DNA of 64,000 bases from Pirellulales bacterium (GTDB lineage: Bacteria > Planctomycetota > Planctomycetia > Pirellulales > JACPPG01). A program made the translations under genes and the position numbers. The notes under the pieces were generated by a model. It was not told where the DNA came from and did no database searches. It worked only from the letters and a program-made list of their open reading frames with translations. The stretch spans positions 1 to 64,000 of the forward strand of contig DASZWQ010000194.1 of assembly GCA_035546535.1 (NCBI GenBank), read 5' to 3'. Of the stretch, positions 1 through 64,000 are shown one piece after another; position 1 is the first letter of the stretch, and each line of letters begins with the position of its first letter.

Positions 1-1
1 A

Positions 2-139
2 TGCTGGGCACCTTGCGACGATGCAGCCTCCGCGAACAAGTTTCCTCATGGGGACTCGGCGGCCAAGGTAGCCGAAAAGTCCTCGACCTCCTGGAAAACA
101 CGGCCGCTCTGGCGGCCTAAACTGCGAAACTCGAACTAA
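2..139 (+). CDS. Possible 3' end of an upstream gene (partial)
   Basis: Frame 2 is open from the window edge to a TAA at 137-139 and gives about 45 residues ending in a basic, Trp- and Arg-rich tail. By hand count 31 of 45 third positions are G or C, which fits coding in this GC-rich genome. Frame 1 is also open to a TAA at 118-120, so the frame is not settled. No domain can be recognised from so short a fragment. Confidence 0.25.
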   Translation, partial: CWAPCDDAASANKFPHGDSAAKVAEKSSTSWKTRPLWRPKLRNSN

Positions 140-213
140 GGGCTCACGACGGAACGCCATTCCGAGAGCCCCCACGAATTGGACCGGATCGAATCCGAGG
201 CGAGGTTAGAAAT

Positions 214-1614
214 ATGCGACTCTTTTCCGCACTTCTCCTGCTGAGCGGCTGCCTGTGGACTTGCCAGCAGGCCGCTCGCGCGGACGAACCTGCCGCCGCG
301 GCGCCTGCTCCCGTCAGTTTCACAAAAGACGTCGCGCCGATCCTTGTCCAGAAGTGCCAGGCCTGCCACGGCCCGGGCGACCCCAAGGGGGACTACCAGA
401 TCACGTCGTTTGAACTCTTGTCGAAGCCGGGCGCCAGCAGCTCCGCGCCGGTGACAGCCGGCAAGCCCGACGAGAGCGAGTTGTTGCGGCTCATCGCCTC
501 GGAAGACACAGGCGAACGCATGCCGAAGGATGGCGACCCACTCTCGGCCGAGCAGGTGGCCACGGTCCGCCGTTGGATCGAAGAGGGCGCCAAATTCGAC
601 TCGCCCGATCCGAAGGCGCTCTTGGCGTCGATCGTGCCGCGGCAGCCGCATCCCGCCCCGCCCGAAAGCTATCGCGTGGCCGTACCGGTGACGGCGCTCG
701 CCTTCCGGCCCGACGGTCAGGAACTGGCCGCCAGCGGCTACCGCGAGATCACGATCTGGAATCCCACGAGCGGCGCCCTGCTGCGTAGGATCAAGAATGT
801 GCCGCAGCGGACCCTCGGTCTGGCCTATAGCCCGGACGGCAATCTACTGGCCGCTGCCGGGGGGATGCCGGGGCAGTCGGGCGAAGTCACGCTCTATAAC
901 CCGGCGGACGGCGCGATCGTGCGGCAGCTGGGTTCGATGTCGGACGTGGCTTGGGGCGTGGCGTTCAACCCGGCCGGCAACAAACTGGCTGCCTGCGGGG
1001 CCGATCGTTCGATTCGCCTCTACGACGTCGCCACCGGCAAGGAAGAGCGGGTCATCGAGGATCATGCCGATTGGGTCATGGCCGTGGCCTGGAACCATGA
1101 CGGCACCCGCCTCGCTTCGGCCAGCCGGGACAAGACGGCGAAGCTGTTCGATGCCGCGACGGGGGAATCGCTGCTCACGTACCCTGGCCATGGCGAGCAG
1201 GTGTTTGGCGTTGCCTTCAACGCCGATTCGAGCCAGGTATTTTCCACCGGCCGGGACAAAAAGATCCACGTCTGGAAGACAGCCGACGCGGCCAAGGTGG
1301 GCGAGATCGCCGGCTTCGGTCAGGAGGTCTACGACATCACGATCCAAGGCGGCCAGGTTTATTGTTGCTCGGCCGACAAGACGGCCCGCCAGTTCGAAGC
1401 CGGCGAGCGGAAGCACGTCCGCAACTACGAGGGGCACGCCGATTGGGTCTATTCCCTATCGTATAACGACGCCACGAAGCGCCTGGCCACTGGCAGCTTC
1501 GATGGCGAAGTGCGAGTCTGGAACGCGGCCGACGGGGCGCTCATTGCCTCCTTCAAAGCCGCGCCCGGTTTAACGCCGGCGCAGCCTGCCGTGCAGCAAG
1601 CGGCGGCTAAGTAG
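214..1614 (+). CDS. Exported planctomycete-type cytochrome c (PSCyt1) fused to a WD40 beta-propeller
   Basis: A 466-residue exported protein. An N-terminal hydrophobic segment (about residues 3-16) could be cut by signal peptidase I after ARA (about 23) or, given LSGC at 10-13, be a lipoprotein signal. A cytochrome-like domain follows with one CxxCH haem motif (CQACH, 48-52) and the conserved FTKDVAPIL opening of the PSCyt1 family. From about residue 155 to 455 there are seven or so WD40 repeats, seen as recurrent GHADWV and LASASRDKT-type signatures ending in W or F. This fusion is typical of Planctomycetota, where such proteins are usually annotated as c-type cytochrome/WD40 proteins of unknown substrate. 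The ATG at 214 directly precedes the signal peptide. It probably acts outside the cytoplasmic membrane as an electron carrier or scaffold; that role is inference. Confidence 0.88.
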   Translation: MRLFSALLLLSGCLWTCQQAARADEPAAAAPAPVSFTKDVAPILVQKCQACHGPGDPKGDYQITSFELLSKPGASSSAPVTAGKPDESELLRLIASEDTGERMPKDGDPLSAEQVATVRRWIEEGAKFDSPDPKALLASIVPRQPHPAPPESYRVAVPVTALAFRPDGQELAASGYREITIWNPTSGALLRRIKNVPQRTLGLAYSPDGNLLAAAGGMPGQSGEVTLYNPADGAIVRQLGSMSDVAWGVAFNPAGNKLAACGADRSIRLYDVATGKEERVIEDHADWVMAVAWNHDGTRLASASRDKTAKLFDAATGESLLTYPGHGEQVFGVAFNADSSQVFSTGRDKKIHVWKTADAAKVGEIAGFGQEVYDITIQGGQVYCCSADKTARQFEAGERKHVRNYEGHADWVYSLSYNDATKRLATGSFDGEVRVWNAADGALIASFKAAPGLTPAQPAVQQAAAK

Positions 1615-2126
1615 CGGCAGTTCTCTGCCACAATCACTTCGCATCCAAAGAGAGTGCGCGCGGGGGGTTCTGTGCGCGGGCGCCGACGCCAAGCGCGTGC
1701 CGTGCTATTCGTTCACACCGATCCCTGTCGAGAAGTCGGCTTGTGAATCGCGTCACGAAGTGTGGCGACACCATGGCTCGAAAAAGCGCAGCCGGCTCTA
1801 TCCTTTTTTTCAAGTCGTGCTTATTGTGAATTTAGATGCAGCAGATCTCCGCTGCCGCGTCTCACGTCTTTAACTCTTCTATTGCTTGCTCTTCCTACGT
1901 TGCATCGGGTAACCCGCGGGGGTCGCGCTGCGCGATGGCATTGTGTTTGCATTGCCTGGGAATCAACTTTCGCCGCGGCCGCCAGCGACCAATGCGAAGC
2001 CAGTGTGGTGACTTTGCGGTCAGGAGTTGCATCTAACATTTTGTGAACCGTCGAATGTCGACGGAAATAAATGGAGAGTCGCAAACGCCTACAGGGCATT
2101 TGCACCAAACAGAGTCGAGGCGTCCC
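1615..2126. other. Intergenic region, no gene supported
   Basis: About 510 bases between the WD40 cytochrome gene and the next exported protein. The short open frames here have no ribosome-binding site, no signal peptide and no family resemblance, and the composition is more mixed than in neighbouring genes. It presumably carries the promoter of the next gene, but I see no convincing -35/-10 pair. Confidence 0.5.
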
Positions 2127-3317
2127 ATGTTCCCCTCCTGGGCCCTTACGCGGTCCCTGTCTAGCTCCGCAAACGGGTCGAGAGCCAACTCCATCGCATG
2201 CTGCTGCATTCTCCTGATGGCCACGCTGCTCTGGCAGACAAACACTGTCGGGGCCGAGCCGGCCGTGGACGCGGACGGCAGCAAGCACGCCACCCCGGCG
2301 AGCGGAAGCAAGCTTGTCCTGGGCGTTCGCTGGACCAATTCAGCGTGTGGCGAACATTTACAACAGCGAACGAAGACGGCCCTCGCAGTGCTGTCGTTGC
2401 TGGGCGACTTCGACTGTCGACTCTCTTCCGAGGCACTGAGCTACGCGCGGCCGGGCGACCTTGTCGTCGACGGACCATTTCAAGACACGCTCTTGAATAT
2501 CCCGGTGCACGGGCAAGCCCATGTCGAGGGAAAGCTGACGATCGTGCCCGTGGCCGATGATCGGCATGCCGCGATCGACGTGCATGTGAACGGCGTGGCG
2601 CGACTGGAGGGCTCGGGGACTTCGCATCGCGTGCAAATCGAAAGCGACGCCACCGTGACATTTCATGCGGTGAAACGCTTATTCTTCGACACTGCCGGCG
2701 TGACGAGCTTGCCGGCCACCTGCACGGCCGAAAGCGACATGATCTTCAAGGAGATTACGGCGCGCCAGCAACCGAAGCTGCTGGGGAAATTTGCCGAGCG
2801 CGTTGCGCATCGCAAGGTGGCCGATAGTCACGAAGCGGCCGAAGAGGAATGTTCCGAGCACGTGGTCGAAGCCATTTGCGCCGCGTTCGACCGCGAGCTG
2901 GGGGATTCAGCCAAGGTCGTGAACGCAACGCTCAACGACTTCCTGGCAGCCGCGTCCAAAACCTATCAGACGCATTGGGAGCGGGTCCGTTTCCGCACCG
3001 CAACCGACAGCGTGCGGATCAGCCGTGAGAGCGGCCAAACGACGCAATTCGCCGCGCTGCCGAGTGGGGCGGATGCCGCGCTGCCACTCGTATTGATACG
3101 GATCCCGCGCGATTCGATCGGCGTGCAACATCTGTTGGCTGGGCTACATCTCTTGCAACCCGCGTCAGAGGTTACTCGCCCAGGAGCGTCGAAGGTTCCT
3201 GCCGCGCCGGCGATGCGCTCTTCGGTCAGTTGGCAAGAGAAGACCGTCACGCTGTCTGTCGATTACGATCGGACGGTCGGCCTGGCCCAAGAACCCGTCG
3301 TCGGGGCAGGACAGTAG
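2127..3317 (+). CDS. Hypothetical exported protein
   Basis: I do not recognise the family. The ATG at 2127 is preceded by GAGG about 8 bases upstream; in-frame GTG at 2043 and ATG at 2055 would add 28 or 24 residues without a visible ribosome-binding site. From 2127 the product is about 396 residues. Its N-terminal segment runs through a hydrophobic stretch (IACCCILLMATLLW) to a likely signal peptidase site near VGAEPAVD, so it is probably exported or anchored. The rest is soluble, mixed alpha/beta in character, with an acidic, His-containing patch (SHEAAEEECSEHVVEA). No cofactor motif or catalytic signature is visible. It stands alone: the next gene is convergent. Confidence 0.65.
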   Translation: MFPSWALTRSLSSSANGSRANSIACCCILLMATLLWQTNTVGAEPAVDADGSKHATPASGSKLVLGVRWTNSACGEHLQQRTKTALAVLSLLGDFDCRLSSEALSYARPGDLVVDGPFQDTLLNIPVHGQAHVEGKLTIVPVADDRHAAIDVHVNGVARLEGSGTSHRVQIESDATVTFHAVKRLFFDTAGVTSLPATCTAESDMIFKEITARQQPKLLGKFAERVAHRKVADSHEAAEEECSEHVVEAICAAFDRELGDSAKVVNATLNDFLAAASKTYQTHWERVRFRTATDSVRISRESGQTTQFAALPSGADAALPLVLIRIPRDSIGVQHLLAGLHLLQPASEVTRPGASKVPAAPAMRSSVSWQEKTVTLSVDYDRTVGLAQEPVVGAGQ

Positions 3318-3386
3318 AGCAGGGGCCACGTGGCCAAAACACGCGGGCCGACGACGGGCACTTGAAAGCCGCGTCGGTGAGCTGCT

Positions 3387-5783
3387 TCAAGCGATCTCGA
3401 CCAGGAAATCGCGCCCTTCCCAGCGACCGGCATCCAGCCAGTAGAACGTGAAGCGGACCGGTGCTTTCTGCCCCTCGGCAACGGGGATGTCGACAAAGTT
3501 TTGCCCGACCGAGGTGTGCGTGGAGTCGGTATCCATGGCAGGCTGCCACTCGTTGACAGTCCAATGCAAACGAAACGGTGTGCGCGTGATAACGCGCAGC
3601 CGTGTTCCCGCCGCCACGAAGCGCGGCTGGCGGTTGAACTTCCAGATTTCGATCGGTTCCCGCGAGGTTACGGACAAGTAGCGCTCGGCAACCTTCGGCA
3701 GGAGGTCGAAGACTCGACCATCGGCCGCCGAACGCACCAGCTTGATGTATTCAGCGTGCGCCCACACGAGCGGCATCGCGGCGCCGGTCTCCCGGCCGAA
3801 GAACAGTAGCGACCGCGCAATATCCGGCTGGTCCCAAACCTGTTCCGGCAACAGAGCGGTGGCGGTGGCGAATTTTTCCATCGCGTGAATGTACGGGGTG
3901 GGGCTGCGCCCCGCAGCCAGCTCGTAATGCCCACGCTCGCCAGTCAACAGGGGCCAGGCATGACCGTGTCCCCAACCCTGAAAGGCGCCGCCGTCAAGTC
4001 GTTGACCGTAGCCATCGTTGTTGTACCGGTGCCAGCAAGGGCCGTATGGCGTATCGACACGCAACGTAGCATCGATCACACGCAAGGAGTCTTCGATCAA
4101 ATCGCTGCCCGGCGCGCGGATGCCATAACGGACTAGCTCCAAAAAACCGGCGTCGACAATATTCTTCGCTGGATGGCCCGCAGGCGCCCCGGGGGGCTGA
4201 TTGCGGAGTTCGATCCAACCATGATTGGGATCTTCGTCCGCGTGCGGGTCACCGGGCGCCACGGGGTGAATGCGAATGAAGTGTCGGCGGATGCCTGGCA
4301 CCAGCTCGCCTGCGGTGGTGACGGTCCAGCGATCGACGTGTGATTCGAGAAAGTCGGCGTAGTCTTCCAGGAAGCGCGCAGTCACTTCGTCGCGGCGCTC
4401 GCGCGCAAAGCACGCGGCACAAACCAGGCCGGCAATGTTCGAGGCCAGCGTCGATGGCGAGTATCCGCCGTTTTCTTCCCAGCGTTCTTGCGGGGTCGCT
4501 GGACCGTGCTCGATGAGGTAGCCCGCCGCGATGCGGACCATAGGCCAGGGATCAAAGCCATCGAGCGCGCCCGCCTCGTGCAGGCGCCAGGCGAGCATGA
4601 TGGGAAACGACACTTCGTCCAATTGCACGCCCCGCCAGTACGGCTCGCCGCTGATCCAGAAATTCTGGTAAAAGCCGCCATCGGGGCATTGCGAGCAAGC
4701 CAGGTAGATCAGCGCTCGCAAAGGCGGCGTATGGTGACCGGCCGCCATCAGGCCTGTAGCGCTATTGCACATGTCGCGCGTCCAGACCAGGTGGTAGCCA
4801 CCCAGGTCGTCGTCGCTCATCACTTCGCCCCACGGAGTGCTCAGCGAGGCGATGGTGGCGCCGTCGTAGATTTTGTCCTCGTGGGCGAGAATCAGGCAGT
4901 GGCTCATTCGGTACAGGTTCCCGCCATCACCCGCCTGCGCCACCGGCTCGCAGCGCAAATGGTCAGCCGCGCGGCTCCATTGCTCAATGAACCGTTGGCG
5001 ATGATCGTCGAACGGCTGGCTCATCGACTGCGCCAGCGCGACCAGCGCCTGGTGCAGGCTATAGCCGAAGCTCAGCACCATGGTGAACTCGTTCGTAGCG
5101 CTGAGATCCAATTGCCCGGTGAGAGCGATGTTGCCATCGGTCACCGAGTCGAACTGCCAGTCCATGTGGAAGTCGCGCGCCAGGTCCTGCCAGCCGTCGG
5201 TCGAGCCGACGTACCCACACGAGGTTTTCGTAAACGGTACGGTCGCTTGCAGGGCCAGCCAGATGCCGTTCTTGTGCGCGGTCAGCACTTGTCCCTGGGG
5301 CGTGAGGGCGACATTGCCGTTGTTGCTCCAGCCGCCGACGTCCAAGTGGGGCGCCAGCAGCACGTATAGTTGCAGCTTGTGAAGAATCTCGTCCGGCGCG
5401 TCGAGCCGGACCTGCATCAACAGGCAGGGCCGGTGCGGATCGCTGATGACCTCGCGTGTGAGCGTGTAGCGCCCCTCGGGACAGTGCGTTCTCATGCGGT
5501 AGCCGAGTGCGTGCGGCGCCACCGCCTCGACCTGGTGACTGGCATGCCTTCGCCCGTCGTGGAAGAAGGTCTCGCCGTCGGTGACGAGTAACTGCATATC
5601 GCGAATTTGGGGACGATCGATCGTCGGAAACGACACTTCATTGACGGTCCCGCGCGAGATCGTGAACCACACGCGGCTGAGATCGGAGTAGGCGGTACCG
5701 ACACCGTCCTTGTTGGCGCGCGTCCAGCGTGGCGGAATGCCCGGCCCGCCGCTCGCGGGATTGCTATTAAGCAGTTCCGCCAT
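3387..5783 (-). CDS. Glycoside hydrolase family 15 glucoamylase-like protein
   Basis: A predicted exo-acting alpha-glucan hydrolase releasing glucose from starch- or dextrin-like chains. The 798-residue product has the bacterial GH15 layout: an N-terminal beta-sandwich (about 15-250), the catalytic (alpha/alpha)6 barrel (about 280-680) and a C-terminal beta domain. Both carboxylates of the family are in place: the WEENGG.SPST block (E436/E437) corresponds to the general acid, and the Glu of TGERGHYE (E616) to the general base; the substrate-binding LVWTRDM motif is also present. There is no obvious signal peptide, so it may be cytoplasmic and act on glycogen. The start at 5783 is chosen because GGGAG lies 9 bases upstream; an ATG at 5792 sits directly against that site. 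It is monocistronic and convergent with the preceding gene. Confidence 0.88.
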   Translation of the reverse strand: MAELLNSNPASGGPGIPPRWTRANKDGVGTAYSDLSRVWFTISRGTVNEVSFPTIDRPQIRDMQLLVTDGETFFHDGRRHASHQVEAVAPHALGYRMRTHCPEGRYTLTREVISDPHRPCLLMQVRLDAPDEILHKLQLYVLLAPHLDVGGWSNNGNVALTPQGQVLTAHKNGIWLALQATVPFTKTSCGYVGSTDGWQDLARDFHMDWQFDSVTDGNIALTGQLDLSATNEFTMVLSFGYSLHQALVALAQSMSQPFDDHRQRFIEQWSRAADHLRCEPVAQAGDGGNLYRMSHCLILAHEDKIYDGATIASLSTPWGEVMSDDDLGGYHLVWTRDMCNSATGLMAAGHHTPPLRALIYLACSQCPDGGFYQNFWISGEPYWRGVQLDEVSFPIMLAWRLHEAGALDGFDPWPMVRIAAGYLIEHGPATPQERWEENGGYSPSTLASNIAGLVCAACFARERRDEVTARFLEDYADFLESHVDRWTVTTAGELVPGIRRHFIRIHPVAPGDPHADEDPNHGWIELRNQPPGAPAGHPAKNIVDAGFLELVRYGIRAPGSDLIEDSLRVIDATLRVDTPYGPCWHRYNNDGYGQRLDGGAFQGWGHGHAWPLLTGERGHYELAAGRSPTPYIHAMEKFATATALLPEQVWDQPDIARSLLFFGRETGAAMPLVWAHAEYIKLVRSAADGRVFDLLPKVAERYLSVTSREPIEIWKFNRQPRFVAAGTRLRVITRTPFRLHWTVNEWQPAMDTDSTHTSVGQNFVDIPVAEGQKAPVRFTFYWLDAGRWEGRDFLVEIA

Positions 5784-6246
5784 CGAATCCATCTCCCAAA
5801 AATCTGCTTCGTTCGTCGCCTGGCGTCGGCGCACACCAGCTTTCGTTCACCCTCCCTGAAGAGGGACGCTGGACTATGCTGACCCGCGACGAGTGCCGCG
5901 TTGGCCGGACTACCTATTTTACGCCGCTGATCGTGACCTTGCTGTCGGCGACCGGCGCCTGCAAGCCCTTGGCGCAGCGGTTTTGCGTCGCGCCCGCCCC
6001 GAACATCCGTTAGAGCCGGCCCGATTCCTCCGAGCCTTCGAACGCGGCGGGGCATGCTTGCCAGATTGTGAGCGCAGCTGGTGAAGGCTCTCGCCAGAAC
6101 AAAGCACGTGCTCGTACCGGGTCGATGCGCGCCAGTGGATGCACTGGACCCCATCTTGCGTTCGAATCGCTTATAGAAGGGATACGCTACATGAAAATTT
6201 CCGCGCGTCGGAGTACATTGACCGAACCGAATTCGGGTTTTGGTGC
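5784..6246. other. Divergent intergenic region
   Basis: About 460 bases between the minus-strand glucoamylase-like gene and the plus-strand PAS kinase. No open frame here has coding character. The region should hold two divergent promoters, but no strong sigma-70 hexamer pair was found. If the kinase starts at an upstream ATG (6139) the gap shrinks by about 108 bases. Confidence 0.45.
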
Positions 6247-8211
6247 ATGGAAAATACAGGCATTTGCATGAATAGCTTCTCTCAGCAAGCGCCAGCAGTC
6301 GACGATGCCCTGCGAGCCTCGCAAGAACGATTTCGCCTGATCTTCGATAGCTTGCCAACGCCGTGCGTTATCTATGATGCCCAGCGGCGGTTTCGTTACA
6401 TCAATCGGACGATGGCTCAGCTGCTGCGCCGCACGGAAGAAGAGGCCATCGGCTACCGTGACGAGGACTTGCTACCGGCCCAATTCACGCAAATTTATTT
6501 GCCGCTATTGTGCCAGGCTATCGAGACGCGTTTGCCGCAGAGGGCCGAGTGTTCTTTCAGCGGCCCGCTCGGGACTGCGCATTACATCGCGCACTACGTC
6601 CCTATGCTCGACGAACATGGCCAGGTACGGGAAGTGCTGGGAATCAGCTACGACATTTCGCCGCAAAAGCGCGTCGAGCAAGAGCTACGCCAGCGCGACG
6701 ACGAAATGCGCTCGCTGGCCGACAACGTGCCCGACATCATTGCCAGAGTCGATCGCGCGGGACGCTATTTGTACGTGAACCGGCGCGTCGAGGAGATTAC
6801 TGGCTTGCCGCGCGAGGAATTCCTGGGCAAGAACAGCCGCGAGTTGAATTTTCCCGACGAGCTTTTGGATGTTTGGGACCGCGACCGTCACCGCGCCTTC
6901 GACACGGCGCAAACCGTGGAAAGCGACTTTGTATGGCAAGGATCGACTGAACCTAGATATTTCGAATCGCGCCACATTCCCGAAGTGTCCGACGACGGCA
7001 CGGTGCGCACGCTGCTGACGCTAATCCGTGACATCAGCGATCAAAAGCTGGCCCAACTGAAGCTCACCGAAAGCGAAGAGCGCTTTCGCATGGCCTTCGA
7101 GTCGATTCCTGTCGGGATGGTAGTGCTGGACAGCAAATTGCGCGTGCAAAGGGCCAACCGCGCGCTGCGCGAAATGCTGGGCTATTCCGAGGCCGAGTTG
7201 ATGACCATCTCGCCCTACGACATTACCCACCCCGATGATCTCGCCGAGGGCCGCGACAAGATGGCCGCGTTAACCCGCGGTGACATTCCCTACTACACCC
7301 GCGAGAAACGGCATCTGACCAAGGATGGTCGCGTGATCTGGGGCCGGCTGACAACGGCACTGGTGCGTGGTCAGGACGGCGATCCGCAGCGATACATCGG
7401 CATTCTTGAAGATATTGCCGAGCGACGCGCGGCTGAAGAGGAGCTGGCCCGCTACCGAGAAAACCTGGAAGAACTGGTGCGTTCGCGGACCCGCGCCTTG
7501 GAAGCCTCGCAACAGACGCTGCGCTCGGCGGAGAGGCTGGCATCGTTGGGCACGCTGGCGGCCGGGATCGCGCATGAAATCAACAATCCCGTCGGCACCA
7601 TCCTGCTCGCAGCCGAGATGGCGATGGCCGCGCACGATGCTCAAGACTCCGAATCCGTAGTGCGATGCCTGGCAGGGATCAAGGCCGACGCGCAGCGTTG
7701 CGGGCGGATCGTCAAGAACGTCTTGCACTTCGCCCGGCAGGAACCCACGGAGAAGTCCCTGCATCCGTTGAACGAGGTTGTCAATGATGCGGTGCGGCGC
7801 ACGCAAGCGTATGCGGCGGAACGCGGCGCGCAAGTGATTACCGCCCTGGGTAAGTCCGTGGGGACGGTGCTCATGAATCCTATCGCCTTGGAGCAAGCAC
7901 TCACTAATGTCTTGCGCAACTCGATCGAGTCGCATCAACGTCCGATCACGATTCGTGTCGCCACGTTGGCCTGCCATAAGCATTACGAGGTGACCATTGC
8001 CGACGACGGGCCAGGCATCGCCCGCGAGGCGCTCCTGCACATCTTCGATCCCTTCTTTACGATGCGGCGAACCAACGGAGGGGTGGGGCTGGGCCTGAGC
8101 CTGGTCCACGGGACCATCAACGATCATCAGGGGCGGATTCGCGTCGATAGCGCAGTCGGACGCGGCACCACGTTCACGATCGAGCTACCCTGTCCCCCAG
8201 TGCAGGCCTGA
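6247..8211 (+). CDS. Soluble multi-PAS sensor histidine kinase (orphan)
   Basis: About 654 residues without a membrane segment, so a cytoplasmic sensor. Three PAS domains are visible at roughly 23-140, 150-270 and 275-395, each opening with an ERF/ER-type PAS start and closing with a PAC-like DISxxK or DIAERR segment. A short coiled-coil leads into the dimerisation/phosphoacceptor helix with GIAHEINNP (His about 443), typical of the NtrB/HisKA-like class, followed by an N box (TNVLRNSIES), a G1 box (DDGPGI), an F box and a G2 box (GVGLGLSLV). It is intact for autophosphorylation. No response regulator lies next to it. The start is uncertain: ATG 6247, ATG 6268 and ATG 6139 are all in frame and none has a good ribosome-binding site. 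Confidence 0.9.
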   Translation: MENTGICMNSFSQQAPAVDDALRASQERFRLIFDSLPTPCVIYDAQRRFRYINRTMAQLLRRTEEEAIGYRDEDLLPAQFTQIYLPLLCQAIETRLPQRAECSFSGPLGTAHYIAHYVPMLDEHGQVREVLGISYDISPQKRVEQELRQRDDEMRSLADNVPDIIARVDRAGRYLYVNRRVEEITGLPREEFLGKNSRELNFPDELLDVWDRDRHRAFDTAQTVESDFVWQGSTEPRYFESRHIPEVSDDGTVRTLLTLIRDISDQKLAQLKLTESEERFRMAFESIPVGMVVLDSKLRVQRANRALREMLGYSEAELMTISPYDITHPDDLAEGRDKMAALTRGDIPYYTREKRHLTKDGRVIWGRLTTALVRGQDGDPQRYIGILEDIAERRAAEEELARYRENLEELVRSRTRALEASQQTLRSAERLASLGTLAAGIAHEINNPVGTILLAAEMAMAAHDAQDSESVVRCLAGIKADAQRCGRIVKNVLHFARQEPTEKSLHPLNEVVNDAVRRTQAYAAERGAQVITALGKSVGTVLMNPIALEQALTNVLRNSIESHQRPITIRVATLACHKHYEVTIADDGPGIAREALLHIFDPFFTMRRTNGGVGLGLSLVHGTINDHQGRIRVDSAVGRGTTFTIELPCPPVQA

Positions 8212-8537
8212 TCGATCGCCGACGCTTCCCCTTGCCAGCCGCGACGGCTGGAGTTTCCCGTCGGGATGGTCGATAGCAGGAGGCGTGAAACTCCTAGGAC
8301 TTCGCGGCGTCCGACGTCGATGAAGGGACTCCGCCAAGCCTCCTGTTTTACCAGAATCGCGCAATCTGAAGGCCAGCGGAGTGCTGGCATGTTGAGGATG
8401 ATATTGCCGGCGGCCTCCCCATGCGGCAGACTACGCGGCCTATTCCGAGTCGTTCAGACGCATTTCTTGCAGTTCCTTCGAAATCGAGCCAGCCTTTGGC
8501 GCCTTGCGGTGCGCGCCCTAGCGACCTGGGAAAGACT
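8212..8537. other. Intergenic region with an inverted repeat
   Basis: About 325 bases between two plus-strand genes. The only structure seen is an 8-base inverted repeat, GGAGTTTC and GAAACTCC, separated by about 26 bases near 8250-8293, without a following T run. It is not a convincing intrinsic terminator, and no known riboswitch consensus was recognised. No coding signal. Confidence 0.4.
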
Positions 8538-9227
8538 ATGCGCTACGTCGTCTGCACAATCTGGCTCTTTGCAGTGCTGACCGGCTGCGCCACGGTTAAG
8601 ACGCCACCGCCGCTGTTTCCCAACCCAGTGCTTGCGCCGCCGATTGACCGTGATGTTTTCTGGGATCAGCTCGTGGCGGTCGTTGACGACTACTTCGACA
8701 TTAAGTCGGAAGATCGCGTCCGCCTGGTCGACAATATGTTGACCCTCGGACGCATCGACACCGTTCCGGAGCTTGGCGCCACGTTATTAGAACCGTGGCG
8801 CAAAGATTCCGTCGGCTTTTACGAGCGCTTGGAATCTACGTACCAGACGATTCGCCGCCGCGCGCTCATCCAGGTCGTGCCGACCGATAACGGCGGCTAC
8901 ATGGTCGATGTCGCAGTGTACAAAGAACTGGAAGATCTGCGGCGTCCCGACCATGCCAACGCGGGCGATGCGACGTTTCGTAACGACGACTCGCTCGATC
9001 GCTACAACGATCAGACGCAAGGTCCGACGACCACGCTCGACAGCTTCCCCACTTATGGCCGCGCGCGCGGCCCGATCGGCCCTCAGCCGTTCACACTCGG
9101 GTGGATTCCGCTGGGGCGGGACGCCGTGCTCGAGCAGCGGATGATTGCCGACTTGCTGAAGCGATTAGGAGCGCCCGGCCCAGGCGAGTGCGCTACGCCC
9201 ATCCCCATTCAGCCCATGCCGCACTAA
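8538..9227 (+). CDS. Hypothetical lipoprotein
   Basis: The 229-residue product begins with a short hydrophobic signal and a clear lipobox, LTGC, with the acylated Cys at residue 17. ATG 8538 is chosen because it places the signal at the N terminus; an upstream in-frame start would add 39 residues without signal character. The mature part is hydrophilic, with a Pro-rich linker (TPPPLFPNPVLAPP) and then a DRDVFWDQLVAVVDDYF segment that I associate with uncharacterised planctomycete lipoproteins. No enzyme motif is visible. Its stop overlaps the end of the convergent kinase gene by four bases. Confidence 0.7.
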   Translation: MRYVVCTIWLFAVLTGCATVKTPPPLFPNPVLAPPIDRDVFWDQLVAVVDDYFDIKSEDRVRLVDNMLTLGRIDTVPELGATLLEPWRKDSVGFYERLESTYQTIRRRALIQVVPTDNGGYMVDVAVYKELEDLRRPDHANAGDATFRNDDSLDRYNDQTQGPTTTLDSFPTYGRARGPIGPQPFTLGWIPLGRDAVLEQRMIADLLKRLGAPGPGECATPIPIQPMPH

Positions 9228-10045
9228 GATGCGGGCGAGGCCGGCGCCGGGGAAGTTGCGAGCGAACTCTGGCTGGCAAATCCTAGCGGCAACGCGTCCT
9301 GGGCGACCGGCAGCTTCAGCGTAAATGCCGTCCCTTTGCCCGGCGTGCTATCGACGCGAATCCGACCGTGATGAGATTCGATGATCTCGCGGCACATCGA
9401 CAGGCCGAGACCTGTCCCCCCTTTGCCGCTGCCGTCGGGCCCGCTCTTGGTGCTGAAGAAAGGATCGAATATGCGGTGCATGACCTCGGGAGTCATGCCG
9501 CAGCCCGTATCGCGGACGAGCAGGTCCACGGTGCCAGCTTCGAGATCATGCGAAAGCTTGATGACGACGCGCCCCCCCTGGGGCATCGCCTGCCGGGCGT
9601 TGATCAGCAAGTTCAAGAGCACCTGCTGGATCTGGTTGGGATTCGTCAGCGCCGGGGGGACCGGTTCGAGATACTTCTCGACGGTGACTCGATACTTGTT
9701 CAGTTCGCGTTCCAAAAGCAGGAGCGTGTCTTCCACCAGCTTGACCATGTCGGTCGCTTCGAACGAGTTGGTGCGGTTGCGCGCGAAACCAAGAATGGTG
9801 CTCGTGATCTTGGCAGCGCGCGTGCCCGCCGAGAGGATTTTCTCGAAGGCCTTTTCCCGCGTCGCCACGTCCTTGTGACGCAAACCCAGCTTGGCGTAAT
9901 TGATGATCGTCGTGAGAACGTTATTGAATTCGTGCGTGGTGGTACTGGCCAATTCGCCGAGGGCCGTCAGCTTTTGCGCTTGGGCCAAGCGCTCCTTGAG
10001 CACGGCGACCTGCTGTTCCAGATTTGCTTCTTTCCCACCGCCCAT
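9224..10045 (-). CDS. Soluble histidine kinase without a sensor domain (orphan)
   Basis: A 273-residue kinase core. An N-terminal coiled-coil (about 6-28) leads into the phosphoacceptor helix LASTTTHEFNNVLTTI (His 38), followed by an N box (LLNLLINARQAM), a G1 box (RDTGCGM), an F box (IFDPFFSTK) and a G2 box (GGTGLGLSM). It has no membrane segment and no PAS or GAF domain, so input must come from a partner or the coiled-coil. The ATG at 10045 is chosen because residues encoded upstream of it have no family character. No response regulator is adjacent. The Ala/Ser/Pro-rich C-terminal tail looks disordered. Confidence 0.88.
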   Translation of the reverse strand: MGGGKEANLEQQVAVLKERLAQAQKLTALGELASTTTHEFNNVLTTIINYAKLGLRHKDVATREKAFEKILSAGTRAAKITSTILGFARNRTNSFEATDMVKLVEDTLLLLERELNKYRVTVEKYLEPVPPALTNPNQIQQVLLNLLINARQAMPQGGRVVIKLSHDLEAGTVDLLVRDTGCGMTPEVMHRIFDPFFSTKSGPDGSGKGGTGLGLSMCREIIESHHGRIRVDSTPGKGTAFTLKLPVAQDALPLGFASQSSLATSPAPASPAS

Positions 10046-10310
10046 GGATTTACCTTCGGTCGATAAAGTCGACCCGTTTTGCGCCGGGCGTGCCGCGGCC
10101 CGATGCCGCACATACGGAAGCCCTTTTCCCGTCGCGCCGGTTTCGCTGGCTTGCGCCGCCTGAAGGACTAACTCATTGATCCGTCAAGAGTTAATTACTT
10201 GGTTCCTATCGTCGTGCTCGACTGGGCAACTGAAACGCAAGCCGCTATAATCCGCCCCGCGTCGCGGTCGCCCCCGGAAAGGATTCGCCAGGCGGCTTGG
10301 AGAAGCTGGG

Positions 10311-10598
10311 ATGCACACAGTCGAGTTGCTGGAAAGGGCGCTCCGTGCGGCCGAAGGGCTCGGTTATCGCGTCCGCCAAGACTGGCTGGACGGGCCAGGA
10401 GCCGGCTGCGAAATCAAAGGCGAGAAATGGTTGTTTCTCGATCTCGCCAGTAGCCCGCTCGACCAATTAGACGTTGTCGCCGGCGTGCTATCTCGCGAGC
10501 TAGGCCAGCGGCGTGGCAAAGACGACGCAACTTCTCATCAACCGGCGCCAATCGATTCGGCCGTGCAACAGTTTCTCGACGAGCGACACGCTGCGTGA
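10311..10598 (+). CDS. Small conserved-looking hypothetical protein
   Basis: A 95-residue product that I do not recognise. It starts at ATG 10311 with GGAG about 9 bases upstream. The sequence is amphipathic and mixed alpha/beta (HTVELLERALRAAEGLGY, then an EIKGEKWLFLDLASS strand) with a polar C-terminal helix. The middle resembles small proteins that follow divergent kinase genes in planctomycetes, but that is only an impression. No signal peptide, Cys pairs or DNA-binding helix-turn-helix are seen. Confidence 0.6.
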   Translation: MHTVELLERALRAAEGLGYRVRQDWLDGPGAGCEIKGEKWLFLDLASSPLDQLDVVAGVLSRELGQRRGKDDATSHQPAPIDSAVQQFLDERHAA

Positions 10599-10633
10599 CG
10601 CCGCCGGTGCCTGCGGCTTCGAGATTCGCACCG

Positions 10634-11278
10634 TTAGCACTGGCCGTGCCTCTCCGGCCGACTGACTTCGGGCGTTCCATACAGTTTGTGCGCTTGGATG
10701 TAGGCTTCCACGGCCCGGGGGGTCCGGTAGCGAATGCTTTGACCAGCCGCCACGCGCTGGCGGATGTCGCTGCTGCTTAGCCCTAGCGGAGGCATTTCGA
10801 CCTGGTGTCGGCGGATTCCTTCCAGCCGCGCCGGCGGGACGATCGGCGCGAGCACATCGTAATGGGGCGCAGGAGCCCCTGGACGCCCCACAACGACCAG
10901 CGTCGCTAGTTGGCATATCCTGGCCGGCTCGCGCCAATGCGGCAAATCATCGAGCGAGTCGGCGCCAAGCAGGAAGAAGAGTTGTCGCGACGTATCCTCC
11001 TCGACCAAACTCGCCAGTGTGTCGACGGTGTAGCTGACGCCGCCCCGGTCGATCTCCGCGCGACAGACGCGAAACGTTGCCTGCCCGCCGATCGCCAGTT
11101 CCAGCATCTCCATGCGCTCGGCGGCCGAGGTCAACGACCGCCCCTGCTTGTGCGGCGGCGTGGCCGCCGGCAGGAACCAAACTTCGTCGAGCCCGCATTG
11201 TTCTCGGCAACATTCTGCTAGCAGCAGATGCCCATAATGGACCGGGTCGAACGAGCCACCGAGCAAGCCTAGTCGCAT
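10634..11278 (-). CDS. nadD: Nicotinate-nucleotide adenylyltransferase
   Basis: Transfers AMP from ATP to nicotinate mononucleotide to give deamido-NAD in NAD biosynthesis. The 214-residue protein carries the nucleotidyltransferase signature GGSFDPVHYGH at 7-17 and the C-terminal SSSDIR motif that closes the ATP site. ATP/NaMN contacts such as PPHK and the ADSLDDLPHW segment are present. The ATG at 11278 puts the MRLGLLGGSFDP opening at the N terminus as in the family; codons further upstream are not conserved. The gene is divergent from priA. Confidence 0.95.
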   Translation of the reverse strand: MRLGLLGGSFDPVHYGHLLLAECCREQCGLDEVWFLPAATPPHKQGRSLTSAAERMEMLELAIGGQATFRVCRAEIDRGGVSYTVDTLASLVEEDTSRQLFFLLGADSLDDLPHWREPARICQLATLVVVGRPGAPAPHYDVLAPIVPPARLEGIRRHQVEMPPLGLSSSDIRQRVAAGQSIRYRTPRAVEAYIQAHKLYGTPEVSRPERHGQC

Positions 11279-11471
11279 TCGTTGACACCTCGTGGGGCGG
11301 TTGCAGGACGCCGACGGCAGCCCCATATTGAAATCGAACACCAAACGGTCATGACCAGCCCTTTTGAAGGGCTCGCAAGCTCCGGGAAGCGTAAAATCTT
11401 CAGTGCCGTATCGTAACGGAGCAACCTGTTCACGACCACTGACGAGCGACTCCTCGCGCGGGAAGACAAGA

Positions 11472-13757
11472 TTGAAAGCCGGCCACCAGCAAGAATTGTT
11501 CGACAGCGCCGCGCCCGATTGGGAGTTGGACGATTCGAGCGAGACGCTCGTGGCGTCGGTGTTATTGTCGATCGGGCCGACCGAGCCACTCGATTACCGC
11601 GTGCCGGATAGCTTGCGCGACCGGGTCCAAGTCGGTTGCCGCGTGAGCGTCCCGCTCGGCCATGGCAATCGCACCCGGATCGGCTACTGCGTGGGGTTGT
11701 CGCAGCAAACGTCACACCGCCGATTGAAGGAGCTGTCGGCGATCGTCGACGAGCAATGCCTGCTCAGTCCCGCCATGTTCCGGCTCAGCCAGTGGATCGC
11801 CGAGCGTTATCTGTGCAGTTGGACGCAGGCGCTCGACACCATGCTGCCAGCCGCCGTGCGACACCAGGCGGGTACGCGCCGGGCCACGATTCTGTCCGTC
11901 CCGCCCGAGACCATTTCTCGGCTCGAGGATTTGCGTCTGCCGGCCAAGCAACTGCAGATATTGCGGCACCTGGTAGCGATGGGCAAACCGGTTCTGCAAT
12001 CGGAACTGATCGAGACGCTCTCCTGTACTTCGGCCCCGATTACAGCGCTGCGCCGCAAAGGGCTGATTCGCGCCGACGTGGCGAGGATTCGTCAGGAGGA
12101 CTATGCGAAGCCACAGGCCGAGCGCGAGGAAAATCACCCGCTCAACGACGATCAAAAGCGCGCCCTGGCCGCGATCATGGCGGCCCTGGAAGCCAAGCAA
12201 CAGCAAACGATCGTCCTGCATGGCATTACCGGCAGTGGCAAGACCGAGGTCTATATTCGCGCGATCCAGGAAGTCGTCTCGTACGGCCGGCAGGCGATCG
12301 TGCTCGTGCCCGAGATCAGCCTGACGCCGCAGACCGAACAGCGCTTTCGGGCTCGCTTCGGCGAGGTCGCCGTCCTGCACAGCCACATGACCGACGCCGA
12401 GCGCGGCTGGCACTGGGAGCGCATCGCGCGTGACGAAGTTCCAGTCGTGGTCGGCGCGCGCAGCGCGATATTCGCTCCCGTGCCGCGCCTTGGGCTGATC
12501 GTGCTCGATGAAGAGCACGAGGCATCCTTCAAGCAAGACAGTGCCCCGCGGTATCACGCGCGCGATGTCGCGATCGAGCGCTCGCGGGCCGAGCGCGTGC
12601 CGCTGGTGCTGGGCTCGGCCACTCCCTCGCTGGAAAGCTGGCAATTAGCAAAAAGTGGCACCTATCAACTGGTCGAGATGCCGCGCCGCGTGCTCGATCG
12701 CCCGCTTCCCGACGTGCGCACGATCGATCTGCGTAACGAGTTCGAGCGTGGGCCGGCGGCGGGTGCGCTCAGTCGTCCCTTGCGGCTGGCGATGCAAGAA
12801 TCGCTGGCTGACGGCGGCCAGGTGATTTTGCTGCTGAACCGGCGCGGCTATTCGACGCATTTGCAATGCCCGGCCTGCGGCGAAGTCGTCCGCTGCCCGC
12901 ATTGCGACATCGCGCTCACGCATCATTGGCAACGGGCGATCGCGCTCTGCCACTATTGCGACTACGAGATCGCGGCGCCACATGTCTGCCCACATTGCGA
13001 TTCGCCGGGTATCCGCTATCGGGGTTTGGGTACGCAGAAGCTGGAAGCCGAAGTGCGCTCGCGCTTTCCCGAGATGCCCTCTCTGCGCATGGATACCGAT
13101 ACCATGCAGTCGCCCGGCAGCCACGAACGCGCGCTCGCGGCGTTCCGCCGTGGCGAGGTGCGCATCCTGCTCGGCACGCAGATGATCGCCAAGGGCTTGG
13201 ATTTTCCCGACGTGACCTTGGTCGGCGTGGTTAACGCCGACACGGCGCTGCACTTGCCAGACTTCCGCGCGGCCGAACGCACGTTCCAGTTGCTCGTGCA
13301 GGTCGCCGGACGGACGGGCCGCGGCGCCAGGGGAGGCCGGGTCCTCGTGCAGACGTTCAGCCCCGATCATCCGGCCGTTCTGGCCGCAGTGCGGCACGAT
13401 TATGCGGCGTTCGCCGACCGCGAATTGCCGCTGCGGCGGATGCTGGGCTATCCGCCATTTGCGGCCATGGTGCGCGTCGTAGTCCGCGGAACGCGCGAGA
13501 CGATCACCCAGGAGTTTGCCGCGGCTATTGCGGCAAGCGCCACGCGGTCGCTTATGCCCGAGACGTCGGGCGCCCGCATCCTGGGGCCGGCTCCCGCGCC
13601 CATCGCCAAGCTGCGCGGCAAGTACCGCTTTCAACTGCAATTGCAGGGCACCGACGCCGAGGCATTGCGCGCCGCGATCCGCCGCGCCCAGGAAGAACTG
13701 CCACCGGCGGACGACGTGCAGTGGATCGCCGACGTCGATCCGCTTGACATGCTGTAG
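11472..13757 (+). CDS. priA: Primosomal replication restart helicase PriA
   Basis: A 3'-to-5' superfamily 2 helicase that reloads the replisome at stalled forks. The product is about 761 residues with an N-terminal DNA-binding domain (LDYRVP segment), Walker A GITGSGKTE (about 252-260), Walker B DEEH, and the zinc-binding cluster of four CxxC pairs (CPAC, CPHC, CHYC, CPHC) typical of PriA. Helicase motifs V and VI follow (GTQMIAKGLDFPDV, VAGRTGRG). The TTG at 11472 is preferred because the QQELFD...WELDD leader seen just after it matches planctomycete PriA proteins as I remember them. In-frame GTG 11403 and TTG 11364 would only add low-complexity residues. Confidence 0.93.
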   Translation: MKAGHQQELFDSAAPDWELDDSSETLVASVLLSIGPTEPLDYRVPDSLRDRVQVGCRVSVPLGHGNRTRIGYCVGLSQQTSHRRLKELSAIVDEQCLLSPAMFRLSQWIAERYLCSWTQALDTMLPAAVRHQAGTRRATILSVPPETISRLEDLRLPAKQLQILRHLVAMGKPVLQSELIETLSCTSAPITALRRKGLIRADVARIRQEDYAKPQAEREENHPLNDDQKRALAAIMAALEAKQQQTIVLHGITGSGKTEVYIRAIQEVVSYGRQAIVLVPEISLTPQTEQRFRARFGEVAVLHSHMTDAERGWHWERIARDEVPVVVGARSAIFAPVPRLGLIVLDEEHEASFKQDSAPRYHARDVAIERSRAERVPLVLGSATPSLESWQLAKSGTYQLVEMPRRVLDRPLPDVRTIDLRNEFERGPAAGALSRPLRLAMQESLADGGQVILLLNRRGYSTHLQCPACGEVVRCPHCDIALTHHWQRAIALCHYCDYEIAAPHVCPHCDSPGIRYRGLGTQKLEAEVRSRFPEMPSLRMDTDTMQSPGSHERALAAFRRGEVRILLGTQMIAKGLDFPDVTLVGVVNADTALHLPDFRAAERTFQLLVQVAGRTGRGARGGRVLVQTFSPDHPAVLAAVRHDYAAFADRELPLRRMLGYPPFAAMVRVVVRGTRETITQEFAAAIAASATRSLMPETSGARILGPAPAPIAKLRGKYRFQLQLQGTDAEALRAAIRRAQEELPPADDVQWIADVDPLDML

Positions 13758-13929
13758 GATCGTCCGGCCGCTCGTGCACCAACCATCTTCTCGCATCGTG
13801 CCCCTCGCAAGGGCCCGTTTTTCTCACTTTTCTGCGGCAATCCGGCCCCCGATTGACCTTGGCCCTGCCAAACTCGACCACTTACAATGATCAATAGGCC
13901 GAGGGGTAGTTTTCGGTTCGAGCGAGTCG

Positions 13930-15687
<1,758 letters not shown>

Positions 15688-15753
15688 GCTGCTTCGGCTA
15701 TGACTTGATTTGGCGGCACCCCGTCCTTCTTCTCCTTTTCGCGATTCCTCGCC

Positions 15754-16221
15754 ATGTCCAAGTCTGACACCACCGTCGAAGTCCAACTATTCACCGACGG
15801 CGCGTGCAGCGGTAACCCCGGGCCCGGCGGCTGGGCCTTTATCTTGCGGCATCCGGCGTCGGGCAAGGAAATCGAAAAGTCCGGCGGCGAGGCCATCACG
15901 ACCAACAATCGCATGGAATTGACGGCCGTGGTGCGTGGGCTGGAGACTCTCACCCGGCCCACGAGCGTTGAACTTTTTACCGACAGTGTCTACGTCGGCA
16001 AAGGGCTCACCGAGTGGATGCCCAAGTGGAAAGCCAACGGCTGGCGGCGACGCGAGGGAAAGCGTTGGGCCGAGATCAAGAACGAAGAGCTGTGGCGCGA
16101 ACTCGATGCGCTGGTCGCTAAGCACCAGTTGAAGTACACCTGGGTCGCGGGACACAGCGGGCACCCCGAAAACGAACGCTGCGACGAGTTGGCCGTCGCC
16201 GCCTATCAACAGTTTCGCTGA
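15754..16221 (+). CDS. rnhA: Ribonuclease HI
   Basis: Degrades the RNA strand of RNA-DNA hybrids in the cytoplasm. The 155-residue protein has the complete acidic active site: Asp in LFTDGACSGNPGPGG, Glu in NNRMELTA, Asp in LFTDSVYV, and the C-terminal HSGHPENERCDELA block with the catalytic His and last Asp. Length is normal for bacterial RNase HI without the extra N-terminal hybrid-binding domain. The gene lies 33 bases ahead of recG, so the two may be co-transcribed; both act on R-loops and stalled forks. Confidence 0.96.
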   Translation: MSKSDTTVEVQLFTDGACSGNPGPGGWAFILRHPASGKEIEKSGGEAITTNNRMELTAVVRGLETLTRPTSVELFTDSVYVGKGLTEWMPKWKANGWRRREGKRWAEIKNEELWRELDALVAKHQLKYTWVAGHSGHPENERCDELAVAAYQQFR

Positions 16222-16253
16222 TTTCCCGGCAATCCGGTCGCTAGAATAAGGCG

Positions 16254-18347
16254 ATGTCGTCGACGCAAGACAAATCGCCGGCCGAGGCGTTTCTCACGCC
16301 CGTCCAGTTTCTCAAGGGCGTGGGACCGCAGCGCGCCGAGTTGTTGCGCAAACTGGGGCTTGAAAATGCGCGAGATGTAATCTTCTTTTTCCCGCGCGAT
16401 TATCAGGACTTGACCGACCTGGCCAGCGTCGATCAGTTGCAGGACGATCAGCTCGTCCGCCTGCACGGCACGGTTGTTGAGCTTGACCAGCGAAATACCT
16501 CGTCGGGCGGAACGATCCTGGGCGCGCTCATCCGTTGCCAGGGGGGGCACGTTCGTGCCGTCTGGTTTAATCAGCCCTTCATGGCCAAGCGGCTACCCGC
16601 CGGCCAGGAGCTTCTGCTATCGGGCAAGGTTCGTTTCCGCGGTGGCATCTACGAGATGGTACACCCGGATCTGCAATACCTTGAAGGGGACGACGGCGAC
16701 CCGCGCGGAAAACTGCTACCTGTTTACCCGCTGACGGAAGGTGTGCGGCAGGGAGCGATGCGCCGCATCGTGCGCGGTGTCGTCGAAAGCCTGGCCGAGC
16801 ATCTGGACGAGGTTTTTCCCGCGGAATACTTGGCGGCGCACGGTCTTGAGCCCATTCGTGAAGCCATCGAGCAGATTCATTCGCCGGCAACGCGCGAATC
16901 GTTGGCGCGGGCCCGGCGGCGGCTGGTCTACCAGGAATTGCTAGTCATGCAGCTGGCGCTGGCGCTCAAGCGCTACGCGCAACATGAACAGCGCCAGGCG
17001 CCTCCCTTGGAAGCGACGGCAAAGATCGACGCGCGGATCCGCCGACTCTTCCCCTTCGAGCTGACGGCCGGGCAGAACCAGGTCATCGCCGAGGTCGCCG
17101 TCGATCTCGCCCGGCCCCATCCGATGAATCGACTGGTGCAAGGGGATGTGGGGAGCGGCAAGACCGTGGTGGCGGTCTATGCCATTCTGCTGGCGATTGC
17201 GCACGGGCAGCAAGCGGCATTCATGGCGCCGACAGAAATCCTGGCCCGACAACACGCCGCAACGATCGAACAATTCTTGACGGCCAGTCGTGTACGATGG
17301 GGCCTGTTAACCGGCGGGCTTACGGCCGCGGAGCGCCGGGCAACGCTCGAAAAACTTGCCGCCGGCGAGTTGGATCTCGTCATCGGCACTCAAGCCATCG
17401 TGCAAGAGGATGTGGAGTTCGCCAAGCTCGGCCTCGTGGTAATCGACGAGCAGCACAAATTCGGTGTGCGACAACGCGCGAGCCTGAAACAAGCGGGGCT
17501 CGATCCGCACTACCTGGTGATGACTGCCACGCCCATCCCGCGCACCATGGCCATGACACTGTTCGGCGATCTCGACGTCTCGACCATGCGCGACGCGCCG
17601 CCGGGGCGGCAAGTGGTGCGCACCTATCTGGCCACGCCCGAGCAGCGCGACCAATGGTGGGACTTCTTTTGCCGCAAGCTGCGCGAGGGGCGACAGGGTT
17701 ACGTCGTGGTGCCACTGGTGGAAAGCTCGGCCGACGTCGCCGCTACGAGCCTTGAGGCCGCGTATGAATCGCTGGCGAGCGGTCCGCTCGAAGCTTTCCG
17801 GCTCGGCTTGATCCACGGCCGCATGAGCGCTGGCGAAAAGGAAGCCGTCATGGAGCGTTTCCGCAGCGGCGACATTCAAGTACTTGTCTCGACGACGGTC
17901 GTCGAAGTGGGCGTGGACGTTCCGAACGCCACGCTGTTGGCCATTGAAAGCGGTCAGCGGTTCGGCCTGGCACAGCTTCACCAGTTACGCGGTCGAGTGA
18001 GCCGCGGCGCCTATCCAGGCTATTGCTGCGTATTCGCCGAGCCGACGTCACCCGAATCGGAAAAGCGTCTGGAAGCGTTTGTCGGCTCGACCGACGGATT
18101 CGAACTGGCCGAGATCGATTTCGCTTTGCGTGGGCCGGGCGATCTGCTCGGCACAAAGCAGCACGGCCTGCCGCCACTGCGCGTCGCCGATCCGCGCACC
18201 GATGCCGCCGTGCTGGAAGAAGCCCGCCGCGATGCGCAACAACTGGTGGCCGAAGACCCGGGCCTGTCCAAAGCGGAACACGAACGCCTGCGACGCATGG
18301 TGCTGGTGCGCTACGGGCAGGTGCTGGATTTGGGAAACATCGGCTGA
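16254..18347 (+). CDS. recG: ATP-dependent DNA helicase RecG
   Basis: Remodels stalled forks and R-loops by branch migration. The 697-residue product has the N-terminal wedge/OB domain (LKGVGPQRAELLRKLGL opening), helicase motif I GDVGSGKT, DEQH box (VIDEQHKFG), motif III TATPIPRT, and the C-terminal block with STTVVEVGVDVPNAT and QLRGRVSRG. The RecG-typical GTKQHGLP segment near the C terminus is present. It follows rnhA closely. Its stop lies only 7 bases from the end of the convergent tcmP gene, so the low-GC cassette abuts it directly. Confidence 0.96.
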   Translation: MSSTQDKSPAEAFLTPVQFLKGVGPQRAELLRKLGLENARDVIFFFPRDYQDLTDLASVDQLQDDQLVRLHGTVVELDQRNTSSGGTILGALIRCQGGHVRAVWFNQPFMAKRLPAGQELLLSGKVRFRGGIYEMVHPDLQYLEGDDGDPRGKLLPVYPLTEGVRQGAMRRIVRGVVESLAEHLDEVFPAEYLAAHGLEPIREAIEQIHSPATRESLARARRRLVYQELLVMQLALALKRYAQHEQRQAPPLEATAKIDARIRRLFPFELTAGQNQVIAEVAVDLARPHPMNRLVQGDVGSGKTVVAVYAILLAIAHGQQAAFMAPTEILARQHAATIEQFLTASRVRWGLLTGGLTAAERRATLEKLAAGELDLVIGTQAIVQEDVEFAKLGLVVIDEQHKFGVRQRASLKQAGLDPHYLVMTATPIPRTMAMTLFGDLDVSTMRDAPPGRQVVRTYLATPEQRDQWWDFFCRKLREGRQGYVVVPLVESSADVAATSLEAAYESLASGPLEAFRLGLIHGRMSAGEKEAVMERFRSGDIQVLVSTTVVEVGVDVPNATLLAIESGQRFGLAQLHQLRGRVSRGAYPGYCCVFAEPTSPESEKRLEAFVGSTDGFELAEIDFALRGPGDLLGTKQHGLPPLRVADPRTDAAVLEEARRDAQQLVAEDPGLSKAEHERLRRMVLVRYGQVLDLGNIG

Positions 18348-18354
18348 GAAGCGA

Positions 18355-19218
18355 CTAAAACAAGCCGCGCTGGCCGCCCTTATCTTTTCGCGTAACTTTG
18401 TCCCAAAACTCAAGACCACGTTCGTGCTTTGAGGCAAACACGAGGCGATAGAGCGGTCCATTCCGGAATCTCATCACCCTTTCACCGAACACGGTGTACC
18501 CTAGGCTTCGAAGTTGATCCTGATAAATAGATGCGAGCAGCCGCCGAAGCGAGTCTGCATTGCATTTGTTCATCTCTTCTCTTCGTTCCCGCCATTTAGA
18601 TTCCGGACCAAGTACCAAATCTAAGCGAGAATCCTCTTGTACTTCGAACGTGTCTACGTTCCGCAGAGCGTCGACTGCATCAGCGAAGAGAATCAGCAAA
18701 TCGACTCGCCCCTTTGCGGCCAAAACTCTCAACGTTTCGAAATGTGCATGCAGGCCGGGCGGGTCGATAAATGCAAGCGTCAGTGCACCATCAGGTATCG
18801 TCCGAACAATTTCATGAATTCGCTCGTTGCAATCTCCTGTGATAACGTTGAACCGACCTGCCGCCGGACTCGCCGCCAGGCGCCTTGCGCATGCGTCAGC
18901 TAAAGCGGCATCCAATTCGCAAGCAATAATGCGTTGGAACGGCTTCGGCGCATTTGCAGCGACCAGAACAGATCCTGGCACGCGCCGATTCGTATCGCGT
19001 ATCGTGCAGACTCCAGGGCCTGCGAACAGATCGACGTACACCAAACCCCTCGGCCATGCCGGATGGCCAACCATGGCACTCGTGGCGATATCAACGTACC
19101 GATTCCAAAACCAGAGTTTCTCCTCGGTCCAGAGGCCGACGTCACGGGTTGGTAGACCATCGTTTTGAGCAACGAGCTGGCACAGTTCATCCCAGCGATC
19201 TTTCTTCTTCGACGCCAT
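18355..19218 (-). CDS. tcmP: Three-Cys-motif partner protein TcmP, methyltransferase-like fold
   Basis: A 287-residue protein matching the TcmP family, defined by its position next to three-Cys-motif (Gp37/Gp68) proteins. It shows a class I methyltransferase-like pattern: motif I VDLFAGPG (62-69), an acidic end of strand 2 (CELD, E101), GDC (128-130), and motif IV IDPPGLH (151-157), the last resembling N- or base-methyltransferases. The actual substrate is unknown. ATG 19218 is 32 bases inside the upstream gene, an overlap that implies translational coupling. Two hand-counted 60-base lines in the gene (18361-18420 and 18601-18660) have 33 and 27 G+C, well below recG next door, which suggests acquisition by transfer. 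Confidence 0.85.
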
Positions 19219-19936
19219 TTCCGCCTCGAATATCTGGCATCTGATCCCAAGTTCGACCATCGAGATCACGGCCCTCGCGGCTTTTGTGTACGCCACCCCA
19301 TTGCTTAAAGAAGAATGGGACCTCGAGCCGCAAGCATCGATCGCGAATTTGACGAACCCACTCCGCAGACATTGGCCGCGCGCCAGGACCAGATTCACCG
19401 CCAACGATAACCCATCGGATTCCGCTTAATGGAATCCGAGGAATCGGACCGAGCAGCGGTTCGACCGAGAGAAACCGTATGTCCGCCGGTACTTGACATA
19501 AACGTCCAATACGCCATGTGTAATCAGCACGCTCTACGCTAGTTCCCATCCACACATTTGATGGCCAAGGCAGCTTGGCCGCCAGTTCGGCGGCGCGCTC
19601 CGGCCGCTTGGTTAGAACTTGAAACGTGTGCTGCTTGGCAGCTTCCATCACCTCAAAACACTGACGAATGTAATCGAGTGGAACGTCTCGATGAAATAGG
19701 TCGCTCATCGAGTTAACAAAAATTACACGGGGTTTTTTCCAACTAAGAGGAGTCTGAAGTGTGTCCGGTTGCAGCGTGAGCTTGAACGCATCGCGATATC
19801 GCTCCTGACCCATCGCCTGCAGCCGAAGCGCCATACGCTCGGCGTAGCAATGCTTGCAACCCGGACTGATTTTCGTGCAGCCCGTAACGGGATTCCACGT
19901 GGCTTCGGTCCATTCAATGGACGAACTTTGAGCCAT
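19187..19936 (-). CDS. Three-Cys-motif protein, phage Gp37/Gp68 (DUF5131) family, radical-SAM-like
   Basis: A 249-residue member of the family first named from mycobacteriophage Gp37/Gp68. The diagnostic cluster is C20-X6-C27-X2-C30 ([15 protein letters not shown]), which could ligate an iron-sulfur cluster as in radical SAM or photoproduct-lyase-like enzymes. Family blocks downstream include [25 protein letters not shown] and [11 protein letters not shown], then [11 protein letters not shown] and FKQWGG. ATG 19936 has a strong AAGGAGG ribosome-binding site. Upstream in-frame codons overlap the predicted promoter and are rejected. It is the first gene of a two-gene unit with tcmP. Its reaction is unknown. 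Confidence 0.88.
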
Positions 19937-19993
19937 GATCGCGCCTCCTTCCTTGGCGCGAAGATAATACGCTTGACACTCGCCACGACCGAA

Positions 19994-20022
19994 TGTATAC
20001 ATGCGTATACTACTAGTGTCAA
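19994..20022 (-). promoter_or_regulatory. Near-consensus sigma-70 promoter of the three-Cys-motif operon
   Basis: On the minus strand, -35 TTGACA (20022-20017) is followed after exactly 17 bases by -10 TATACA (19999-19994). The predicted start is near 19987, about 50 bases before the ATG at 19936. The -35 is a perfect match, which is uncommon in this window. Confidence 0.7.
19995..20010. promoter_or_regulatory. Candidate operator palindrome over the -10 element
   Basis: GTATAC, four bases, GTATAC, forming a 16-base palindrome-like element that overlaps the -10 and spacer of the promoter above. A protein bound here would occlude RNA polymerase. No regulator gene is nearby, so the binding protein is unknown. 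Confidence 0.4.
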
Positions 20023-20073
20023 GGAACCGCCGCAGAACTGTGGACGATCTTTACGCGGAAAAGTACGAGGTCA

Positions 20074-21231
20074 CTACCGTGCCGCCGTGATCGCTTCGGC
20101 GGTTTTCCACTTGCCGTCGGCCCGCTCTACGCGGTGATAGAGCGTGTCGCGTTCGACCGGTTCGCGGCCGGCTTCGACAATCAAGCGTTTGATTTCGTCG
20201 ACGGTGAGAACTTCCGGCGTCTCGGCGCCCGCATCGTGATAGATCAGCTCGTGACGCACCGTGCCATCCAGGTCGTCGGCGCCGTAGGAGAGCGCGGCCT
20301 GCGCCGTGCCGATTCCGAGCATGATCCAATACGCCTTGATGTGATCGACGTTGTCGAGCATCAATCGGCTGACGGCCATGGTGCGCAGGTCCATGACGCT
20401 CGACGGCTTGCGGATGTGGCTTAGTCCGGTGTTATCAGGGTGGAAGGCCAGCGGGATGAACGTCTGAAATCCGCCGGTTCGATCCTGCAGTTCGCGGAGC
20501 CGGATCAAATGGTCGATGCGGTGGAAGGAATTCTCGATGTGGCCGTAGAGCATCGTGCAGTTCGTGCGCAGGCCCAGCTCGTGCGCGGTGCGATGAATGT
20601 CGAGCCAGTTCTGGGCGTCGGCCTTGTGTTCGCAAATCTGGTCGCGGACCTCGGGATGAAAAATCTCGGCTCCGCCGCCGGGCATGCTGCCCAACCCTGC
20701 GGCGCGCATATCGGCCAGGATTTCCTGCATCGACATGCCGGTCAGATGTTGAAACCAATTGATCTCGACCGCCGTCCATGCTTTCAGATGCAACTGCGGA
20801 TAAGCGGCGTGCAAGATCGCGATGATGTTGCGGTACCAGTCGTACTTGCGCTGGTGATGCAGGCCGCCCACGATGTGCATCTCGGTGCAGCCGTTTTCCA
20901 ATGCTTCGCGACCGCGCTCGAGAATCTGCTCGTCGCTCATCGCGTACCCCTTCGGGTCGCGCAAATCGGAACGGAACGCACAGAACGTGCAGCGATAGAC
21001 GCAGACGTTCGTGGGATTCAGATGCGTGTTGATATTGAAGTACGTGAAATGGCCGTTCTTCCGCTCGCGCACCAGATTGGCCAGGGCTCCCACCTCGTTC
21101 AAGGGCACGACGGGGCTATCGAGAAACATCCCATCGTCAAACGACAGACGCTCGCCAGCTTCGACTTTGGCGCGGATCGATTCGAGAGTGGGCGGAACGG
21201 CTTTGATCATCGTTTCTTGCAGGACGCCCAT
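20074..21231 (-). CDS. mqnE: Aminofutalosine synthase (radical SAM), futalosine menaquinone pathway
   Basis: Joins SAM's adenosyl group to 3-((1-carboxyvinyl)oxy)benzoate to make aminofutalosine. The 385-residue protein has the radical SAM cluster C77-X3-C81-X2-C84 within NPTNVCVYRCTFCAF, the HIVGGLHHQ motif and the PGGGAEIF block of the MqnE/MqnC group. The CVYRCTFCAF form and the LNPTN opening favour MqnE over MqnC; the alternative cannot be excluded without a tree. It is the last gene of a minus-strand run with ubiE-, ubiX- and ubiA-like genes, 99 bases after ubiA. Confidence 0.85.
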   Translation of the reverse strand: MGVLQETMIKAVPPTLESIRAKVEAGERLSFDDGMFLDSPVVPLNEVGALANLVRERKNGHFTYFNINTHLNPTNVCVYRCTFCAFRSDLRDPKGYAMSDEQILERGREALENGCTEMHIVGGLHHQRKYDWYRNIIAILHAAYPQLHLKAWTAVEINWFQHLTGMSMQEILADMRAAGLGSMPGGGAEIFHPEVRDQICEHKADAQNWLDIHRTAHELGLRTNCTMLYGHIENSFHRIDHLIRLRELQDRTGGFQTFIPLAFHPDNTGLSHIRKPSSVMDLRTMAVSRLMLDNVDHIKAYWIMLGIGTAQAALSYGADDLDGTVRHELIYHDAGAETPEVLTVDEIKRLIVEAGREPVERDTLYHRVERADGKWKTAEAITAAR

Positions 21232-21330
21232 GCGGCGTCGGCTCCTTCACGGTTGACTTGTCAGGCAGCCTCAATTTAGCAGTCAGGTCGTCCGTCGCAA
21301 ATGCCGCCGGTCGGCGCCATCCCGCACGTC

Positions 21331-22251
21331 CTATCGCATGTACAAATCCAGGGCCGCCACGACGAACAACCCGATGCTGATCACGGCGTTCACATTGAAA
21401 AATGCCATGTTCACGCGCGTCAGGTCGTCGGGCCGCACGAGCCAATGTTCATAGATCAAGAGTAGCGCCACGACCGCGATCCCCGCCAGGTAAATCCATC
21501 CCAACAGCGGATACGCAATCGGCAGCAGAAACAACAGGGCAACGGTTCCCAGGTGGCACGCCGCCGCCAGCCGCAGTGCCCGTGGCACGCCCAGACGCAC
21601 CGGGACGCTGCGCAATCCGCGGTCGCGGTCGTAATCGACGTCCTGGCACGCGTAGATAATGTCGAAGCCGGCCACCCACAAGAGCACCGCGGCTCCCAAC
21701 ACCACCGGCGGCCACGCCAGCTCGCCGCGCACGGCGATCCACGCGGCCACGGGCGCCAGCATCAGCGCCGCGCCTAGCCAGAAATGCGCGAGCGCCGTAA
21801 ACCGTTTCGTATAGCTATAGCCGAGCAAAAACCCGAGCACCGGCAGCGAAAGGTAGATCGGCCAGCGGTTGGGCAAGAACAACAACGTCGCGGCGATGAA
21901 GGCCGCGGCGCAGGCAACGGCAAAGGCGGTCACGCTCTTCACACTCAATAATCCGGCCGGCAAATGTCGCATCGCCGTGCGCGGGTTCTCGGCATCGAAC
22001 CGCCGATCGGCCAGGCGATTGAACGCCATCGCGGCGCTCCGCGCAAACACCATGCAGGCGATGATGCCCACGACTTCTTGCCAGTGCCACGAAGTGCCAG
22101 GCGTTTCGTGCGCCGACAGGTTCCAGGCCATGACTGCCGACAACAGCGCAAACGGCAGCGCAAACACCGTATGGCTGAAGCGGATCATTTCCAGGATCAT
22201 TCGCAGTCGCTGCATACGCGCATTCGCCAGAAAGGTCACGACTCGCCCCAC
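21331..22251 (-). CDS. UbiA-family prenyltransferase (MqnP-like)
   Basis: Membrane enzyme predicted to attach the polyprenyl chain to the aromatic menaquinone precursor. The 306-residue protein has about eight or nine membrane helices and both Asp-rich Mg-diphosphate motifs in family positions: NRLADRRFDAENPRT in the first half and CQDVDYDRDRG in the second. It overlaps the ubiX-like gene by 16 bases, implying coupled translation. In futalosine-pathway organisms the UbiA homologue in such clusters is called MqnP, acting with UbiX/UbiD-like enzymes; the context here fits. The ubiD-like partner is not in this window. Confidence 0.88.
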   Translation of the reverse strand: MGRVVTFLANARMQRLRMILEMIRFSHTVFALPFALLSAVMAWNLSAHETPGTSWHWQEVVGIIACMVFARSAAMAFNRLADRRFDAENPRTAMRHLPAGLLSVKSVTAFAVACAAAFIAATLLFLPNRWPIYLSLPVLGFLLGYSYTKRFTALAHFWLGAALMLAPVAAWIAVRGELAWPPVVLGAAVLLWVAGFDIIYACQDVDYDRDRGLRSVPVRLGVPRALRLAAACHLGTVALLFLLPIAYPLLGWIYLAGIAVVALLLIYEHWLVRPDDLTRVNMAFFNVNAVISIGLFVVAALDLYMR

Positions 22252-22934
22252 CGCGCGATCAAACGCTGCTCAATATCCAACTGGTCGCAAATTCGCGCGA
22301 CGACGAAATCGACCAGATCGCGAATTGCATGCACGCCGTGATAAAAGCCGGGCATGGCCGGCAAGACGATGGCGCCGGCCTCGGCCGCGCGGCGCATATT
22401 ATCCAATTGCACTAGCGAAAGTGGAGTCTCGCGCGGTACCAGGATCAGCCGGCGGCGCTCCTTGAGATGCACGTCCGCTGCCCGATGGATCAGGTTGCCC
22501 GAGGCGCCGTGGGCAATGGCGCTCAGCGTTCCGCCCGAGCACGGACAGACGACCATGCCGTCGGTGCGGGCCGAGCCGCTGGCGATTGCCGCAAAGAAAT
22601 CCTGGTAATGATGGTAATGCACGCGGCCGGTCGCGGAGCGATTCGCGTCTCCGCCGCTCGCACCGTCGTATTGCCATGCATCCACGCCGATCAGCTCGCG
22701 CAGTTGCTGGAACCGATCGAGCGCGGCCAGCTCTTTGCGCGTCGGCAGGATGCTATCGAGACGGAACTCTTCGACGTTGACTTCGAGTCCCAATTCCTGT
22801 CGTAGCACAGCGCGGCCAGCGGGACTGATGGCCAATTGCACATCGCAGCCCGTCGCGACCAGCACGTCCAGCAATCGGACAGCGTAGATCGCGCCGCTGG
22901 CGCCGGTGATGGCCAAGACCACGTTGCGCATCAT
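22236..22934 (-). CDS. ubiX: UbiX-like flavin prenyltransferase
   Basis: Makes prenylated FMN, the cofactor of UbiD-type decarboxylases. The 232-residue protein has the opening AITGASGAIYAVRLLD, the SGGTLSAIAHGASGNLIHRAADVHLKE core that binds flavin and prenyl phosphate, and the LVPRETPLS motif. It overlaps ubiE by four bases and ubiA by 16, so it belongs to the same transcript. A longer than usual insert around residues 85-105 (ASGGDANRSATG) is Gly/Ser-rich and probably a loop. Confidence 0.92.
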   Translation of the reverse strand: MMRNVVLAITGASGAIYAVRLLDVLVATGCDVQLAISPAGRAVLRQELGLEVNVEEFRLDSILPTRKELAALDRFQQLRELIGVDAWQYDGASGGDANRSATGRVHYHHYQDFFAAIASGSARTDGMVVCPCSGGTLSAIAHGASGNLIHRAADVHLKERRRLILVPRETPLSLVQLDNMRRAAEAGAIVLPAMPGFYHGVHAIRDLVDFVVARICDQLDIEQRLIARWGES

Positions 22935-23641
22935 TTCACGCCCACGTACAAAGTGGCGACGCCGAGGGTCAGTGGAAAATACCGCACGTCCGAAAGGCCC
23001 GCGCCGCGCATCCGCTCAGCCAGCGCCTCGCCCGAGGGAAACTCACCCACGCTTTCTGGCAAATAATTGTAGGCATCCGAGGCGTTTCGCGCGAGCGCTT
23101 GCCCGATGCGCGGCAGCACGTTGCGGAAGTACCAGCCGTAAATGGCGCGAAACGGCTGCCAGGTCGGCTGCGAGAACTCGAGCACCGCCACGCGACCGCC
23201 GGGACGGCAAACCCGGGCCATCTCGCGCAGACCCTGGTCGGTATCGGTGATGTTCCGCAGGCCGAACGCGACGCAAACGATCTGGAAATGATTGTCCGGC
23301 AGCGGCAACCGCTGCGCATCGGCTTCCAGGAAACTGAGCTGGCCGTTCGCGCCTGCGCGACGGGCCTTCGCCTCGCCGACGACGAGCATCTCGTGGCAGA
23401 AGTCGGCCCCCACGACAGCGGTTTTGCCACCGCCGGCACGTAAGTAGGCCAGGGCCAGGTCGCCCGTCCCGGTGCAAAGGTCAAGGATCGGCGCCGTCGA
23501 AGTCGGCGGCACGCGCCGCACGGTGCGCCACCGCCAGTAATGGTCGACGCCCAGCGACAGCAAATGATTCAAAAAGTCGTAGCGGCCGGCGATCTCGCCA
23601 AACATGCGACGAACCCGGATTTCCGACTTGTCGACGGCCAT
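22931..23641 (-). CDS. ubiE: Demethylmenaquinone methyltransferase UbiE/MenG
   Basis: SAM-dependent C-methyltransferase for the last step of menaquinone synthesis. The 236-residue product has the family opening IAGRYDFLNHLLSLGVDHYWR, SAM motif I LDLCTGTGDLA, and the FGLRNI and GRVAVLEFS blocks. It is the first gene of a minus-strand cluster and has a four-base ATGA-type overlap with ubiX, so the four genes probably form one operon. Confidence 0.93.
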   Translation of the reverse strand: MAVDKSEIRVRRMFGEIAGRYDFLNHLLSLGVDHYWRWRTVRRVPPTSTAPILDLCTGTGDLALAYLRAGGGKTAVVGADFCHEMLVVGEAKARRAGANGQLSFLEADAQRLPLPDNHFQIVCVAFGLRNITDTDQGLREMARVCRPGGRVAVLEFSQPTWQPFRAIYGWYFRNVLPRIGQALARNASDAYNYLPESVGEFPSGEALAERMRGAGLSDVRYFPLTLGVATLYVGVK

Positions 23642-23751
23642 GGAATTTGCTGGTGAAAACAGTCAGCGTGGGCCGAGGATCGGCACGCGCGCCTTGCACG
23701 CCTGAAAGCCCGACCTCGCGGGTACCCCCTGACGATCGCAGGAAGGTGATC

Positions 23752-23800
23752 CATAGAGTACCGGACGGTCGATCCGGTGGTCGCAGGTTCGAGCCCCAGG
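23752..23800 (+). other. tRNA-like remnant
   Basis: A 5-base stem (CCGGA/TCCGG, 23761-23777) closes a 7-base loop like an anticodon arm, and a B-box-like AGGTTCGAGCCC follows at the T-arm position. However, the T stem pairs at only two positions, the base before the apparent anticodon is not T, and no acceptor stem can be formed. It may be a decayed tRNA or a chance match. Confidence 0.3.
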
Positions 23801-23884
23801 CAATAACCGCGGGGAAGAACCCGATGATAACAGGTCACACGCAGGCCCCTAAGGGGGGGCAGGCGAGCGTTTGGCCGGGAGCCC

Positions 23885-25177
23885 TCAGCTTTGTAGCCGG
23901 CCCTTGGGCGCGTTTTCCGACCAGCCGCCACTCGACGCGACGACCATGCCCGGCTGGAAATGGGGTCGCGGCAGCGCCGTCGTAGGACGATCGAGTACGT
24001 GCAGGATGTATTCTGCCGCCCGGCGCGATGCGCCACCGTGACCGACCCGAGCCTTCAGCTCGGCCAGTTCCGCCACGCGCTCGCTACGCAGCGACTCGTT
24101 TGTAAGCCATTGCACGACGTGCGCGGCGATTTCGATGGTCCGATCCTCGCACGTGAGATACTCGGGAAACAACACGCGTTCGCCGTTCTCCCGGTAGGGA
24201 TCGTAGGGTGTCAGGTCGGGGCCGAAGGGAGACCTGCTCGACAACAGGTTGACCAGGGTGATGTACTTCACGTGGCGGAAGAAACCTTGCACGAAGTACG
24301 CCACCCGGCTGATCCAGTACAGGATGACCGTGGGCTTGCTCTGGTAGAGCAGTTCCAATGAGACCGAGCCCGACACGGCCATGCAGCATTCGGCCAGATG
24401 GATCAGTTCGGGGGTGCGGCCGACGTGGATCTCGACCGGCAAGTCCGTGCCGGCAACCATGTGACGGGCCAGCTCGGCCTGATGAGGCTTGAAATTCGCG
24501 ATCGCGAACCGCGCTTCGGGCACGGCCTTGCGAACCAAGGCTGCCGCGCGCAAGAACCAACGAAGATTCTGTTCGACTTCCTGGGTGCGCGAACCGGGCA
24601 GGATCGTCACCAGGCGGCCCGGCTGGGAGCGCTGTCTGGCAAGAAAATCGGGATCGAGCTTTTGACGCCGCACCTCGTCGAAATACGGATGGCCGACGAA
24701 GGTGGCGTTGCAACCGCGCTGCCGAAACCATGCTTCTTCGAACGGCAGGCTGCACAACACGTGGTCGACGAAGCGGCGCATCTTTTTCACGCGCCAGCTT
24801 CCCCACGCCCAAATCTGTGGCGGCGTGTAATAAAAGACGGGAATGCCGTGCGCTTTCGCGCGGCGGGCGATCCACCAGTTGAAGCCGGGGTAGTCGATCA
24901 ATACCACCGCGTCCGGACGCTGGTGGCGAAAGTAGCGGTCCGCCCGGCTGGCCAGATCGAGAAACTTGTGCAAATTCAACAACACGCGCAAAAACCACAT
25001 CACGGCTAGCGCCGTCAGATCGCAATGCAGATCGCAACCCGCCTCGGCCATGAGCGGACCGCCGTAGCCGACGAACGCTACATCCGGGCGCCGGGCACGG
25101 ATGGCGCGCATCAAGTTCGCGCCGTGCAAATCGGCGCTCGGCTCGCCGACCGAGAAGAAGATTTTCACCGCTAACAT
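23885..25177 (-). CDS. lpxB: Lipid-A-disaccharide synthase
   Basis: Condenses UDP-diacylglucosamine with lipid X to form the lipid A disaccharide at the inner face of the cytoplasmic membrane. The 430-residue GT19 protein opens with FFSVGEPSADLHGANL and has VGYGGPLMAEAGC, the DAVVLIDYPGFNW and PQIWAWG blocks, the PGSRTQEV motif of the nucleotide-sugar site and the SGSVSLELL segment. ATG 25177 places FFSVGEPSAD at the N terminus as in the family; a start at 25243 would add 22 unrelated residues. It supports a Gram-negative-type envelope. It stands apart from other lpx genes here. Confidence 0.93.
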   Translation of the reverse strand: MLAVKIFFSVGEPSADLHGANLMRAIRARRPDVAFVGYGGPLMAEAGCDLHCDLTALAVMWFLRVLLNLHKFLDLASRADRYFRHQRPDAVVLIDYPGFNWWIARRAKAHGIPVFYYTPPQIWAWGSWRVKKMRRFVDHVLCSLPFEEAWFRQRGCNATFVGHPYFDEVRRQKLDPDFLARQRSQPGRLVTILPGSRTQEVEQNLRWFLRAAALVRKAVPEARFAIANFKPHQAELARHMVAGTDLPVEIHVGRTPELIHLAECCMAVSGSVSLELLYQSKPTVILYWISRVAYFVQGFFRHVKYITLVNLLSSRSPFGPDLTPYDPYRENGERVLFPEYLTCEDRTIEIAAHVVQWLTNESLRSERVAELAELKARVGHGGASRRAAEYILHVLDRPTTALPRPHFQPGMVVASSGGWSENAPKGRLQS

Positions 25178-25379
25178 CCTGCACGGAGGGGATTTGTCAC
25201 AAAAATCGGCGGCCAAGTATGGCAAATGCGATAGTGCGGACAAAGGGCAGTTGCGCGGCCAAGGCGAGCAAAACCCGACGTCGTGCCCATCGCATTAGGA
25301 CGTGCGGAACGCTTTGCTAGCACTCTCGTCCGAACGCACATCGAATGGCAGCAGGCGTCCCGCATGCGCTGCACACCGC

Positions 25380-25413
25380 AAACAAAAACGGGGCGCCCAA
25401 ATTGGGCGCCCCG
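25380..25413 (-). terminator. Intrinsic terminator after the Cys-rich protein gene
   Basis: A perfect GC-rich stem (CGGGGCGCCCAA with its complement, 25389-25400 and 25402-25413) is followed, on the minus strand, by TTTTTGTTTG. It ends transcription coming from the Cys-rich gene at 25456-25848. Confidence 0.8.
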
Positions 25414-25455
25414 CCTGGAAAATCGAAACGATCAGCCATTTCGTCGACGACTCTC

Positions 25456-25848
25456 TCAGCCACGCGCGCAGCAACGGCTGCTCGCAGCGGTGCAGCATTG
25501 CGGGCAGCAAGCCTCGCACGCGTCACCGCAGCATGCCGAGCAGCTTGCGCCACAGCAATCGGTGGCGCACCCCGCACAGCAGCTTTGAGCAGCCGCCTTC
25601 GAGGCAGCCTTGGCGGCGCAGCAGCTCTTGGCGGTCGCCGTCGAGCCAGCCTTGGCGGCCAGCGTTTTTTCGCCGCCGAGGCAGCAGGCACTCCCGCCGT
25701 TAGCGCAGCATACCGCGCCGCTTACGCAGCAGTCCGGAGCCGTGGCCTGGGCGGCGCCACTAGCAGCCACACCAGTGCTTACCGACAGCGCCACAACGGC
25801 CACTACAGCCAGCGCGCAGCAACACACGAAAACGCGTTTCCTAGACAT
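25456..25848 (-). CDS. Exported small protein with 23 cysteines, mostly CC pairs
   Basis: I do not recognise the family. The 130-residue protein has a signal peptide (about 1-28, cut after a GVAA-type site). The mature part has 23 Cys in about 100 residues, 20 of them in ten CC pairs (for example 40-41, 47-48, 55-56, 76-77, 98-99, 114-115), spaced by Ala-, Ser- and Gly-rich linkers. There is no aromatic core. The density and pairing suggest metal (copper or zinc) binding or extensive disulfides outside the membrane; this is inference. ATG 25848 has AAGGAG about 8 bases upstream. The gene lies 69 bases after the next Cys-rich gene and ends at a strong terminator. Confidence 0.75.
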   Translation of the reverse strand: MSRKRVFVCCCALAVVAVVALSVSTGVAASGAAQATAPDCCVSGAVCCANGGSACCLGGEKTLAAKAGSTATAKSCCAAKAASKAAAQSCCAGCATDCCGASCSACCGDACEACCPQCCTAASSRCCARG

Positions 25849-25917
25849 GGAAAAACTCCTTAGTGAAATGACAAAACCAAACTTCAACTCAGGCCAAACG
25901 AAGGCACCGAGTGACGA

Positions 25918-26364
25918 TTAGTTCCGCCAGGTACAAAGGAGAACCCGCAACGGTGGATGCGAAGAATCGAAGGCAGTGGGCCCATCGACGAACGACCGAA
26001 CGCCCTCGCCGCCGGGGCACCACAGACGATCTACCGCGGCGACAACCGCCAGCGGATTATGCTCGTCGCGAGTCTCGAAGCGCGACGCAACCGGGCGGGT
26101 GACGGGATCACTGGGACGGCAGCACTCGCGGCAAGGGAGCGGCGCTGATTGTGCCGGCGTAGATACCGCCGCCTGCGCCGTGCCTTCGCGCTGGGCAGGC
26201 GTCTTGTGGCAGCAGCTTCGCCGCGCCACTTGCTCAACTGGTTGCCGAGGAGTGCAACAAGAACGCTGTCCCGCCTGACAATGCCGTGTCGGACCAACCC
26301 CGGCCATGAAAGTGGCCGCAGCCAGCAACACATGAATGCCAGGGCGTAGCGCAGAGAGCCACAT
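25918..26364 (-). CDS. Exported Cys-pair protein with C-terminal PPxRVL..W tail
   Basis: A 148-residue unknown protein. ATG 26364 gives a hydrophobic signal (HVLLAAATFMAGV). The mature half carries CC pairs at 36-37, 51-52 (followed by His-Lys) and 81-82, plus C29, C78, C116 and C144. The C terminus ends PPLRVLLCTW followed by two residues, like the end of the protein at 27265-27696. The TTG at 26409 would add 15 basic residues before the signal. Its role is unknown; the context of Cys-rich exported proteins suggests metal handling. It could be read as spurious were it not for the signal peptide and the shared tail. Confidence 0.55.
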   Translation of the reverse strand: MWLSALRPGIHVLLAAATFMAGVGPTRHCQAGQRSCCTPRQPVEQVARRSCCHKTPAQREGTAQAAVSTPAQSAPLPCRECCRPSDPVTRPVASRFETRDEHNPLAVVAAVDRLWCPGGEGVRSFVDGPTAFDSSHPPLRVLLCTWRN

Positions 26365-26426
26365 ATTTACAATTACGATCCGACGCGAGACGCGGTTCGA
26401 CCGGCGCAAGCCAGGAAGCGATAAAG

Positions 26427-26461
26427 GCGGGGCCTCCCTCGCTAAAGAGAGGAGGCCCCGC
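26427..26461 (-). terminator. Strong hairpin downstream of the YHS-repeat gene
   Basis: An 11-base perfect stem, GCGGGGCCTCC paired with GGAGGCCCCGC, with a 13-base loop, 32 bases after the stop of the gene ending at 26493. On the minus strand it is followed by CTTTATC, a weak T tract; in the plus direction it is followed by TTCTTAG. Confidence 0.65.
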
Positions 26462-26492
26462 TTCTTAGTAACAAATCACGTCCGACAACTCA

Positions 26493-27083
26493 TTACTTGG
26501 CCAGTTGCGGCAGCTTCGACGCGAACTTCGCCGGATCCTTCTCAAAGGCGGCCGGGCAGTTTTCGCAGCAGAAGTAAACCTTCTGACCCTGATACACGAC
26601 CGAGGCGGCCGGGTTGATCGGCTTGTTGCTCACCGGGCAGGTGGTCTGGGCCGTGCAGCACTTGGCCAGATCGCCGCCGAGGGCCTTGGCAACTTTATCG
26701 TCGGCCTTTTCCACGGCGCCTTTGCAATTCGGGCAGCAGAAGCCGACCTTCACGCCGTCGATCATCGCCGTCTGCTCGGGATTGCACGCCTTGCCACTGA
26801 TCGGGCAAGCGGTCTGCTTCAACTGGCCGGTGCCCAACATCTGCAGAGCGGCCTTGGCGGCCATCTTCTTGTCGTCGGCCTTGAAAGCCTTCGGGCAGTT
26901 GTCGCAGCAGAACTGAACCTTGCCGCCCATGAACGTGAGCGTCGACGATTCCTTCGCGTCCTTGCCCGAGACGGGGCACTTGGCCTTGAAGGTGGCGTCC
27001 GCCGCGTTGTCAGCGGCGATCAGGGCTTGCGTCAACAACAGGGCCGAAGCAACGAGGCCCGCCAATGCGATACGAGTCTTCAT
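26493..27083 (-). CDS. Exported protein made of three YHS-like metal-binding units
   Basis: A 196-residue protein with a signal peptide (1-23, LIAADN). The rest is three tandem units, about 36-85, 93-143 and 149-192. Each opens with CP(V/I)S(G/N)K and ends with FCCxNC (59-63, 116-120, 172-176), the last followed by PAAFEKDPAKF. This is the YHS-domain pattern, found in copper ATPases and related metal-handling proteins. Fifteen Cys are present, enough for one site per unit. It probably binds a soft metal in the periplasm; the metal is unknown. The ATG at 27083 has AAGGA 7-8 bases upstream, with a candidate promoter just before it. Confidence 0.88.
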   Translation of the reverse strand: MKTRIALAGLVASALLLTQALIAADNAADATFKAKCPVSGKDAKESSTLTFMGGKVQFCCDNCPKAFKADDKKMAAKAALQMLGTGQLKQTACPISGKACNPEQTAMIDGVKVGFCCPNCKGAVEKADDKVAKALGGDLAKCCTAQTTCPVSNKPINPAASVVYQGQKVYFCCENCPAAFEKDPAKFASKLPQLAK

Positions 27084-27121
27084 GAAAATATCCTTTCAAT
27101 CAAAAGCGAAGAACTGTTCTG

Positions 27122-27149
27122 AGTAAAACCGTCCTAGGCGTCTTGTCAA
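27122..27149 (-). promoter_or_regulatory. Candidate promoter of the YHS-repeat gene
   Basis: Minus strand -35 TTGACA (27149-27144), 16-base spacer, -10 TTTACT (27127-27122). The predicted start is near 27115, about 30 bases before the ATG at 27083. Confidence 0.5.
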
Positions 27150-27162
27150 ATCCCGCAAGACG
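27139..27162. promoter_or_regulatory. Inverted repeat over the -35 of the YHS-repeat gene
   Basis: CGTCTTG (27139-27145) and CAAGACG (27156-27162) form a perfect 7-base inverted repeat with a 10-base spacer. It covers the -35 element, a position suited to a repressor or a MerR/ArsR-like metal regulator. No regulator gene is adjacent. Confidence 0.4.
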
Positions 27163-27264
27163 AGAGCATGATCACCCATCGAGAGCGCGAACGCAACAGC
27201 CCAACCGCGGTTAAGGACCGATCCTTGCCGCCGGCGCGCAATGTCACTGTCGCGCTTGCCGGAA

Positions 27265-27696
27265 TCAGATCAACCAGACCGAGAAGAGAACTCGCGCGGG
27301 GGGCGCCGTGATATCCTCAGCCCCTCGTCGCTCGAGTGTTTTCGACGTGTCGCAGACCGTCGAGCCGGAGCTCATCGCGTCGAACTGGATCGCTAGAAGC
27401 GTTTGCTTGACTAGTTCCTGGAGGTCGGTCGGCACCGGAGCCGCGGGCCGGGCCGGGCTCTTCGAGCAACAGCAGTGCGGCTTAGCGGCGCCCGCTGTTT
27501 GCGCAACTCGCTTGGCGCAGCAGCTTTTGGGCTCAGCCCCGTGAGACTGCGCACCGTGAGACTTGCAACAGCCGCAGCATTTCCTGGCCGTGGGCTGGCT
27601 CGCGCAACTGCCGATCGATTGCGGGGCCCCGTTGACGACAATCACCACGACCGCTAACGCCGAGGTCAGCAAATGGTGAATGACGGCACGGGTCAT
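27265..27696 (-). CDS. Exported Cys/His-rich protein with C-terminal PPxRVL..W tail
   Basis: A 143-residue unknown protein with a signal peptide (about 1-24). The mature part has a dense CC/His block: C40-C41-x-C43-C44, two SHGA segments, C59-C60 and H74-C75-C76-C77, which looks like a soft-metal site. A predicted helix (TDLQELVKQTLLAIQFDAM) follows, and the chain ends PPARVLFSVW plus two residues, closely like the tail of the protein at 25918-26364. The two are probably related or use the same tail. It is transcribed alone or ahead of the YHS gene (181-base gap). Confidence 0.65.
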   Translation of the reverse strand: MTRAVIHHLLTSALAVVVIVVNGAPQSIGSCASQPTARKCCGCCKSHGAQSHGAEPKSCCAKRVAQTAGAAKPHCCCSKSPARPAAPVPTDLQELVKQTLLAIQFDAMSSGSTVCDTSKTLERRGAEDITAPPARVLFSVWLI

Positions 27697-28092
27697 ATCT
27701 TCGTCCGACTGTCGTGAGAGGCTGTCGCAATTCTCGTCGCGCGGCCCGCTGGCATGATTGTCGAGGGGCCCACGGGCTAAGTCAAGTTAATCTCGGGCCT
27801 TTGCTGGCCGCCCACCGCCATCGAGCGGAACGCGTTAATCCCTTGCATGGTTGCAACTTGTGGCTACCGTCCCGGGTGTCCGGACAGAAAGGCTGTCCTG
27901 CCAGTCGCCTCGAACTCCCCGGCTTCGACGGTCGCTGCTTCACGACCGCGGTGCGGCGGTCGCTATTATCGAACGCCTGGGGGCGCGTACTATGATAAAT
28001 TGTTCTGCGTGCGCTACTTTTCTTGAAGCCGACGACGTTTGGCGCTTGTCGCGGCCTGCTACTCTCGACCAAGGATGGGGGCGATTGAAGTT
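27697..28092. other. Divergent intergenic region
   Basis: About 395 bases between the Cys/His-rich gene (minus) and the di-haem cytochrome gene (plus). A 6-base inverted repeat GGACAG...CTGTCC is at 27882-27898. A TATGAT at 27991-27996 could be a -10 for the cytochrome gene but lacks a good -35. No coding signal. Confidence 0.4.
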
Positions 28093-29523
28093 ATGTCACT
28101 CCGGGCGCGAAATCTGTCTGCGGTCGGCACATTCCTCATTCTCGCGACTTTTTTTCCGCATGTCGCTAGCTGCTCGGCCGATGAGCCCGCGGGGTGCGAT
28201 GCGAAGGGACCAATCGCTCGGGCGGTTGCATCGACGGACGCGGACGCCGCCGCGCGCGGTTACCAACTGCTGCGCGGCAAGCCGTACCTGCCTGCGGAAT
28301 TTCCAGCCTCGGCGTTCGACAATATCTGGCGGGCCTGGCCCTCGGCTCTGCAGGGTGCGGCCAAGGAGGCGACCCCCGAAGAACGGCGCAAGATGGCCCT
28401 CTCGCGTTACGGATTGATCGAGGCACCCGAGGATCCGGCCGGCATTCCGATGGCCTATATCAGCGACGGTCGCGGCGGATGGTCGTTGACGTGCCTGTCG
28501 TGCCACGGCGGCAAGGTCGCGGGCCGCTCGATGCCGGGCCTCGGCAACTCGCACTTCGCCTTCACGACACTCACGCACGAAGTGATGCGCGCGTGGATGC
28601 TGGCCGGCGGCAAGCCCGCGCCGTGGCAGTTGAGTCGTTTGACGGCCTACTTGGGCGCAAGCAACGGCACCATCGACGCGCAAGTGTTCAGCATTCAGCT
28701 CACGGCGCTTCGCGACGATGACATGAACGTTCACTTCGACGCGCAGATGCCACCCTTTGCGCATCACGACCTCGACGCGCCCCCTTTGTGGAACGTGAAG
28801 AAGAAAAAGCGATTGTATATCGACGGCTTTGCCGAGAAGTCGCCGCGCACGATCATGCAGTTCGCGCTCTACCCGGAAAATGACTCGGCCACGATCAAGG
28901 GATGGGAAGAGGATTTTCGCGACATCCTGGCCTGGATCGAATCGCTTGAGGCGCCGAAATATCCGTTCGAGATCGACAAGGAGCTTGCCGCCCGGGGCGA
29001 ACCGATTTTTCGCCGCGCCTGCGCGGAATGTCATGGCACTTACGGGCCGGCCGGAGAATATCCTGAAAAGCGCGTGCCCATCGATGTCGTGAACACCGAC
29101 CCGGTGCGTTTGACCGGCATGCCAGCGGAACATCGCCGTCGTTTTGGGGTCGGCTGGCTGGGCGAGGACGGAAAACGCACTGCCGTCGAAAAGCCTGAGG
29201 GCTACGTGGCTCCGCCGCTGGATGGCGTCTGGGCCTCGGCTCCGTACCTGCACAATGGCTCGGTGCCGACCTTATGGCATTTGTTTCATTCTGATTCGCG
29301 CCCTGTCGTCTGGCTGCGCACCGAAGACGGCTACGACCAGACGCGCGTCGGTCTGGAAGTAACAACTCTCGACGATCTGCCTGCGGCGGCCAAGGACGCG
29401 GCCGAGAAGCGTCGTTATTTCGACACGCGCCTGTCCAGCAAAAGCGCGGCGGGCCACACCTTTCCCGACGACCTGGCCGAGGACGAAAAGCAGGCCGTCA
29501 TGGAGTACCTGAAGACACTTTGA
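28093..29523 (+). CDS. Exported di-haem c-type cytochrome, peroxidase/RoxA-like
   Basis: A 476-residue exported protein with two CxxCH haem motifs, CLSCH (134-138) and CAECH (310-314). The signal ends near VASC (24-27), which also fits a lipobox. The C-terminal APYLHNGSVPTLWHL block is characteristic of di-haem peroxidase/RoxA-like cytochromes and their relatives. The region between the haems contains the PPLWNVKKKKRLYIDGFAEKS segment. It is probably a periplasmic oxidoreductase; the substrate cannot be read from sequence. The ATG at 28093 precedes the signal directly. It lies 57 bases ahead of the hydrolase gene. Confidence 0.85.
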   Translation: MSLRARNLSAVGTFLILATFFPHVASCSADEPAGCDAKGPIARAVASTDADAAARGYQLLRGKPYLPAEFPASAFDNIWRAWPSALQGAAKEATPEERRKMALSRYGLIEAPEDPAGIPMAYISDGRGGWSLTCLSCHGGKVAGRSMPGLGNSHFAFTTLTHEVMRAWMLAGGKPAPWQLSRLTAYLGASNGTIDAQVFSIQLTALRDDDMNVHFDAQMPPFAHHDLDAPPLWNVKKKKRLYIDGFAEKSPRTIMQFALYPENDSATIKGWEEDFRDILAWIESLEAPKYPFEIDKELAARGEPIFRRACAECHGTYGPAGEYPEKRVPIDVVNTDPVRLTGMPAEHRRRFGVGWLGEDGKRTAVEKPEGYVAPPLDGVWASAPYLHNGSVPTLWHLFHSDSRPVVWLRTEDGYDQTRVGLEVTTLDDLPAAAKDAAEKRRYFDTRLSSKSAAGHTFPDDLAEDEKQAVMEYLKTL

Positions 29524-29580
29524 GCGCGCCGGCGCTATCGCCCACCCGTTTCCTATATGCCACTTTACTTTCGTGACGCA

Positions 29581-30516
29581 ATGTCACCTTTTGGGAGGTC
29601 ACCTTTGATTCGCAGTCAGCTTGTCGCCGCATTGGCGATCCTGTTTTCGCTCGCCGGACGTTCGTGGGCCGAAGATTCCAAGACGGTTCCCTGCACGGCC
29701 ATCGAGGACGTCGTATACGGCCACAAGGATGGCTTGGCGTTGACGATGGACGTTCTAACGCCGCAGGAAAATGCCAAGGGAATCGGCATCATCCTCATTT
29801 CCAGCGGCGGATGGAGATCGCGCAAATCGAACGTGCCGGCCGAAGAAGAACCGCGCAAGCGCGAGCATTGGGTGCAGGGACTGCTCAAGGGAGGGCATAC
29901 GCTGTTTGTCACCCGGCATGGCAGCGGGCCGCGCTACTTCGTGCCCGAGATGGTCGAGGACATCCGCCGCGCGGTGCGCTTCGTGCGATTGCACGCGGCC
30001 GATTATCACGTCGATCCCGCGCGCCTGGGCATTACCAGCGGCTCGTCGGGTGGTCACCTGGCGTTGATGGTCGGGCTGACCGGCGATGACGGTAAGAAGG
30101 ATTCCAAAGACGTCGTCGAACAGCAGAGCAGTCGTGTCCAGGCGATCGTCGCCTGGTTCCCGCCCACCGACATGATCAACTGGGGGAGCGAAGCCGGGTG
30201 GAAGGAGATCGAAGAAAAGCGGCCCGGCTTTCTCAAGAGCTTGTTCGGCGAGTTGAAAGAGCCTGAAGAACAGCTTCGTTCGATCTCGCCCATTTACCAC
30301 GTCACGACCGATGACCCGCCCATCCTGTTAATCCACGGCGACAAGGATAAGACCGTACCCTTGCAGCAGTCCGAGATCTTCAAGGCGAAGTGCGAAGCCG
30401 TCGGCCTGCCGGTCGAGTTGATCGTGCAGCCGGGCGGCGGCCATTCGTGGTGGCCCGGGATCCTGAATCAATATGACGCGGTAACTGCCTGGTTCGACCG
30501 GTACTTGAAGAAATAG
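29581..30516 (+). CDS. Exported alpha/beta hydrolase (BD-FAE/esterase-lipase-like)
   Basis: A 311-residue secreted hydrolase. A signal peptide (about 1-24, ending RSWAED) is followed by an alpha/beta-hydrolase fold. The nucleophile elbow is GSSGGH, the acid is the Asp of HGDKDKTVP and the base is the His of GGGHSWWPG. The SSGGWRSRKSN region would be the oxyanion loop. It resembles prolyl-oligopeptidase-like or carbohydrate esterases common in planctomycete polysaccharide-degrading sets; the actual ester is unknown. An ATG at 29557 would add eight residues before the signal. It is followed after 13 bases by the membrane glycosyltransferase-like gene. Confidence 0.87.
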   Translation: MSPFGRSPLIRSQLVAALAILFSLAGRSWAEDSKTVPCTAIEDVVYGHKDGLALTMDVLTPQENAKGIGIILISSGGWRSRKSNVPAEEEPRKREHWVQGLLKGGHTLFVTRHGSGPRYFVPEMVEDIRRAVRFVRLHAADYHVDPARLGITSGSSGGHLALMVGLTGDDGKKDSKDVVEQQSSRVQAIVAWFPPTDMINWGSEAGWKEIEEKRPGFLKSLFGELKEPEEQLRSISPIYHVTTDDPPILLIHGDKDKTVPLQQSEIFKAKCEAVGLPVELIVQPGGGHSWWPGILNQYDAVTAWFDRYLKK

Positions 30517-30529
30517 TGCCGGCGTCGAT

Positions 30530-32722
30530 ATGACAAGGCCGAAGAGCGACAGCCGCCGGCGGCGCGACGGTCGGGCACCGGAAAACGTGTCTCCGCGCGC
30601 CCGGTGGCTCGCAACGATCGCGATCGCGCTCGTGGTCGGTTATCTGTTGCTGTTCTTTCTCGCGCGATTGCCCGACCTGGGCGGCGCTTCGCGCGCCGAG
30701 GCTATTCTGCACATCTTGCTGCTTCCCGACGAGGCCGCCACCGAGTGGTTTGGAGAGCCGGCCGAATTCGCCCTGGGCGATCGGCTGGGCGTGCTGTTGC
30801 CCGCCGCGGTATTCCTATCCGTATGCGCACTTGTGGGCTTTGCAGTCCTGAACAAGATTGGCGCTTTCGCCGGTCTTACGAAGCTGGAGCAGGCATATTT
30901 CTCCTCCTGCGCCGGCTGTGGCATCGTGTCACTCTACACGCTGCTGGTAGGATTGGCCGGCGGTCTGCCCTATCGAGCGCTGTTTCTCGCGCCCATCCTT
31001 GGCGCCGCGGCCTGGGGGCTGATGCGCTTGTGGCAGATGCGCCCTTTCCGCGCGGCTCGCCAGCAAGACGCGAACCACGTCGATGTCGACCCGGACGCGC
31101 GGCGCTGGCTGTGGTGGGCAGCACCCTTTGTGATTGCAATCACGATCGGCGGAGCCCTGACGCCGACCGAGTTCGACGTCCGCGAATACCATCTCCAGGT
31201 TCCCAAAGAATTCTATCAGTCGGGCCGGATTTCCTTTCTGCCGCACAACGTCTACGGCAACATGCCGCTGGGAAGCGAAATGCTGCCGCTGGCGGCAATG
31301 GTCGTAACCGGCGATTGGTGGTTCGGCGGACTCGTCGGCAAGGCCATGATCGCTCTTGCCGCCCCGCTGACCATGCTGGGCCTGTTTGCGGCTGGTCAGC
31401 GTTTCGTCAGCACGACGGCCGGCGTCCTCGCGGCGCTCACGTACATCTCGACCCCCTGGATCGTTCGCGTATCGACGCTGGGGCTCGTCGAAGGTTTTTC
31501 GGCCCTCTATCTGTGGGGTACCGTCTACGCGGTCATCATCTGGTGGCGTGAGAACCGCGCTGCCGATTCCTTACGACTGTTGATGGCCGGGTTCCTCGCC
31601 GGATCGGCGGCCGCCTGTAAGTATCCGAATGTGCTGTACGTTCTCATCCCGGCCGGCGTCGTAGTGGCCGTTCGTGCCTGGCGGCAGGCGCGCGTGCAGG
31701 TCGGCAACATTACGACTACTGACGCCGAACGCCTCTCGCCGCTCGACTGGCTTCGGCCCGTCGCGGCCTTTGCGATCGCCGGTTGCCTGGCCTGCGGACC
31801 ATGGTTCGTGAAAAACTGGGTGCTTGCGGACAATCCGGTCTATCCCCTGGCGTTCCGCATTTTCGACGGTCGCACGCGGGACGCCGAGCTGGATGCCCAA
31901 TGGCGGCGCGCTCACCGCCCTCCCGGCTTTGCCCCTGGGCAACTGATGGCGTCGACGGCCAACATCGCTTGGCGCAGTGCCTGGCTTAATCCGCTGATGC
32001 TGCCGCTGGCCATTCTGGGCGTCGCCACGAGCTGCTATCGGCGCTTGGGCCTCGGGCTGGCGGCGTATGCGCTCGTGATACTCGCCGTCTGGTGGCTGTT
32101 CACGCACCGCATCGATCGATTCTGGATTCCCGCGATGCCAGTGCTGGCTTTCCTTGCCGGCCTGGCGGTCAGCCCCGGAGCGGTCGTGCCCTGGCGATGG
32201 CCGGTGAAGGCCGTGATCGCCGGCTGCCTGGCGCTCGATTTAGTCCTGATCGTTGGCGGTGGGTCCGGTGACATTTCCTACTTCGTCAGCACCAAACGAT
32301 TGCTCGAAGATCCCGAGCGCGTGCAGGTCGGACATCAGTTCTTGAACGACAAGCTGACGAAAGATGACGTCCTTCTCACCGTGGCGGACGCCGAGGTGTT
32401 CGATTTGCGGATGCCGGTTCTCTACAACACGGTCTTTGATCGCGACCGCTTCGAGACGCTGATGACCGGGCGCACGACCGACGAGCGGCGCCTGGCCCTC
32501 GCCGAACTTGGCGTGACTTATGTCGCGGTCGCGTGGAACGAAATCGAACGCTATCGTTCACCCGGCAATTATGGATTTACCGATTACATACGGCCGTCGC
32601 TCTTCGACGAATTGGTGCGGACCGGTGTGCTCGCCCAAGCGCTTCCGCTGGTCGACGAACAGCAGCGCCCCTTGCGCTATCAGATCTTTCCGGTGGCCGC
32701 TGCTAGCAGTGCTGGCAAATGA
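30530..32722 (+). CDS. Multi-pass membrane protein, GT-C (PMT/ArnT-like) glycosyltransferase family
   Basis: A 730-residue integral membrane protein with about 12 predicted helices and a soluble C-terminal part. The first large extracytoplasmic loop has the TEFDVREYHLQVP segment followed by NVYGNMPLGSEMLPL, the pattern seen in GT-C fold enzymes that take lipid-phosphate sugars, with the Asp-Glu pair as the expected catalytic acids. The donor and acceptor are unknown. It starts 13 bases after the hydrolase gene and is followed after 140 bases by shc, so a role in glycosylating hopanoid or cell-surface lipid is possible but unproven. Confidence 0.75.
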   Translation: MTRPKSDSRRRRDGRAPENVSPRARWLATIAIALVVGYLLLFFLARLPDLGGASRAEAILHILLLPDEAATEWFGEPAEFALGDRLGVLLPAAVFLSVCALVGFAVLNKIGAFAGLTKLEQAYFSSCAGCGIVSLYTLLVGLAGGLPYRALFLAPILGAAAWGLMRLWQMRPFRAARQQDANHVDVDPDARRWLWWAAPFVIAITIGGALTPTEFDVREYHLQVPKEFYQSGRISFLPHNVYGNMPLGSEMLPLAAMVVTGDWWFGGLVGKAMIALAAPLTMLGLFAAGQRFVSTTAGVLAALTYISTPWIVRVSTLGLVEGFSALYLWGTVYAVIIWWRENRAADSLRLLMAGFLAGSAAACKYPNVLYVLIPAGVVVAVRAWRQARVQVGNITTTDAERLSPLDWLRPVAAFAIAGCLACGPWFVKNWVLADNPVYPLAFRIFDGRTRDAELDAQWRRAHRPPGFAPGQLMASTANIAWRSAWLNPLMLPLAILGVATSCYRRLGLGLAAYALVILAVWWLFTHRIDRFWIPAMPVLAFLAGLAVSPGAVVPWRWPVKAVIAGCLALDLVLIVGGGSGDISYFVSTKRLLEDPERVQVGHQFLNDKLTKDDVLLTVADAEVFDLRMPVLYNTVFDRDRFETLMTGRTTDERRLALAELGVTYVAVAWNEIERYRSPGNYGFTDYIRPSLFDELVRTGVLAQALPLVDEQQRPLRYQIFPVAAASSAGK

Positions 32723-32862
32723 TTTCGCTCCTGCCCGCATCGCCAGGACGCTCTCATCACTGATATTGTCCGGAGCTTTCCAGTGACGTAGACTGCCCCT
32801 TCAACCGCGTCAGCGGTCCGGCGGATCATGGAAGTATCGCCCGGTAGCGAGAGCAGCATCGA

Positions 32863-34980
32863 ATGGAAGCGAGCCTCAACGTTCGAACAGGTAACACGGC
32901 AGGATTTGACGCGCGGCGGGCGGCAAACGACGTCGAGCCGCTGACTTCTTACGAAGGCGTCGCCGAGCAATTGCGCGAAGCCATGTCGCGCACGCAAGGT
33001 TGGCTACTCGACCAGCAGCACCCGGACGGCCACTGGGTAGCCGAACTCGAGGGGGACACGATCCTCGAAAGCGAATACCTGTGCGTGTTGGCCTATCTTG
33101 GCCGACACCGCACGCCCGTGGCGCGCAAGGCGGCCCAATACATTCTCTCGCGGCAATTGCCCTGTGGCGGTTGGACGCTGTATCCCGGCGGCAGGATGGA
33201 CATCAGCGGCAGCGTGAAGGCCTATTTCTCGCTGAAGATGACCGGCCACGACCCGGAAGCGGAGTACATGCAGCGGGCCCGCAAGGCGATTCTCGCCAAT
33301 GGCGGCGCCGATGCGGTGAATAGCTTCACGCGGTTTTACTTGGCGCTCTTGGGCCAGATCTCTTACGACGAGTGCCCGGCCGTGCCACCCGAGGTGATGC
33401 TGCTGCCGCGCTGGTTCCCGATCAATCTGTACTCGGTCAGCGCCTGGACGCGGACGATGCTCGTGCCGCTGTCGGTGATGTCGGCCTGTCAACCGGTCGC
33501 GAAACTGGATCCCGAACTGGGTATCCGCGAGTTGTTCCTGAACGGCCCGGAAAATCTCCCTCCGGTGCGCTGCCCCGGCCTGAAAGGGGGTACCGGCCTG
33601 TTTAGCTGGGACCGCTTCTTCCGCCTGACCGACAAGGCGATGCATTTTTGCCAGCGCTGGAACTTGTTGCCGCGGCGCAAGAAGGCTCTCGAAGCCGCGA
33701 AGCAATGGATGCTGGAACGCTTTCACGGTAGCGACGGGCTTGGCGCGATCTTTCCGCCCATGATCTGGAGCATCGTGGCGCTACGCTGCCTGGGCTACAC
33801 GGATGATTCGCCGGAATTGAAGTATTGCTACGAGCGGCTCGATGGCCTGTTGATCGAAGAAGGAGACATGATCCGGCTGCAACCCTGCAAGTCGCCGGTG
33901 TGGGATACGTCGATCACGCTGCGTGCCTTGGCCGCCAGCGGGCTATCGGCACAGCACGAGGCTTTCACCTCGGGCATTCGCTGGCTGCTCGACCGACAAA
34001 TACGACAAGAAGGTGACTGGGCCAAAACCACGCGCGCCGAACCAGGCGGCTGGTGCTTTGAATACGCCAACTCGCATTATCCCGACCTCGACGATACGGC
34101 GATGGTGCTGATGGCGCTCGAGGAACAGTTCGCCTCGCTGCCGACATCGACCAGTGGCGTCGCGAGCACACGTTTCGCATCGCAAAAAGCTTCGAGCCGC
34201 GACGATGCCAGTCCGACGTTGGAGGAAACCACCGCGGCGATCGAGCGCGGCAGCCAATGGGTCGTCGCGATGCAGAATCGCGATGGCGGCTGGGGAGCCT
34301 TCGACCGCGACAACGACCGCGAGTTCCTGTGCTACGTGCCGTTTGCCGACCACAACGCCATGATCGACCCCAGCACGCCCGACCTGAGCGCGCGGGTCTT
34401 GGAATCCCTCGGTCAACTCGGCCATCGCGTAGGGCAGCCTGCCGTGGACCGTGCCGTAGCTTATCTGCGCAGGACGCAGGAATCTGACGGTGCCTGGTTC
34501 GGCCGCTGGGGCGTGAATTACATCTATGGCACATGGCAGGTGCTCAACGGAATGGCCGCCGTGGGCGTGCCGGGCGACGACCCCGCCATGCAGGCCGGAG
34601 CCCGCTGGCTCTTGATTTATCAGCAAGAAAACGGCGGCTGGGGCGAATCGCCCGACAGTTACGCCGATCCCTCGCTGCGTGGACAGGGAGTCGTCACGGC
34701 ATCGCAAACGGCTTGGGCCGTTTCAGGCCTTGTGGCAGCGGGCTTGCACGATCACCCAGCCGTGCTGCGCGGCATTCGCTACCTCATCGAGACTCAACGT
34801 GACGATGGCACCTGGGATGAACCGGAATACACCGGCACTGGCTTTCCACAGGTTTTCTATTTGCGCTATCACTGGTATCCGATTTATTTCCCGCTCATGG
34901 CATTGGCGCAATGGTCCAAGGCCATGGGCACAAGTGGGCGCGTCGACTTGCCGTCGCTCAATGCGACGGCCGCCGCTTAA
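32863..34980 (+). CDS. shc: Squalene-hopene cyclase
   Basis: Cyclises squalene to hopene/hopanol at the membrane, the committed step to hopanoids. The 705-residue protein has the catalytic DLDDT motif (408-412), the protonating DXDD, and several QW repeats (QNRDGGWGAF, QESDGAW, QENGGWG, QRDDGTW). The C-terminal YLRYHWYPIYFPLMAL block is as in the family. ATG 32863 gives an N terminus close to the WLLDQQHPDGHW opening. It lies 53 bases ahead of hpnH, so a shc-hpnH-hpnG transcript is likely. Confidence 0.96.
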   Translation: MEASLNVRTGNTAGFDARRAANDVEPLTSYEGVAEQLREAMSRTQGWLLDQQHPDGHWVAELEGDTILESEYLCVLAYLGRHRTPVARKAAQYILSRQLPCGGWTLYPGGRMDISGSVKAYFSLKMTGHDPEAEYMQRARKAILANGGADAVNSFTRFYLALLGQISYDECPAVPPEVMLLPRWFPINLYSVSAWTRTMLVPLSVMSACQPVAKLDPELGIRELFLNGPENLPPVRCPGLKGGTGLFSWDRFFRLTDKAMHFCQRWNLLPRRKKALEAAKQWMLERFHGSDGLGAIFPPMIWSIVALRCLGYTDDSPELKYCYERLDGLLIEEGDMIRLQPCKSPVWDTSITLRALAASGLSAQHEAFTSGIRWLLDRQIRQEGDWAKTTRAEPGGWCFEYANSHYPDLDDTAMVLMALEEQFASLPTSTSGVASTRFASQKASSRDDASPTLEETTAAIERGSQWVVAMQNRDGGWGAFDRDNDREFLCYVPFADHNAMIDPSTPDLSARVLESLGQLGHRVGQPAVDRAVAYLRRTQESDGAWFGRWGVNYIYGTWQVLNGMAAVGVPGDDPAMQAGARWLLIYQQENGGWGESPDSYADPSLRGQGVVTASQTAWAVSGLVAAGLHDHPAVLRGIRYLIETQRDDGTWDEPEYTGTGFPQVFYLRYHWYPIYFPLMALAQWSKAMGTSGRVDLPSLNATAAA

Positions 34981-35033
34981 TCAAGCGCCGCGAGTGGCAA
35001 CGACCTACTTCGTCTTTCGATCAGGAGTGCACC

Positions 35034-36053
35034 ATGCGGTTTCCGCTTTCGCTGACACGCACGATGGCGTCGTACCTGCTGCGCAAGCGCTTGGCCGGCG
35101 CAGACAAGTACCCGCTGGTGCTGATGCTGGAGCCGTTGCACGCCTGCAACCTGACGTGTACCGGCTGCGGACGCATTCGCGAGTACGTGAGCACGATCAA
35201 GGACAAGCTCACGGTCGACGAGTGCCTGGCCAGCGTCGACGAATGCGGCGCGCCGATCGTCAGCATCTGCGGCGGTGAGCCGATGATCTATCCGGCCATC
35301 GAGGAGCTGGTGGCCAAGATCCTGGAGCGCAAGAAGCACGTCTACTTGTGTACCAACGGCATGTTCATCCGCAAGAAGATCGCCGGCTTCAAGCCGACGC
35401 CGCGATTCTTCTTCAACGTCCACCTGGACGGCATGGAAGAATCGCACGATTTGGCCGTCGAGCGCAAGGGCGTCTTCGAAGAAGCCGTCGACGGAATCAA
35501 GGTGGCCAAGGAGCACGGCTTCCTGGTGTGTACGAACACGACGATCTACAAGGAAACCAACATGAACGAAATCGCCGTTCTGTTGGCTTACCTGACCGAG
35601 TTGGGGGTCGACGGCTTCATGATGTCGCCGGCCTACGGCTATGACGCCGTGCAGCGCACGAATCCTGACGGCGCGCAACAGATCTTCATGACCCGCGACG
35701 ACGTCCACAAGAAATTCCGCGAGGCCAAGCAGTTGCTGAAGCGGTTCAAGCTGAACACGTCGCCGATCTATTTGGAATTCCTCCGCGGCGAGCGCGAATT
35801 GCAATGCGCCGCCTGGGCCAATCCCACCCGCAATATCCGCGGTTGGAAAGGCCCCTGCTACCTGATTACCGACACGCACCATAAGACCTACGACGACCTG
35901 GTGCAGTTGACCGATTGGAGCAAGCTCGGCCGGGGCAACGACCCGCGCTGCGAGCATTGCATGGTCCACTGCGGCTTCGAGCCGGCCGCCGTGCTGGGCG
36001 TGAACAAGCGCCTGGGCGACACGCTGAAAATGGCCCTCTGGCAGTTGACGTAA
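35034..36053 (+). CDS. hpnH: Adenosylhopane synthase HpnH (radical SAM)
   Basis: Adds the 5'-deoxyadenosyl group of SAM to hopene, giving adenosylhopane, the first step to extended hopanoids. The 339-residue protein has C38-X3-C42-X2-C45 (CNLTCTGC) and the HpnH blocks LVLMLEPLHACNLTCTGCGR, CGGEPMIYPAIEELV and CTNGMFIRKK; a further Cys set near the C terminus (CEHCMVHCGFEP) may bind a second cluster. ATG 35034 has AGGAG about 8 bases upstream; the open frame before it overlaps shc. Confidence 0.95.
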   Translation: MRFPLSLTRTMASYLLRKRLAGADKYPLVLMLEPLHACNLTCTGCGRIREYVSTIKDKLTVDECLASVDECGAPIVSICGGEPMIYPAIEELVAKILERKKHVYLCTNGMFIRKKIAGFKPTPRFFFNVHLDGMEESHDLAVERKGVFEEAVDGIKVAKEHGFLVCTNTTIYKETNMNEIAVLLAYLTELGVDGFMMSPAYGYDAVQRTNPDGAQQIFMTRDDVHKKFREAKQLLKRFKLNTSPIYLEFLRGERELQCAAWANPTRNIRGWKGPCYLITDTHHKTYDDLVQLTDWSKLGRGNDPRCEHCMVHCGFEPAAVLGVNKRLGDTLKMALWQLT

Positions 36054-36158
36054 ACAGCCGAGCCGCCGCGCCGGGCGCTTGCCGTGCGCGGTTATGGTAC
36101 GATTTTCTCGTCGCGCGCACCGTGCGCACTCTTTGCTCCGCTACGAGGGAATCCCGCT

Positions 36159-37031
36159 GTGAATCTCGCCTGGCTCTTGCGTGGCTGGCTCGCTCAACAA
36201 GCTCAGGCCAACCTGCGCGATCGGGTTCGTGGCGCGGTGCAAGAAGAGCTGTCCGCACGCGCTAGCGCCCAAGCGACCGCCCACGCAGATGATCTGCCGT
36301 GCGACGTAGGCATCGTCTTCGCCTTGTCGGCCGAGTCGGGCGGCACCGAGGATTTGCTCGCAACCGTCGTGACCACCAAAGGCGATGGCTTCCTGGTGCG
36401 CTCGGGCTTGCTCGATGGCCGCCGCATCGCCGTGGTGCTGACCGGCGCGGGACGTGCTGCCGCGGCGCGCGGCACCCAAGCGCTCATTCGCGGGCACCGC
36501 CCCGCATGGATCGTGTCGGCCGGCTTCGCTGGTGGTCTGCAGCCACAGCTCCGGCGCTTCGACATCGTCATGGCCAACGAGATTCTCGATATTTCGGGCG
36601 CACGGCTTTCGATCGATTTGCAAAGGGAGTCTTCGCGTTCGGTCCACGTCGGGCGCTTGCTGACCGTCGATCGACTGATTTGCAAGCCGGCCGAGAAAGC
36701 AGCTCTCGGCGCAGCACACCAGGCACTGGCCGTCGACATGGAATCATGGGCTGTCGGTGAGGTCTGCCGGCAGGACAAGGTGCGCTTTCTCTCGGTGCGC
36801 GTGATCAGCGACGCCGTCGATGACGAGCTGCCCGAGGACCTGAACAGCCTCATCACCCAGAAAACGACGGCTGGCCGGCTGGGGGCCGCGGCGGGCACAT
36901 TGTTTCGCCGACCGGGAAGCGCCAAGGACATGCTGAGGCTGAGAGAGGACGCGCTTGTGGCATCGGACCGCCTGGCCAGATTTCTCGATGGCGTGATCCG
37001 GCTGCTGATCCCGCGCGACGCCGGCGAGTAG
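36159..37031 (+). CDS. hpnG: Adenosylhopane phosphorylase/nucleosidase HpnG
   Basis: Releases adenine from adenosylhopane in the extended hopanoid pathway. The 290-residue product is a nucleoside phosphorylase-fold protein: IVFALSAES opening, VVLTGAGRAAAARG, the IVSAGFAGGL core and AVDMESWAVGEVC, whose Glu holds the ribose. GTG 36159 is preferred because CGAGGGA lies upstream and residues before it are not family-like. The N-terminal 40 residues are longer than usual and helical. It is third in the shc-hpnH-hpnG run (105 bases after hpnH). Confidence 0.86.
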   Translation: MNLAWLLRGWLAQQAQANLRDRVRGAVQEELSARASAQATAHADDLPCDVGIVFALSAESGGTEDLLATVVTTKGDGFLVRSGLLDGRRIAVVLTGAGRAAAARGTQALIRGHRPAWIVSAGFAGGLQPQLRRFDIVMANEILDISGARLSIDLQRESSRSVHVGRLLTVDRLICKPAEKAALGAAHQALAVDMESWAVGEVCRQDKVRFLSVRVISDAVDDELPEDLNSLITQKTTAGRLGAAAGTLFRRPGSAKDMLRLREDALVASDRLARFLDGVIRLLIPRDAGE

Positions 37032-37057
37032 TTTTTTCTGCTCGGCCGATCTGCACG

Positions 37058-37408
37058 TCATAGAGATCTGCTCGACAGACTCCGCAGCTCGAGACGCTTG
37101 ATCTCGCGCATCAGCGAGTTGCGCACCCACACCAGGTACAGCCAAAGCTTCATGAGCGCCATTGCGATTAGGCTGGCGACGAACAGCGTCGCGTAGCCAA
37201 TCCACGCTTGCACGTCCTGGACGGCGAAAAACCGCGCGACCGCGAAAATGGCCAGACCCATGAAGGCCAATATTCCTACGGCCGGAGCCGCGCGTAAAAA
37301 AAACGATTGGCGCCGCGTCATGTCGGCCAACACTCCGCTCAACGTATCCACGTCCTGGCCGTCGTCCAACCGATTCAAGGCCGCTATGATTTTGTCTTCG
37401 CTACTCAT
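37058..37408 (-). CDS. Small membrane protein coupled to an ECF sigma factor (possible anti-sigma)
   Basis: A 116-residue protein with two hydrophobic segments (about 43-62 and 71-95) flanked by a cytoplasmic, acidic N terminus. Its ATG overlaps the end of the sigma factor gene by four bases, so it is translationally coupled. It lacks the HxxxCxxC zinc anti-sigma signature. Regulation of the sigma factor is inferred only from position and topology. Confidence 0.75.
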   Translation of the reverse strand: MSSEDKIIAALNRLDDGQDVDTLSGVLADMTRRQSFFLRAAPAVGILAFMGLAIFAVARFFAVQDVQAWIGYATLFVASLIAMALMKLWLYLVWVRNSLMREIKRLELRSLSSRSL

Positions 37409-37956
37409 GAAATCTCCTTCTTCGCAAGAATCGCGCGCAAGTGTTCGCGGGCGTGGAACAAGCGCGATTTGACCGTGCCGGCGGCGATGCCCAGCGCCTC
37501 GGCGATTTGACTGATGTTGAAATCCTCGACGTATCGCAATTCCAAAATGGCCTTCTGCTCCCCAGGTAATTGCCGCAGTGCGGCGCGAACGTCGTCGACG
37601 GCATCGACGGTCGCCGCGCAGTCGTTTGTCGACACATCCGCAGCGGCTACCTGTCGCTCCACTTCGCGTCGCCGCTGTTGCCGACGTATTCCCAACGCGC
37701 AGCGCCGCGTCACAATTCGATAGGCCCAAGCGCCGAATCGGGCCGGATCCTCCAAGCCGTTCAATCCACGGGCGATGTCCATCCAGGCATCCTGTAGAAC
37801 GTCGCCGGCGTCGTCGTCACGCCCTGCGAGCCGTTGCGCATGCCACAGCAGGCGTTCGTGCCAAAGGCGCACGAGCAGGCCGATCGCGTCAGCGTGCCCT
37901 GCCTGAGCGCGGAGGACCAGCAATTCCGTCAGTACCTGATGTGCAGGTTCAGCCAT
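37405..37956 (-). CDS. ECF-type RNA polymerase sigma factor
   Basis: A 183-residue sigma-70 family factor with region 2 (DAGDVLQDAWMDIARGL, then FGAWAYRIVTRRC) and region 4 (LRYVEDFNISQIAEALGIAAGTVKSRLFHAREHLR) and no region 3, as in extracytoplasmic-function sigmas. ATG 37956 is preferred to the start at 38061, whose extra 35 residues are not sigma-like. It shares a four-base overlap with the downstream membrane protein. Confidence 0.9.
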   Translation of the reverse strand: MAEPAHQVLTELLVLRAQAGHADAIGLLVRLWHERLLWHAQRLAGRDDDAGDVLQDAWMDIARGLNGLEDPARFGAWAYRIVTRRCALGIRRQQRRREVERQVAAADVSTNDCAATVDAVDDVRAALRQLPGEQKAILELRYVEDFNISQIAEALGIAAGTVKSRLFHAREHLRAILAKKEIS

Positions 37957-38161
37957 ATGCCTGTCATTATGTTGTCTGACGAGGCTGGCCGGTTCACGAC
38001 GGAAGGGATCTTTTTGCGCGCAGGGATAAAGTAAGGACTGTGAACAAAAGATCTGGGTCACAGAGTCGTCTCAGTGAATCAGATCCGCTGTGCCCCGGCT
38101 TTGGAGAGCGCAGAAAGCTGCGACCGGTTGAGAATCGCGACATGCAACGGAGCGAAATCAC

Positions 38162-38893
38162 TCAGCCCGAGGCGGGAAATTTCGATTCGTAGCGCAGGCT
38201 GTCTACGAAGTGCTTGGCCTGCTCGAAATCGTTGGGGCTGTATTCGTCGAGGTTACTCTTCAGCAGACCCATCAACCGGTCGCAAGCCTTGTTGATGTCG
38301 CGATAGCTCTCGGCGCCGATGAAGCCAGAGATCGTGGCCCGCGACTTGAACAGATTTTCGAGTTCGTCGCAGACATCGATGTACTTGGGATCTTGCAAGA
38401 TGATGGGCCAGTGGATTCTGCCGGTCGTCGGATCCAATTGCTCGGCGTCCAGTCGCTTGGGCGCCGCATCGTGGGCGATCTTCGTGATCTCGTCCATCGA
38501 CAGTCGGGTGTGATCGGCAATATAGGCGCGATGCGCCTGCCGCATCTGGTAGTAAGCGTTAGTCCACTGAATGCGGTTGCTGATGTCCTGGCTGCGCGCG
38601 AGCGTATAATTTTGCACGGCCATTGAGTTCTGCAGATTCGCGTAGCCCGAAGCGGCGATCATGCTGGCAAAGCCGAATTCGGCCGCCGACTGTGGTGTGC
38701 CCGCCATTCCAAATCCGCCATAGCCGAATCCGCCGTAGGGTAGAAACCCTCCGCCGAAACCGCCTCCGCCGTTGCGCACGGTGATGTTGGTGGCGGGGTT
38801 AGCAGCCGGCTGGTTTTGCGCTCGAGCCCATGGTGCTCCACAGGCCGCGACGATTAGCAACGTCCCTACAATCGTGTTAATCGGCTGGCGCAT
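38162..38893 (-). CDS. Exported Gly-rich hypothetical protein
   Basis: A 243-residue protein with a signal peptide (about 1-25, WARAQNQ). A Gly/Phe/Tyr-rich stretch (about 42-66, GGGGFGGG and YGGFGYGGFG) is followed by a helical soluble part with an NAYYQMRQAHRAYI segment. The mature protein has an isolated CDELENL and KACDRL. I know similar proteins only as planctomycete hypotheticals. The divergent neighbour is the HEAT-repeat gene. Confidence 0.75.
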   Translation of the reverse strand: MRQPINTIVGTLLIVAACGAPWARAQNQPAANPATNITVRNGGGGFGGGFLPYGGFGYGGFGMAGTPQSAAEFGFASMIAASGYANLQNSMAVQNYTLARSQDISNRIQWTNAYYQMRQAHRAYIADHTRLSMDEITKIAHDAAPKRLDAEQLDPTTGRIHWPIILQDPKYIDVCDELENLFKSRATISGFIGAESYRDINKACDRLMGLLKSNLDEYSPNDFEQAKHFVDSLRYESKFPASG

Positions 38894-39045
38894 TTCTCGT
38901 TTCCTCTCAAGACAAATCGAAAAGGGCTTCCTGCAGTCGACCGCGGGCGCGATGCTTGATCTTAGCGACGACCGCCGATATCAGGTTCCGCTGCGGGCCG
39001 GGAATCTAGCACGAAATCGACCGAAATACCGGCGGTCCATTCCAA

Positions 39046-39074
39046 TAGACTTCCCAAATACCCAAGTTTATACT
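39046..39074 (+). promoter_or_regulatory. Candidate sigma-70 promoter of the HEAT-repeat gene
   Basis: -35 TAGACT (39046-39051), 17-base spacer, -10 TATACT (39069-39074), about 88 bases of leader before the ATG at 39169. The -10 matches five of six consensus bases. Confidence 0.4.
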
Positions 39075-39168
39075 CGAAAAATGCGTGCATCAAGCTCGAC
39101 GACGTCGAGTCCTTATGTTGCGCAGGCCCCCGTTTCAAATCTCGGAACTTCGTGCCCGGAGTGACCCT

Positions 39169-40977
39169 ATGCGCCGCCTGATTTGGCTCGTTGTCTGCCT
39201 CTGTTTTGCGGCGACCTGGCCGCAGTTGCTGGCGGCGCAAGAGCCGGACGTGGCGAAGCTGACCGCCGCGCTCGACGGCGCTTCGGCGGAACAAGCGGCA
39301 GACGGCCTGGCGCGGTTAGGACCGCGCGCGAAAGCGGCCGTGCCCGCCTTGACCAAGGCGCTCGACAATGCCAATGCCGACGTGCGTTGGCGATCAGCCC
39401 GGGCCCTTGGCTCGATCGGCCGCGATGCGTCGTCGGCCGTGCCAGCGCTCGCGAAGCATTTGAGCGACAAGGAAGCTGCCATGCGGACGCAATGCGTGGC
39501 GGCCCTAGGCAAGATTGGCGCCTCGGATGAGAAGTCCATTGCCGCGATGAGCAAATGCGTCGTCGACGACGAACCGCACGTGCGGCGTGCCGCGATCCAG
39601 GCGCTGCGACGTCTGAAGCCTGATCCCAAGGCGATTATTCCCAGCCTGTTGCAGGTCATGCACGACGCGCAGCCCGACGTCGCCATGTCGGCGATGGCCG
39701 CGCTGTCGGACATGGGCGAGATGGCCGTTCCGGCTCTGATCGACTCGCTATCGAACAAGACCTCGCGCCATTGGGCTGCGGTCGTGTTGGCCGAGATCGG
39801 ACCCAAGGCTGCCGATGCGGCGCCGGCCCTGACGGGACTGGTCAAGGACCCCGAACCGGAAGTCCGCATGCAGGCGATCATCGCCTTGGGCCAGATCGGC
39901 GGAGCGGCCGCGAAGACCGCCGTGCCGGCGATCATCGACGCATTGCAGGATTCCGAGCCGGCCGTGCGCTACGGGGCGGCTTTCGCGCTAGGTAAGTTGC
40001 GTGCCCAGGAAGCGGCCGATGCCCTCGATAAGCTGACCAAGTCGGACGACGCCACGCTCAAGCTCGTGGCCGTGTGGGCGATGGCGCGGATCCATCCCGA
40101 CGATCCCGCGGCCGTGCGCAGCGCGATGGAAGCCATCGCCGAGGCGATCCGCAGCGAAGATCCGCAACTGAGCCGCACCGCGGCCCGGGCCTTGGCCGAG
40201 ATCGACGGTTCGGGCGCTTCACTCACGCCGGCCATCAAGGCGGCGCTCGACGAGATGGACCCCACGGTCATCGAACATGTCATGGAGGCGCTGGCCACGG
40301 TCGGTGCCGAAGCGGTGCCAGTTCTGACCGCCGCTCTAACCGATGAAAAGACGCGCAGTGCCGCCGTCCGAGCCCTGGGACAAATCGGTCCCGAGGCAAA
40401 GGCCGCGGCGCCCGGCCTCACGGCCCTGCTAAACGAGAAGGATAACGAGTTGGTCAGCGACGCGGCGCTCGCGCTCGCCGCGATCGGCCCCGATTCCGCG
40501 AAGGCCGTGCCGGCACTCGCCGGACTGTTGTCGAAGGATGACCCAGGCTGCCGATACGCCGCGGTGCTGGCCCTGGGGCGCATCGGACCGACCGCCAAGA
40601 GCACGGTGCCGGCGCTACAGAAGCAAATCAGCAAGGAGCCGATGTTGGCGATCGCCAGCGTGTGGGCGATCAAGCGGATCGATCCAACGAATCGGGCACT
40701 CGCGCCCACGGCGCTTCCGGTTCTCACGAAACTCGTGACCGCCAAGGATGAAATCCTGCGCGTGCAGGCCGCCGGCGCGCTGGGCGATCTCGGTCCGGAA
40801 GCACGCGACGCTGTGCCGCTCTTGAAAAAGATGCTCGACGATCCGCACGAGGAAGTCCGCCGCACAGCGACCGAAGCCCTGGCAAAGATTCAGGGGACGG
40901 CGCCGGACAAGGCTCCGGCCGCTCCGGGCAAAGCGCCGACCGCTCCCAGCAAAAGCGCACCGACCAAGGGGCGGTAG
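39169..40977 (+). CDS. Exported HEAT-repeat protein
   Basis: A 602-residue protein with a signal peptide (1-23, LLAAQ) and then about 15 HEAT/PBS-lyase-like repeats, each around 35-37 residues and carrying the A(A)xALGxIGxxAxxAVPAL pattern. The C terminus is a low-complexity Ala/Pro/Lys tail. Such repeats form a superhelical scaffold for protein binding; no catalytic residue is visible. ATG 39169 precedes the signal; an upstream start at 39085 adds 28 Arg-rich residues and is rejected. Confidence 0.88.
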   Translation: MRRLIWLVVCLCFAATWPQLLAAQEPDVAKLTAALDGASAEQAADGLARLGPRAKAAVPALTKALDNANADVRWRSARALGSIGRDASSAVPALAKHLSDKEAAMRTQCVAALGKIGASDEKSIAAMSKCVVDDEPHVRRAAIQALRRLKPDPKAIIPSLLQVMHDAQPDVAMSAMAALSDMGEMAVPALIDSLSNKTSRHWAAVVLAEIGPKAADAAPALTGLVKDPEPEVRMQAIIALGQIGGAAAKTAVPAIIDALQDSEPAVRYGAAFALGKLRAQEAADALDKLTKSDDATLKLVAVWAMARIHPDDPAAVRSAMEAIAEAIRSEDPQLSRTAARALAEIDGSGASLTPAIKAALDEMDPTVIEHVMEALATVGAEAVPVLTAALTDEKTRSAAVRALGQIGPEAKAAAPGLTALLNEKDNELVSDAALALAAIGPDSAKAVPALAGLLSKDDPGCRYAAVLALGRIGPTAKSTVPALQKQISKEPMLAIASVWAIKRIDPTNRALAPTALPVLTKLVTAKDEILRVQAAGALGDLGPEARDAVPLLKKMLDDPHEEVRRTATEALAKIQGTAPDKAPAAPGKAPTAPSKSAPTKGR

Positions 40978-40980
40978 TCG

Positions 40981-41066
40981 GTCCTTAGTAGTCAGTAGTC
41001 AGTAAGCGGGCACGTTCGCCTATCGACATTAGCCGCCGGGCTTGCCCGGCGCTCCTCACCGCTGAC
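40981..41066. repeat. Dispersed foldback-type repeat, copy related to 45335-45464
   Basis: Begins with AGTAGTCAGTAGTCAGTA and holds the GCCGCCGGGCTTGCCCGGCG core. Read on the opposite strand, the order (GGTCAGCGG, CGCCGGGCAAGC, GGCGGCTAA, TACTGACTACTGAC) matches the element at 45335-45464. Confidence 0.65.
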
Positions 41067-41138
41067 CAAGTCGTCGATGGCCGTCGGACGCCGCAGAGCG
41101 ACCCATCGTGATTTCTTTTTTCGCTCTGCATGTAACAA

Positions 41139-41170
41139 ATTCGCCCCCTTGCGCATTAAAGAGGGCGAAT
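41139..41170 (-). terminator. Hairpin after the DUF1080 gene
   Basis: ATTCGCCC (41139-41146) pairs with GGGCGAAT (41163-41170). On the minus strand it is followed by TTGTTAC, 42 bases past the stop of the DUF1080 gene. A moderate intrinsic terminator. Confidence 0.5.
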
Positions 41171-41211
41171 GACGACCTTCGCAGCCCTAAACACCGCGAG
41201 CGCGACCAGCG

Positions 41212-41841
41212 TCATTTCTCTACGATCGTGATGTCCTTGTACCAGGCTTCGCTGGGCGGGCCGCCGTGGATTTGCAGGCCGATAACGCCGGTTTGCGGGA
41301 TCGAATCATCCGGCTCGGTGTAATCGACCGTGGCCAGGCCGTTGATCCACAGTTGGATCCGCTTGCCGACGGCCAGAATGCGGTAGTCGTTCCAGTCGTC
41401 GCGTTTGAGCACTTTGTCGACGGCGTCCAGGTCGGCCTTTACCAGAATCTTGTTGCGGCGCGACTCGTCGTATAGCGAGCCCCACCAGCCGTCGCCCAGG
41501 TCGGCCTGATAGCCGGATACCTCGTGATGGTTGGGAACCCGCTTGCTACGAAATTGGATGCCGGCATTGGCTCCCTTGCCCAACACCTTGAACCTGGCAT
41601 TGAGTTCGAAATCGCGGTATTCGCGCGTGGTACACAGAAATTCGTTGCGCGGGATGCGCTTGTCCAACATGCCGCCGACGATCGCACCGTCCTGGACGCG
41701 GAACATCTCCAGGTTCCCTTCCCAGCCCGTTAATGTCCGGCCGTCGAAGAGTTTGACGGTTTCGGCGCCGCGCGCCGAAGAGCTAAGCAAACAGGCCCCC
41801 AGCAGGTACAGTAGCGCTCGAGTAATGCGGCGATTCATCAT
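41212..41841 (-). CDS. Exported DUF1080 (3-keto-disaccharide hydrolase / GH16-like) protein
   Basis: A 209-residue protein with a signal peptide (about 1-25, SSARGAET) and one DUF1080 domain, a concanavalin-like jelly roll very common in planctomycetes. Family blocks seen are LFDGRTLTGWEG, FELNARFKVLGKGANAGIQFRS, HEVSGYQADLGDG and the C-terminal GVIGLQIHGGPPSEAWYKDI. Members are annotated as 3-keto-disaccharide hydrolases; the activity of this one is unproven. ATG 41841 or the adjacent ATG 41838 both follow GGAG. Confidence 0.9.
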   Translation of the reverse strand: MMNRRITRALLYLLGACLLSSSARGAETVKLFDGRTLTGWEGNLEMFRVQDGAIVGGMLDKRIPRNEFLCTTREYRDFELNARFKVLGKGANAGIQFRSKRVPNHHEVSGYQADLGDGWWGSLYDESRRNKILVKADLDAVDKVLKRDDWNDYRILAVGKRIQLWINGLATVDYTEPDDSIPQTGVIGLQIHGGPPSEAWYKDITIVEK

Positions 41842-42031
41842 CAAGACTCCGTGATTCGGGGCGGGCGACCGAGTGTTTCTGCGCGCCCAAGCATACTCGG
41901 CAAAGTGTCCGGATGCCATTTACCGCTTGAGGTGCAGACAGGATTCCGAAGCCGCAAGGCCGCTCGCCCACGCTTGCCCGTCGCGGTATTATTGCAGCGC
42001 CCCTCAGACAATCGGTTCCAGGGAGGATTGC

Positions 42032-42526
42032 ATGAGCACGCTGTCGACCGTCATTGAAACGATCAAGTTCAACCGCGATCGCACCCTCAAGACACTATCC
42101 ACCGTCGATGCGGAGCCGAACCCTCGCTCCGTTCTGGCCTGGCGCCCGGGGCCGGGCCGGGCACACATCGGGTGGCAACTGATGCATATTGGCATTACCG
42201 AGGAGCTGTTCGCCAGCGACCGCCTGGGCAAACCGAAGCCGCCGGCTTACGCCGAATACTTCGCGCGTTTCAAAGGCGGCAGCACTCCCGACGACGATGT
42301 ACCAACGCCCGATTTCATTCGCCGCGTGCTGGGCGAAACGCGCGAACGACTGCTAGCGACCCTCGGGCAGCTCGATGAGAATGGGCTCGACGTGATCCCC
42401 GATGGCCTGCTGAAAGAGCGCGGTTGGTCGCTGCGGACGGCCTTGCAGGTGATCGCCTGGCACGAACCGCATCACCAAGGGCAGGCGCACATCACGTACA
42501 ATCTGTACAAGGCCGCGACGAAGTAG
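42032..42526 (+). CDS. DinB-family protein
   Basis: A 164-residue four-helix-bundle protein of the DinB/YfiT-like type. The three metal-ligand His positions appear as H of WQLMHI (helix 2) and the HEPHHQGQ block (helix 4), the pattern seen in metal-dependent thiol S-transferases and DinB proteins. Substrate unknown. ATG 42032 has a GGGAGG ribosome-binding site; upstream codons are rejected. Confidence 0.85.
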   Translation: MSTLSTVIETIKFNRDRTLKTLSTVDAEPNPRSVLAWRPGPGRAHIGWQLMHIGITEELFASDRLGKPKPPAYAEYFARFKGGSTPDDDVPTPDFIRRVLGETRERLLATLGQLDENGLDVIPDGLLKERGWSLRTALQVIAWHEPHHQGQAHITYNLYKAATK

Positions 42527-42613
42527 ATCCCCGCGCTCGACAAGCGTGGCCTGCACGCCGCAGCGAACGCGACCAACAAGCATTTTGACTTCCTACACAG
42601 AGCAAAGACCTCT

Positions 42614-44032
42614 ATGACGACCTCGACTGTCCGCCCCGCCAACTTGCACGAGCTGCGCGAGAGCGGCTGGGTCTCGAAAACCGTCAAGCGCGAGATCTAC
42701 GATAACTTCATGGCCCGGCTGGCCGAGGACGAGGAGCTGTTTCCCGGCATCGTCGGTTACGAGAACACGGTCGTTCCCGAAATCAACCTGGCCCTCATCG
42801 CGCAGCATGACATGCTGTTCCTGGGCGAAAAGGGACAGGCCAAGAGCCGGCTGATGCGATCCCTGGTACGGTTCCTCGACGACGAGATTCCCTACATCGA
42901 TATTCCCGAGGCGCCGTTGCACGACGATCCGTTTCACCCGATCAGCGGCGTTTGCAAACGCTTTCTGGCCGAAACGCCCGAAGGACGCGTGCCGATCGGT
43001 TGGTGGCCACGCAGCGAGCGCTATGCCGAACGACTGGCGCCCGGCACCAAGTTCGCCGACATCATCGGCGAAATCGATCCCGCGAAACTCGCCGGCGGTA
43101 CCAGCATGTCGGCCGAAGAGGCTTTGCACTTCGGGCTGATTCCGCGCATGCACCGCGGCATCTTCGCCATGAACGAACTGCCCGAACTGGACGAGCTGGT
43201 TCAGGTGGGCCTGTTTAACATCCTGGAAGAGCGCGACGTGCAGATTCGCGGCTTTCCGGTGAAGTTCGATATCGACGTGCTGATTCTCTTCTCGGCCAAC
43301 CCGGCGACGTACAACCGCAGCGGCAAGGTGATCCCGCAATTGAAGGACCGCATCGGGTCGGTCATCCACACGCACTATCCGCTCGAGCGCGACCTGGGCA
43401 TCCAGATCATGCAGCAAGAGGCGGGCATCGACCTGGAGGGCGATTTCCCCGTCGTGGTCCCGTACTTCATGCGCGAAATCATCGAGGAGATCAGCATCGT
43501 CGCCCGGCGCTCGAAATACGTCGATCATCAATCAGGCGTGAGCGCGCGGTTCAGCATCGCGAACTATCGCACCCTGGTCGCGAGCGCCCGGCAGCGCGGG
43601 GCCCGGCTGGGCGAGCGACCCGCGGTCCCCCGGATCAGCGACCTGGGGCACATCTACTCGTCGTCACTGGGCAAACTGGAACTCGACATGATGGGGAGCC
43701 ATCAAATGTCCGAGCGGCAAGTGCTCGACGCCATCGTGGCCGAGGCGATCCGCAACGTCTTCGAACAATACGTCGACCGGCACGGACTGGAGGAGATCGC
43801 CAAGATCTTCGGCGACGGCGTGAAGATCGAAGTTGGCGACATGCTCCCATCGGCCGCTTACGCCCAGCGGTTGCAGCGCGTGCCGCCCGCCTGGGACAAG
43901 GCTTTCGAGGTCAACGCGTCGAGTGATCCGGCGGTGCGGGCCTCGTGCGTCGAATTCGTGCTTGCCGGGCTCTACGCGACCGACCGTATCTCGCGCGCTC
44001 AGCAGCGCGGGCGGATCACGTACGAGTTGTGA
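42614..44032 (+). CDS. MoxR/BchI-like AAA+ ATPase
   Basis: A 472-residue ATPase with Walker A GEKGQAKS (71-78), the [17 protein letters not shown] block (Walker B region, NEL in place of DEL) and [27 protein letters not shown] (sensor 1 and Arg finger region), typical of the Mg-chelatase subunit I/MoxR group. These ATPases normally act with a von Willebrand A protein as a metal-insertion or assembly chaperone, and in planctomycetes the VWA gene is usually next door; none is in this window. The gene is convergent with the GNAT gene. Confidence 0.87.
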
Positions 44033-44079
44033 GCTTAGCCTGTGCGGCACACGTAAGGCCGCGCGGCGGACGTCAGTGT

Positions 44080-44715
44080 CTACGCTCGTGGTTGTGGCGG
44101 GCGGAGCATTCCATAAACGGGGATGTCGTGCCCGCGCGGCGCCGTGCGCTCGGCAACCTGAAAGCCGTGCCGCTCGTAAAGCCGGACGTTCTGTTCCTGA
44201 TGCGTGTCGAGCCAGCAGGCTACTCCTTGGGCGTCGGCCTGGGCCAGCATGGGGCTCATCAAGCTGCTGCCGATGCCGCGGCCTTGCTGGCCGGGCTCGA
44301 CCCCGATGGCCGCCAGATACCAATGTGGCTCGGCGGCGTACTGGTGGTGCATCCGCCGACCGACTTCGTCGTAATCGAGCAGTCGACGGAAGCCGCGCAA
44401 TCCGAATCCCAGGGGCAGCCGCAACATGCCGGCCTGCACTTGCTGCCAAAAGTTGGGAATGTCGGTGCCTGGCCGCAGCCAGGCGGTGATGCCTGTGAAA
44501 TCGGCATTCGCATACGCCTCGCCGCGCGCGAGGCAATCCCACAAGAGGGCACCGTAGAGATGCGCCACCGCAGGTCCACGGCGTTTGTCACGTGGCTGCG
44601 CATAAACCATCAGGTTGTAATCGCAAAACGCGCGGCCTAGCACCGCCTTGGCGCGCGGAAAATCTCTTCGCTCAAGCCGCCGCATGCCTTCATTCGCGAT
44701 TCCCTGATTCATCAC
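44080..44715 (-). CDS. GNAT-family N-acetyltransferase
   Basis: A 211-residue acetyltransferase with the acetyl-CoA site GVEPGQQGRGIGSSLM (motif A, Q/RxxGxG/A) and the following CWLDTHQEQNVRLYERHGFQV block (motif B). The acceptor substrate is unknown. The N-terminal 30 residues form the acceptor-binding part. The gene starts 5 bases after the TfoX-like gene stop, so the two are probably co-transcribed. Confidence 0.88.
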   Translation of the reverse strand: MMNQGIANEGMRRLERRDFPRAKAVLGRAFCDYNLMVYAQPRDKRRGPAVAHLYGALLWDCLARGEAYANADFTGITAWLRPGTDIPNFWQQVQAGMLRLPLGFGLRGFRRLLDYDEVGRRMHHQYAAEPHWYLAAIGVEPGQQGRGIGSSLMSPMLAQADAQGVACWLDTHQEQNVRLYERHGFQVAERTAPRGHDIPVYGMLRPPQPRA

Positions 44716-44720
44716 GAAAC

Positions 44721-45059
44721 CTATTTAGATTTCTTCGCGGGCAACGACCGTACGAATCCCAGCCCGCGATTGATCCAGTCGCGCAAATCCTGCTCGGCGT
44801 CGAGTCCATCACCCGCGACGACGACCCAGCCGGTCATCGGCCGGCCGGTGACGTCGAACTCAGCGACAAAGGGAGACTCTAGCGCTTCGTGATAAGCGTC
44901 AGGCCCGACCCGCACAACAAGGCCGTCGCGCCAGAGCGCGACGCAGATGTTACCACGCAGGAGAAAGCCAAGGCCGCCGAACATTCTCCGCTCGGTAATG
45001 CCCCGTTCGCGCACAAGCGCGGTCCGGACGCGTTCGGCCAGCGAATGGCTGTACGGCAT
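44721..45059 (-). CDS. TfoX N-terminal domain protein
   Basis: A 112-residue protein matching the TfoX_N domain: ERRMFGGLGFLLRGNICVALW, then the RPMTGWVVV segment. It lacks the C-terminal TfoX part. Full TfoX is a competence regulator in gammaproteobacteria; stand-alone N domains have no assigned role. It sits between the MoaD-like and GNAT genes on the same strand. Confidence 0.85.
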   Translation of the reverse strand: MPYSHSLAERVRTALVRERGITERRMFGGLGFLLRGNICVALWRDGLVVRVGPDAYHEALESPFVAEFDVTGRPMTGWVVVAGDGLDAEQDLRDWINRGLGFVRSLPAKKSK

Positions 45060-45072
45060 GCGAGGATTTCCC

Positions 45073-45333
45073 TCACCCGCCGCCGATGGCAGGCAGGAAA
45101 TGAATTTCGCTCGTCGCTCGGATGGGCGTCAAGAGCCGTGAGGTCATCGAGCCATCGATCGAAACGGCCAGGCCGGGCGCGATCGCGTCGCTAACCACCA
45201 CGCGGTCGAACAAGCCGGGGCACTCGCCGTCGAGCTGCCGCAACACTTCGCGCAGCGTCCCACCACTGGCGGTCATCTGCGAGACACCGCCCGTCAGATC
45301 ACGCATCTGCGGCGGAAAGAATACGGTGGCCAT
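45073..45333 (-). CDS. MoaD/ThiS-family sulfur-carrier-like protein
   Basis: An 86-residue beta-grasp protein ending in Gly-Gly-Gly, so a C-terminal thiocarboxylate-forming tail is likely. It opens ATVFFPPQMRDLTGG and closes EIHFLPAIGGG, as in ubiquitin-like sulfur carriers. It may serve molybdenum cofactor synthesis for the molybdenum hydroxylase subunits encoded just upstream on the same strand, or another sulfur-transfer pathway. No adenylating enzyme (MoeB) is in the window. Confidence 0.85.
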   Translation of the reverse strand: MATVFFPPQMRDLTGGVSQMTASGGTLREVLRQLDGECPGLFDRVVVSDAIAPGLAVSIDGSMTSRLLTPIRATSEIHFLPAIGGG

Positions 45334-45334
45334 G

Positions 45335-45464
45335 GAAGTAGTAGTCGGTAGTCAGTAGCTAGTAGTCAGCGGACTCCCGCCGGGCAAGCATGGCGGCTAA
45401 ATGTTAATCGAGAACGCACTTTCATTTCGTTTACCGACTACTGATTACTGGCTACCGACTACTT
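45335..45464. repeat. Foldback element, AGTAGTC-type arms
   Basis: Left arm (about 45335-45369) and right arm (about 45431-45464) are imperfect reverse complements made of AGTAGTC/AGTCAGTAG units. The middle holds the core CGCCGGGCAAGC...GGCGGCTAA, shared with the element at 40981-41066. It fills the gap between the MoaD-like gene and the Mo subunit gene and overlaps the end of the latter. Confidence 0.7.
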
Positions 45465-47762
45465 CTTCTCCTGCATCGCTTTCCATACCTTCGGGGGCGA
45501 CATGGGTAGCTCTTGCAAGCGACGTCCGATCGCACGGGCAATGGCGTTCGCGATCGCGGCCGGCGGGGCGACGATGGGCGTTTCGCCCACGCCGCGCACG
45601 CCGTACGGGTGCGCGGGATTCGGCACTTCGACGATGATCGTGTCGATCATCGGCAGGTCGAACGCCGTCGGCATGCGGTAATCCAGGTAGCTCGCGTTGC
45701 GCATACGCCCGGAGTCGTCGTAGAAGTATTCTTCGTTCAGCGCCCAGCCGATCCCTTGCACGCTGCCGCCTTGCATCTGCCCTTCGACATAACTGGGATG
45801 GATCGCCTTGCCGGCATCCTGGATGGCGGTATATCGCAGGATCGTGACCTTGCCCGTATCGGGGTCGACCTCGACATCCACGATGTGTGTGCCGAAGCCG
45901 TTGCTGGGTCCTTCGGGATCGACCGTGGCGCGGCCGACGACGGGCCCGCCGGTTTGATTCAGCTTTCCGGCCAGTTCCTTGAACGAGATTGCTTTGCCGC
46001 CGGGGCCGCGGAAGCTGCCGTCTTCCCATTTCACGTCGGCCGGCTTGCACTCCCACAAGAGTGCCGCCCGCGCGGCCATCTGCTCGCGCAGATCAAGGCC
46101 GACATTGTAGGCCGCCAGGCCGGTGGCGAACGTCGTGCGGCTGCCGCCGGTGACGTCGGTGTAGCCGACGCTGTCGGTGTCAGCAACTTGCGGATGGACA
46201 TCCTCGGCCGCGATGCCCAGCGTTTCGGCCAGTTGCATGGCGATGCTGGTGCGCGTGCCACCGATGTCGGTGGAACCTTCGATAAGCGTTACCGTGCCGT
46301 CGGAATTGACATTGGCGGCGGCGCTGCTTTTCAACCCGATATTGAACCAGAATCCGCTGGCGATGCCGCGGCCGCGATGCGGGCCGGTGAGCTTGGAGCG
46401 CCAATGCTCGCTGTTCTTGGCCGCTTCGAGCGTCTCGATAAACCCAATCCGCGGATAGATCGGCCCATCGACGCGGCGGGTCCCTTCCTTGGCGGCGTTT
46501 TTCAGGCGGATCTCGATCGGATCGATGTTCAGCTTTTCGGCCAACTCGTCGATCACCGATTCGCAGGCGAAGGCGGCCTGCGTGGCGCCGGGCGCGCGAT
46601 AGGCCGCGGTTTTCGGCTTGTTGAGCACGACGTCGTAACCATCGACGCGCGCGTTGGCCAGTTCATAACAACTAAAGACGCACATGCAGCCCGGGCCGAT
46701 CATGCCGCCCGGATAAGCGCCCGCGTCATAGGCCAGCCACGCTTCGCCGGCGGTCAGGCGGCCGTCTTTCTTGGCGCCGAGCTTCACACGCATGAAAGAT
46801 CCGGGCGTGGGACCGGTCCCTTCGAAGACGTCGGCTCGCGACATGATCATCTTTACCGGCCGGCCGCATTTGCGGCTGAGAATGGCGGCCACGGGTTCGA
46901 GATAGACCGTGATCTTGCCGCCGAAGCCACCGCCGATTTCGCAGGGCACCACGGTGACCTGCGAGACAGGAATTTGCAGCAGCTCGGCGGTTTGCGCCCG
47001 GGCGCTAAACGCCCCTTGCGTCGAGGTCCAGATCGTGACATGCCCGTCGTGATTCCACAGCGCCGTCGAAACATGCGGCTCGATGTAGCCCTGGTGGACG
47101 CTGGCGGTCTTGAACTCGCGCTCGATCACGAGGTCGGCTTCGGCAAAGCCCTTTCCCACATCTCCCTTTTCGAAGTGCAGGTGCATCGAGACGTTGGTCG
47201 GCGTCGTGCCGATCTTGCCCATCTCGTTGGTGAACACGTTATCGTGCAAGAGCGGCGCATCGTCTTTCATGGCGTCGAGCACCCACGTCACCGCCGGCAG
47301 CGGCTCGTATTCGATGCGGATCAGTTTGATCGCTTCTTCGGCCACATGCGGGCTCGTGGCAGCAACCGCCGCCACGGCGTGCCCCCGGTACAGCGCCTTG
47401 TCATGCGCCAGGCAGTTGGCGCTCAAGTGGGCCAGGTTGACCGCGCCCTCGCCCAGGTCGGCGATCTTGTCCTTCAGGTTGGGAAAGTCGCGCCCTGTGG
47501 CGACGGCCACGACGCCGGGCAGCTTTTCGGCGGCGCTCGTGTCGATCGACTTAATACGGGCATGCGCGTGAGGGCTGCGCAGTATGCGGCCATGCACCAG
47601 GCCCGCCATCTGCACGTCGGCGCCGTAAATCGCGCGGCCGGTTACCTTGTCGACACCGTCGTGGCGCACCGGCCGGGTGCCAATCACTTTGTACCTGGCG
47701 GCAGCACCATTCGTGGCGGCCGGTTCTTTCGACTTGCTTTTCGGAGGCGTATCAGTGGCCAT
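45459..47762 (-). CDS. Molybdenum hydroxylase, molybdopterin-binding large subunit
   Basis: A 767-residue large subunit of the xanthine dehydrogenase/aldehyde oxidase superfamily, holding the Mo-molybdopterin active site. It has the substrate-channel AYRAPG motif (about residue 386) and the catalytic Glu in GVGE (about 724). AYRAPG separates it from CO dehydrogenase (AYRCSFR), so the substrate is an aldehyde or N-heterocycle, not CO. It opens with RPVRHDGVDKVTGRAIYGAD. The ATG at 47762 abuts the stop of the 2Fe-2S subunit gene, so the two are coupled. Confidence 0.93.
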   Translation of the reverse strand: MATDTPPKSKSKEPAATNGAAARYKVIGTRPVRHDGVDKVTGRAIYGADVQMAGLVHGRILRSPHAHARIKSIDTSAAEKLPGVVAVATGRDFPNLKDKIADLGEGAVNLAHLSANCLAHDKALYRGHAVAAVAATSPHVAEEAIKLIRIEYEPLPAVTWVLDAMKDDAPLLHDNVFTNEMGKIGTTPTNVSMHLHFEKGDVGKGFAEADLVIEREFKTASVHQGYIEPHVSTALWNHDGHVTIWTSTQGAFSARAQTAELLQIPVSQVTVVPCEIGGGFGGKITVYLEPVAAILSRKCGRPVKMIMSRADVFEGTGPTPGSFMRVKLGAKKDGRLTAGEAWLAYDAGAYPGGMIGPGCMCVFSCYELANARVDGYDVVLNKPKTAAYRAPGATQAAFACESVIDELAEKLNIDPIEIRLKNAAKEGTRRVDGPIYPRIGFIETLEAAKNSEHWRSKLTGPHRGRGIASGFWFNIGLKSSAAANVNSDGTVTLIEGSTDIGGTRTSIAMQLAETLGIAAEDVHPQVADTDSVGYTDVTGGSRTTFATGLAAYNVGLDLREQMAARAALLWECKPADVKWEDGSFRGPGGKAISFKELAGKLNQTGGPVVGRATVDPEGPSNGFGTHIVDVEVDPDTGKVTILRYTAIQDAGKAIHPSYVEGQMQGGSVQGIGWALNEEYFYDDSGRMRNASYLDYRMPTAFDLPMIDTIIVEVPNPAHPYGVRGVGETPIVAPPAAIANAIARAIGRRLQELPMSPPKVWKAMQEKK

Positions 47763-48247
47763 CAGCGTGAACTCTCCTGTAAAGCCGCGGCGGCCTCTTG
47801 CACGGCGCGGACGATCTTGTCGTAGCCAGTGCAGCGGCACAGATTGCCCGCCAGCTCGAAACGAATATCTTTCTCCGTAGGCTGCGGATTATGGTCGAGC
47901 AGCGCCTTGGCCGCCATCAGAAAGCCGGGCGTGCAGATCCCGCATTGCAGCGCGGCCCCTTCCAGGAAGCATTGCTGCAAGGGGTGCAGGTGCGCCTGGT
48001 CGGCCATTCCTTCGATCGTGCCGATCTTGGCGCCCTCGGCCTCGACGGCCAGCACCAGGCAACTGTTGACCGGCACGCCATCGAGCATGACGGTGCAGGC
48101 GCCGCAGTTGCCGTTGTTGCAGCCTTCCTTCGAGCCGGTGAGCTCCAGTGTGTCACGCAAAACCTCGAGCAAGCTTTGGCGCGGCTCGCAAAGAAACTCG
48201 ATCGCTTCGCCATTAATCGTCGTCGAGACGTGTGCTTTCTTCACCAC
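47762..48247 (-). CDS. Molybdenum hydroxylase, 2Fe-2S subunit
   Basis: A 161-residue small subunit carrying two [2Fe-2S] clusters: the plant-type site CNNGNCGACTVMLDGVPVNSC and the C-terminal site CGICTPGF...CRCTGY. It passes electrons between the Mo and FAD subunits. It sits between them in the order FAD, 2Fe-2S, Mo, the coxM-S-L arrangement. A foldback element fills the gap to the FAD gene. Confidence 0.95.
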   Translation of the reverse strand: MVKKAHVSTTINGEAIEFLCEPRQSLLEVLRDTLELTGSKEGCNNGNCGACTVMLDGVPVNSCLVLAVEAEGAKIGTIEGMADQAHLHPLQQCFLEGAALQCGICTPGFLMAAKALLDHNPQPTEKDIRFELAGNLCRCTGYDKIVRAVQEAAAALQESSR

Positions 48248-48293
48248 GGGCGGCTATCCCTCGGTAAGTTGTGGTCGGTCGCTTGAGGCTGTG

Positions 48294-48439
48294 ACCCTCT
48301 CCCTCCGGGAGAGGGCCGGGGTGAGGGTCTTGTCTACCCACAAAGGCTTCATCGTCGAAGAGCGCGATTATCGCCTGTCAACCGCGCCCCTAACCTAACC
48401 TCTCCCGCCTCTCCCGGAGGGAGAGGGATTTAGATCGTC
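48294..48439. repeat. Foldback element with a dispersed 60-base unit
   Basis: Left arm CCCTCTCCCTCCGGGAGAGG (about 48296-48315) and right arm (about 48401-48427) are reverse complements. The right part from 48380 to 48439 recurs at 51216-51275 with about four differences in 60 bases. It lies between the FAD and 2Fe-2S subunit genes. Confidence 0.75.
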
Positions 48440-48464
48440 AGGCCTCGTTAGTGTTTCAACGTCG

Positions 48465-49373
48465 TCAATACTTTTTGCCATTGGGCGAGTGGCCGACGTG
48501 TCCGCCACGGGCTCGTTCGGCGGCGCCGGTTAGAGCACGAGTCGCCATGACGCCCACGACGTGCAACCGGTATTCGGCCGGGGCACGCATGTCGCTGATC
48601 GGTTTGGCTAGCAATCGCGCGCGATTGCCCCCTTCGGCAAATGTTTCGGCCGTGGCCGGTTTGCCAACCAGCCACTTGGCCACGTCGGTCGCGGGGAGCG
48701 GAGTCGGCGCCACCGCCGCCAGGCCCAGGCGCGCCGCCTCGATCGTATCTCCCTTGGCATTGAGTCGCAGCCAGGCGCCCGCTCCCACGACCGCGATATC
48801 CATCTCGTTGCGGGGAATGAAGCGCAGGTAGCGCGAGCCTTCGTGCGCTGCCGGAGGAGCGAATTCGAGCGCCACCAATAGTTCGCCACGCTTGAGCACG
48901 TTGCGCCCAGGACTGGTGCAGAATTCGGCCACTGGCACCGTGCGGCGGCCATCGGGGCCGGCGATCAAACACTTCGCGTCGAGAGCGATCAGCGCGGGGA
49001 TGGAATCGGCTGCCGGTGACGAATTGCACAGGTTCCCGCCAATCGAGCCGCGGCTTTGAATTTGCCAGCCGCCGATGATGCGGGCCGAATCTGCCAGTGC
49101 CGGGTAAGCCGCAGCCACGGCCGCGTCGCGGTAAACGCGGTAACAGGGAACACTGGCTCCTAGGTGCAGCCCCTTTTGCGGGCTGAACGACAGGTTCATC
49201 AGCTCGGGGATCTTCTTGATGTCGACGATCAGGTCGGCATCGCGCAGCCCTTCGCGCAACTGCACCAAAATGTCGGTCCCGCCAGCCAGAACCTTGGCTT
49301 TATCGCCGCGTGCGGCCAACAGGCCAACCGCCTCGTCGACGCTGTGAGCGGCCGCGTATTCGATCTCTTTCAA
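48465..49373 (-). CDS. Molybdenum hydroxylase, FAD-binding subunit
   Basis: A 302-residue FAD subunit of the CoxM type. The opening EIEYAAAHSVDEAVGLL, the FAD site AGGTDILVQLREG, IGGNLCNSSPAADSIPALIALDA and the C-terminal CO-dehydrogenase-flavoprotein C domain are present. The TTG at 49373 places the family opening at the N terminus and has GGAG about 10 bases upstream; an ATG start at 49421 or 49442 would add about 16-23 Arg-rich residues. First gene of the set. Confidence 0.9.
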   Translation of the reverse strand: MKEIEYAAAHSVDEAVGLLAARGDKAKVLAGGTDILVQLREGLRDADLIVDIKKIPELMNLSFSPQKGLHLGASVPCYRVYRDAAVAAAYPALADSARIIGGWQIQSRGSIGGNLCNSSPAADSIPALIALDAKCLIAGPDGRRTVPVAEFCTSPGRNVLKRGELLVALEFAPPAAHEGSRYLRFIPRNEMDIAVVGAGAWLRLNAKGDTIEAARLGLAAVAPTPLPATDVAKWLVGKPATAETFAEGGNRARLLAKPISDMRAPAEYRLHVVGVMATRALTGAAERARGGHVGHSPNGKKY

Positions 49374-49587
49374 GCGGTTCGAACTCCTACAATTTGCCCC
49401 GAAATCTCTCCGACACCCCATGGCAAATTTGACGGCGGCCAACCGCGTCTGTCAAGCGACGGCAGGCAGACGGCCCGCCATGCTATCCCCTTGACTGGTT
49501 GCAGCTTGCGGGCAGGGATACAATTCTTGAGTCCACGTGCCGCACATTACCCTTGACCATAAAACTCCCACGCCCAGGAGGTCGATC

Positions 49588-51060
49588 ATGGCCACCACTA
49601 CGGAAACGATCAAACAGCCCAAGATTCGTCAAACGGAATGCTTCATCGGGGGCAAGTGGCAGCCGGCCAAGAGCGGCAAGACCTTCGAAACCGTGAACCC
49701 GGCGACCGAGCAAGTGATCGCCAATGTAGCCGAAGGGGACGCGGCCGATGTTGACCTGGCCGTGGCCGCCGCACGCGAAGCGCTCGAGCGCGGACCGTGG
49801 AGCAAGATGGACGCCCGCGATCGCGGCCGCTTGATGTACAAGCTGGCCGACTTGATCGAAGAAGAATTGAATGATCTGGCCGCGCTCGAAACGCTCGATA
49901 ATGGCAAGCCGATTCGCGATTCGCGTGCCGCGGACCTGCCGCTGACGATCGATTGCCTGCGCTACTACGCCGGCTTCGCCGACAAAATCCACGGCCAGAC
50001 GATTCCGGTGCGCGGCAACTATTTCACTTACACGCGGCGCGAGCCGGTGGGCGTCGTCGGCCAGATCATTCCCTGGAACTTCCCCATGCTGATGGTGGCT
50101 TGGAAGTGGGGGCCGGCCTTGGCCGCGGGTTGCACGATCGTGATGAAGCCGGCCGAGCAGACGCCGCTCACCTGCCTGCGCATGGCCAAGCTGGCGCAGG
50201 AAGCCGGCATCCCCGACGGCGTAATCAACGTCGTGCCCGGTTACGGGCCGACCGCGGGTGCTTCGATCGTGAAGCATCGCGGCGTGGATAAGGTGGCCTT
50301 CACCGGCGAGCATCGCACGGCGCAAATCATCATGGCCGACGCCTCCCAGACCTTGAAGCGGCTGACGTTCGAACTCGGTGGCAAAAGCCCGAACATCGTC
50401 TTTGCCGACGCCGATCTCGACGCCGCGGCGGCCGGAGCGCACTTCGGCTTGTACTTCAACCAAGGGCAATGCTGCTGTGCGGGCAGCCGGCTGTTCGTGC
50501 AGGAAAAAGTCTATGACAAGGTGGTCGACAAGATCGCGGCGATGAACAAGACGCGCCACGTCGGCGACCCGCTCGACCCGGCGACCGAGCAAGGCCCGCA
50601 AATCGACCAGGCGCAGTTCGACAAGATCATGCACTACATCGACCTGGGCAAGAAGGAGGGCGCGCAGTGCCTGACCGGCGGCAAGCGCCACGGCGACCGC
50701 GGCTACTTCATCGAGCCGACCTTGTTCGCCGGCGTCGAGGACGAGATGTCGATCGCCAAGGACGAAATCTTCGGACCGGTCTTGTCGGTGCTGAAGTTCA
50801 AGGACGTCGACGAGATCATCGAGCGCGGCAATAACACGTTCTATGGTCTCGCCGCCGCCGTGTGGACACGCGACATCGCCAAGGCACACCACATCGCCGC
50901 CAAGCTGCGAGCCGGCACCGTGTGGGTCAACTGCTACGACGTTTTCGACACCGCCGCGCCGTTCGGCGGCTTCAAGATGTCAGGCATGGGCCGGGAACTC
51001 GGCGAACGCGGACTGGACGCCTACACCGAGACGAAGACGGTGACGGTCAGCTTGACGTAG
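49588..51060 (+). CDS. NAD(P)-dependent aldehyde dehydrogenase family protein
   Basis: A 490-residue member of the ALDH superfamily. The catalytic Cys lies in [12 protein letters not shown], the general-base Glu in [11 protein letters not shown], and PWNFPMLM is the oxyanion/NAD segment. An oddity is the dinucleotide turn: the usual FTGSTxxG reads FTGEHRTA, losing the Ser/Thr and last Gly. Clade variation or loss of NAD binding cannot be told apart here. ATG 49588 has AGGAGG upstream. Divergent from the Mo hydroxylase genes; a strong terminator follows. Confidence 0.94.
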
Positions 51061-51090
51061 TGCTCCGACTTCGGTCAACGATTCGCTAAC

Positions 51091-51133
51091 AGCCCCTCGC
51101 CCTCCGGGAGACGACAGGGTGAGGGGCTTTTTG
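51091..51133 (+). terminator. Intrinsic terminator of the aldehyde dehydrogenase gene
   Basis: AGCCCCTC (51091-51098) pairs with GAGGGGCT (51121-51128), followed by TTTTTGTTG, 30 bases after the stop. The inner part (GCCCT...AGGGT) extends the stem. It also resembles the left half of the 48294-48439 foldback. Confidence 0.8.
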
Positions 51134-51215
51134 TTGTCTCGCCGGGTCGCGAATTATTGCGGCGTCGTTCGTTTTCCTTTAGCTCGTCTCGAACTAACGC
51201 CATCCTGGCGTCGTT

Positions 51216-51275
51216 AACCGCGCCCCTCACCTAACCTCTCCCGCCTCTCCCGAAGGGAGAGGAAATTAGATCGTC
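51216..51275. repeat. Second copy of the 60-base dispersed unit
   Basis: AACCGCGCCCCT..CCTAACC..CTCCCG...TTAGATCGTC, matching 48380-48439 with about four substitutions. It lies between the aldehyde dehydrogenase gene and ruvB. Together with the terminator hairpin before it, it fills the 317-base gap 51061-51377, in which no gene is seen. Confidence 0.7.
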
Positions 51276-51377
51276 GTCCGAACCCCTCTCACCGCACGGG
51301 GTAGGGTCTTGCACTGCACCTTGCGCCATCGCATGGCGGACCAGCCGCGGCACCCGGATGAAAGATCGCCTCTGCGG

Positions 51378-52433
51378 CTAGAACAGCCGCGGCTGGCTAT
51401 CTTCGGGCTCGGGGCGGTCGAGCTTGAGGTGATCGTACGCGTCGGGCGTGGCTTTGCGGCCGCGCGGGGTGCGGACCACCAGGCCCGCGCGCAAGAGAAA
51501 CGGCTCGACTTCGTCTTCCAGCGTGTCGGTCGCGGTGTTCATTGTGTGGGCCACGGCCTCGACGCCGACCGGTCCACCGTGAAAGATGCGGATGATCGTT
51601 TCCAGGTACTTGCGGTCCTGCCCGTCGAGCCCGCGATAGTCGATCCCCTGCATGTCGAGGGCCGCTTGCGCGACCTGGTGCGTGATCCGGCCATCAGCTT
51701 TGCTCGTGGCATAATCGCGCACCCAGCGCAAACGGTTGTTGGCCAGGCGCGGCGTCCCCCGGCTGCGCACGGCGATCTCGTGGGCACTCTGGTCGTCGAT
51801 CTCGGCCCGCAGTTTCGCGGCGCTGCGGCGCACGATCTCGGCCAACTCGTCCAGCGAGTAAAAATCGAGGTGCTCGCGCATCTGGAAGCGATCGCGCAAC
51901 GGCGCCGACAGCATGCCGGTCCGCGTTGTCGCGCCGATCAGCGTGAACGGCTTGAGCGGCATGTTGATCGTGCGGGCGTTGACCCCTTCGCCCAGCGTTA
52001 TGTCGATGCGAAAATCCTCCATCGCTGGATAGAGGAACTCTTCGACGGCTTTGGGCAGACGGTGAATCTCGTCGACGAACAGGACCGAGCCTTCTTCGGC
52101 GTTGGTGAGGTACGGCACGAGGTCCTTGGGGGCCATCAGCGCCGCGCCGCTGGCAATCTGCACCGAAACGCCCAGATCGCGCGGGATGACCATGGCAAAC
52201 GTGGTCTTTCCCAGACCGGGCGGGCCGTCGAACAGGATATGCCCGAGCGTCTCGCCGCGCTTTTGCGAGGCATCGACGGCGATGGCCAGTCGGGCACAAA
52301 CCTCGCGCTGCCCCACCATGTCGCGCATCCGCTGCGGGCGCAGGGCGCGATCCTCGGGATCGTCGTCGAAGCGCTCGCGCGCGACCGGCGCGGCGGCCGA
52401 GGCGGCACCAGGTTTGAGAATCGGCTCACGCAC
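51378..52433 (-). CDS. ruvB: Holliday junction branch migration ATPase RuvB
   Basis: The hexameric AAA+ motor of the RuvAB complex. The 351-residue protein has Walker A GPPGLGKTT, Walker B DEIHRL, the sensor TLIGATTR and the RFGIQ-like DRFQMREHLDFY block with the Arg finger, followed by the winged-helix C-terminal part. It starts at GTG 52433 with GGAGG 9 bases upstream. Third gene of the ruvC-ruvA-ruvB run; a foldback separates it from ruvA. Confidence 0.97.
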   Translation of the reverse strand: MREPILKPGAASAAAPVARERFDDDPEDRALRPQRMRDMVGQREVCARLAIAVDASQKRGETLGHILFDGPPGLGKTTFAMVIPRDLGVSVQIASGAALMAPKDLVPYLTNAEEGSVLFVDEIHRLPKAVEEFLYPAMEDFRIDITLGEGVNARTINMPLKPFTLIGATTRTGMLSAPLRDRFQMREHLDFYSLDELAEIVRRSAAKLRAEIDDQSAHEIAVRSRGTPRLANNRLRWVRDYATSKADGRITHQVAQAALDMQGIDYRGLDGQDRKYLETIIRIFHGGPVGVEAVAHTMNTATDTLEDEVEPFLLRAGLVVRTPRGRKATPDAYDHLKLDRPEPEDSQPRLF

Positions 52434-52488
52434 GCTAAACGACCTCCGTGATGATCACGGAGTATACCAAAACGCAGCGACAGTGCGG

Positions 52489-52612
52489 GAATGTCGAATG
52501 TCTAAAGCCAAATGTCGAAAGAAGCACGAAATCTCAAATGTCGAATGATCCGCCCGACGTCGACATTTGAGTTTTGGGGTTTCCTTAGACATTTGAATTT
52601 CGACATTTGTCA
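52489..52612. repeat. Foldback element between ruvA and ruvB
   Basis: A nested imperfect inverted repeat. The inner stem CTCAAATGTCGA with TCGACATTTGAG is a perfect 12-base pair. Outer arms AATGTCTAAAG and CTTAGACATT, then AATGTCGAA and TTCGACATT, also pair. The AAATGTCGAA unit is repeated several times. No coding sequence. Confidence 0.75.
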
Positions 52613-52613
52613 T

Positions 52614-53240
52614 TCACTTCCCTTGCCTCTGCTGATAGATCGCCTGCAGCAGCGCTTGCACGTCGGCGTATTTCTTCTTGCCGGCCAGGGCCGTGTCGAG
52701 TAAGCGCCGCGCTTCGGCTTCGGAATGGCCCAGCTGGCGCAAAACCTGGAACGTCTCCTGCACCAGGTCGTGTTCCTCGATCGTCTCGAACGCTTCTTCG
52801 CGCGCCACGAGTAGAGCAAACTTCGGCACTTTGCGACGCAGCTTGGCAATGATTCGCTCCGAGGTAGCGGGGCCGACGCCGGGCAGGCTGGCCAAGAGCT
52901 TCGCGTCTTGCTCTTCGATCGCCGTGGCGACCTCGCGCACCGGGCGGACCATGGCCCGCAGCGCCTTTTTTACGCCCACGCCGTCGACCGAGCAAAACAA
53001 CTCGAAGAACTCGCGCTCGACTTCGCTCAAAAACCCGATCAGCCGCGGCGTCATCCGCCCCTGCATCGGGTTTCCTTCCAGGTAGTCGATCGTGTGCAGG
53101 CTGATTTCCTCGCCGAGTCGGTTTTGCAACTGTCGGCGGGCGAACTCAGGGATGAACACTTCGAAATCGAAAGCGCCAAAGCGTAGCGTGGCCACATCTT
53201 CGGCCACGGAAAGCAGCTTGCCGGTAATCTTCGTAATCAC
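52614..53240 (-). CDS. ruvA: Holliday junction DNA-binding protein RuvA
   Basis: Tetramer that binds the four-way junction and loads RuvB. The 208-residue protein has the OB-fold domain I ([27 protein letters not shown]), the helix-hairpin-helix segment with [17 protein letters not shown], and the C-terminal domain III ([19 protein letters not shown]) that contacts RuvB. Transcribed after ruvC (gap 42 bases). Confidence 0.94.
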
Positions 53241-53282
53241 GGGTCTTATGTCGCTCCGTCGTGGTACCGTGCAAACCGCGTT

Positions 53283-53807
53283 TCAAGCCCGCCGGCGCGC
53301 GACCGCGGCCCAGTCGGGCTGCATGTAGAAATGACATAGAGCCGCGGCCAAGGCGTCGGCCACATCATGCGGCTCGGGCGCTTCGGTGAGACCAAGCTCG
53401 CGGGCTACGGCCCGCTGCATTTGCGGCTTGGCGGCCTGACCGTTGCCCGTGAGGGTCTTTTTGATGCGCGTCGCGCTATAGCTCGTGACAGGGATGCCGG
53501 CGCGCGCCGCGGCCAGGCAGATAACTCCTCGCGCATGCCCCATCAAGATCGACGTGCGCGGCCGCTTGTAATGCGAAAAGAGCTCTTCCAAGGCCATACA
53601 CGACGGCGAGAACGAAGCGATCACGTCGGCGACGCCGTCGAAGATCTCGTTGACACGCGCTGCCAGCGAATCACGCGTGCGTCCACGGATCACACCTGCC
53701 TCGCACAGTTGCGGACCACGCGGCGACACTTCCAGTACCGCGTACCCGGTCACCTTCAGCCCGGGATCAATCCCCAGAACGCGCGGCGCTGTGCGGGTGG
53801 TAGTCAT
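53283..53807 (-). CDS. ruvC: Holliday junction resolvase RuvC
   Basis: Cuts Holliday junctions symmetrically. The 174-residue RNase H-fold nuclease has the first catalytic Asp in GIDPGLKVTGYAV (D14), the catalytic Glu pair in ALEELF and the last acidic pair in EPHDVADALAAA. The GHARGVICLAAA helix is as in the family. First gene of the ruvCAB set. Confidence 0.96.
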   Translation of the reverse strand: MTTTRTAPRVLGIDPGLKVTGYAVLEVSPRGPQLCEAGVIRGRTRDSLAARVNEIFDGVADVIASFSPSCMALEELFSHYKRPRTSILMGHARGVICLAAARAGIPVTSYSATRIKKTLTGNGQAAKPQMQRAVARELGLTEAPEPHDVADALAAALCHFYMQPDWAAVARRRA

Positions 53808-53815
53808 GAGGAAGT

Positions 53816-53958
53816 AGACAGCCGGCAGAGGGCAGCAGGCAGTGAAGGAAAGGAAGCGGGCAGAGGGCAGTAGGCAGATGGCAGTAAAGGAATAACAGGG
53901 CGGGCTCGAATAGTGTCTTCGTGCATTTCACTGCCCTCTGCCCGCTGCCTACTGCCGG
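53816..53958. repeat. Foldback element between ruvC and cysS
   Basis: Arms made of GGGCAGTAGGCAG-type units: left part (about 53819-53880, two copies of a GGGCAG.AGGCAGT.AA unit) and right part (about 53926-53958), which is its reverse complement. The ends GCCGGCAG and CTGCCGGC pair perfectly. It fills the space between ruvC and cysS. Confidence 0.75.
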
Positions 53959-55577
<1,619 letters not shown>

Positions 55578-55584
<7 letters not shown>

Positions 55585-56051
55585 TTCTCAAGTAGTACGA
55601 CGCATTCGGCCATGATCGCTTCCTGCCGGCCGACGGGCCCCACGGCCTCGCCGGTTTTGGCCTTCAGCCCCACGCAATCCGTGGGGATCGAGAGCAGGGA
55701 AGCCAGCCGCTGCCGTATCGTCTCCTTATAGGGTGAGAGCTTAGGCCGCTGGGCGAACACGATGCAATCCAAGTTCACGATCCGATAGCCGGCCGTCTGT
55801 ACCCGCTGGTAGGCCACCGAGAGCATATCGGCCGAATCGCGCCCACGATTGGCCGGATCCGTATCGGGAAACAGCTCGCCGATGTCCCCCAGGGCACAGG
55901 CACCGAGCAACGCGTCGGTCACGGCGTGCAAAAGCACGTCAGCATCGCTGTGCCCGAACGCCCCCTGGTCGTGCGGAACGTCGATTCCCCCGAGCCTCAG
56001 CGGGCCGCCGGGAACGAGCCGATGGGTGTCGTGGCCAATCCCGACTCGCAT
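55578..56051 (-). CDS. ispF: 2-C-methyl-D-erythritol 2,4-cyclodiphosphate synthase
   Basis: Cyclises CDP-ME-2-phosphate in the MEP isoprenoid pathway. The 157-residue protein has the metal ligands of GIGHDTHRL, the HSDADVLLHAVTDALLGA core, DIGELFPDTDP, and the C-terminal KAKTGEAVGPVGRQEAI block. ATG 56051 places MRVGIGHD at the N terminus. The end overlaps cysS by seven bases, so the two are coupled. Confidence 0.95.
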
Positions 56052-56248
56052 GCCGCTCGTGGCTCGTACTCCAAGCATTAGAAAGGGAAAGGGCGCAGCC
56101 GTCGCAGGTGGGGGATTATAGCCAAATCCCGGAAACCGGACAACGCGAGCAGGCGGCCGCTCTGGCGTCCCGGCAACGCGTGTAGTGGCCGCGTGGCGCT
56201 GTCGCCCGCGATTCATTTTGCGCTCTCTCCCCCCTATAATCCCCACGC

Positions 56249-57277
56249 ATGGCGATCATCGAAATAGAGGGGCTGTCGAAGGCCTATCGGGTTTATCAGA
56301 AGCGCGAGGGGCTGGTGGCCTCGATGCGGGGGCTGTTTCGTCGCGAATACCGCACGGTCGAGGCCGTCCGCGGCATTGACCTCGCGGTCGAGCAAGGCGA
56401 GTTCGTCGCTTTCCTAGGGCCCAACGGCGCCGGCAAGACCACCACGCTCAAGCTGCTCTCGGGCGTGATCACGCCCACCGGGGGCTCGGCACGCGTCATG
56501 GGACACGTCCCCTGGAAACGCGAGAATGCCTATCGCCGACGCTTCGCCCTGGTGATGGGGCAGAAGAATCAACTCTGGTGGGATCTGCCCGCGCAAGAGT
56601 CGTTCCGTCTGCACCAGCAGATCTACATGATCGAGCCCGAGCGTTTTGCCCGCACGCGCGACGAGCTGGTCGACCTGCTGGGAGTCGGTCGCTTGCTGGG
56701 CCGCCCGGTGCGCGAATTGTCGCTGGGCGAGCGCATGAAAATGGAGTTGATCGCCGCCCTGCTGCACTCGCCCGAGGTATTATTCCTCGATGAGCCGACG
56801 ATCGGACTGGACGTCATCGCACAGCACAACATTCAACAGTTCCTCCGCCATTATCAGCAGTTGCGGCGGATCACGATCCTGCTCACGAGCCACTACATGA
56901 AGGACGTGGCCGCGCTGTGCAAGCGCGTCGTGATCATCGCGCACGGCCGGATCATCTACGACGGCTCGCTGTCAGGCATTATCGACCGTTTCAGCAATCA
57001 TAAGGTCGTGACCCTCTTGTTCGCCGACGACCGCATGCCGAGCGATCTTGCCCGTTACGGCGAAGTCGTCGAGCAGCAGGCGCCCAAGGTGAAGCTGCGC
57101 GTCGAGCGGCGGGCCGTGGCCGAAATGCTCAGCGGCATCCTCGCCCGGCATGCGATCGAGGACGTGACGGTCGAAGATCCGCCGCTGGAGGAAGTAATCG
57201 CCGAAATGTTCTCGACCGCCGGCGAGCAAGCACCCGAAGAGCAGGCGATCGACCGCGCGGCGGAGCGGGTGGTTTAG
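56249..57277 (+). CDS. ABC transporter ATP-binding protein (ABC-2/daunorubicin-type)
   Basis: A 342-residue nucleotide-binding subunit with Walker A GPNGAGKT (57-64), signature LSLGE (about 156), Walker [13 protein letters not shown] and H-loop LLTSHYM. A C-terminal extension of about 90 residues follows, as in ABC-2 exporter ATPases. No membrane subunit follows: the next gene is on the opposite strand. The substrate is unknown. Confidence 0.9.
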
Positions 57278-57328
57278 ACGCAAAATGAGTGGCTAAGGGG
57301 CGCGGAGCCCTTAGCAAACCCTCTTGCG

Positions 57329-58786
57329 CTACGCCTGCGACGCGGCGTAAGCGGCGGCCCAACCGGCATTCTGGTCGTGCGGCACGGCCGGCAGTTGCAC
57401 GGTGGCTGTCGTTCCCTGTCCCAAAACGCTTTGAACGTCGATGCGGCCGCCGTGGGCCTGGACGATCGACTGGCAAATGCTCAGGCCTAGGCCGGTGCCG
57501 CCGGGCTGATTCTCGCGATGCCGCGATTTGTCGCCGCGATAGAACCGCTCAAACACGTGCGGCAAATCGTCGGGCGGGATCCCCATGCCTGTATCGCGAA
57601 CAATCAAGACCGCTTTCGCGCGTTCGCGATCGTGAATCAGATCGACCGTCACCGCACCGCCGGGTGGGGTGAACTTGACGGCGTTGTCGATCAGGTTATT
57701 GACCACCTGTTGCAGCCGCTGGGCGTCACCGCGGACGGGCAGCGTTTCGAACTTGCCGAAGTGCAAGTCGACGCCGCGTTCTTCGGCAGCGCCTTGGAAC
57801 ATGTCGACGGAGTGCTTGGTCAAGTGATCGAGCGCCACGGCCTTGGTATCGATTTGCATGCTGCCGGCGTCGCTCTCGGCCAACAGCAAAAGTTGATTAA
57901 CGAGCGAACTGAGACTGCTGCATTCGTCGACGATCTCGCACAACAGTTCCTTGTATTCATCGATCGTGCGGTCACTGTTGAGCGTGACTTCGACGGAACT
58001 CTGAATGGCGGCCAGCGGCGAGCGCAGATCGTGCGCGGCATTGGCGACGAATTCCCGGTTGCGGTCGAGGTATTCGGCGATCAGGTCGAGAAAACGATTG
58101 ATCGTGGTTGATAGTTGGTCGAGCTCGTCCCCCGTGCCGCGAATAGGAAGCCGCTCTTCCATCCTCCGCGGCCGTAGCTGATCGGCCGTGTGGATGATCT
58201 GCGCGAGGGGATGCGTCGCACGCCCCGACAGCCAGAATCCGCCCAAAGGCGCGATGAGCATGATCAATAGCGCGACGCCCAACATCACCTGCGTAACCTT
58301 GGCGATATCTTCGTCGGCGCTAGCCATCGACGAGCCCACGCGCACGGTGAATGCCGGTAAGTTCGGCCGTTCCAAATGTGATTGCACGACGCGATATCGC
58401 ACGCCGCCGATCGTCATGGTGCCGTCGCGCAAATCGGACTTGAAACGCTGCTCCGAAGGGGTGTTTTCACTGCACCACAGAACCCTGTCGCGCTCGTCCA
58501 AAAGCTCGACGAACATGCCGCGCTCGACGTGGGCCGCGACCTTGCGGGTCATTTCCGCCGAGAAGGCCTCGTTGTCGATCGAATTGTGCATCTCCTCGAC
58601 GGCCAGCTCGACCTCCAGCGCGTCCTCGCGCAGCAGTTGATCGATTTCGTGGCGCAGGGCGAAGCGCAACGCCTCACGAACGCCCATCAAGGTACACACC
58701 ACCGTCAACAGCACGACGGCGGTGTTCCACAGAGTGAGGCGAAAACGTAACGAGCGAAAGACGTCCCTAAGCCGCCGGAATCGCAT
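57329..58786 (-). CDS. Membrane sensor histidine kinase, OmpR-partner type
   Basis: A 485-residue kinase. Transmembrane helices at about 17-38 and 165-187 enclose a periplasmic domain of about 125 residues. HAMP follows (about 188-240), then HisKA with ANAAHDLRSPLAA (His 252), N box (VNNLIDNAVKF), G1 box (RDTGMGI) and G2 box (GGTGLGLSI). The layout is close to the heavy-metal (CusS-like) kinases, but the ligand is not shown. Its start overlaps the regulator gene's end by 20 bases, so the pair is coupled. Confidence 0.93.
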   Translation of the reverse strand: MRFRRLRDVFRSLRFRLTLWNTAVVLLTVVCTLMGVREALRFALRHEIDQLLREDALEVELAVEEMHNSIDNEAFSAEMTRKVAAHVERGMFVELLDERDRVLWCSENTPSEQRFKSDLRDGTMTIGGVRYRVVQSHLERPNLPAFTVRVGSSMASADEDIAKVTQVMLGVALLIMLIAPLGGFWLSGRATHPLAQIIHTADQLRPRRMEERLPIRGTGDELDQLSTTINRFLDLIAEYLDRNREFVANAAHDLRSPLAAIQSSVEVTLNSDRTIDEYKELLCEIVDECSSLSSLVNQLLLLAESDAGSMQIDTKAVALDHLTKHSVDMFQGAAEERGVDLHFGKFETLPVRGDAQRLQQVVNNLIDNAVKFTPPGGAVTVDLIHDRERAKAVLIVRDTGMGIPPDDLPHVFERFYRGDKSRHRENQPGGTGLGLSICQSIVQAHGGRIDVQSVLGQGTTATVQLPAVPHDQNAGWAAAYAASQA

Positions 58787-59438
58787 AACCGCGACCTCGT
58801 ACCGTTTGGATCATCGATTCGCCGAATTTGCGATCGAGCTTACCGCGCAGCCGATTGATATGCACCTCGATCACGTTGGTGGTTCCCTCCCAGTCGGATT
58901 GCCACAGGTGCTCGCACAGCATCTTGCGCGTCACGACTTGCCCCGCGTAACGCATCAACAATTCCAACAGGCTGAACTCGGTGGGCGTCAGGTCGACCTC
59001 CACGCCGCCGCGAGTCACGCGGCGCGTGGTCAGATCCAGGGTGATATCGCGGACTTGTAGCACGGGACGCGGTCGTGTCGCCGTGCGCCGGCAAACCGCC
59101 TCGATGCGCGCCGTCAACTCGGTGAACGCGAACGGCTTGACCATATAGTCGTCGGCGCCCGCGTTAAGTCCCGCCACGCGCTCCTCGACCGAGCCGAGCG
59201 CCGTCAATAGGATCGTGGGAGTCTGCAGCCCTTGCGTGCGCAATTTGTTCAACACCTCCAGGCCAGGCATGCGCGGCAGCATGAGATCGATAATGATGAC
59301 GTCGTATTGTTGGCTGCTGGCCATCTCCAGGCCGCGGACGCCGTCCTTGGCCCACGCGCACTCGCTCCCCCCTTCGACGAACCCTTGCCGCAACGCCTTA
59401 CCGATGACCGGGTCGTCTTCGATTACTAGAACGTTCAC
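58767..59438 (-). CDS. OmpR-family response regulator
   Basis: A 223-residue regulator: receiver domain with acidic pocket EDD (7-9), phosphoacceptor Asp in IIIDLMLPRMPG (D51), Thr in LLTAL and Lys of VKPFAF, then the winged-helix DNA-binding domain (LTPTEFSLLELLMRYAGQVVTRKML and the VHINRLRGKLD recognition part). GTG 59438 is chosen because AGGAG lies upstream and NVLVIEDD is the usual opening. Partner of the kinase just downstream. Confidence 0.95.
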   Translation of the reverse strand: MNVLVIEDDPVIGKALRQGFVEGGSECAWAKDGVRGLEMASSQQYDVIIIDLMLPRMPGLEVLNKLRTQGLQTPTILLTALGSVEERVAGLNAGADDYMVKPFAFTELTARIEAVCRRTATRPRPVLQVRDITLDLTTRRVTRGGVEVDLTPTEFSLLELLMRYAGQVVTRKMLCEHLWQSDWEGTTNVIEVHINRLRGKLDRKFGESMIQTVRGRGYAIPAA

Positions 59439-59700
59439 GTTCGGCACTCCTGGGATACCCGGGATTCTTCGAACAGGCTCGCTTGCTGTTCTACGCGGCA
59501 AATCGCCGACGGGGACAATTTGCCGCGGGTCGCACCCGCGCGGGCTGGCGGAAGTGCGTCTTTTCCCGGCGTTTTCCTGCCCCGACCCGCTGCCTTAAGT
59601 GTACATCGGAGATCGTTGAGGGCCAAAATCGGCGAATGCGCCAGCGGCCCTTAAAGAAGGGGAGATTTCACCGTCGCGCGCGAATAAGACGCCGTCCAGT

Positions 59701-59714
59701 TTACAGATTCGTAA
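59701..59714. promoter_or_regulatory. Candidate operator TTAC-N6-GTAA
   Basis: TTACAGATTCGTAA, an inverted repeat with 4-base arms. It resembles the copper-box consensus TTACN(6)GTAA recognised by OmpR-type metal regulators (PcoR/CopR/CusR), which fits the adjacent OmpR-type regulator. It lies centred about 54 bases before the predicted start of the plus-strand promoter. Confidence 0.3.
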
Positions 59715-59726
59715 GCATCGACTACC

Positions 59727-59755
59727 TCTACAAGGGCTAGCGAAGCGCCTATACT
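59727..59755 (+). promoter_or_regulatory. Candidate sigma-70 promoter toward sbtA
   Basis: -35 TCTACA (59727-59732), 17-base spacer, -10 TATACT (59750-59755). The -10 matches five of six bases. The predicted start near 59762 leaves about 300 bases of leader before sbtA. Confidence 0.4.
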
Positions 59756-60059
59756 CCCGGGTATGGTGGCAGTCGCTGACTATTTTTCGCGTCTCTCGAC
59801 GCTCACGCCCCGATCGCGACCCAAGGCTAACGTCGCGACTGCTCTTCTTCGCCTCAAGCGATGTCGTTGCACGACGCGCCGCGCTAATTTCAATCGCTCG
59901 GATCGTCATTCCTGCGTCGCGCGCGGAATGTTGGTCGCGGTTTCGCTCGTCCCGCTGTGCGAAAGGGGACGCGCACGCCAAGGCTCGGCTGCCCATCATG
60001 CGATTGGAAATCCCGCGATGGTTTCGTCCCGCACGCCCTTGGCCATGTAGGATGCCGCG

Positions 60060-61241
60060 ATGGAAGAACTGTTTTGGAAGTTCTGGGAGAACTTTCGGCA
60101 CAACCTGTTCAAGCCCCTGTTGTTGTTTTTCTACATGGGCTTCAGCGTGCCGATCTTGAAGGTTCCCTTCGAGTTTCCACACGTGTTGTACCAAGGCCTG
60201 ACGATGTATCTGCTGATCGCCATCGGCTGGAAAGGTGGCGAAGAGCTGGCCGAATTGAATCGCGGCGAGTTGGCTCACGCGGCGGGCTTCATGGTCGTGG
60301 GCTTCATCACCAATTTCATGATTGGCATTATCGCCTATTTGGTGCTGCGCAGCACCACCAGGCTCCGCAAGATCGACGCAGCCACAGTCGCCGGATACTA
60401 CGGGTCGGACTCGGCAGGGACATTTGTCACTTGCCAGGGCATTCTGGCAACCGCCGGTATCGCCTCCGCACCCTACATGCCGGTCATGCTCGCCATCATG
60501 GAAGTGCCAGGCTGCCTGGTGGCGCTATTCCTGGTCTCACGGCTGCGGCGATCGGGAATGGATTCACACGGCAACTTGCCTGGCGAGGCCGGATACGATC
60601 CCCGCTCACTGCCGGCGGTCGACGAGGGGGAAGGGCACAACCATCGTAACCGCGCGACCAAGAACGGCAACGGCAGCTTCGCACGGTTCATCAACTGGGA
60701 GCTGATGCACGAGGTGTTTCTCAATCCCGGGTTGTTCTTGCTCTTCGGCGGTATCTTCATCGGCTTCGTCAGTCAATTGCAGGGAGCCGCCGTTACCAAG
60801 GAGGACGACGCTCTATTCCGCAACTTGTTTCAAGGCGCGCTCTGCCTGTTCTTGTTGGAGATGGGCATGACCGCCTGCAAGCGTCTCAAGGATCTGCGGA
60901 CCGCCGGCTTGCGGTTTGTGCTCTTTGCGCTCATTGGGCCAAATATTTTCGCGACCTGTGGCATCTTCGTCGCACACGCTTACAGTGCCGCCGTTGGGCA
61001 GCCGTTCGCGTTGGGGACGTACGTTCTGTTCGCCGTCCTCTGTGCGGCGGCATCCTATATCGCCGTTCCCGCCATTCAGCGATTGGCCATTCCCGAGGCC
61101 AGCCCGACGCTGCCGCTCGCGGCGTCGCTGGGCGTGACGTTCTCATACAACGTGACGGTCGGAATCCCTATTTACATCTTGATTGCCGAGGCCGTAATAA
61201 AGCGGTGGGAGATCGTTGGAGCGGCGGCAGGAGTTGGCTGA
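60060..61241 (+). CDS. sbtA: SbtA-like sodium-dependent bicarbonate transporter
   Basis: A 393-residue membrane protein with about 10 helices in two inverted halves and a hydrophilic central loop (about 165-220, rich in His, Asn and Lys). The GYYGSDSAGTFVTC block and the second-half EMGMTACKRL and FALIGPNIFA segments match SbtA, the Na+/HCO3- symporter of cyanobacteria. It presumably imports bicarbonate for carboxylases. It precedes a PII-like gene by 100 bases, the usual sbtA-sbtB arrangement. Confidence 0.87.
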   Translation: MEELFWKFWENFRHNLFKPLLLFFYMGFSVPILKVPFEFPHVLYQGLTMYLLIAIGWKGGEELAELNRGELAHAAGFMVVGFITNFMIGIIAYLVLRSTTRLRKIDAATVAGYYGSDSAGTFVTCQGILATAGIASAPYMPVMLAIMEVPGCLVALFLVSRLRRSGMDSHGNLPGEAGYDPRSLPAVDEGEGHNHRNRATKNGNGSFARFINWELMHEVFLNPGLFLLFGGIFIGFVSQLQGAAVTKEDDALFRNLFQGALCLFLLEMGMTACKRLKDLRTAGLRFVLFALIGPNIFATCGIFVAHAYSAAVGQPFALGTYVLFAVLCAAASYIAVPAIQRLAIPEASPTLPLAASLGVTFSYNVTVGIPIYILIAEAVIKRWEIVGAAAGVG

Positions 61242-61341
61242 CCCGTGCGCCCGCGACACAGTCGAGCGCGCCGCCGATTCCCGCGCGACGTATAACATAG
61301 GGCAGGCCTTTGTCCCAATCTTCGCGGGAGGCGATCGAATC

Positions 61342-61662
61342 ATGGCCGAATTTGTCGAAGCCAGACGCGTGGTCGTGATCGCGGAAAGCGTTCTGTTCGA
61401 GGAGCTGATCTCGAAATTCGTCGAGCTTGGGGCGAAGGGCTATAACGCCGTCTATTGCTTCGGCAAGGGCGAGCATGGCATCGTCGAGGACATGTTCTCA
61501 AATCCTGACCGGGCGTGCGTTCGCATCGAAATGATCACCACGCAGGAAGTGGCGTGCGCGATCATGGATTACGTACACCGCGAGGGAGTGCAGCGCTACC
61601 CGATCACCGCCTTCGCCGATACGGTTGAGGTCGACAGCCGCGACACGTTTTACCGGCGGTGA
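61342..61662 (+). CDS. SbtB-like PII-family regulatory protein
   Basis: A 106-residue protein with the PII-like ferredoxin fold (RRVVVIAESVLFEELISKFVELGAKGY, a T-loop-like segment around GKGEHGIVEDM, then RIEMITTQEVACAIMDYV). It has no cyanobacterial C-terminal Cys-containing R-loop. SbtB binds adenine nucleotides and blocks SbtA; the gene order here suggests the same role. ATG 61342 has GGGAGG upstream; the open frame before it overlaps sbtA. Confidence 0.83.
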   Translation: MAEFVEARRVVVIAESVLFEELISKFVELGAKGYNAVYCFGKGEHGIVEDMFSNPDRACVRIEMITTQEVACAIMDYVHREGVQRYPITAFADTVEVDSRDTFYRR

Positions 61663-61698
61663 AGCTTTGGCGTGGGGGCGAGGTCGCCTTGCGGACTT

Positions 61699-63339
61699 TC
61701 ACGTAGCGCAGGGCGGCGTGATTTCCGTGCCACCCGGACTTGCCGCGATCGCGCCCCATGACGCGCCAGGGGACGGTAACGCGGGCGAGACCGTCTCGGC
61801 AAGCCCATCCCCACAGAGCGCAACCAGGTCGAGCGCCAAATCCTGCATCGAGGCGGCCCCGACGAACAGCGGTGTCACACCGCAGTCACTCACCAGATCC
61901 TCTGCCAGCTTCGCCGCTTTTTCTTGCAGTTGCGTGACGGTCTCGCGCAATTGCCGCTCGACGATAGCCGTCGTCGTGACAGCGGCTTCTCCCTCTTCGC
62001 CGCGCACGGCCGAGGCCGCCAACTGCCAATTGGCCAGCAGTCGGAGAAACGTACCGCGTCCGATGACGCCCGTGGGAACGCCGTCCTTGACGATGGCAAC
62101 GCGACGAATCGATACGCGGCACAGGAAATCGTAAATGACGTTGGCCGGCGTCTCTTCGCCATAGCATACCACGTTGGTTTTCATCACGTCGCGCAAAGGC
62201 AACTGCCAGTCCAGCGGTTCGGACACGATGTCCTTTTCCGAGACGATGCCCACCAGCTTGTGATCGTCATCGACGACCGGCGCCGAGTTGATGCGTGTAC
62301 GAAGGAACAAATCCGCCGCCTCGGCGATGGGCTGATCGTGCCGCAGCCATGTGATGGGGGCATTCATGATTTGCCCTGCCCGCACTCCGCGGAGCCATGT
62401 GCGATATCCCCCCTGGAACGTGTCCTGCTGACCGTCGGGCTCTGACAGTTCGCTATAGCAGACGGCCCGATCGCGGCCGGTATGCTTCGCGATGCGCAAA
62501 GCATTATCGGCGCGATCGAACAACTCGTTGCTCTTCTCCACCGAGTCGTCCAACTCCGCAATGCCGAAGCTGACCGTAATCGTCAAGGGATGCCCGTTCG
62601 CCGGCAAAGCCATCGCGTGCAAGGTTTCGCGAATACGTTGAGCCCATTGCAGGGCCTGCTTCTCGTCAGTATCCGTCAGCAGAATGCAAAACTCTTCGCC
62701 GCCATAGCGGCACAAATGATCCGTCTCGCGGCATTGCGAGTTCAGCACCTGCGCAAAAGCCTTGAGAATGATGTCGCCGGTCACGTGACCGTACGTGTCA
62801 TTCACGGCCTTGAAAAAATCAATGTCGCACAGCACGCAGCTCAATGGGTTGCCGGTGCGGCGCGCCCGGGCAAACTCGCGTTCGAAGTGCTCGAAGAACA
62901 CCCAGCGGTTCGGGACCGCGGTCAAGGGATCGGTGCGTGCCAGCCGCACAAGCTGATTTTCCAGCTCGATCACGCGAGCCCCGGCCCGCAAACGCGCCAA
63001 CAATTCGGCCGAGGCAATCGGCTTGGTCAACAGATCGTCCGCGCCCGACTCCAAGGCCAGGATCATGTCGGCCACCTTGTTGTGAGCCGTCAGCAGCACC
63101 GTGTAAATGTAGTGAGGGAAGTTCTCCTCGCGGATGCGCCGGCATAGTTCGATACCGTCGTGGCCCGGCATGTCCCAATCGCAGATCAGGAAGTGCGGGC
63201 AATCGTCATGCGCCGCGGCCAGCGCCGAGGTGCCATCCTCGGCCTGCTGCACCTGATAACCGGCTGCTTCCAGCCAATAGGCGACCAGCCGGCGAATGTC
63301 CGGATCGTCGTCAGCGATAAGAACCTTGCGGTGCAGCAT
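61699..63339 (-). CDS. Diguanylate cyclase with receiver and CBS domains
   Basis: A 546-residue protein: receiver domain (1-120, phosphoacceptor D54 in LICDWDMPG), GGDEF domain with GGEEF (212-216) and the inhibitory I-site RETD (203-206) five residues upstream, then a CBS pair (about 325-445, IMNAPITWLRHDQPIAEAADLF and the VMKTNVVCYGEETPANV half) and a C-terminal coiled-coil tail. It should make cyclic di-GMP, with the CBS pair as a possible adenine-nucleotide sensor. ATG 63339 gives the receiver's usual start. No EAL domain. Confidence 0.93.
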   Translation of the reverse strand: MLHRKVLIADDDPDIRRLVAYWLEAAGYQVQQAEDGTSALAAAHDDCPHFLICDWDMPGHDGIELCRRIREENFPHYIYTVLLTAHNKVADMILALESGADDLLTKPIASAELLARLRAGARVIELENQLVRLARTDPLTAVPNRWVFFEHFEREFARARRTGNPLSCVLCDIDFFKAVNDTYGHVTGDIILKAFAQVLNSQCRETDHLCRYGGEEFCILLTDTDEKQALQWAQRIRETLHAMALPANGHPLTITVSFGIAELDDSVEKSNELFDRADNALRIAKHTGRDRAVCYSELSEPDGQQDTFQGGYRTWLRGVRAGQIMNAPITWLRHDQPIAEAADLFLRTRINSAPVVDDDHKLVGIVSEKDIVSEPLDWQLPLRDVMKTNVVCYGEETPANVIYDFLCRVSIRRVAIVKDGVPTGVIGRGTFLRLLANWQLAASAVRGEEGEAAVTTTAIVERQLRETVTQLQEKAAKLAEDLVSDCGVTPLFVGAASMQDLALDLVALCGDGLAETVSPALPSPGASWGAIAASPGGTEITPPCAT

Positions 63340-63889
63340 CGGTCTAAAAGAATCTGATTCCGTTTCCGTAGTCTTCGCAGCGCTCTCGCCGATCGAGTCA
63401 CCTCGGCACGCTGGCGAAACGAGGAGAGCGACCACGCCGGCGGGCCGCCGCGTACGCTCCTCCGTTCTAGCCGTTGCCTGAGCCCCTGGCGGACCGGTGC
63501 GCGTCGGCACCGGGCGCTATTTGTACCTAATAACTATAGGTTTTCGCCGTGGTCGAGTTCCCGGCAAAATCTGGCATTGGAATCTCGCGCGCGGACCTTT
63601 AAATCCGCACCGTCGTTTCGACCGTCGCCCGACGTGACGTTCCTTATTGCGATTCGTCGTGGCCGCGAAGTGCCCATTTCTGTTGCGACTGCTACGCCCG
63701 GCACAATCCGCACGACTGGTGCTTTCGGGCACATTTGGGCCGGAAAAAACTACCCCGCCACAGCCGCTTCCTTCGTCACGCGCCGTGAATATGGCTTGCC
63801 GCGCAGGACCGCAACAATTGCTCCAGCCCGCAGCACTATCACGGCGATGAAAGTACAGAAACGCCGTCGGAATGGGGCACGAGGAGCGC
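63340..63889. other. Divergent intergenic region
   Basis: About 550 bases between the cyclase gene (minus) and a lipoprotein gene (plus). A TATAGT on the minus strand (63533-63538) could be a -10 for the cyclase, without a good -35. A small GCGGA...TCCGC inverted repeat lies near 63591-63608. No gene is supported. Confidence 0.4.
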
Positions 63890-64000
63890 ATGCGCAGCGG
63901 GCTTTTTCTTTTGTTCTTGATGATCGCGGCGACGGGCTGGGGCTGCGCGCGGCATGCGGCTCGGGGCCGCGGTTGCTGCCCGGGCGCCTTGACCGACGAT
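63890..64000 (+). CDS. Lipoprotein, 5' end only (cut by window end)
   Basis: ATG 63890 with GAGGAG upstream opens a hydrophobic signal (LFLLFLMIAAT) with a candidate lipobox TGWGC (Cys 19); position -3 is Gly, which is weak. Only 37 residues are inside the window, and nothing can be said of the mature protein. Confidence 0.6.
   Translation, partial: MRSGLFLLFLMIAATGWGCARHAARGRGCCPGALTDD

Follow-up and report, generated by a model that had tools for sequence, protein, structure and literature searches.

What do four adjacent genes for small exported proteins of extreme cysteine content do in a planctomycete? The genes lie in a Pirellulales bacterium (contig DASZWQ010000194.1), within an analysed stretch of 64,000 nucleotides, hereafter the window. 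A sequence-only reading had taken them for a periplasmic metal-sequestration or metal-delivery locus. Our analysis supports the metal-handling role, but a function in sequestration or delivery is unlikely for two of the four, A and C. Judging from their sequences and those of their relatives, we suggest, with a probability of about 0.6, that A and C sense metal as nascent leader peptides and that B and D are the metal-binding targets they regulate.

Gene layout and transcription units

Four minus-strand open reading frames together span positions 25456-27696 exactly and are transcribed in the order A, B, C, D. A (27265-27696, minus strand; 143 residues) is an exported, cysteine-rich protein of leader type, with syntenic orthologues in two congeners, G003 and G001. 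B follows after 181 nt (26493-27083, minus strand; 196 residues) and is an exported protein with three YHS/TRASH units (PF04945). C (25918-26364, minus strand; 148 residues) is again exported, cysteine-rich and leader-type, and its likely start is the ATG at 26364 rather than the TTG at 26409. D, an exported Cys-repeat protein (25456-25848, minus strand; 130 residues, likely start ATG at 25848), lies 69 nt beyond C. Signal peptides of A and C were judged by eye, and the AF2 model of C has a helix at residues 7-21.

The order A-B-C-D is kept in G003 (G003:C136) and G001 (G001:C54), with protein identities between the window and G003/G001 of 47/38% for A, 84/76% for B, 49/37% for C and 69/49% for D. 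The four are therefore not chance open reading frames, and the row of consecutive exported Cys-rich genes that had been read from the sequence is real. In a third congener, G004, B stands alone between the same two neighbours. In the window, lpxB lies downstream of D and a cytochrome-like gene lies divergently upstream of A (both named from sequence). The product of this divergent gene (28039-29523, plus strand) is exported and haem-binding (CxxCH), and a related gene flanks B in G004.

The genes do adjoin one another, as had been described for a single four-gene cluster, but the cluster is two tandem units, A-B and C-D. Indeed, a terminator-like hairpin (GGGGCCTCC...GGAGGCCCC; 26427-26459, minus strand) separates B from C, a second one follows D (25386-25416, minus strand), and each unit has a promoter-like element. 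The hairpin after B is clear in the window genome and in G003, and is not evident in G001. Upstream of A, a sigma70-type promoter-like sequence, TTGACT-N17-GACAAT (27757-27785, minus strand), is conserved across three congeners, in flanking sequence that differs between them. An ECF-sigma-type promoter-like sequence, GAACC-N16-CGTA (26374-26398, minus strand), was read just before C from the alignment of three congeners, in which its spacer is N15 or N16. Only about 9 bases lie between the end of this element and the ATG of C, and the C-D mRNA may therefore have almost no 5' leader. A single operon or system of all four genes was rejected in view of the hairpin after B, the separate promoter-like elements and the lone B of G004. 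Intrinsic terminators were sought in the A-B gap and none was found, and an Rfam search of the window matched no family.

The putative leader family of A and C

Both A and C carry the CC and His blocks that had been noted in two of the genes, as CC/CxC clusters with His; what had to be corrected is their relationship, as the two belong to one family. They share their Cys clusters and a C-terminal motif, PP-x-R-[VI]-x-x-x-x-W-x-x, A ending in PPARVLFSVWLI, with Ser in place of Cys at −5, and C in PPLRVLLCTWRN. Pfam and NCBIfam hold no model of this family, and we found no description of it in the literature searched on planctomycete YHS or leader proteins. We collected 67 non-redundant members; those that could be placed are all from Planctomycetia. 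The members are exported and carry Trp at −3, in most cases together with Cys at −5.

A first survey looked at the region 5' of YHS genes from the order's other families and selected open reading frames on Cys doublets and not on Trp; all clearly exported CC-rich frames (11 loci) ended in Trp-x-x-stop. A larger order-wide survey showed that most YHS loci, the two-unit ones especially, are without such an upstream frame, and that one locus has Tyr for Trp. By profile search, members were found in 33 of 398 genomes of the class, although inspection showed that two or three of these 33 lack the Trp end. After the alignment had been improved, matches came from 35 of 392 genomes across the phylum; full-length matches all fell within the same class, Planctomycetia, and outside it this search gave partial, weak matches only.

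The Trp codon at −3 lies at 27274-27276 in A and at 25927-25929 in C (both minus strand). Among leader/target pairs, Trp was found at −3 in 38/38 leaders and Cys at −5 in 33/38, against a background of 2.0% Trp at −3 in all open reading frames of the named loci. To our knowledge, no stalling activity has been described for this motif.

The distance that separates the last Cys cluster from this Trp is also fixed. It is 65 residues in both A (CCC) and C (CRECC). In 42 non-redundant leaders, taken with no filter on spacing, the last Cys pair stood 65.6 ± 3.5 residues from the Trp, whereas the spread was ± 21.9 for total length and ± 22.4 for the span between first and last Cys (Levene p ~1e-6 to 1e-5). 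The 67 members gave 65.6 ± 3.8, a spread bounded by choice, this set having been taken within a 55-75 window. Named YHS-anchored loci contributed 7 new exported upstream Cys frames with a Trp end and a spacing of 63-69; one further locus of that set has Tyr, and two non-exported frames were set aside by eye. Pairwise identity among the 42 leaders was 15% in the linker versus 36% in the last ten residues. A linker of fixed length and unconserved sequence points to a distance constraint on the nascent chain, since in a folded domain the sequence would be conserved too. AlphaFold predicts C to be disordered outside its signal helix (pLDDT 56, pTM 0.23), a prediction that rests on a 14-sequence alignment.

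We also observed a sister subtype, with Ser or Phe for Trp at −3, yet with a spacing of 66-68 residues. It was seen in upstream Cys frames at L239, L265 and L280, and at L241, L246, L266, L269 and L273, with the ends VLYCVSLI, LLFCVSLT, ILLCVSLI and CVSLCRFTL. At L265 and L280, the sister-subtype frame lies just upstream of a Trp-type leader, and an RND operon comes next.

The family resembles two known leader systems. In CutF, copper on the nascent exported protein slows export and opens a stem-loop over the Shine-Dalgarno (SD) sequence of the next gene; in Rhodobacter capsulatus the protein has a CxxxC about 45 residues before a proline-rich end, and the stem-loop is intergenic (PMC9973294). 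The A/C proteins are likewise small and Sec-exported, with a Cys metal motif and a conserved C-terminal motif, and they stand directly before a copper gene; control of the next SD by the nascent chain is what we propose here too, and RND adaptors and CusA are among the targets of both. Unlike in CutF, C-x-C or CC lies about 66 residues before C-x-W-x-x-stop, PP occurs in only about one third of the family's leaders (A and C included), the candidate anti-SD is part of the leader's final codons, and YHS and CC-repeat proteins are among the targets. By the rule of PMC9973294, a protein is CutF-like when it has fewer than 150 residues, a signal peptide, PP among its 15 C-terminal residues and a gene on the same strand no more than 1000 nt away. 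A and C conform to this rule, with 143/148 residues, a signal peptide, PP at −12/−11 and the next gene at 181/69 nt; the same study also defines 29 sequence clusters.

In CruR of Bordetella pertussis (DUF2946), copper relieves an arrest at RAPP and Rho then terminates (PMC9426467); the arrest has been demonstrated in vitro (PMC12992588), and the cruR-bfrG gap is 162 nt (PMC9426467). CruR and the A/C family have in common an upstream frame heading copper operons, a Cys pair at a conserved distance from the C-terminal motif, and long intergenic regions; the A/C family differs in its spacing, about 66 rather than 45, and in its targets. Membership of A and C in DUF2946 was rejected: the PF11162 (DUF2946/CruR) profile matched none of the 16 or 25 leaders tested, among them A and C (at E above ~0.1 most matches are lost to the HMMER filters), RAPP is absent from the C-termini of A and C, and their spacing is 65 residues instead of 45. 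A few DUF2946 homologues have been mentioned in Planctomycetes (PMC9426467), and the family may overlap in part with these or with CutF-like clusters. A metal-sensing nascent leader is a known kind of element, of which the A/C family appears to be a new variant.

Downstream genes and their ribosome-binding sites

In a mechanical count, a metal-handling gene lay within 500 nt downstream of the leader in 56 of 71 cases, against 5 of 70 with one on the same strand upstream; the classes seen were YHS, Cys-repeat and CusB/CusA-type RND. The count drew on 72 candidates, among them five seemingly spurious frames whose spacing is aberrant, and its classifier overlooked the ATPase cluster and some of the YHS variants. 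On reading by eye, a metal-handling gene comes next after about 64 of the 67 leaders. Leaders precede double and triple YHS genes, D-like CC-repeat genes with a P-type ATPase gene next to them downstream (TIGR01511, the copper family, above cut-off), and RND adaptors with CusA/CzcA (TIGR00914, above cut-off); one target cluster contains a MerR-type regulator and a copper-type ATPase. Because ATPase and RND families lie beside the leaders, copper or silver is the likely metal, zinc or others being possible. The sequence-only reading had made itself depend on Cys pairs conserved among homologues and on co-occurrence of the genes across planctomycetes; both were found, so it survives on that point. 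The clearest exception to the neighbourhood pattern is the leader-type protein of L073 (ending ARVLFSVWLN), which has a DUF1080-like gene at 450 nt and no metal gene.

B matches PF04945 above the gathering score (45.6 bits vs 30.3, E=7e-12), which bears out the three YHS-like units suggested earlier. Its 12 cluster Cys are spread over three units, each C...CC..C, and its AlphaFold model is well folded (pLDDT 88), with a fold resembling, at weak E-values, the YHS of toluene monooxygenase hydroxylase and the TRASH of ZMYM5. B is like YHS/TRASH proteins in its units and fold, and differs from them in having three units in tandem and in being a stand-alone, exported protein. Most YHS loci in the order-wide survey carry relatives of B without A, C or D; B is often alone, and A-B-C-D is therefore not an obligate four-part system. 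Relatives of the triple-YHS protein were also seen in one genome bin each of Nitrospira and Omnitrophota (L182, L216), possibly by horizontal transfer or a binning error.

The 23 Cys in about 100 residues that had been counted in one gene were found in mature D, the signal peptide of which holds 3 more. D matched nothing in Pfam or NCBIfam, known metallothionein profiles among them. It is like bacterial metallothioneins and Csp copper-storage proteins in its extreme Cys content, and Csp1 is exported, as D is; however, D has CC doublets rather than CxC or CxxxC. Both D-like and YHS-like genes sit elsewhere with copper P-type ATPases and CusA/CzcA RND pumps of the two TIGR families above, again above cut-off. 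With B as a YHS/TRASH protein, these neighbourhoods argue for a metal-handling role of the cluster, and we infer that B and D are metal-binding products regulated by the leaders. Other exported Cys-rich proteins follow leaders at L085, L245, L260, L261 and L277 (25-38 Cys in 117-211 residues); they have CC repeats or CxxC/CxC repeats, e.g. CECVNCACPDC, and look like several unrelated Cys-repeat families.

Inside C, the Leu-Leu codons CTC CTT (25936-25941, minus strand) are complementary to the SD of D, AAGGAG (25856-25861, minus strand), with which they are predicted to pair. The pairing is preserved by covariation in two congeners (CTCCTT/AAGGAG, CTCCTC/GAGGAG and (C)TCCTG/CAGGA). Short-gap pairs (<130 nt) in general have last ten leader codons that are unusually complementary to the target SD against a synonymous-codon null (first set n=14, Fisher 2e-4; new pairs n=17, Fisher 3e-6), the 130-nt cut having been chosen after the first set was seen and a few of the "new" pairs being already in that set. 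When partners were swapped, short-gap leaders gave −14.1 kcal/mol with their own target vs −10.4 with others (z = −6.5, p = 1e-4). Control windows gave z = −2.6 to +1.1, the neighbouring window −48..−25 also carrying a weaker complementarity signal (z = −2.6).

Among long-gap pairs, A-B included, complementarity was not significant by partner swap (p = 0.16); the leader end of A has no complementarity to the SD of B, and that SD is mostly unpaired. General sequestration of the SD by leader end and intergenic fold was rejected, as the mean unpaired value was 0.31 vs 0.34 in shuffles, no difference, and 0.35 vs 0.33 against leaderless YHS genes (p = 0.67). Since long-gap pairs are null and sequestration is not general, the data support an SD switch for pairs of the C-D type only, where the leader end may control access to the downstream SD through its complementarity. 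Gaps of about 180 nt between leader and YHS gene (L242, L268, L270, L272, L278; alignment A11) contain two mutually exclusive hairpins, CGGAT/ATCCG and ATCCGTTC/GAACGGAT, which are partly conserved; covariation is slight, and L272 keeps a short core only. These could possibly form an attenuator switch.

A model of nascent-chain metal sensing

We propose that each unit pairs a leader gene, A or C, with a target gene. The leader would be exported co-translationally, and its Cys pairs would reach the periplasm while the last codons are in the ribosome, the ~66 residues spanning exit tunnel and translocon. Metal bound at the periplasmic Cys pairs (most likely Cu(I), possibly Ag) would alter the force on the nascent chain, and the hydrophobic-C-x-W-x-x-stop motif would set the length of the ribosome pause at the leader end. 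Where the gap is short, as in C-D, the paused ribosome would cover the anti-SD in the last leader codons and free the target SD; for A-B, with its 181-nt gap, the RNA step would not be the same anti-SD. The target product would be a periplasmic thiol protein that binds the metal, through three YHS units in B and CC repeats in D, and by analogy with detoxification targets metal is expected to raise its expression. A and C would probably be copper sensors during their own synthesis by the ribosome, for which we infer both stalling and a response to metal.

Many Cys pairs, export and co-occurrence with metal genes would also suit periplasmic metallochaperones or scavengers that pass metal on to B or D or to RND pumps or ATPases, with the C-terminal motif as a docking tail for a common partner. 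We consider this unlikely: no folded domain is predicted, the linker is fixed in length and unconserved in sequence, the targets are structurally unrelated (YHS, CC repeats, RND, ATPase) yet the leader is nearly always directly 5' of them, and the SD complementarity of the last codons has no role in such a scheme. The fixed C-terminal motif, the fixed Cys distance, the disordered model and the place before the target fit a cis-acting leader better, as does, for C only, the complementarity to the SD of the next gene. That four unrelated Cys-rich genes simply form a periplasmic cluster for metal sequestration is quite improbable; the YHS nature of B and the extreme Cys content of D agree with it, but A and C are one family with a fixed C-terminus, and B stands alone in most YHS loci as well as between its usual neighbours in G004.

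A and C could instead be leader frames of a Rho- or promoter-based attenuator like CruR, where translation matters, there is no SD switch and the complementarity is secondary. YHS targets do lie mostly at long gaps of 99-260 nt, like cruR-bfrG, and SD sequestration is not general; the specific SD complementarity of short-gap pairs speaks against such an attenuator, which we find possible but doubtful overall. It still falls within the leader reading, and for A-B it is the likelier form. Counting against any leader reading, the long intergenic regions could hold separate promoters.

Extending the metal-sensing leader reading to the whole class is more tentative, and we give it slightly less than even odds. 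Planctomycetia would then share copper-responsive arrest leaders, placed ahead of YHS, Cys-repeat, RND and Cu-ATPase genes, with a proline-independent C-x-W-x-x-stop, a 66-residue ruler from metal to peptidyl-transferase and an anti-SD within their final codons. If this is true, much of the planctomycete periplasmic metal defence would be under nascent-chain sensing, beyond transcription factors alone, and ribosome studies would gain a new, non-proline arrest motif. It would also give a function to many short Cys-rich frames that otherwise resemble metallothioneins, and would open the geometry idea of CutF and CruR to testing on many natural variants.
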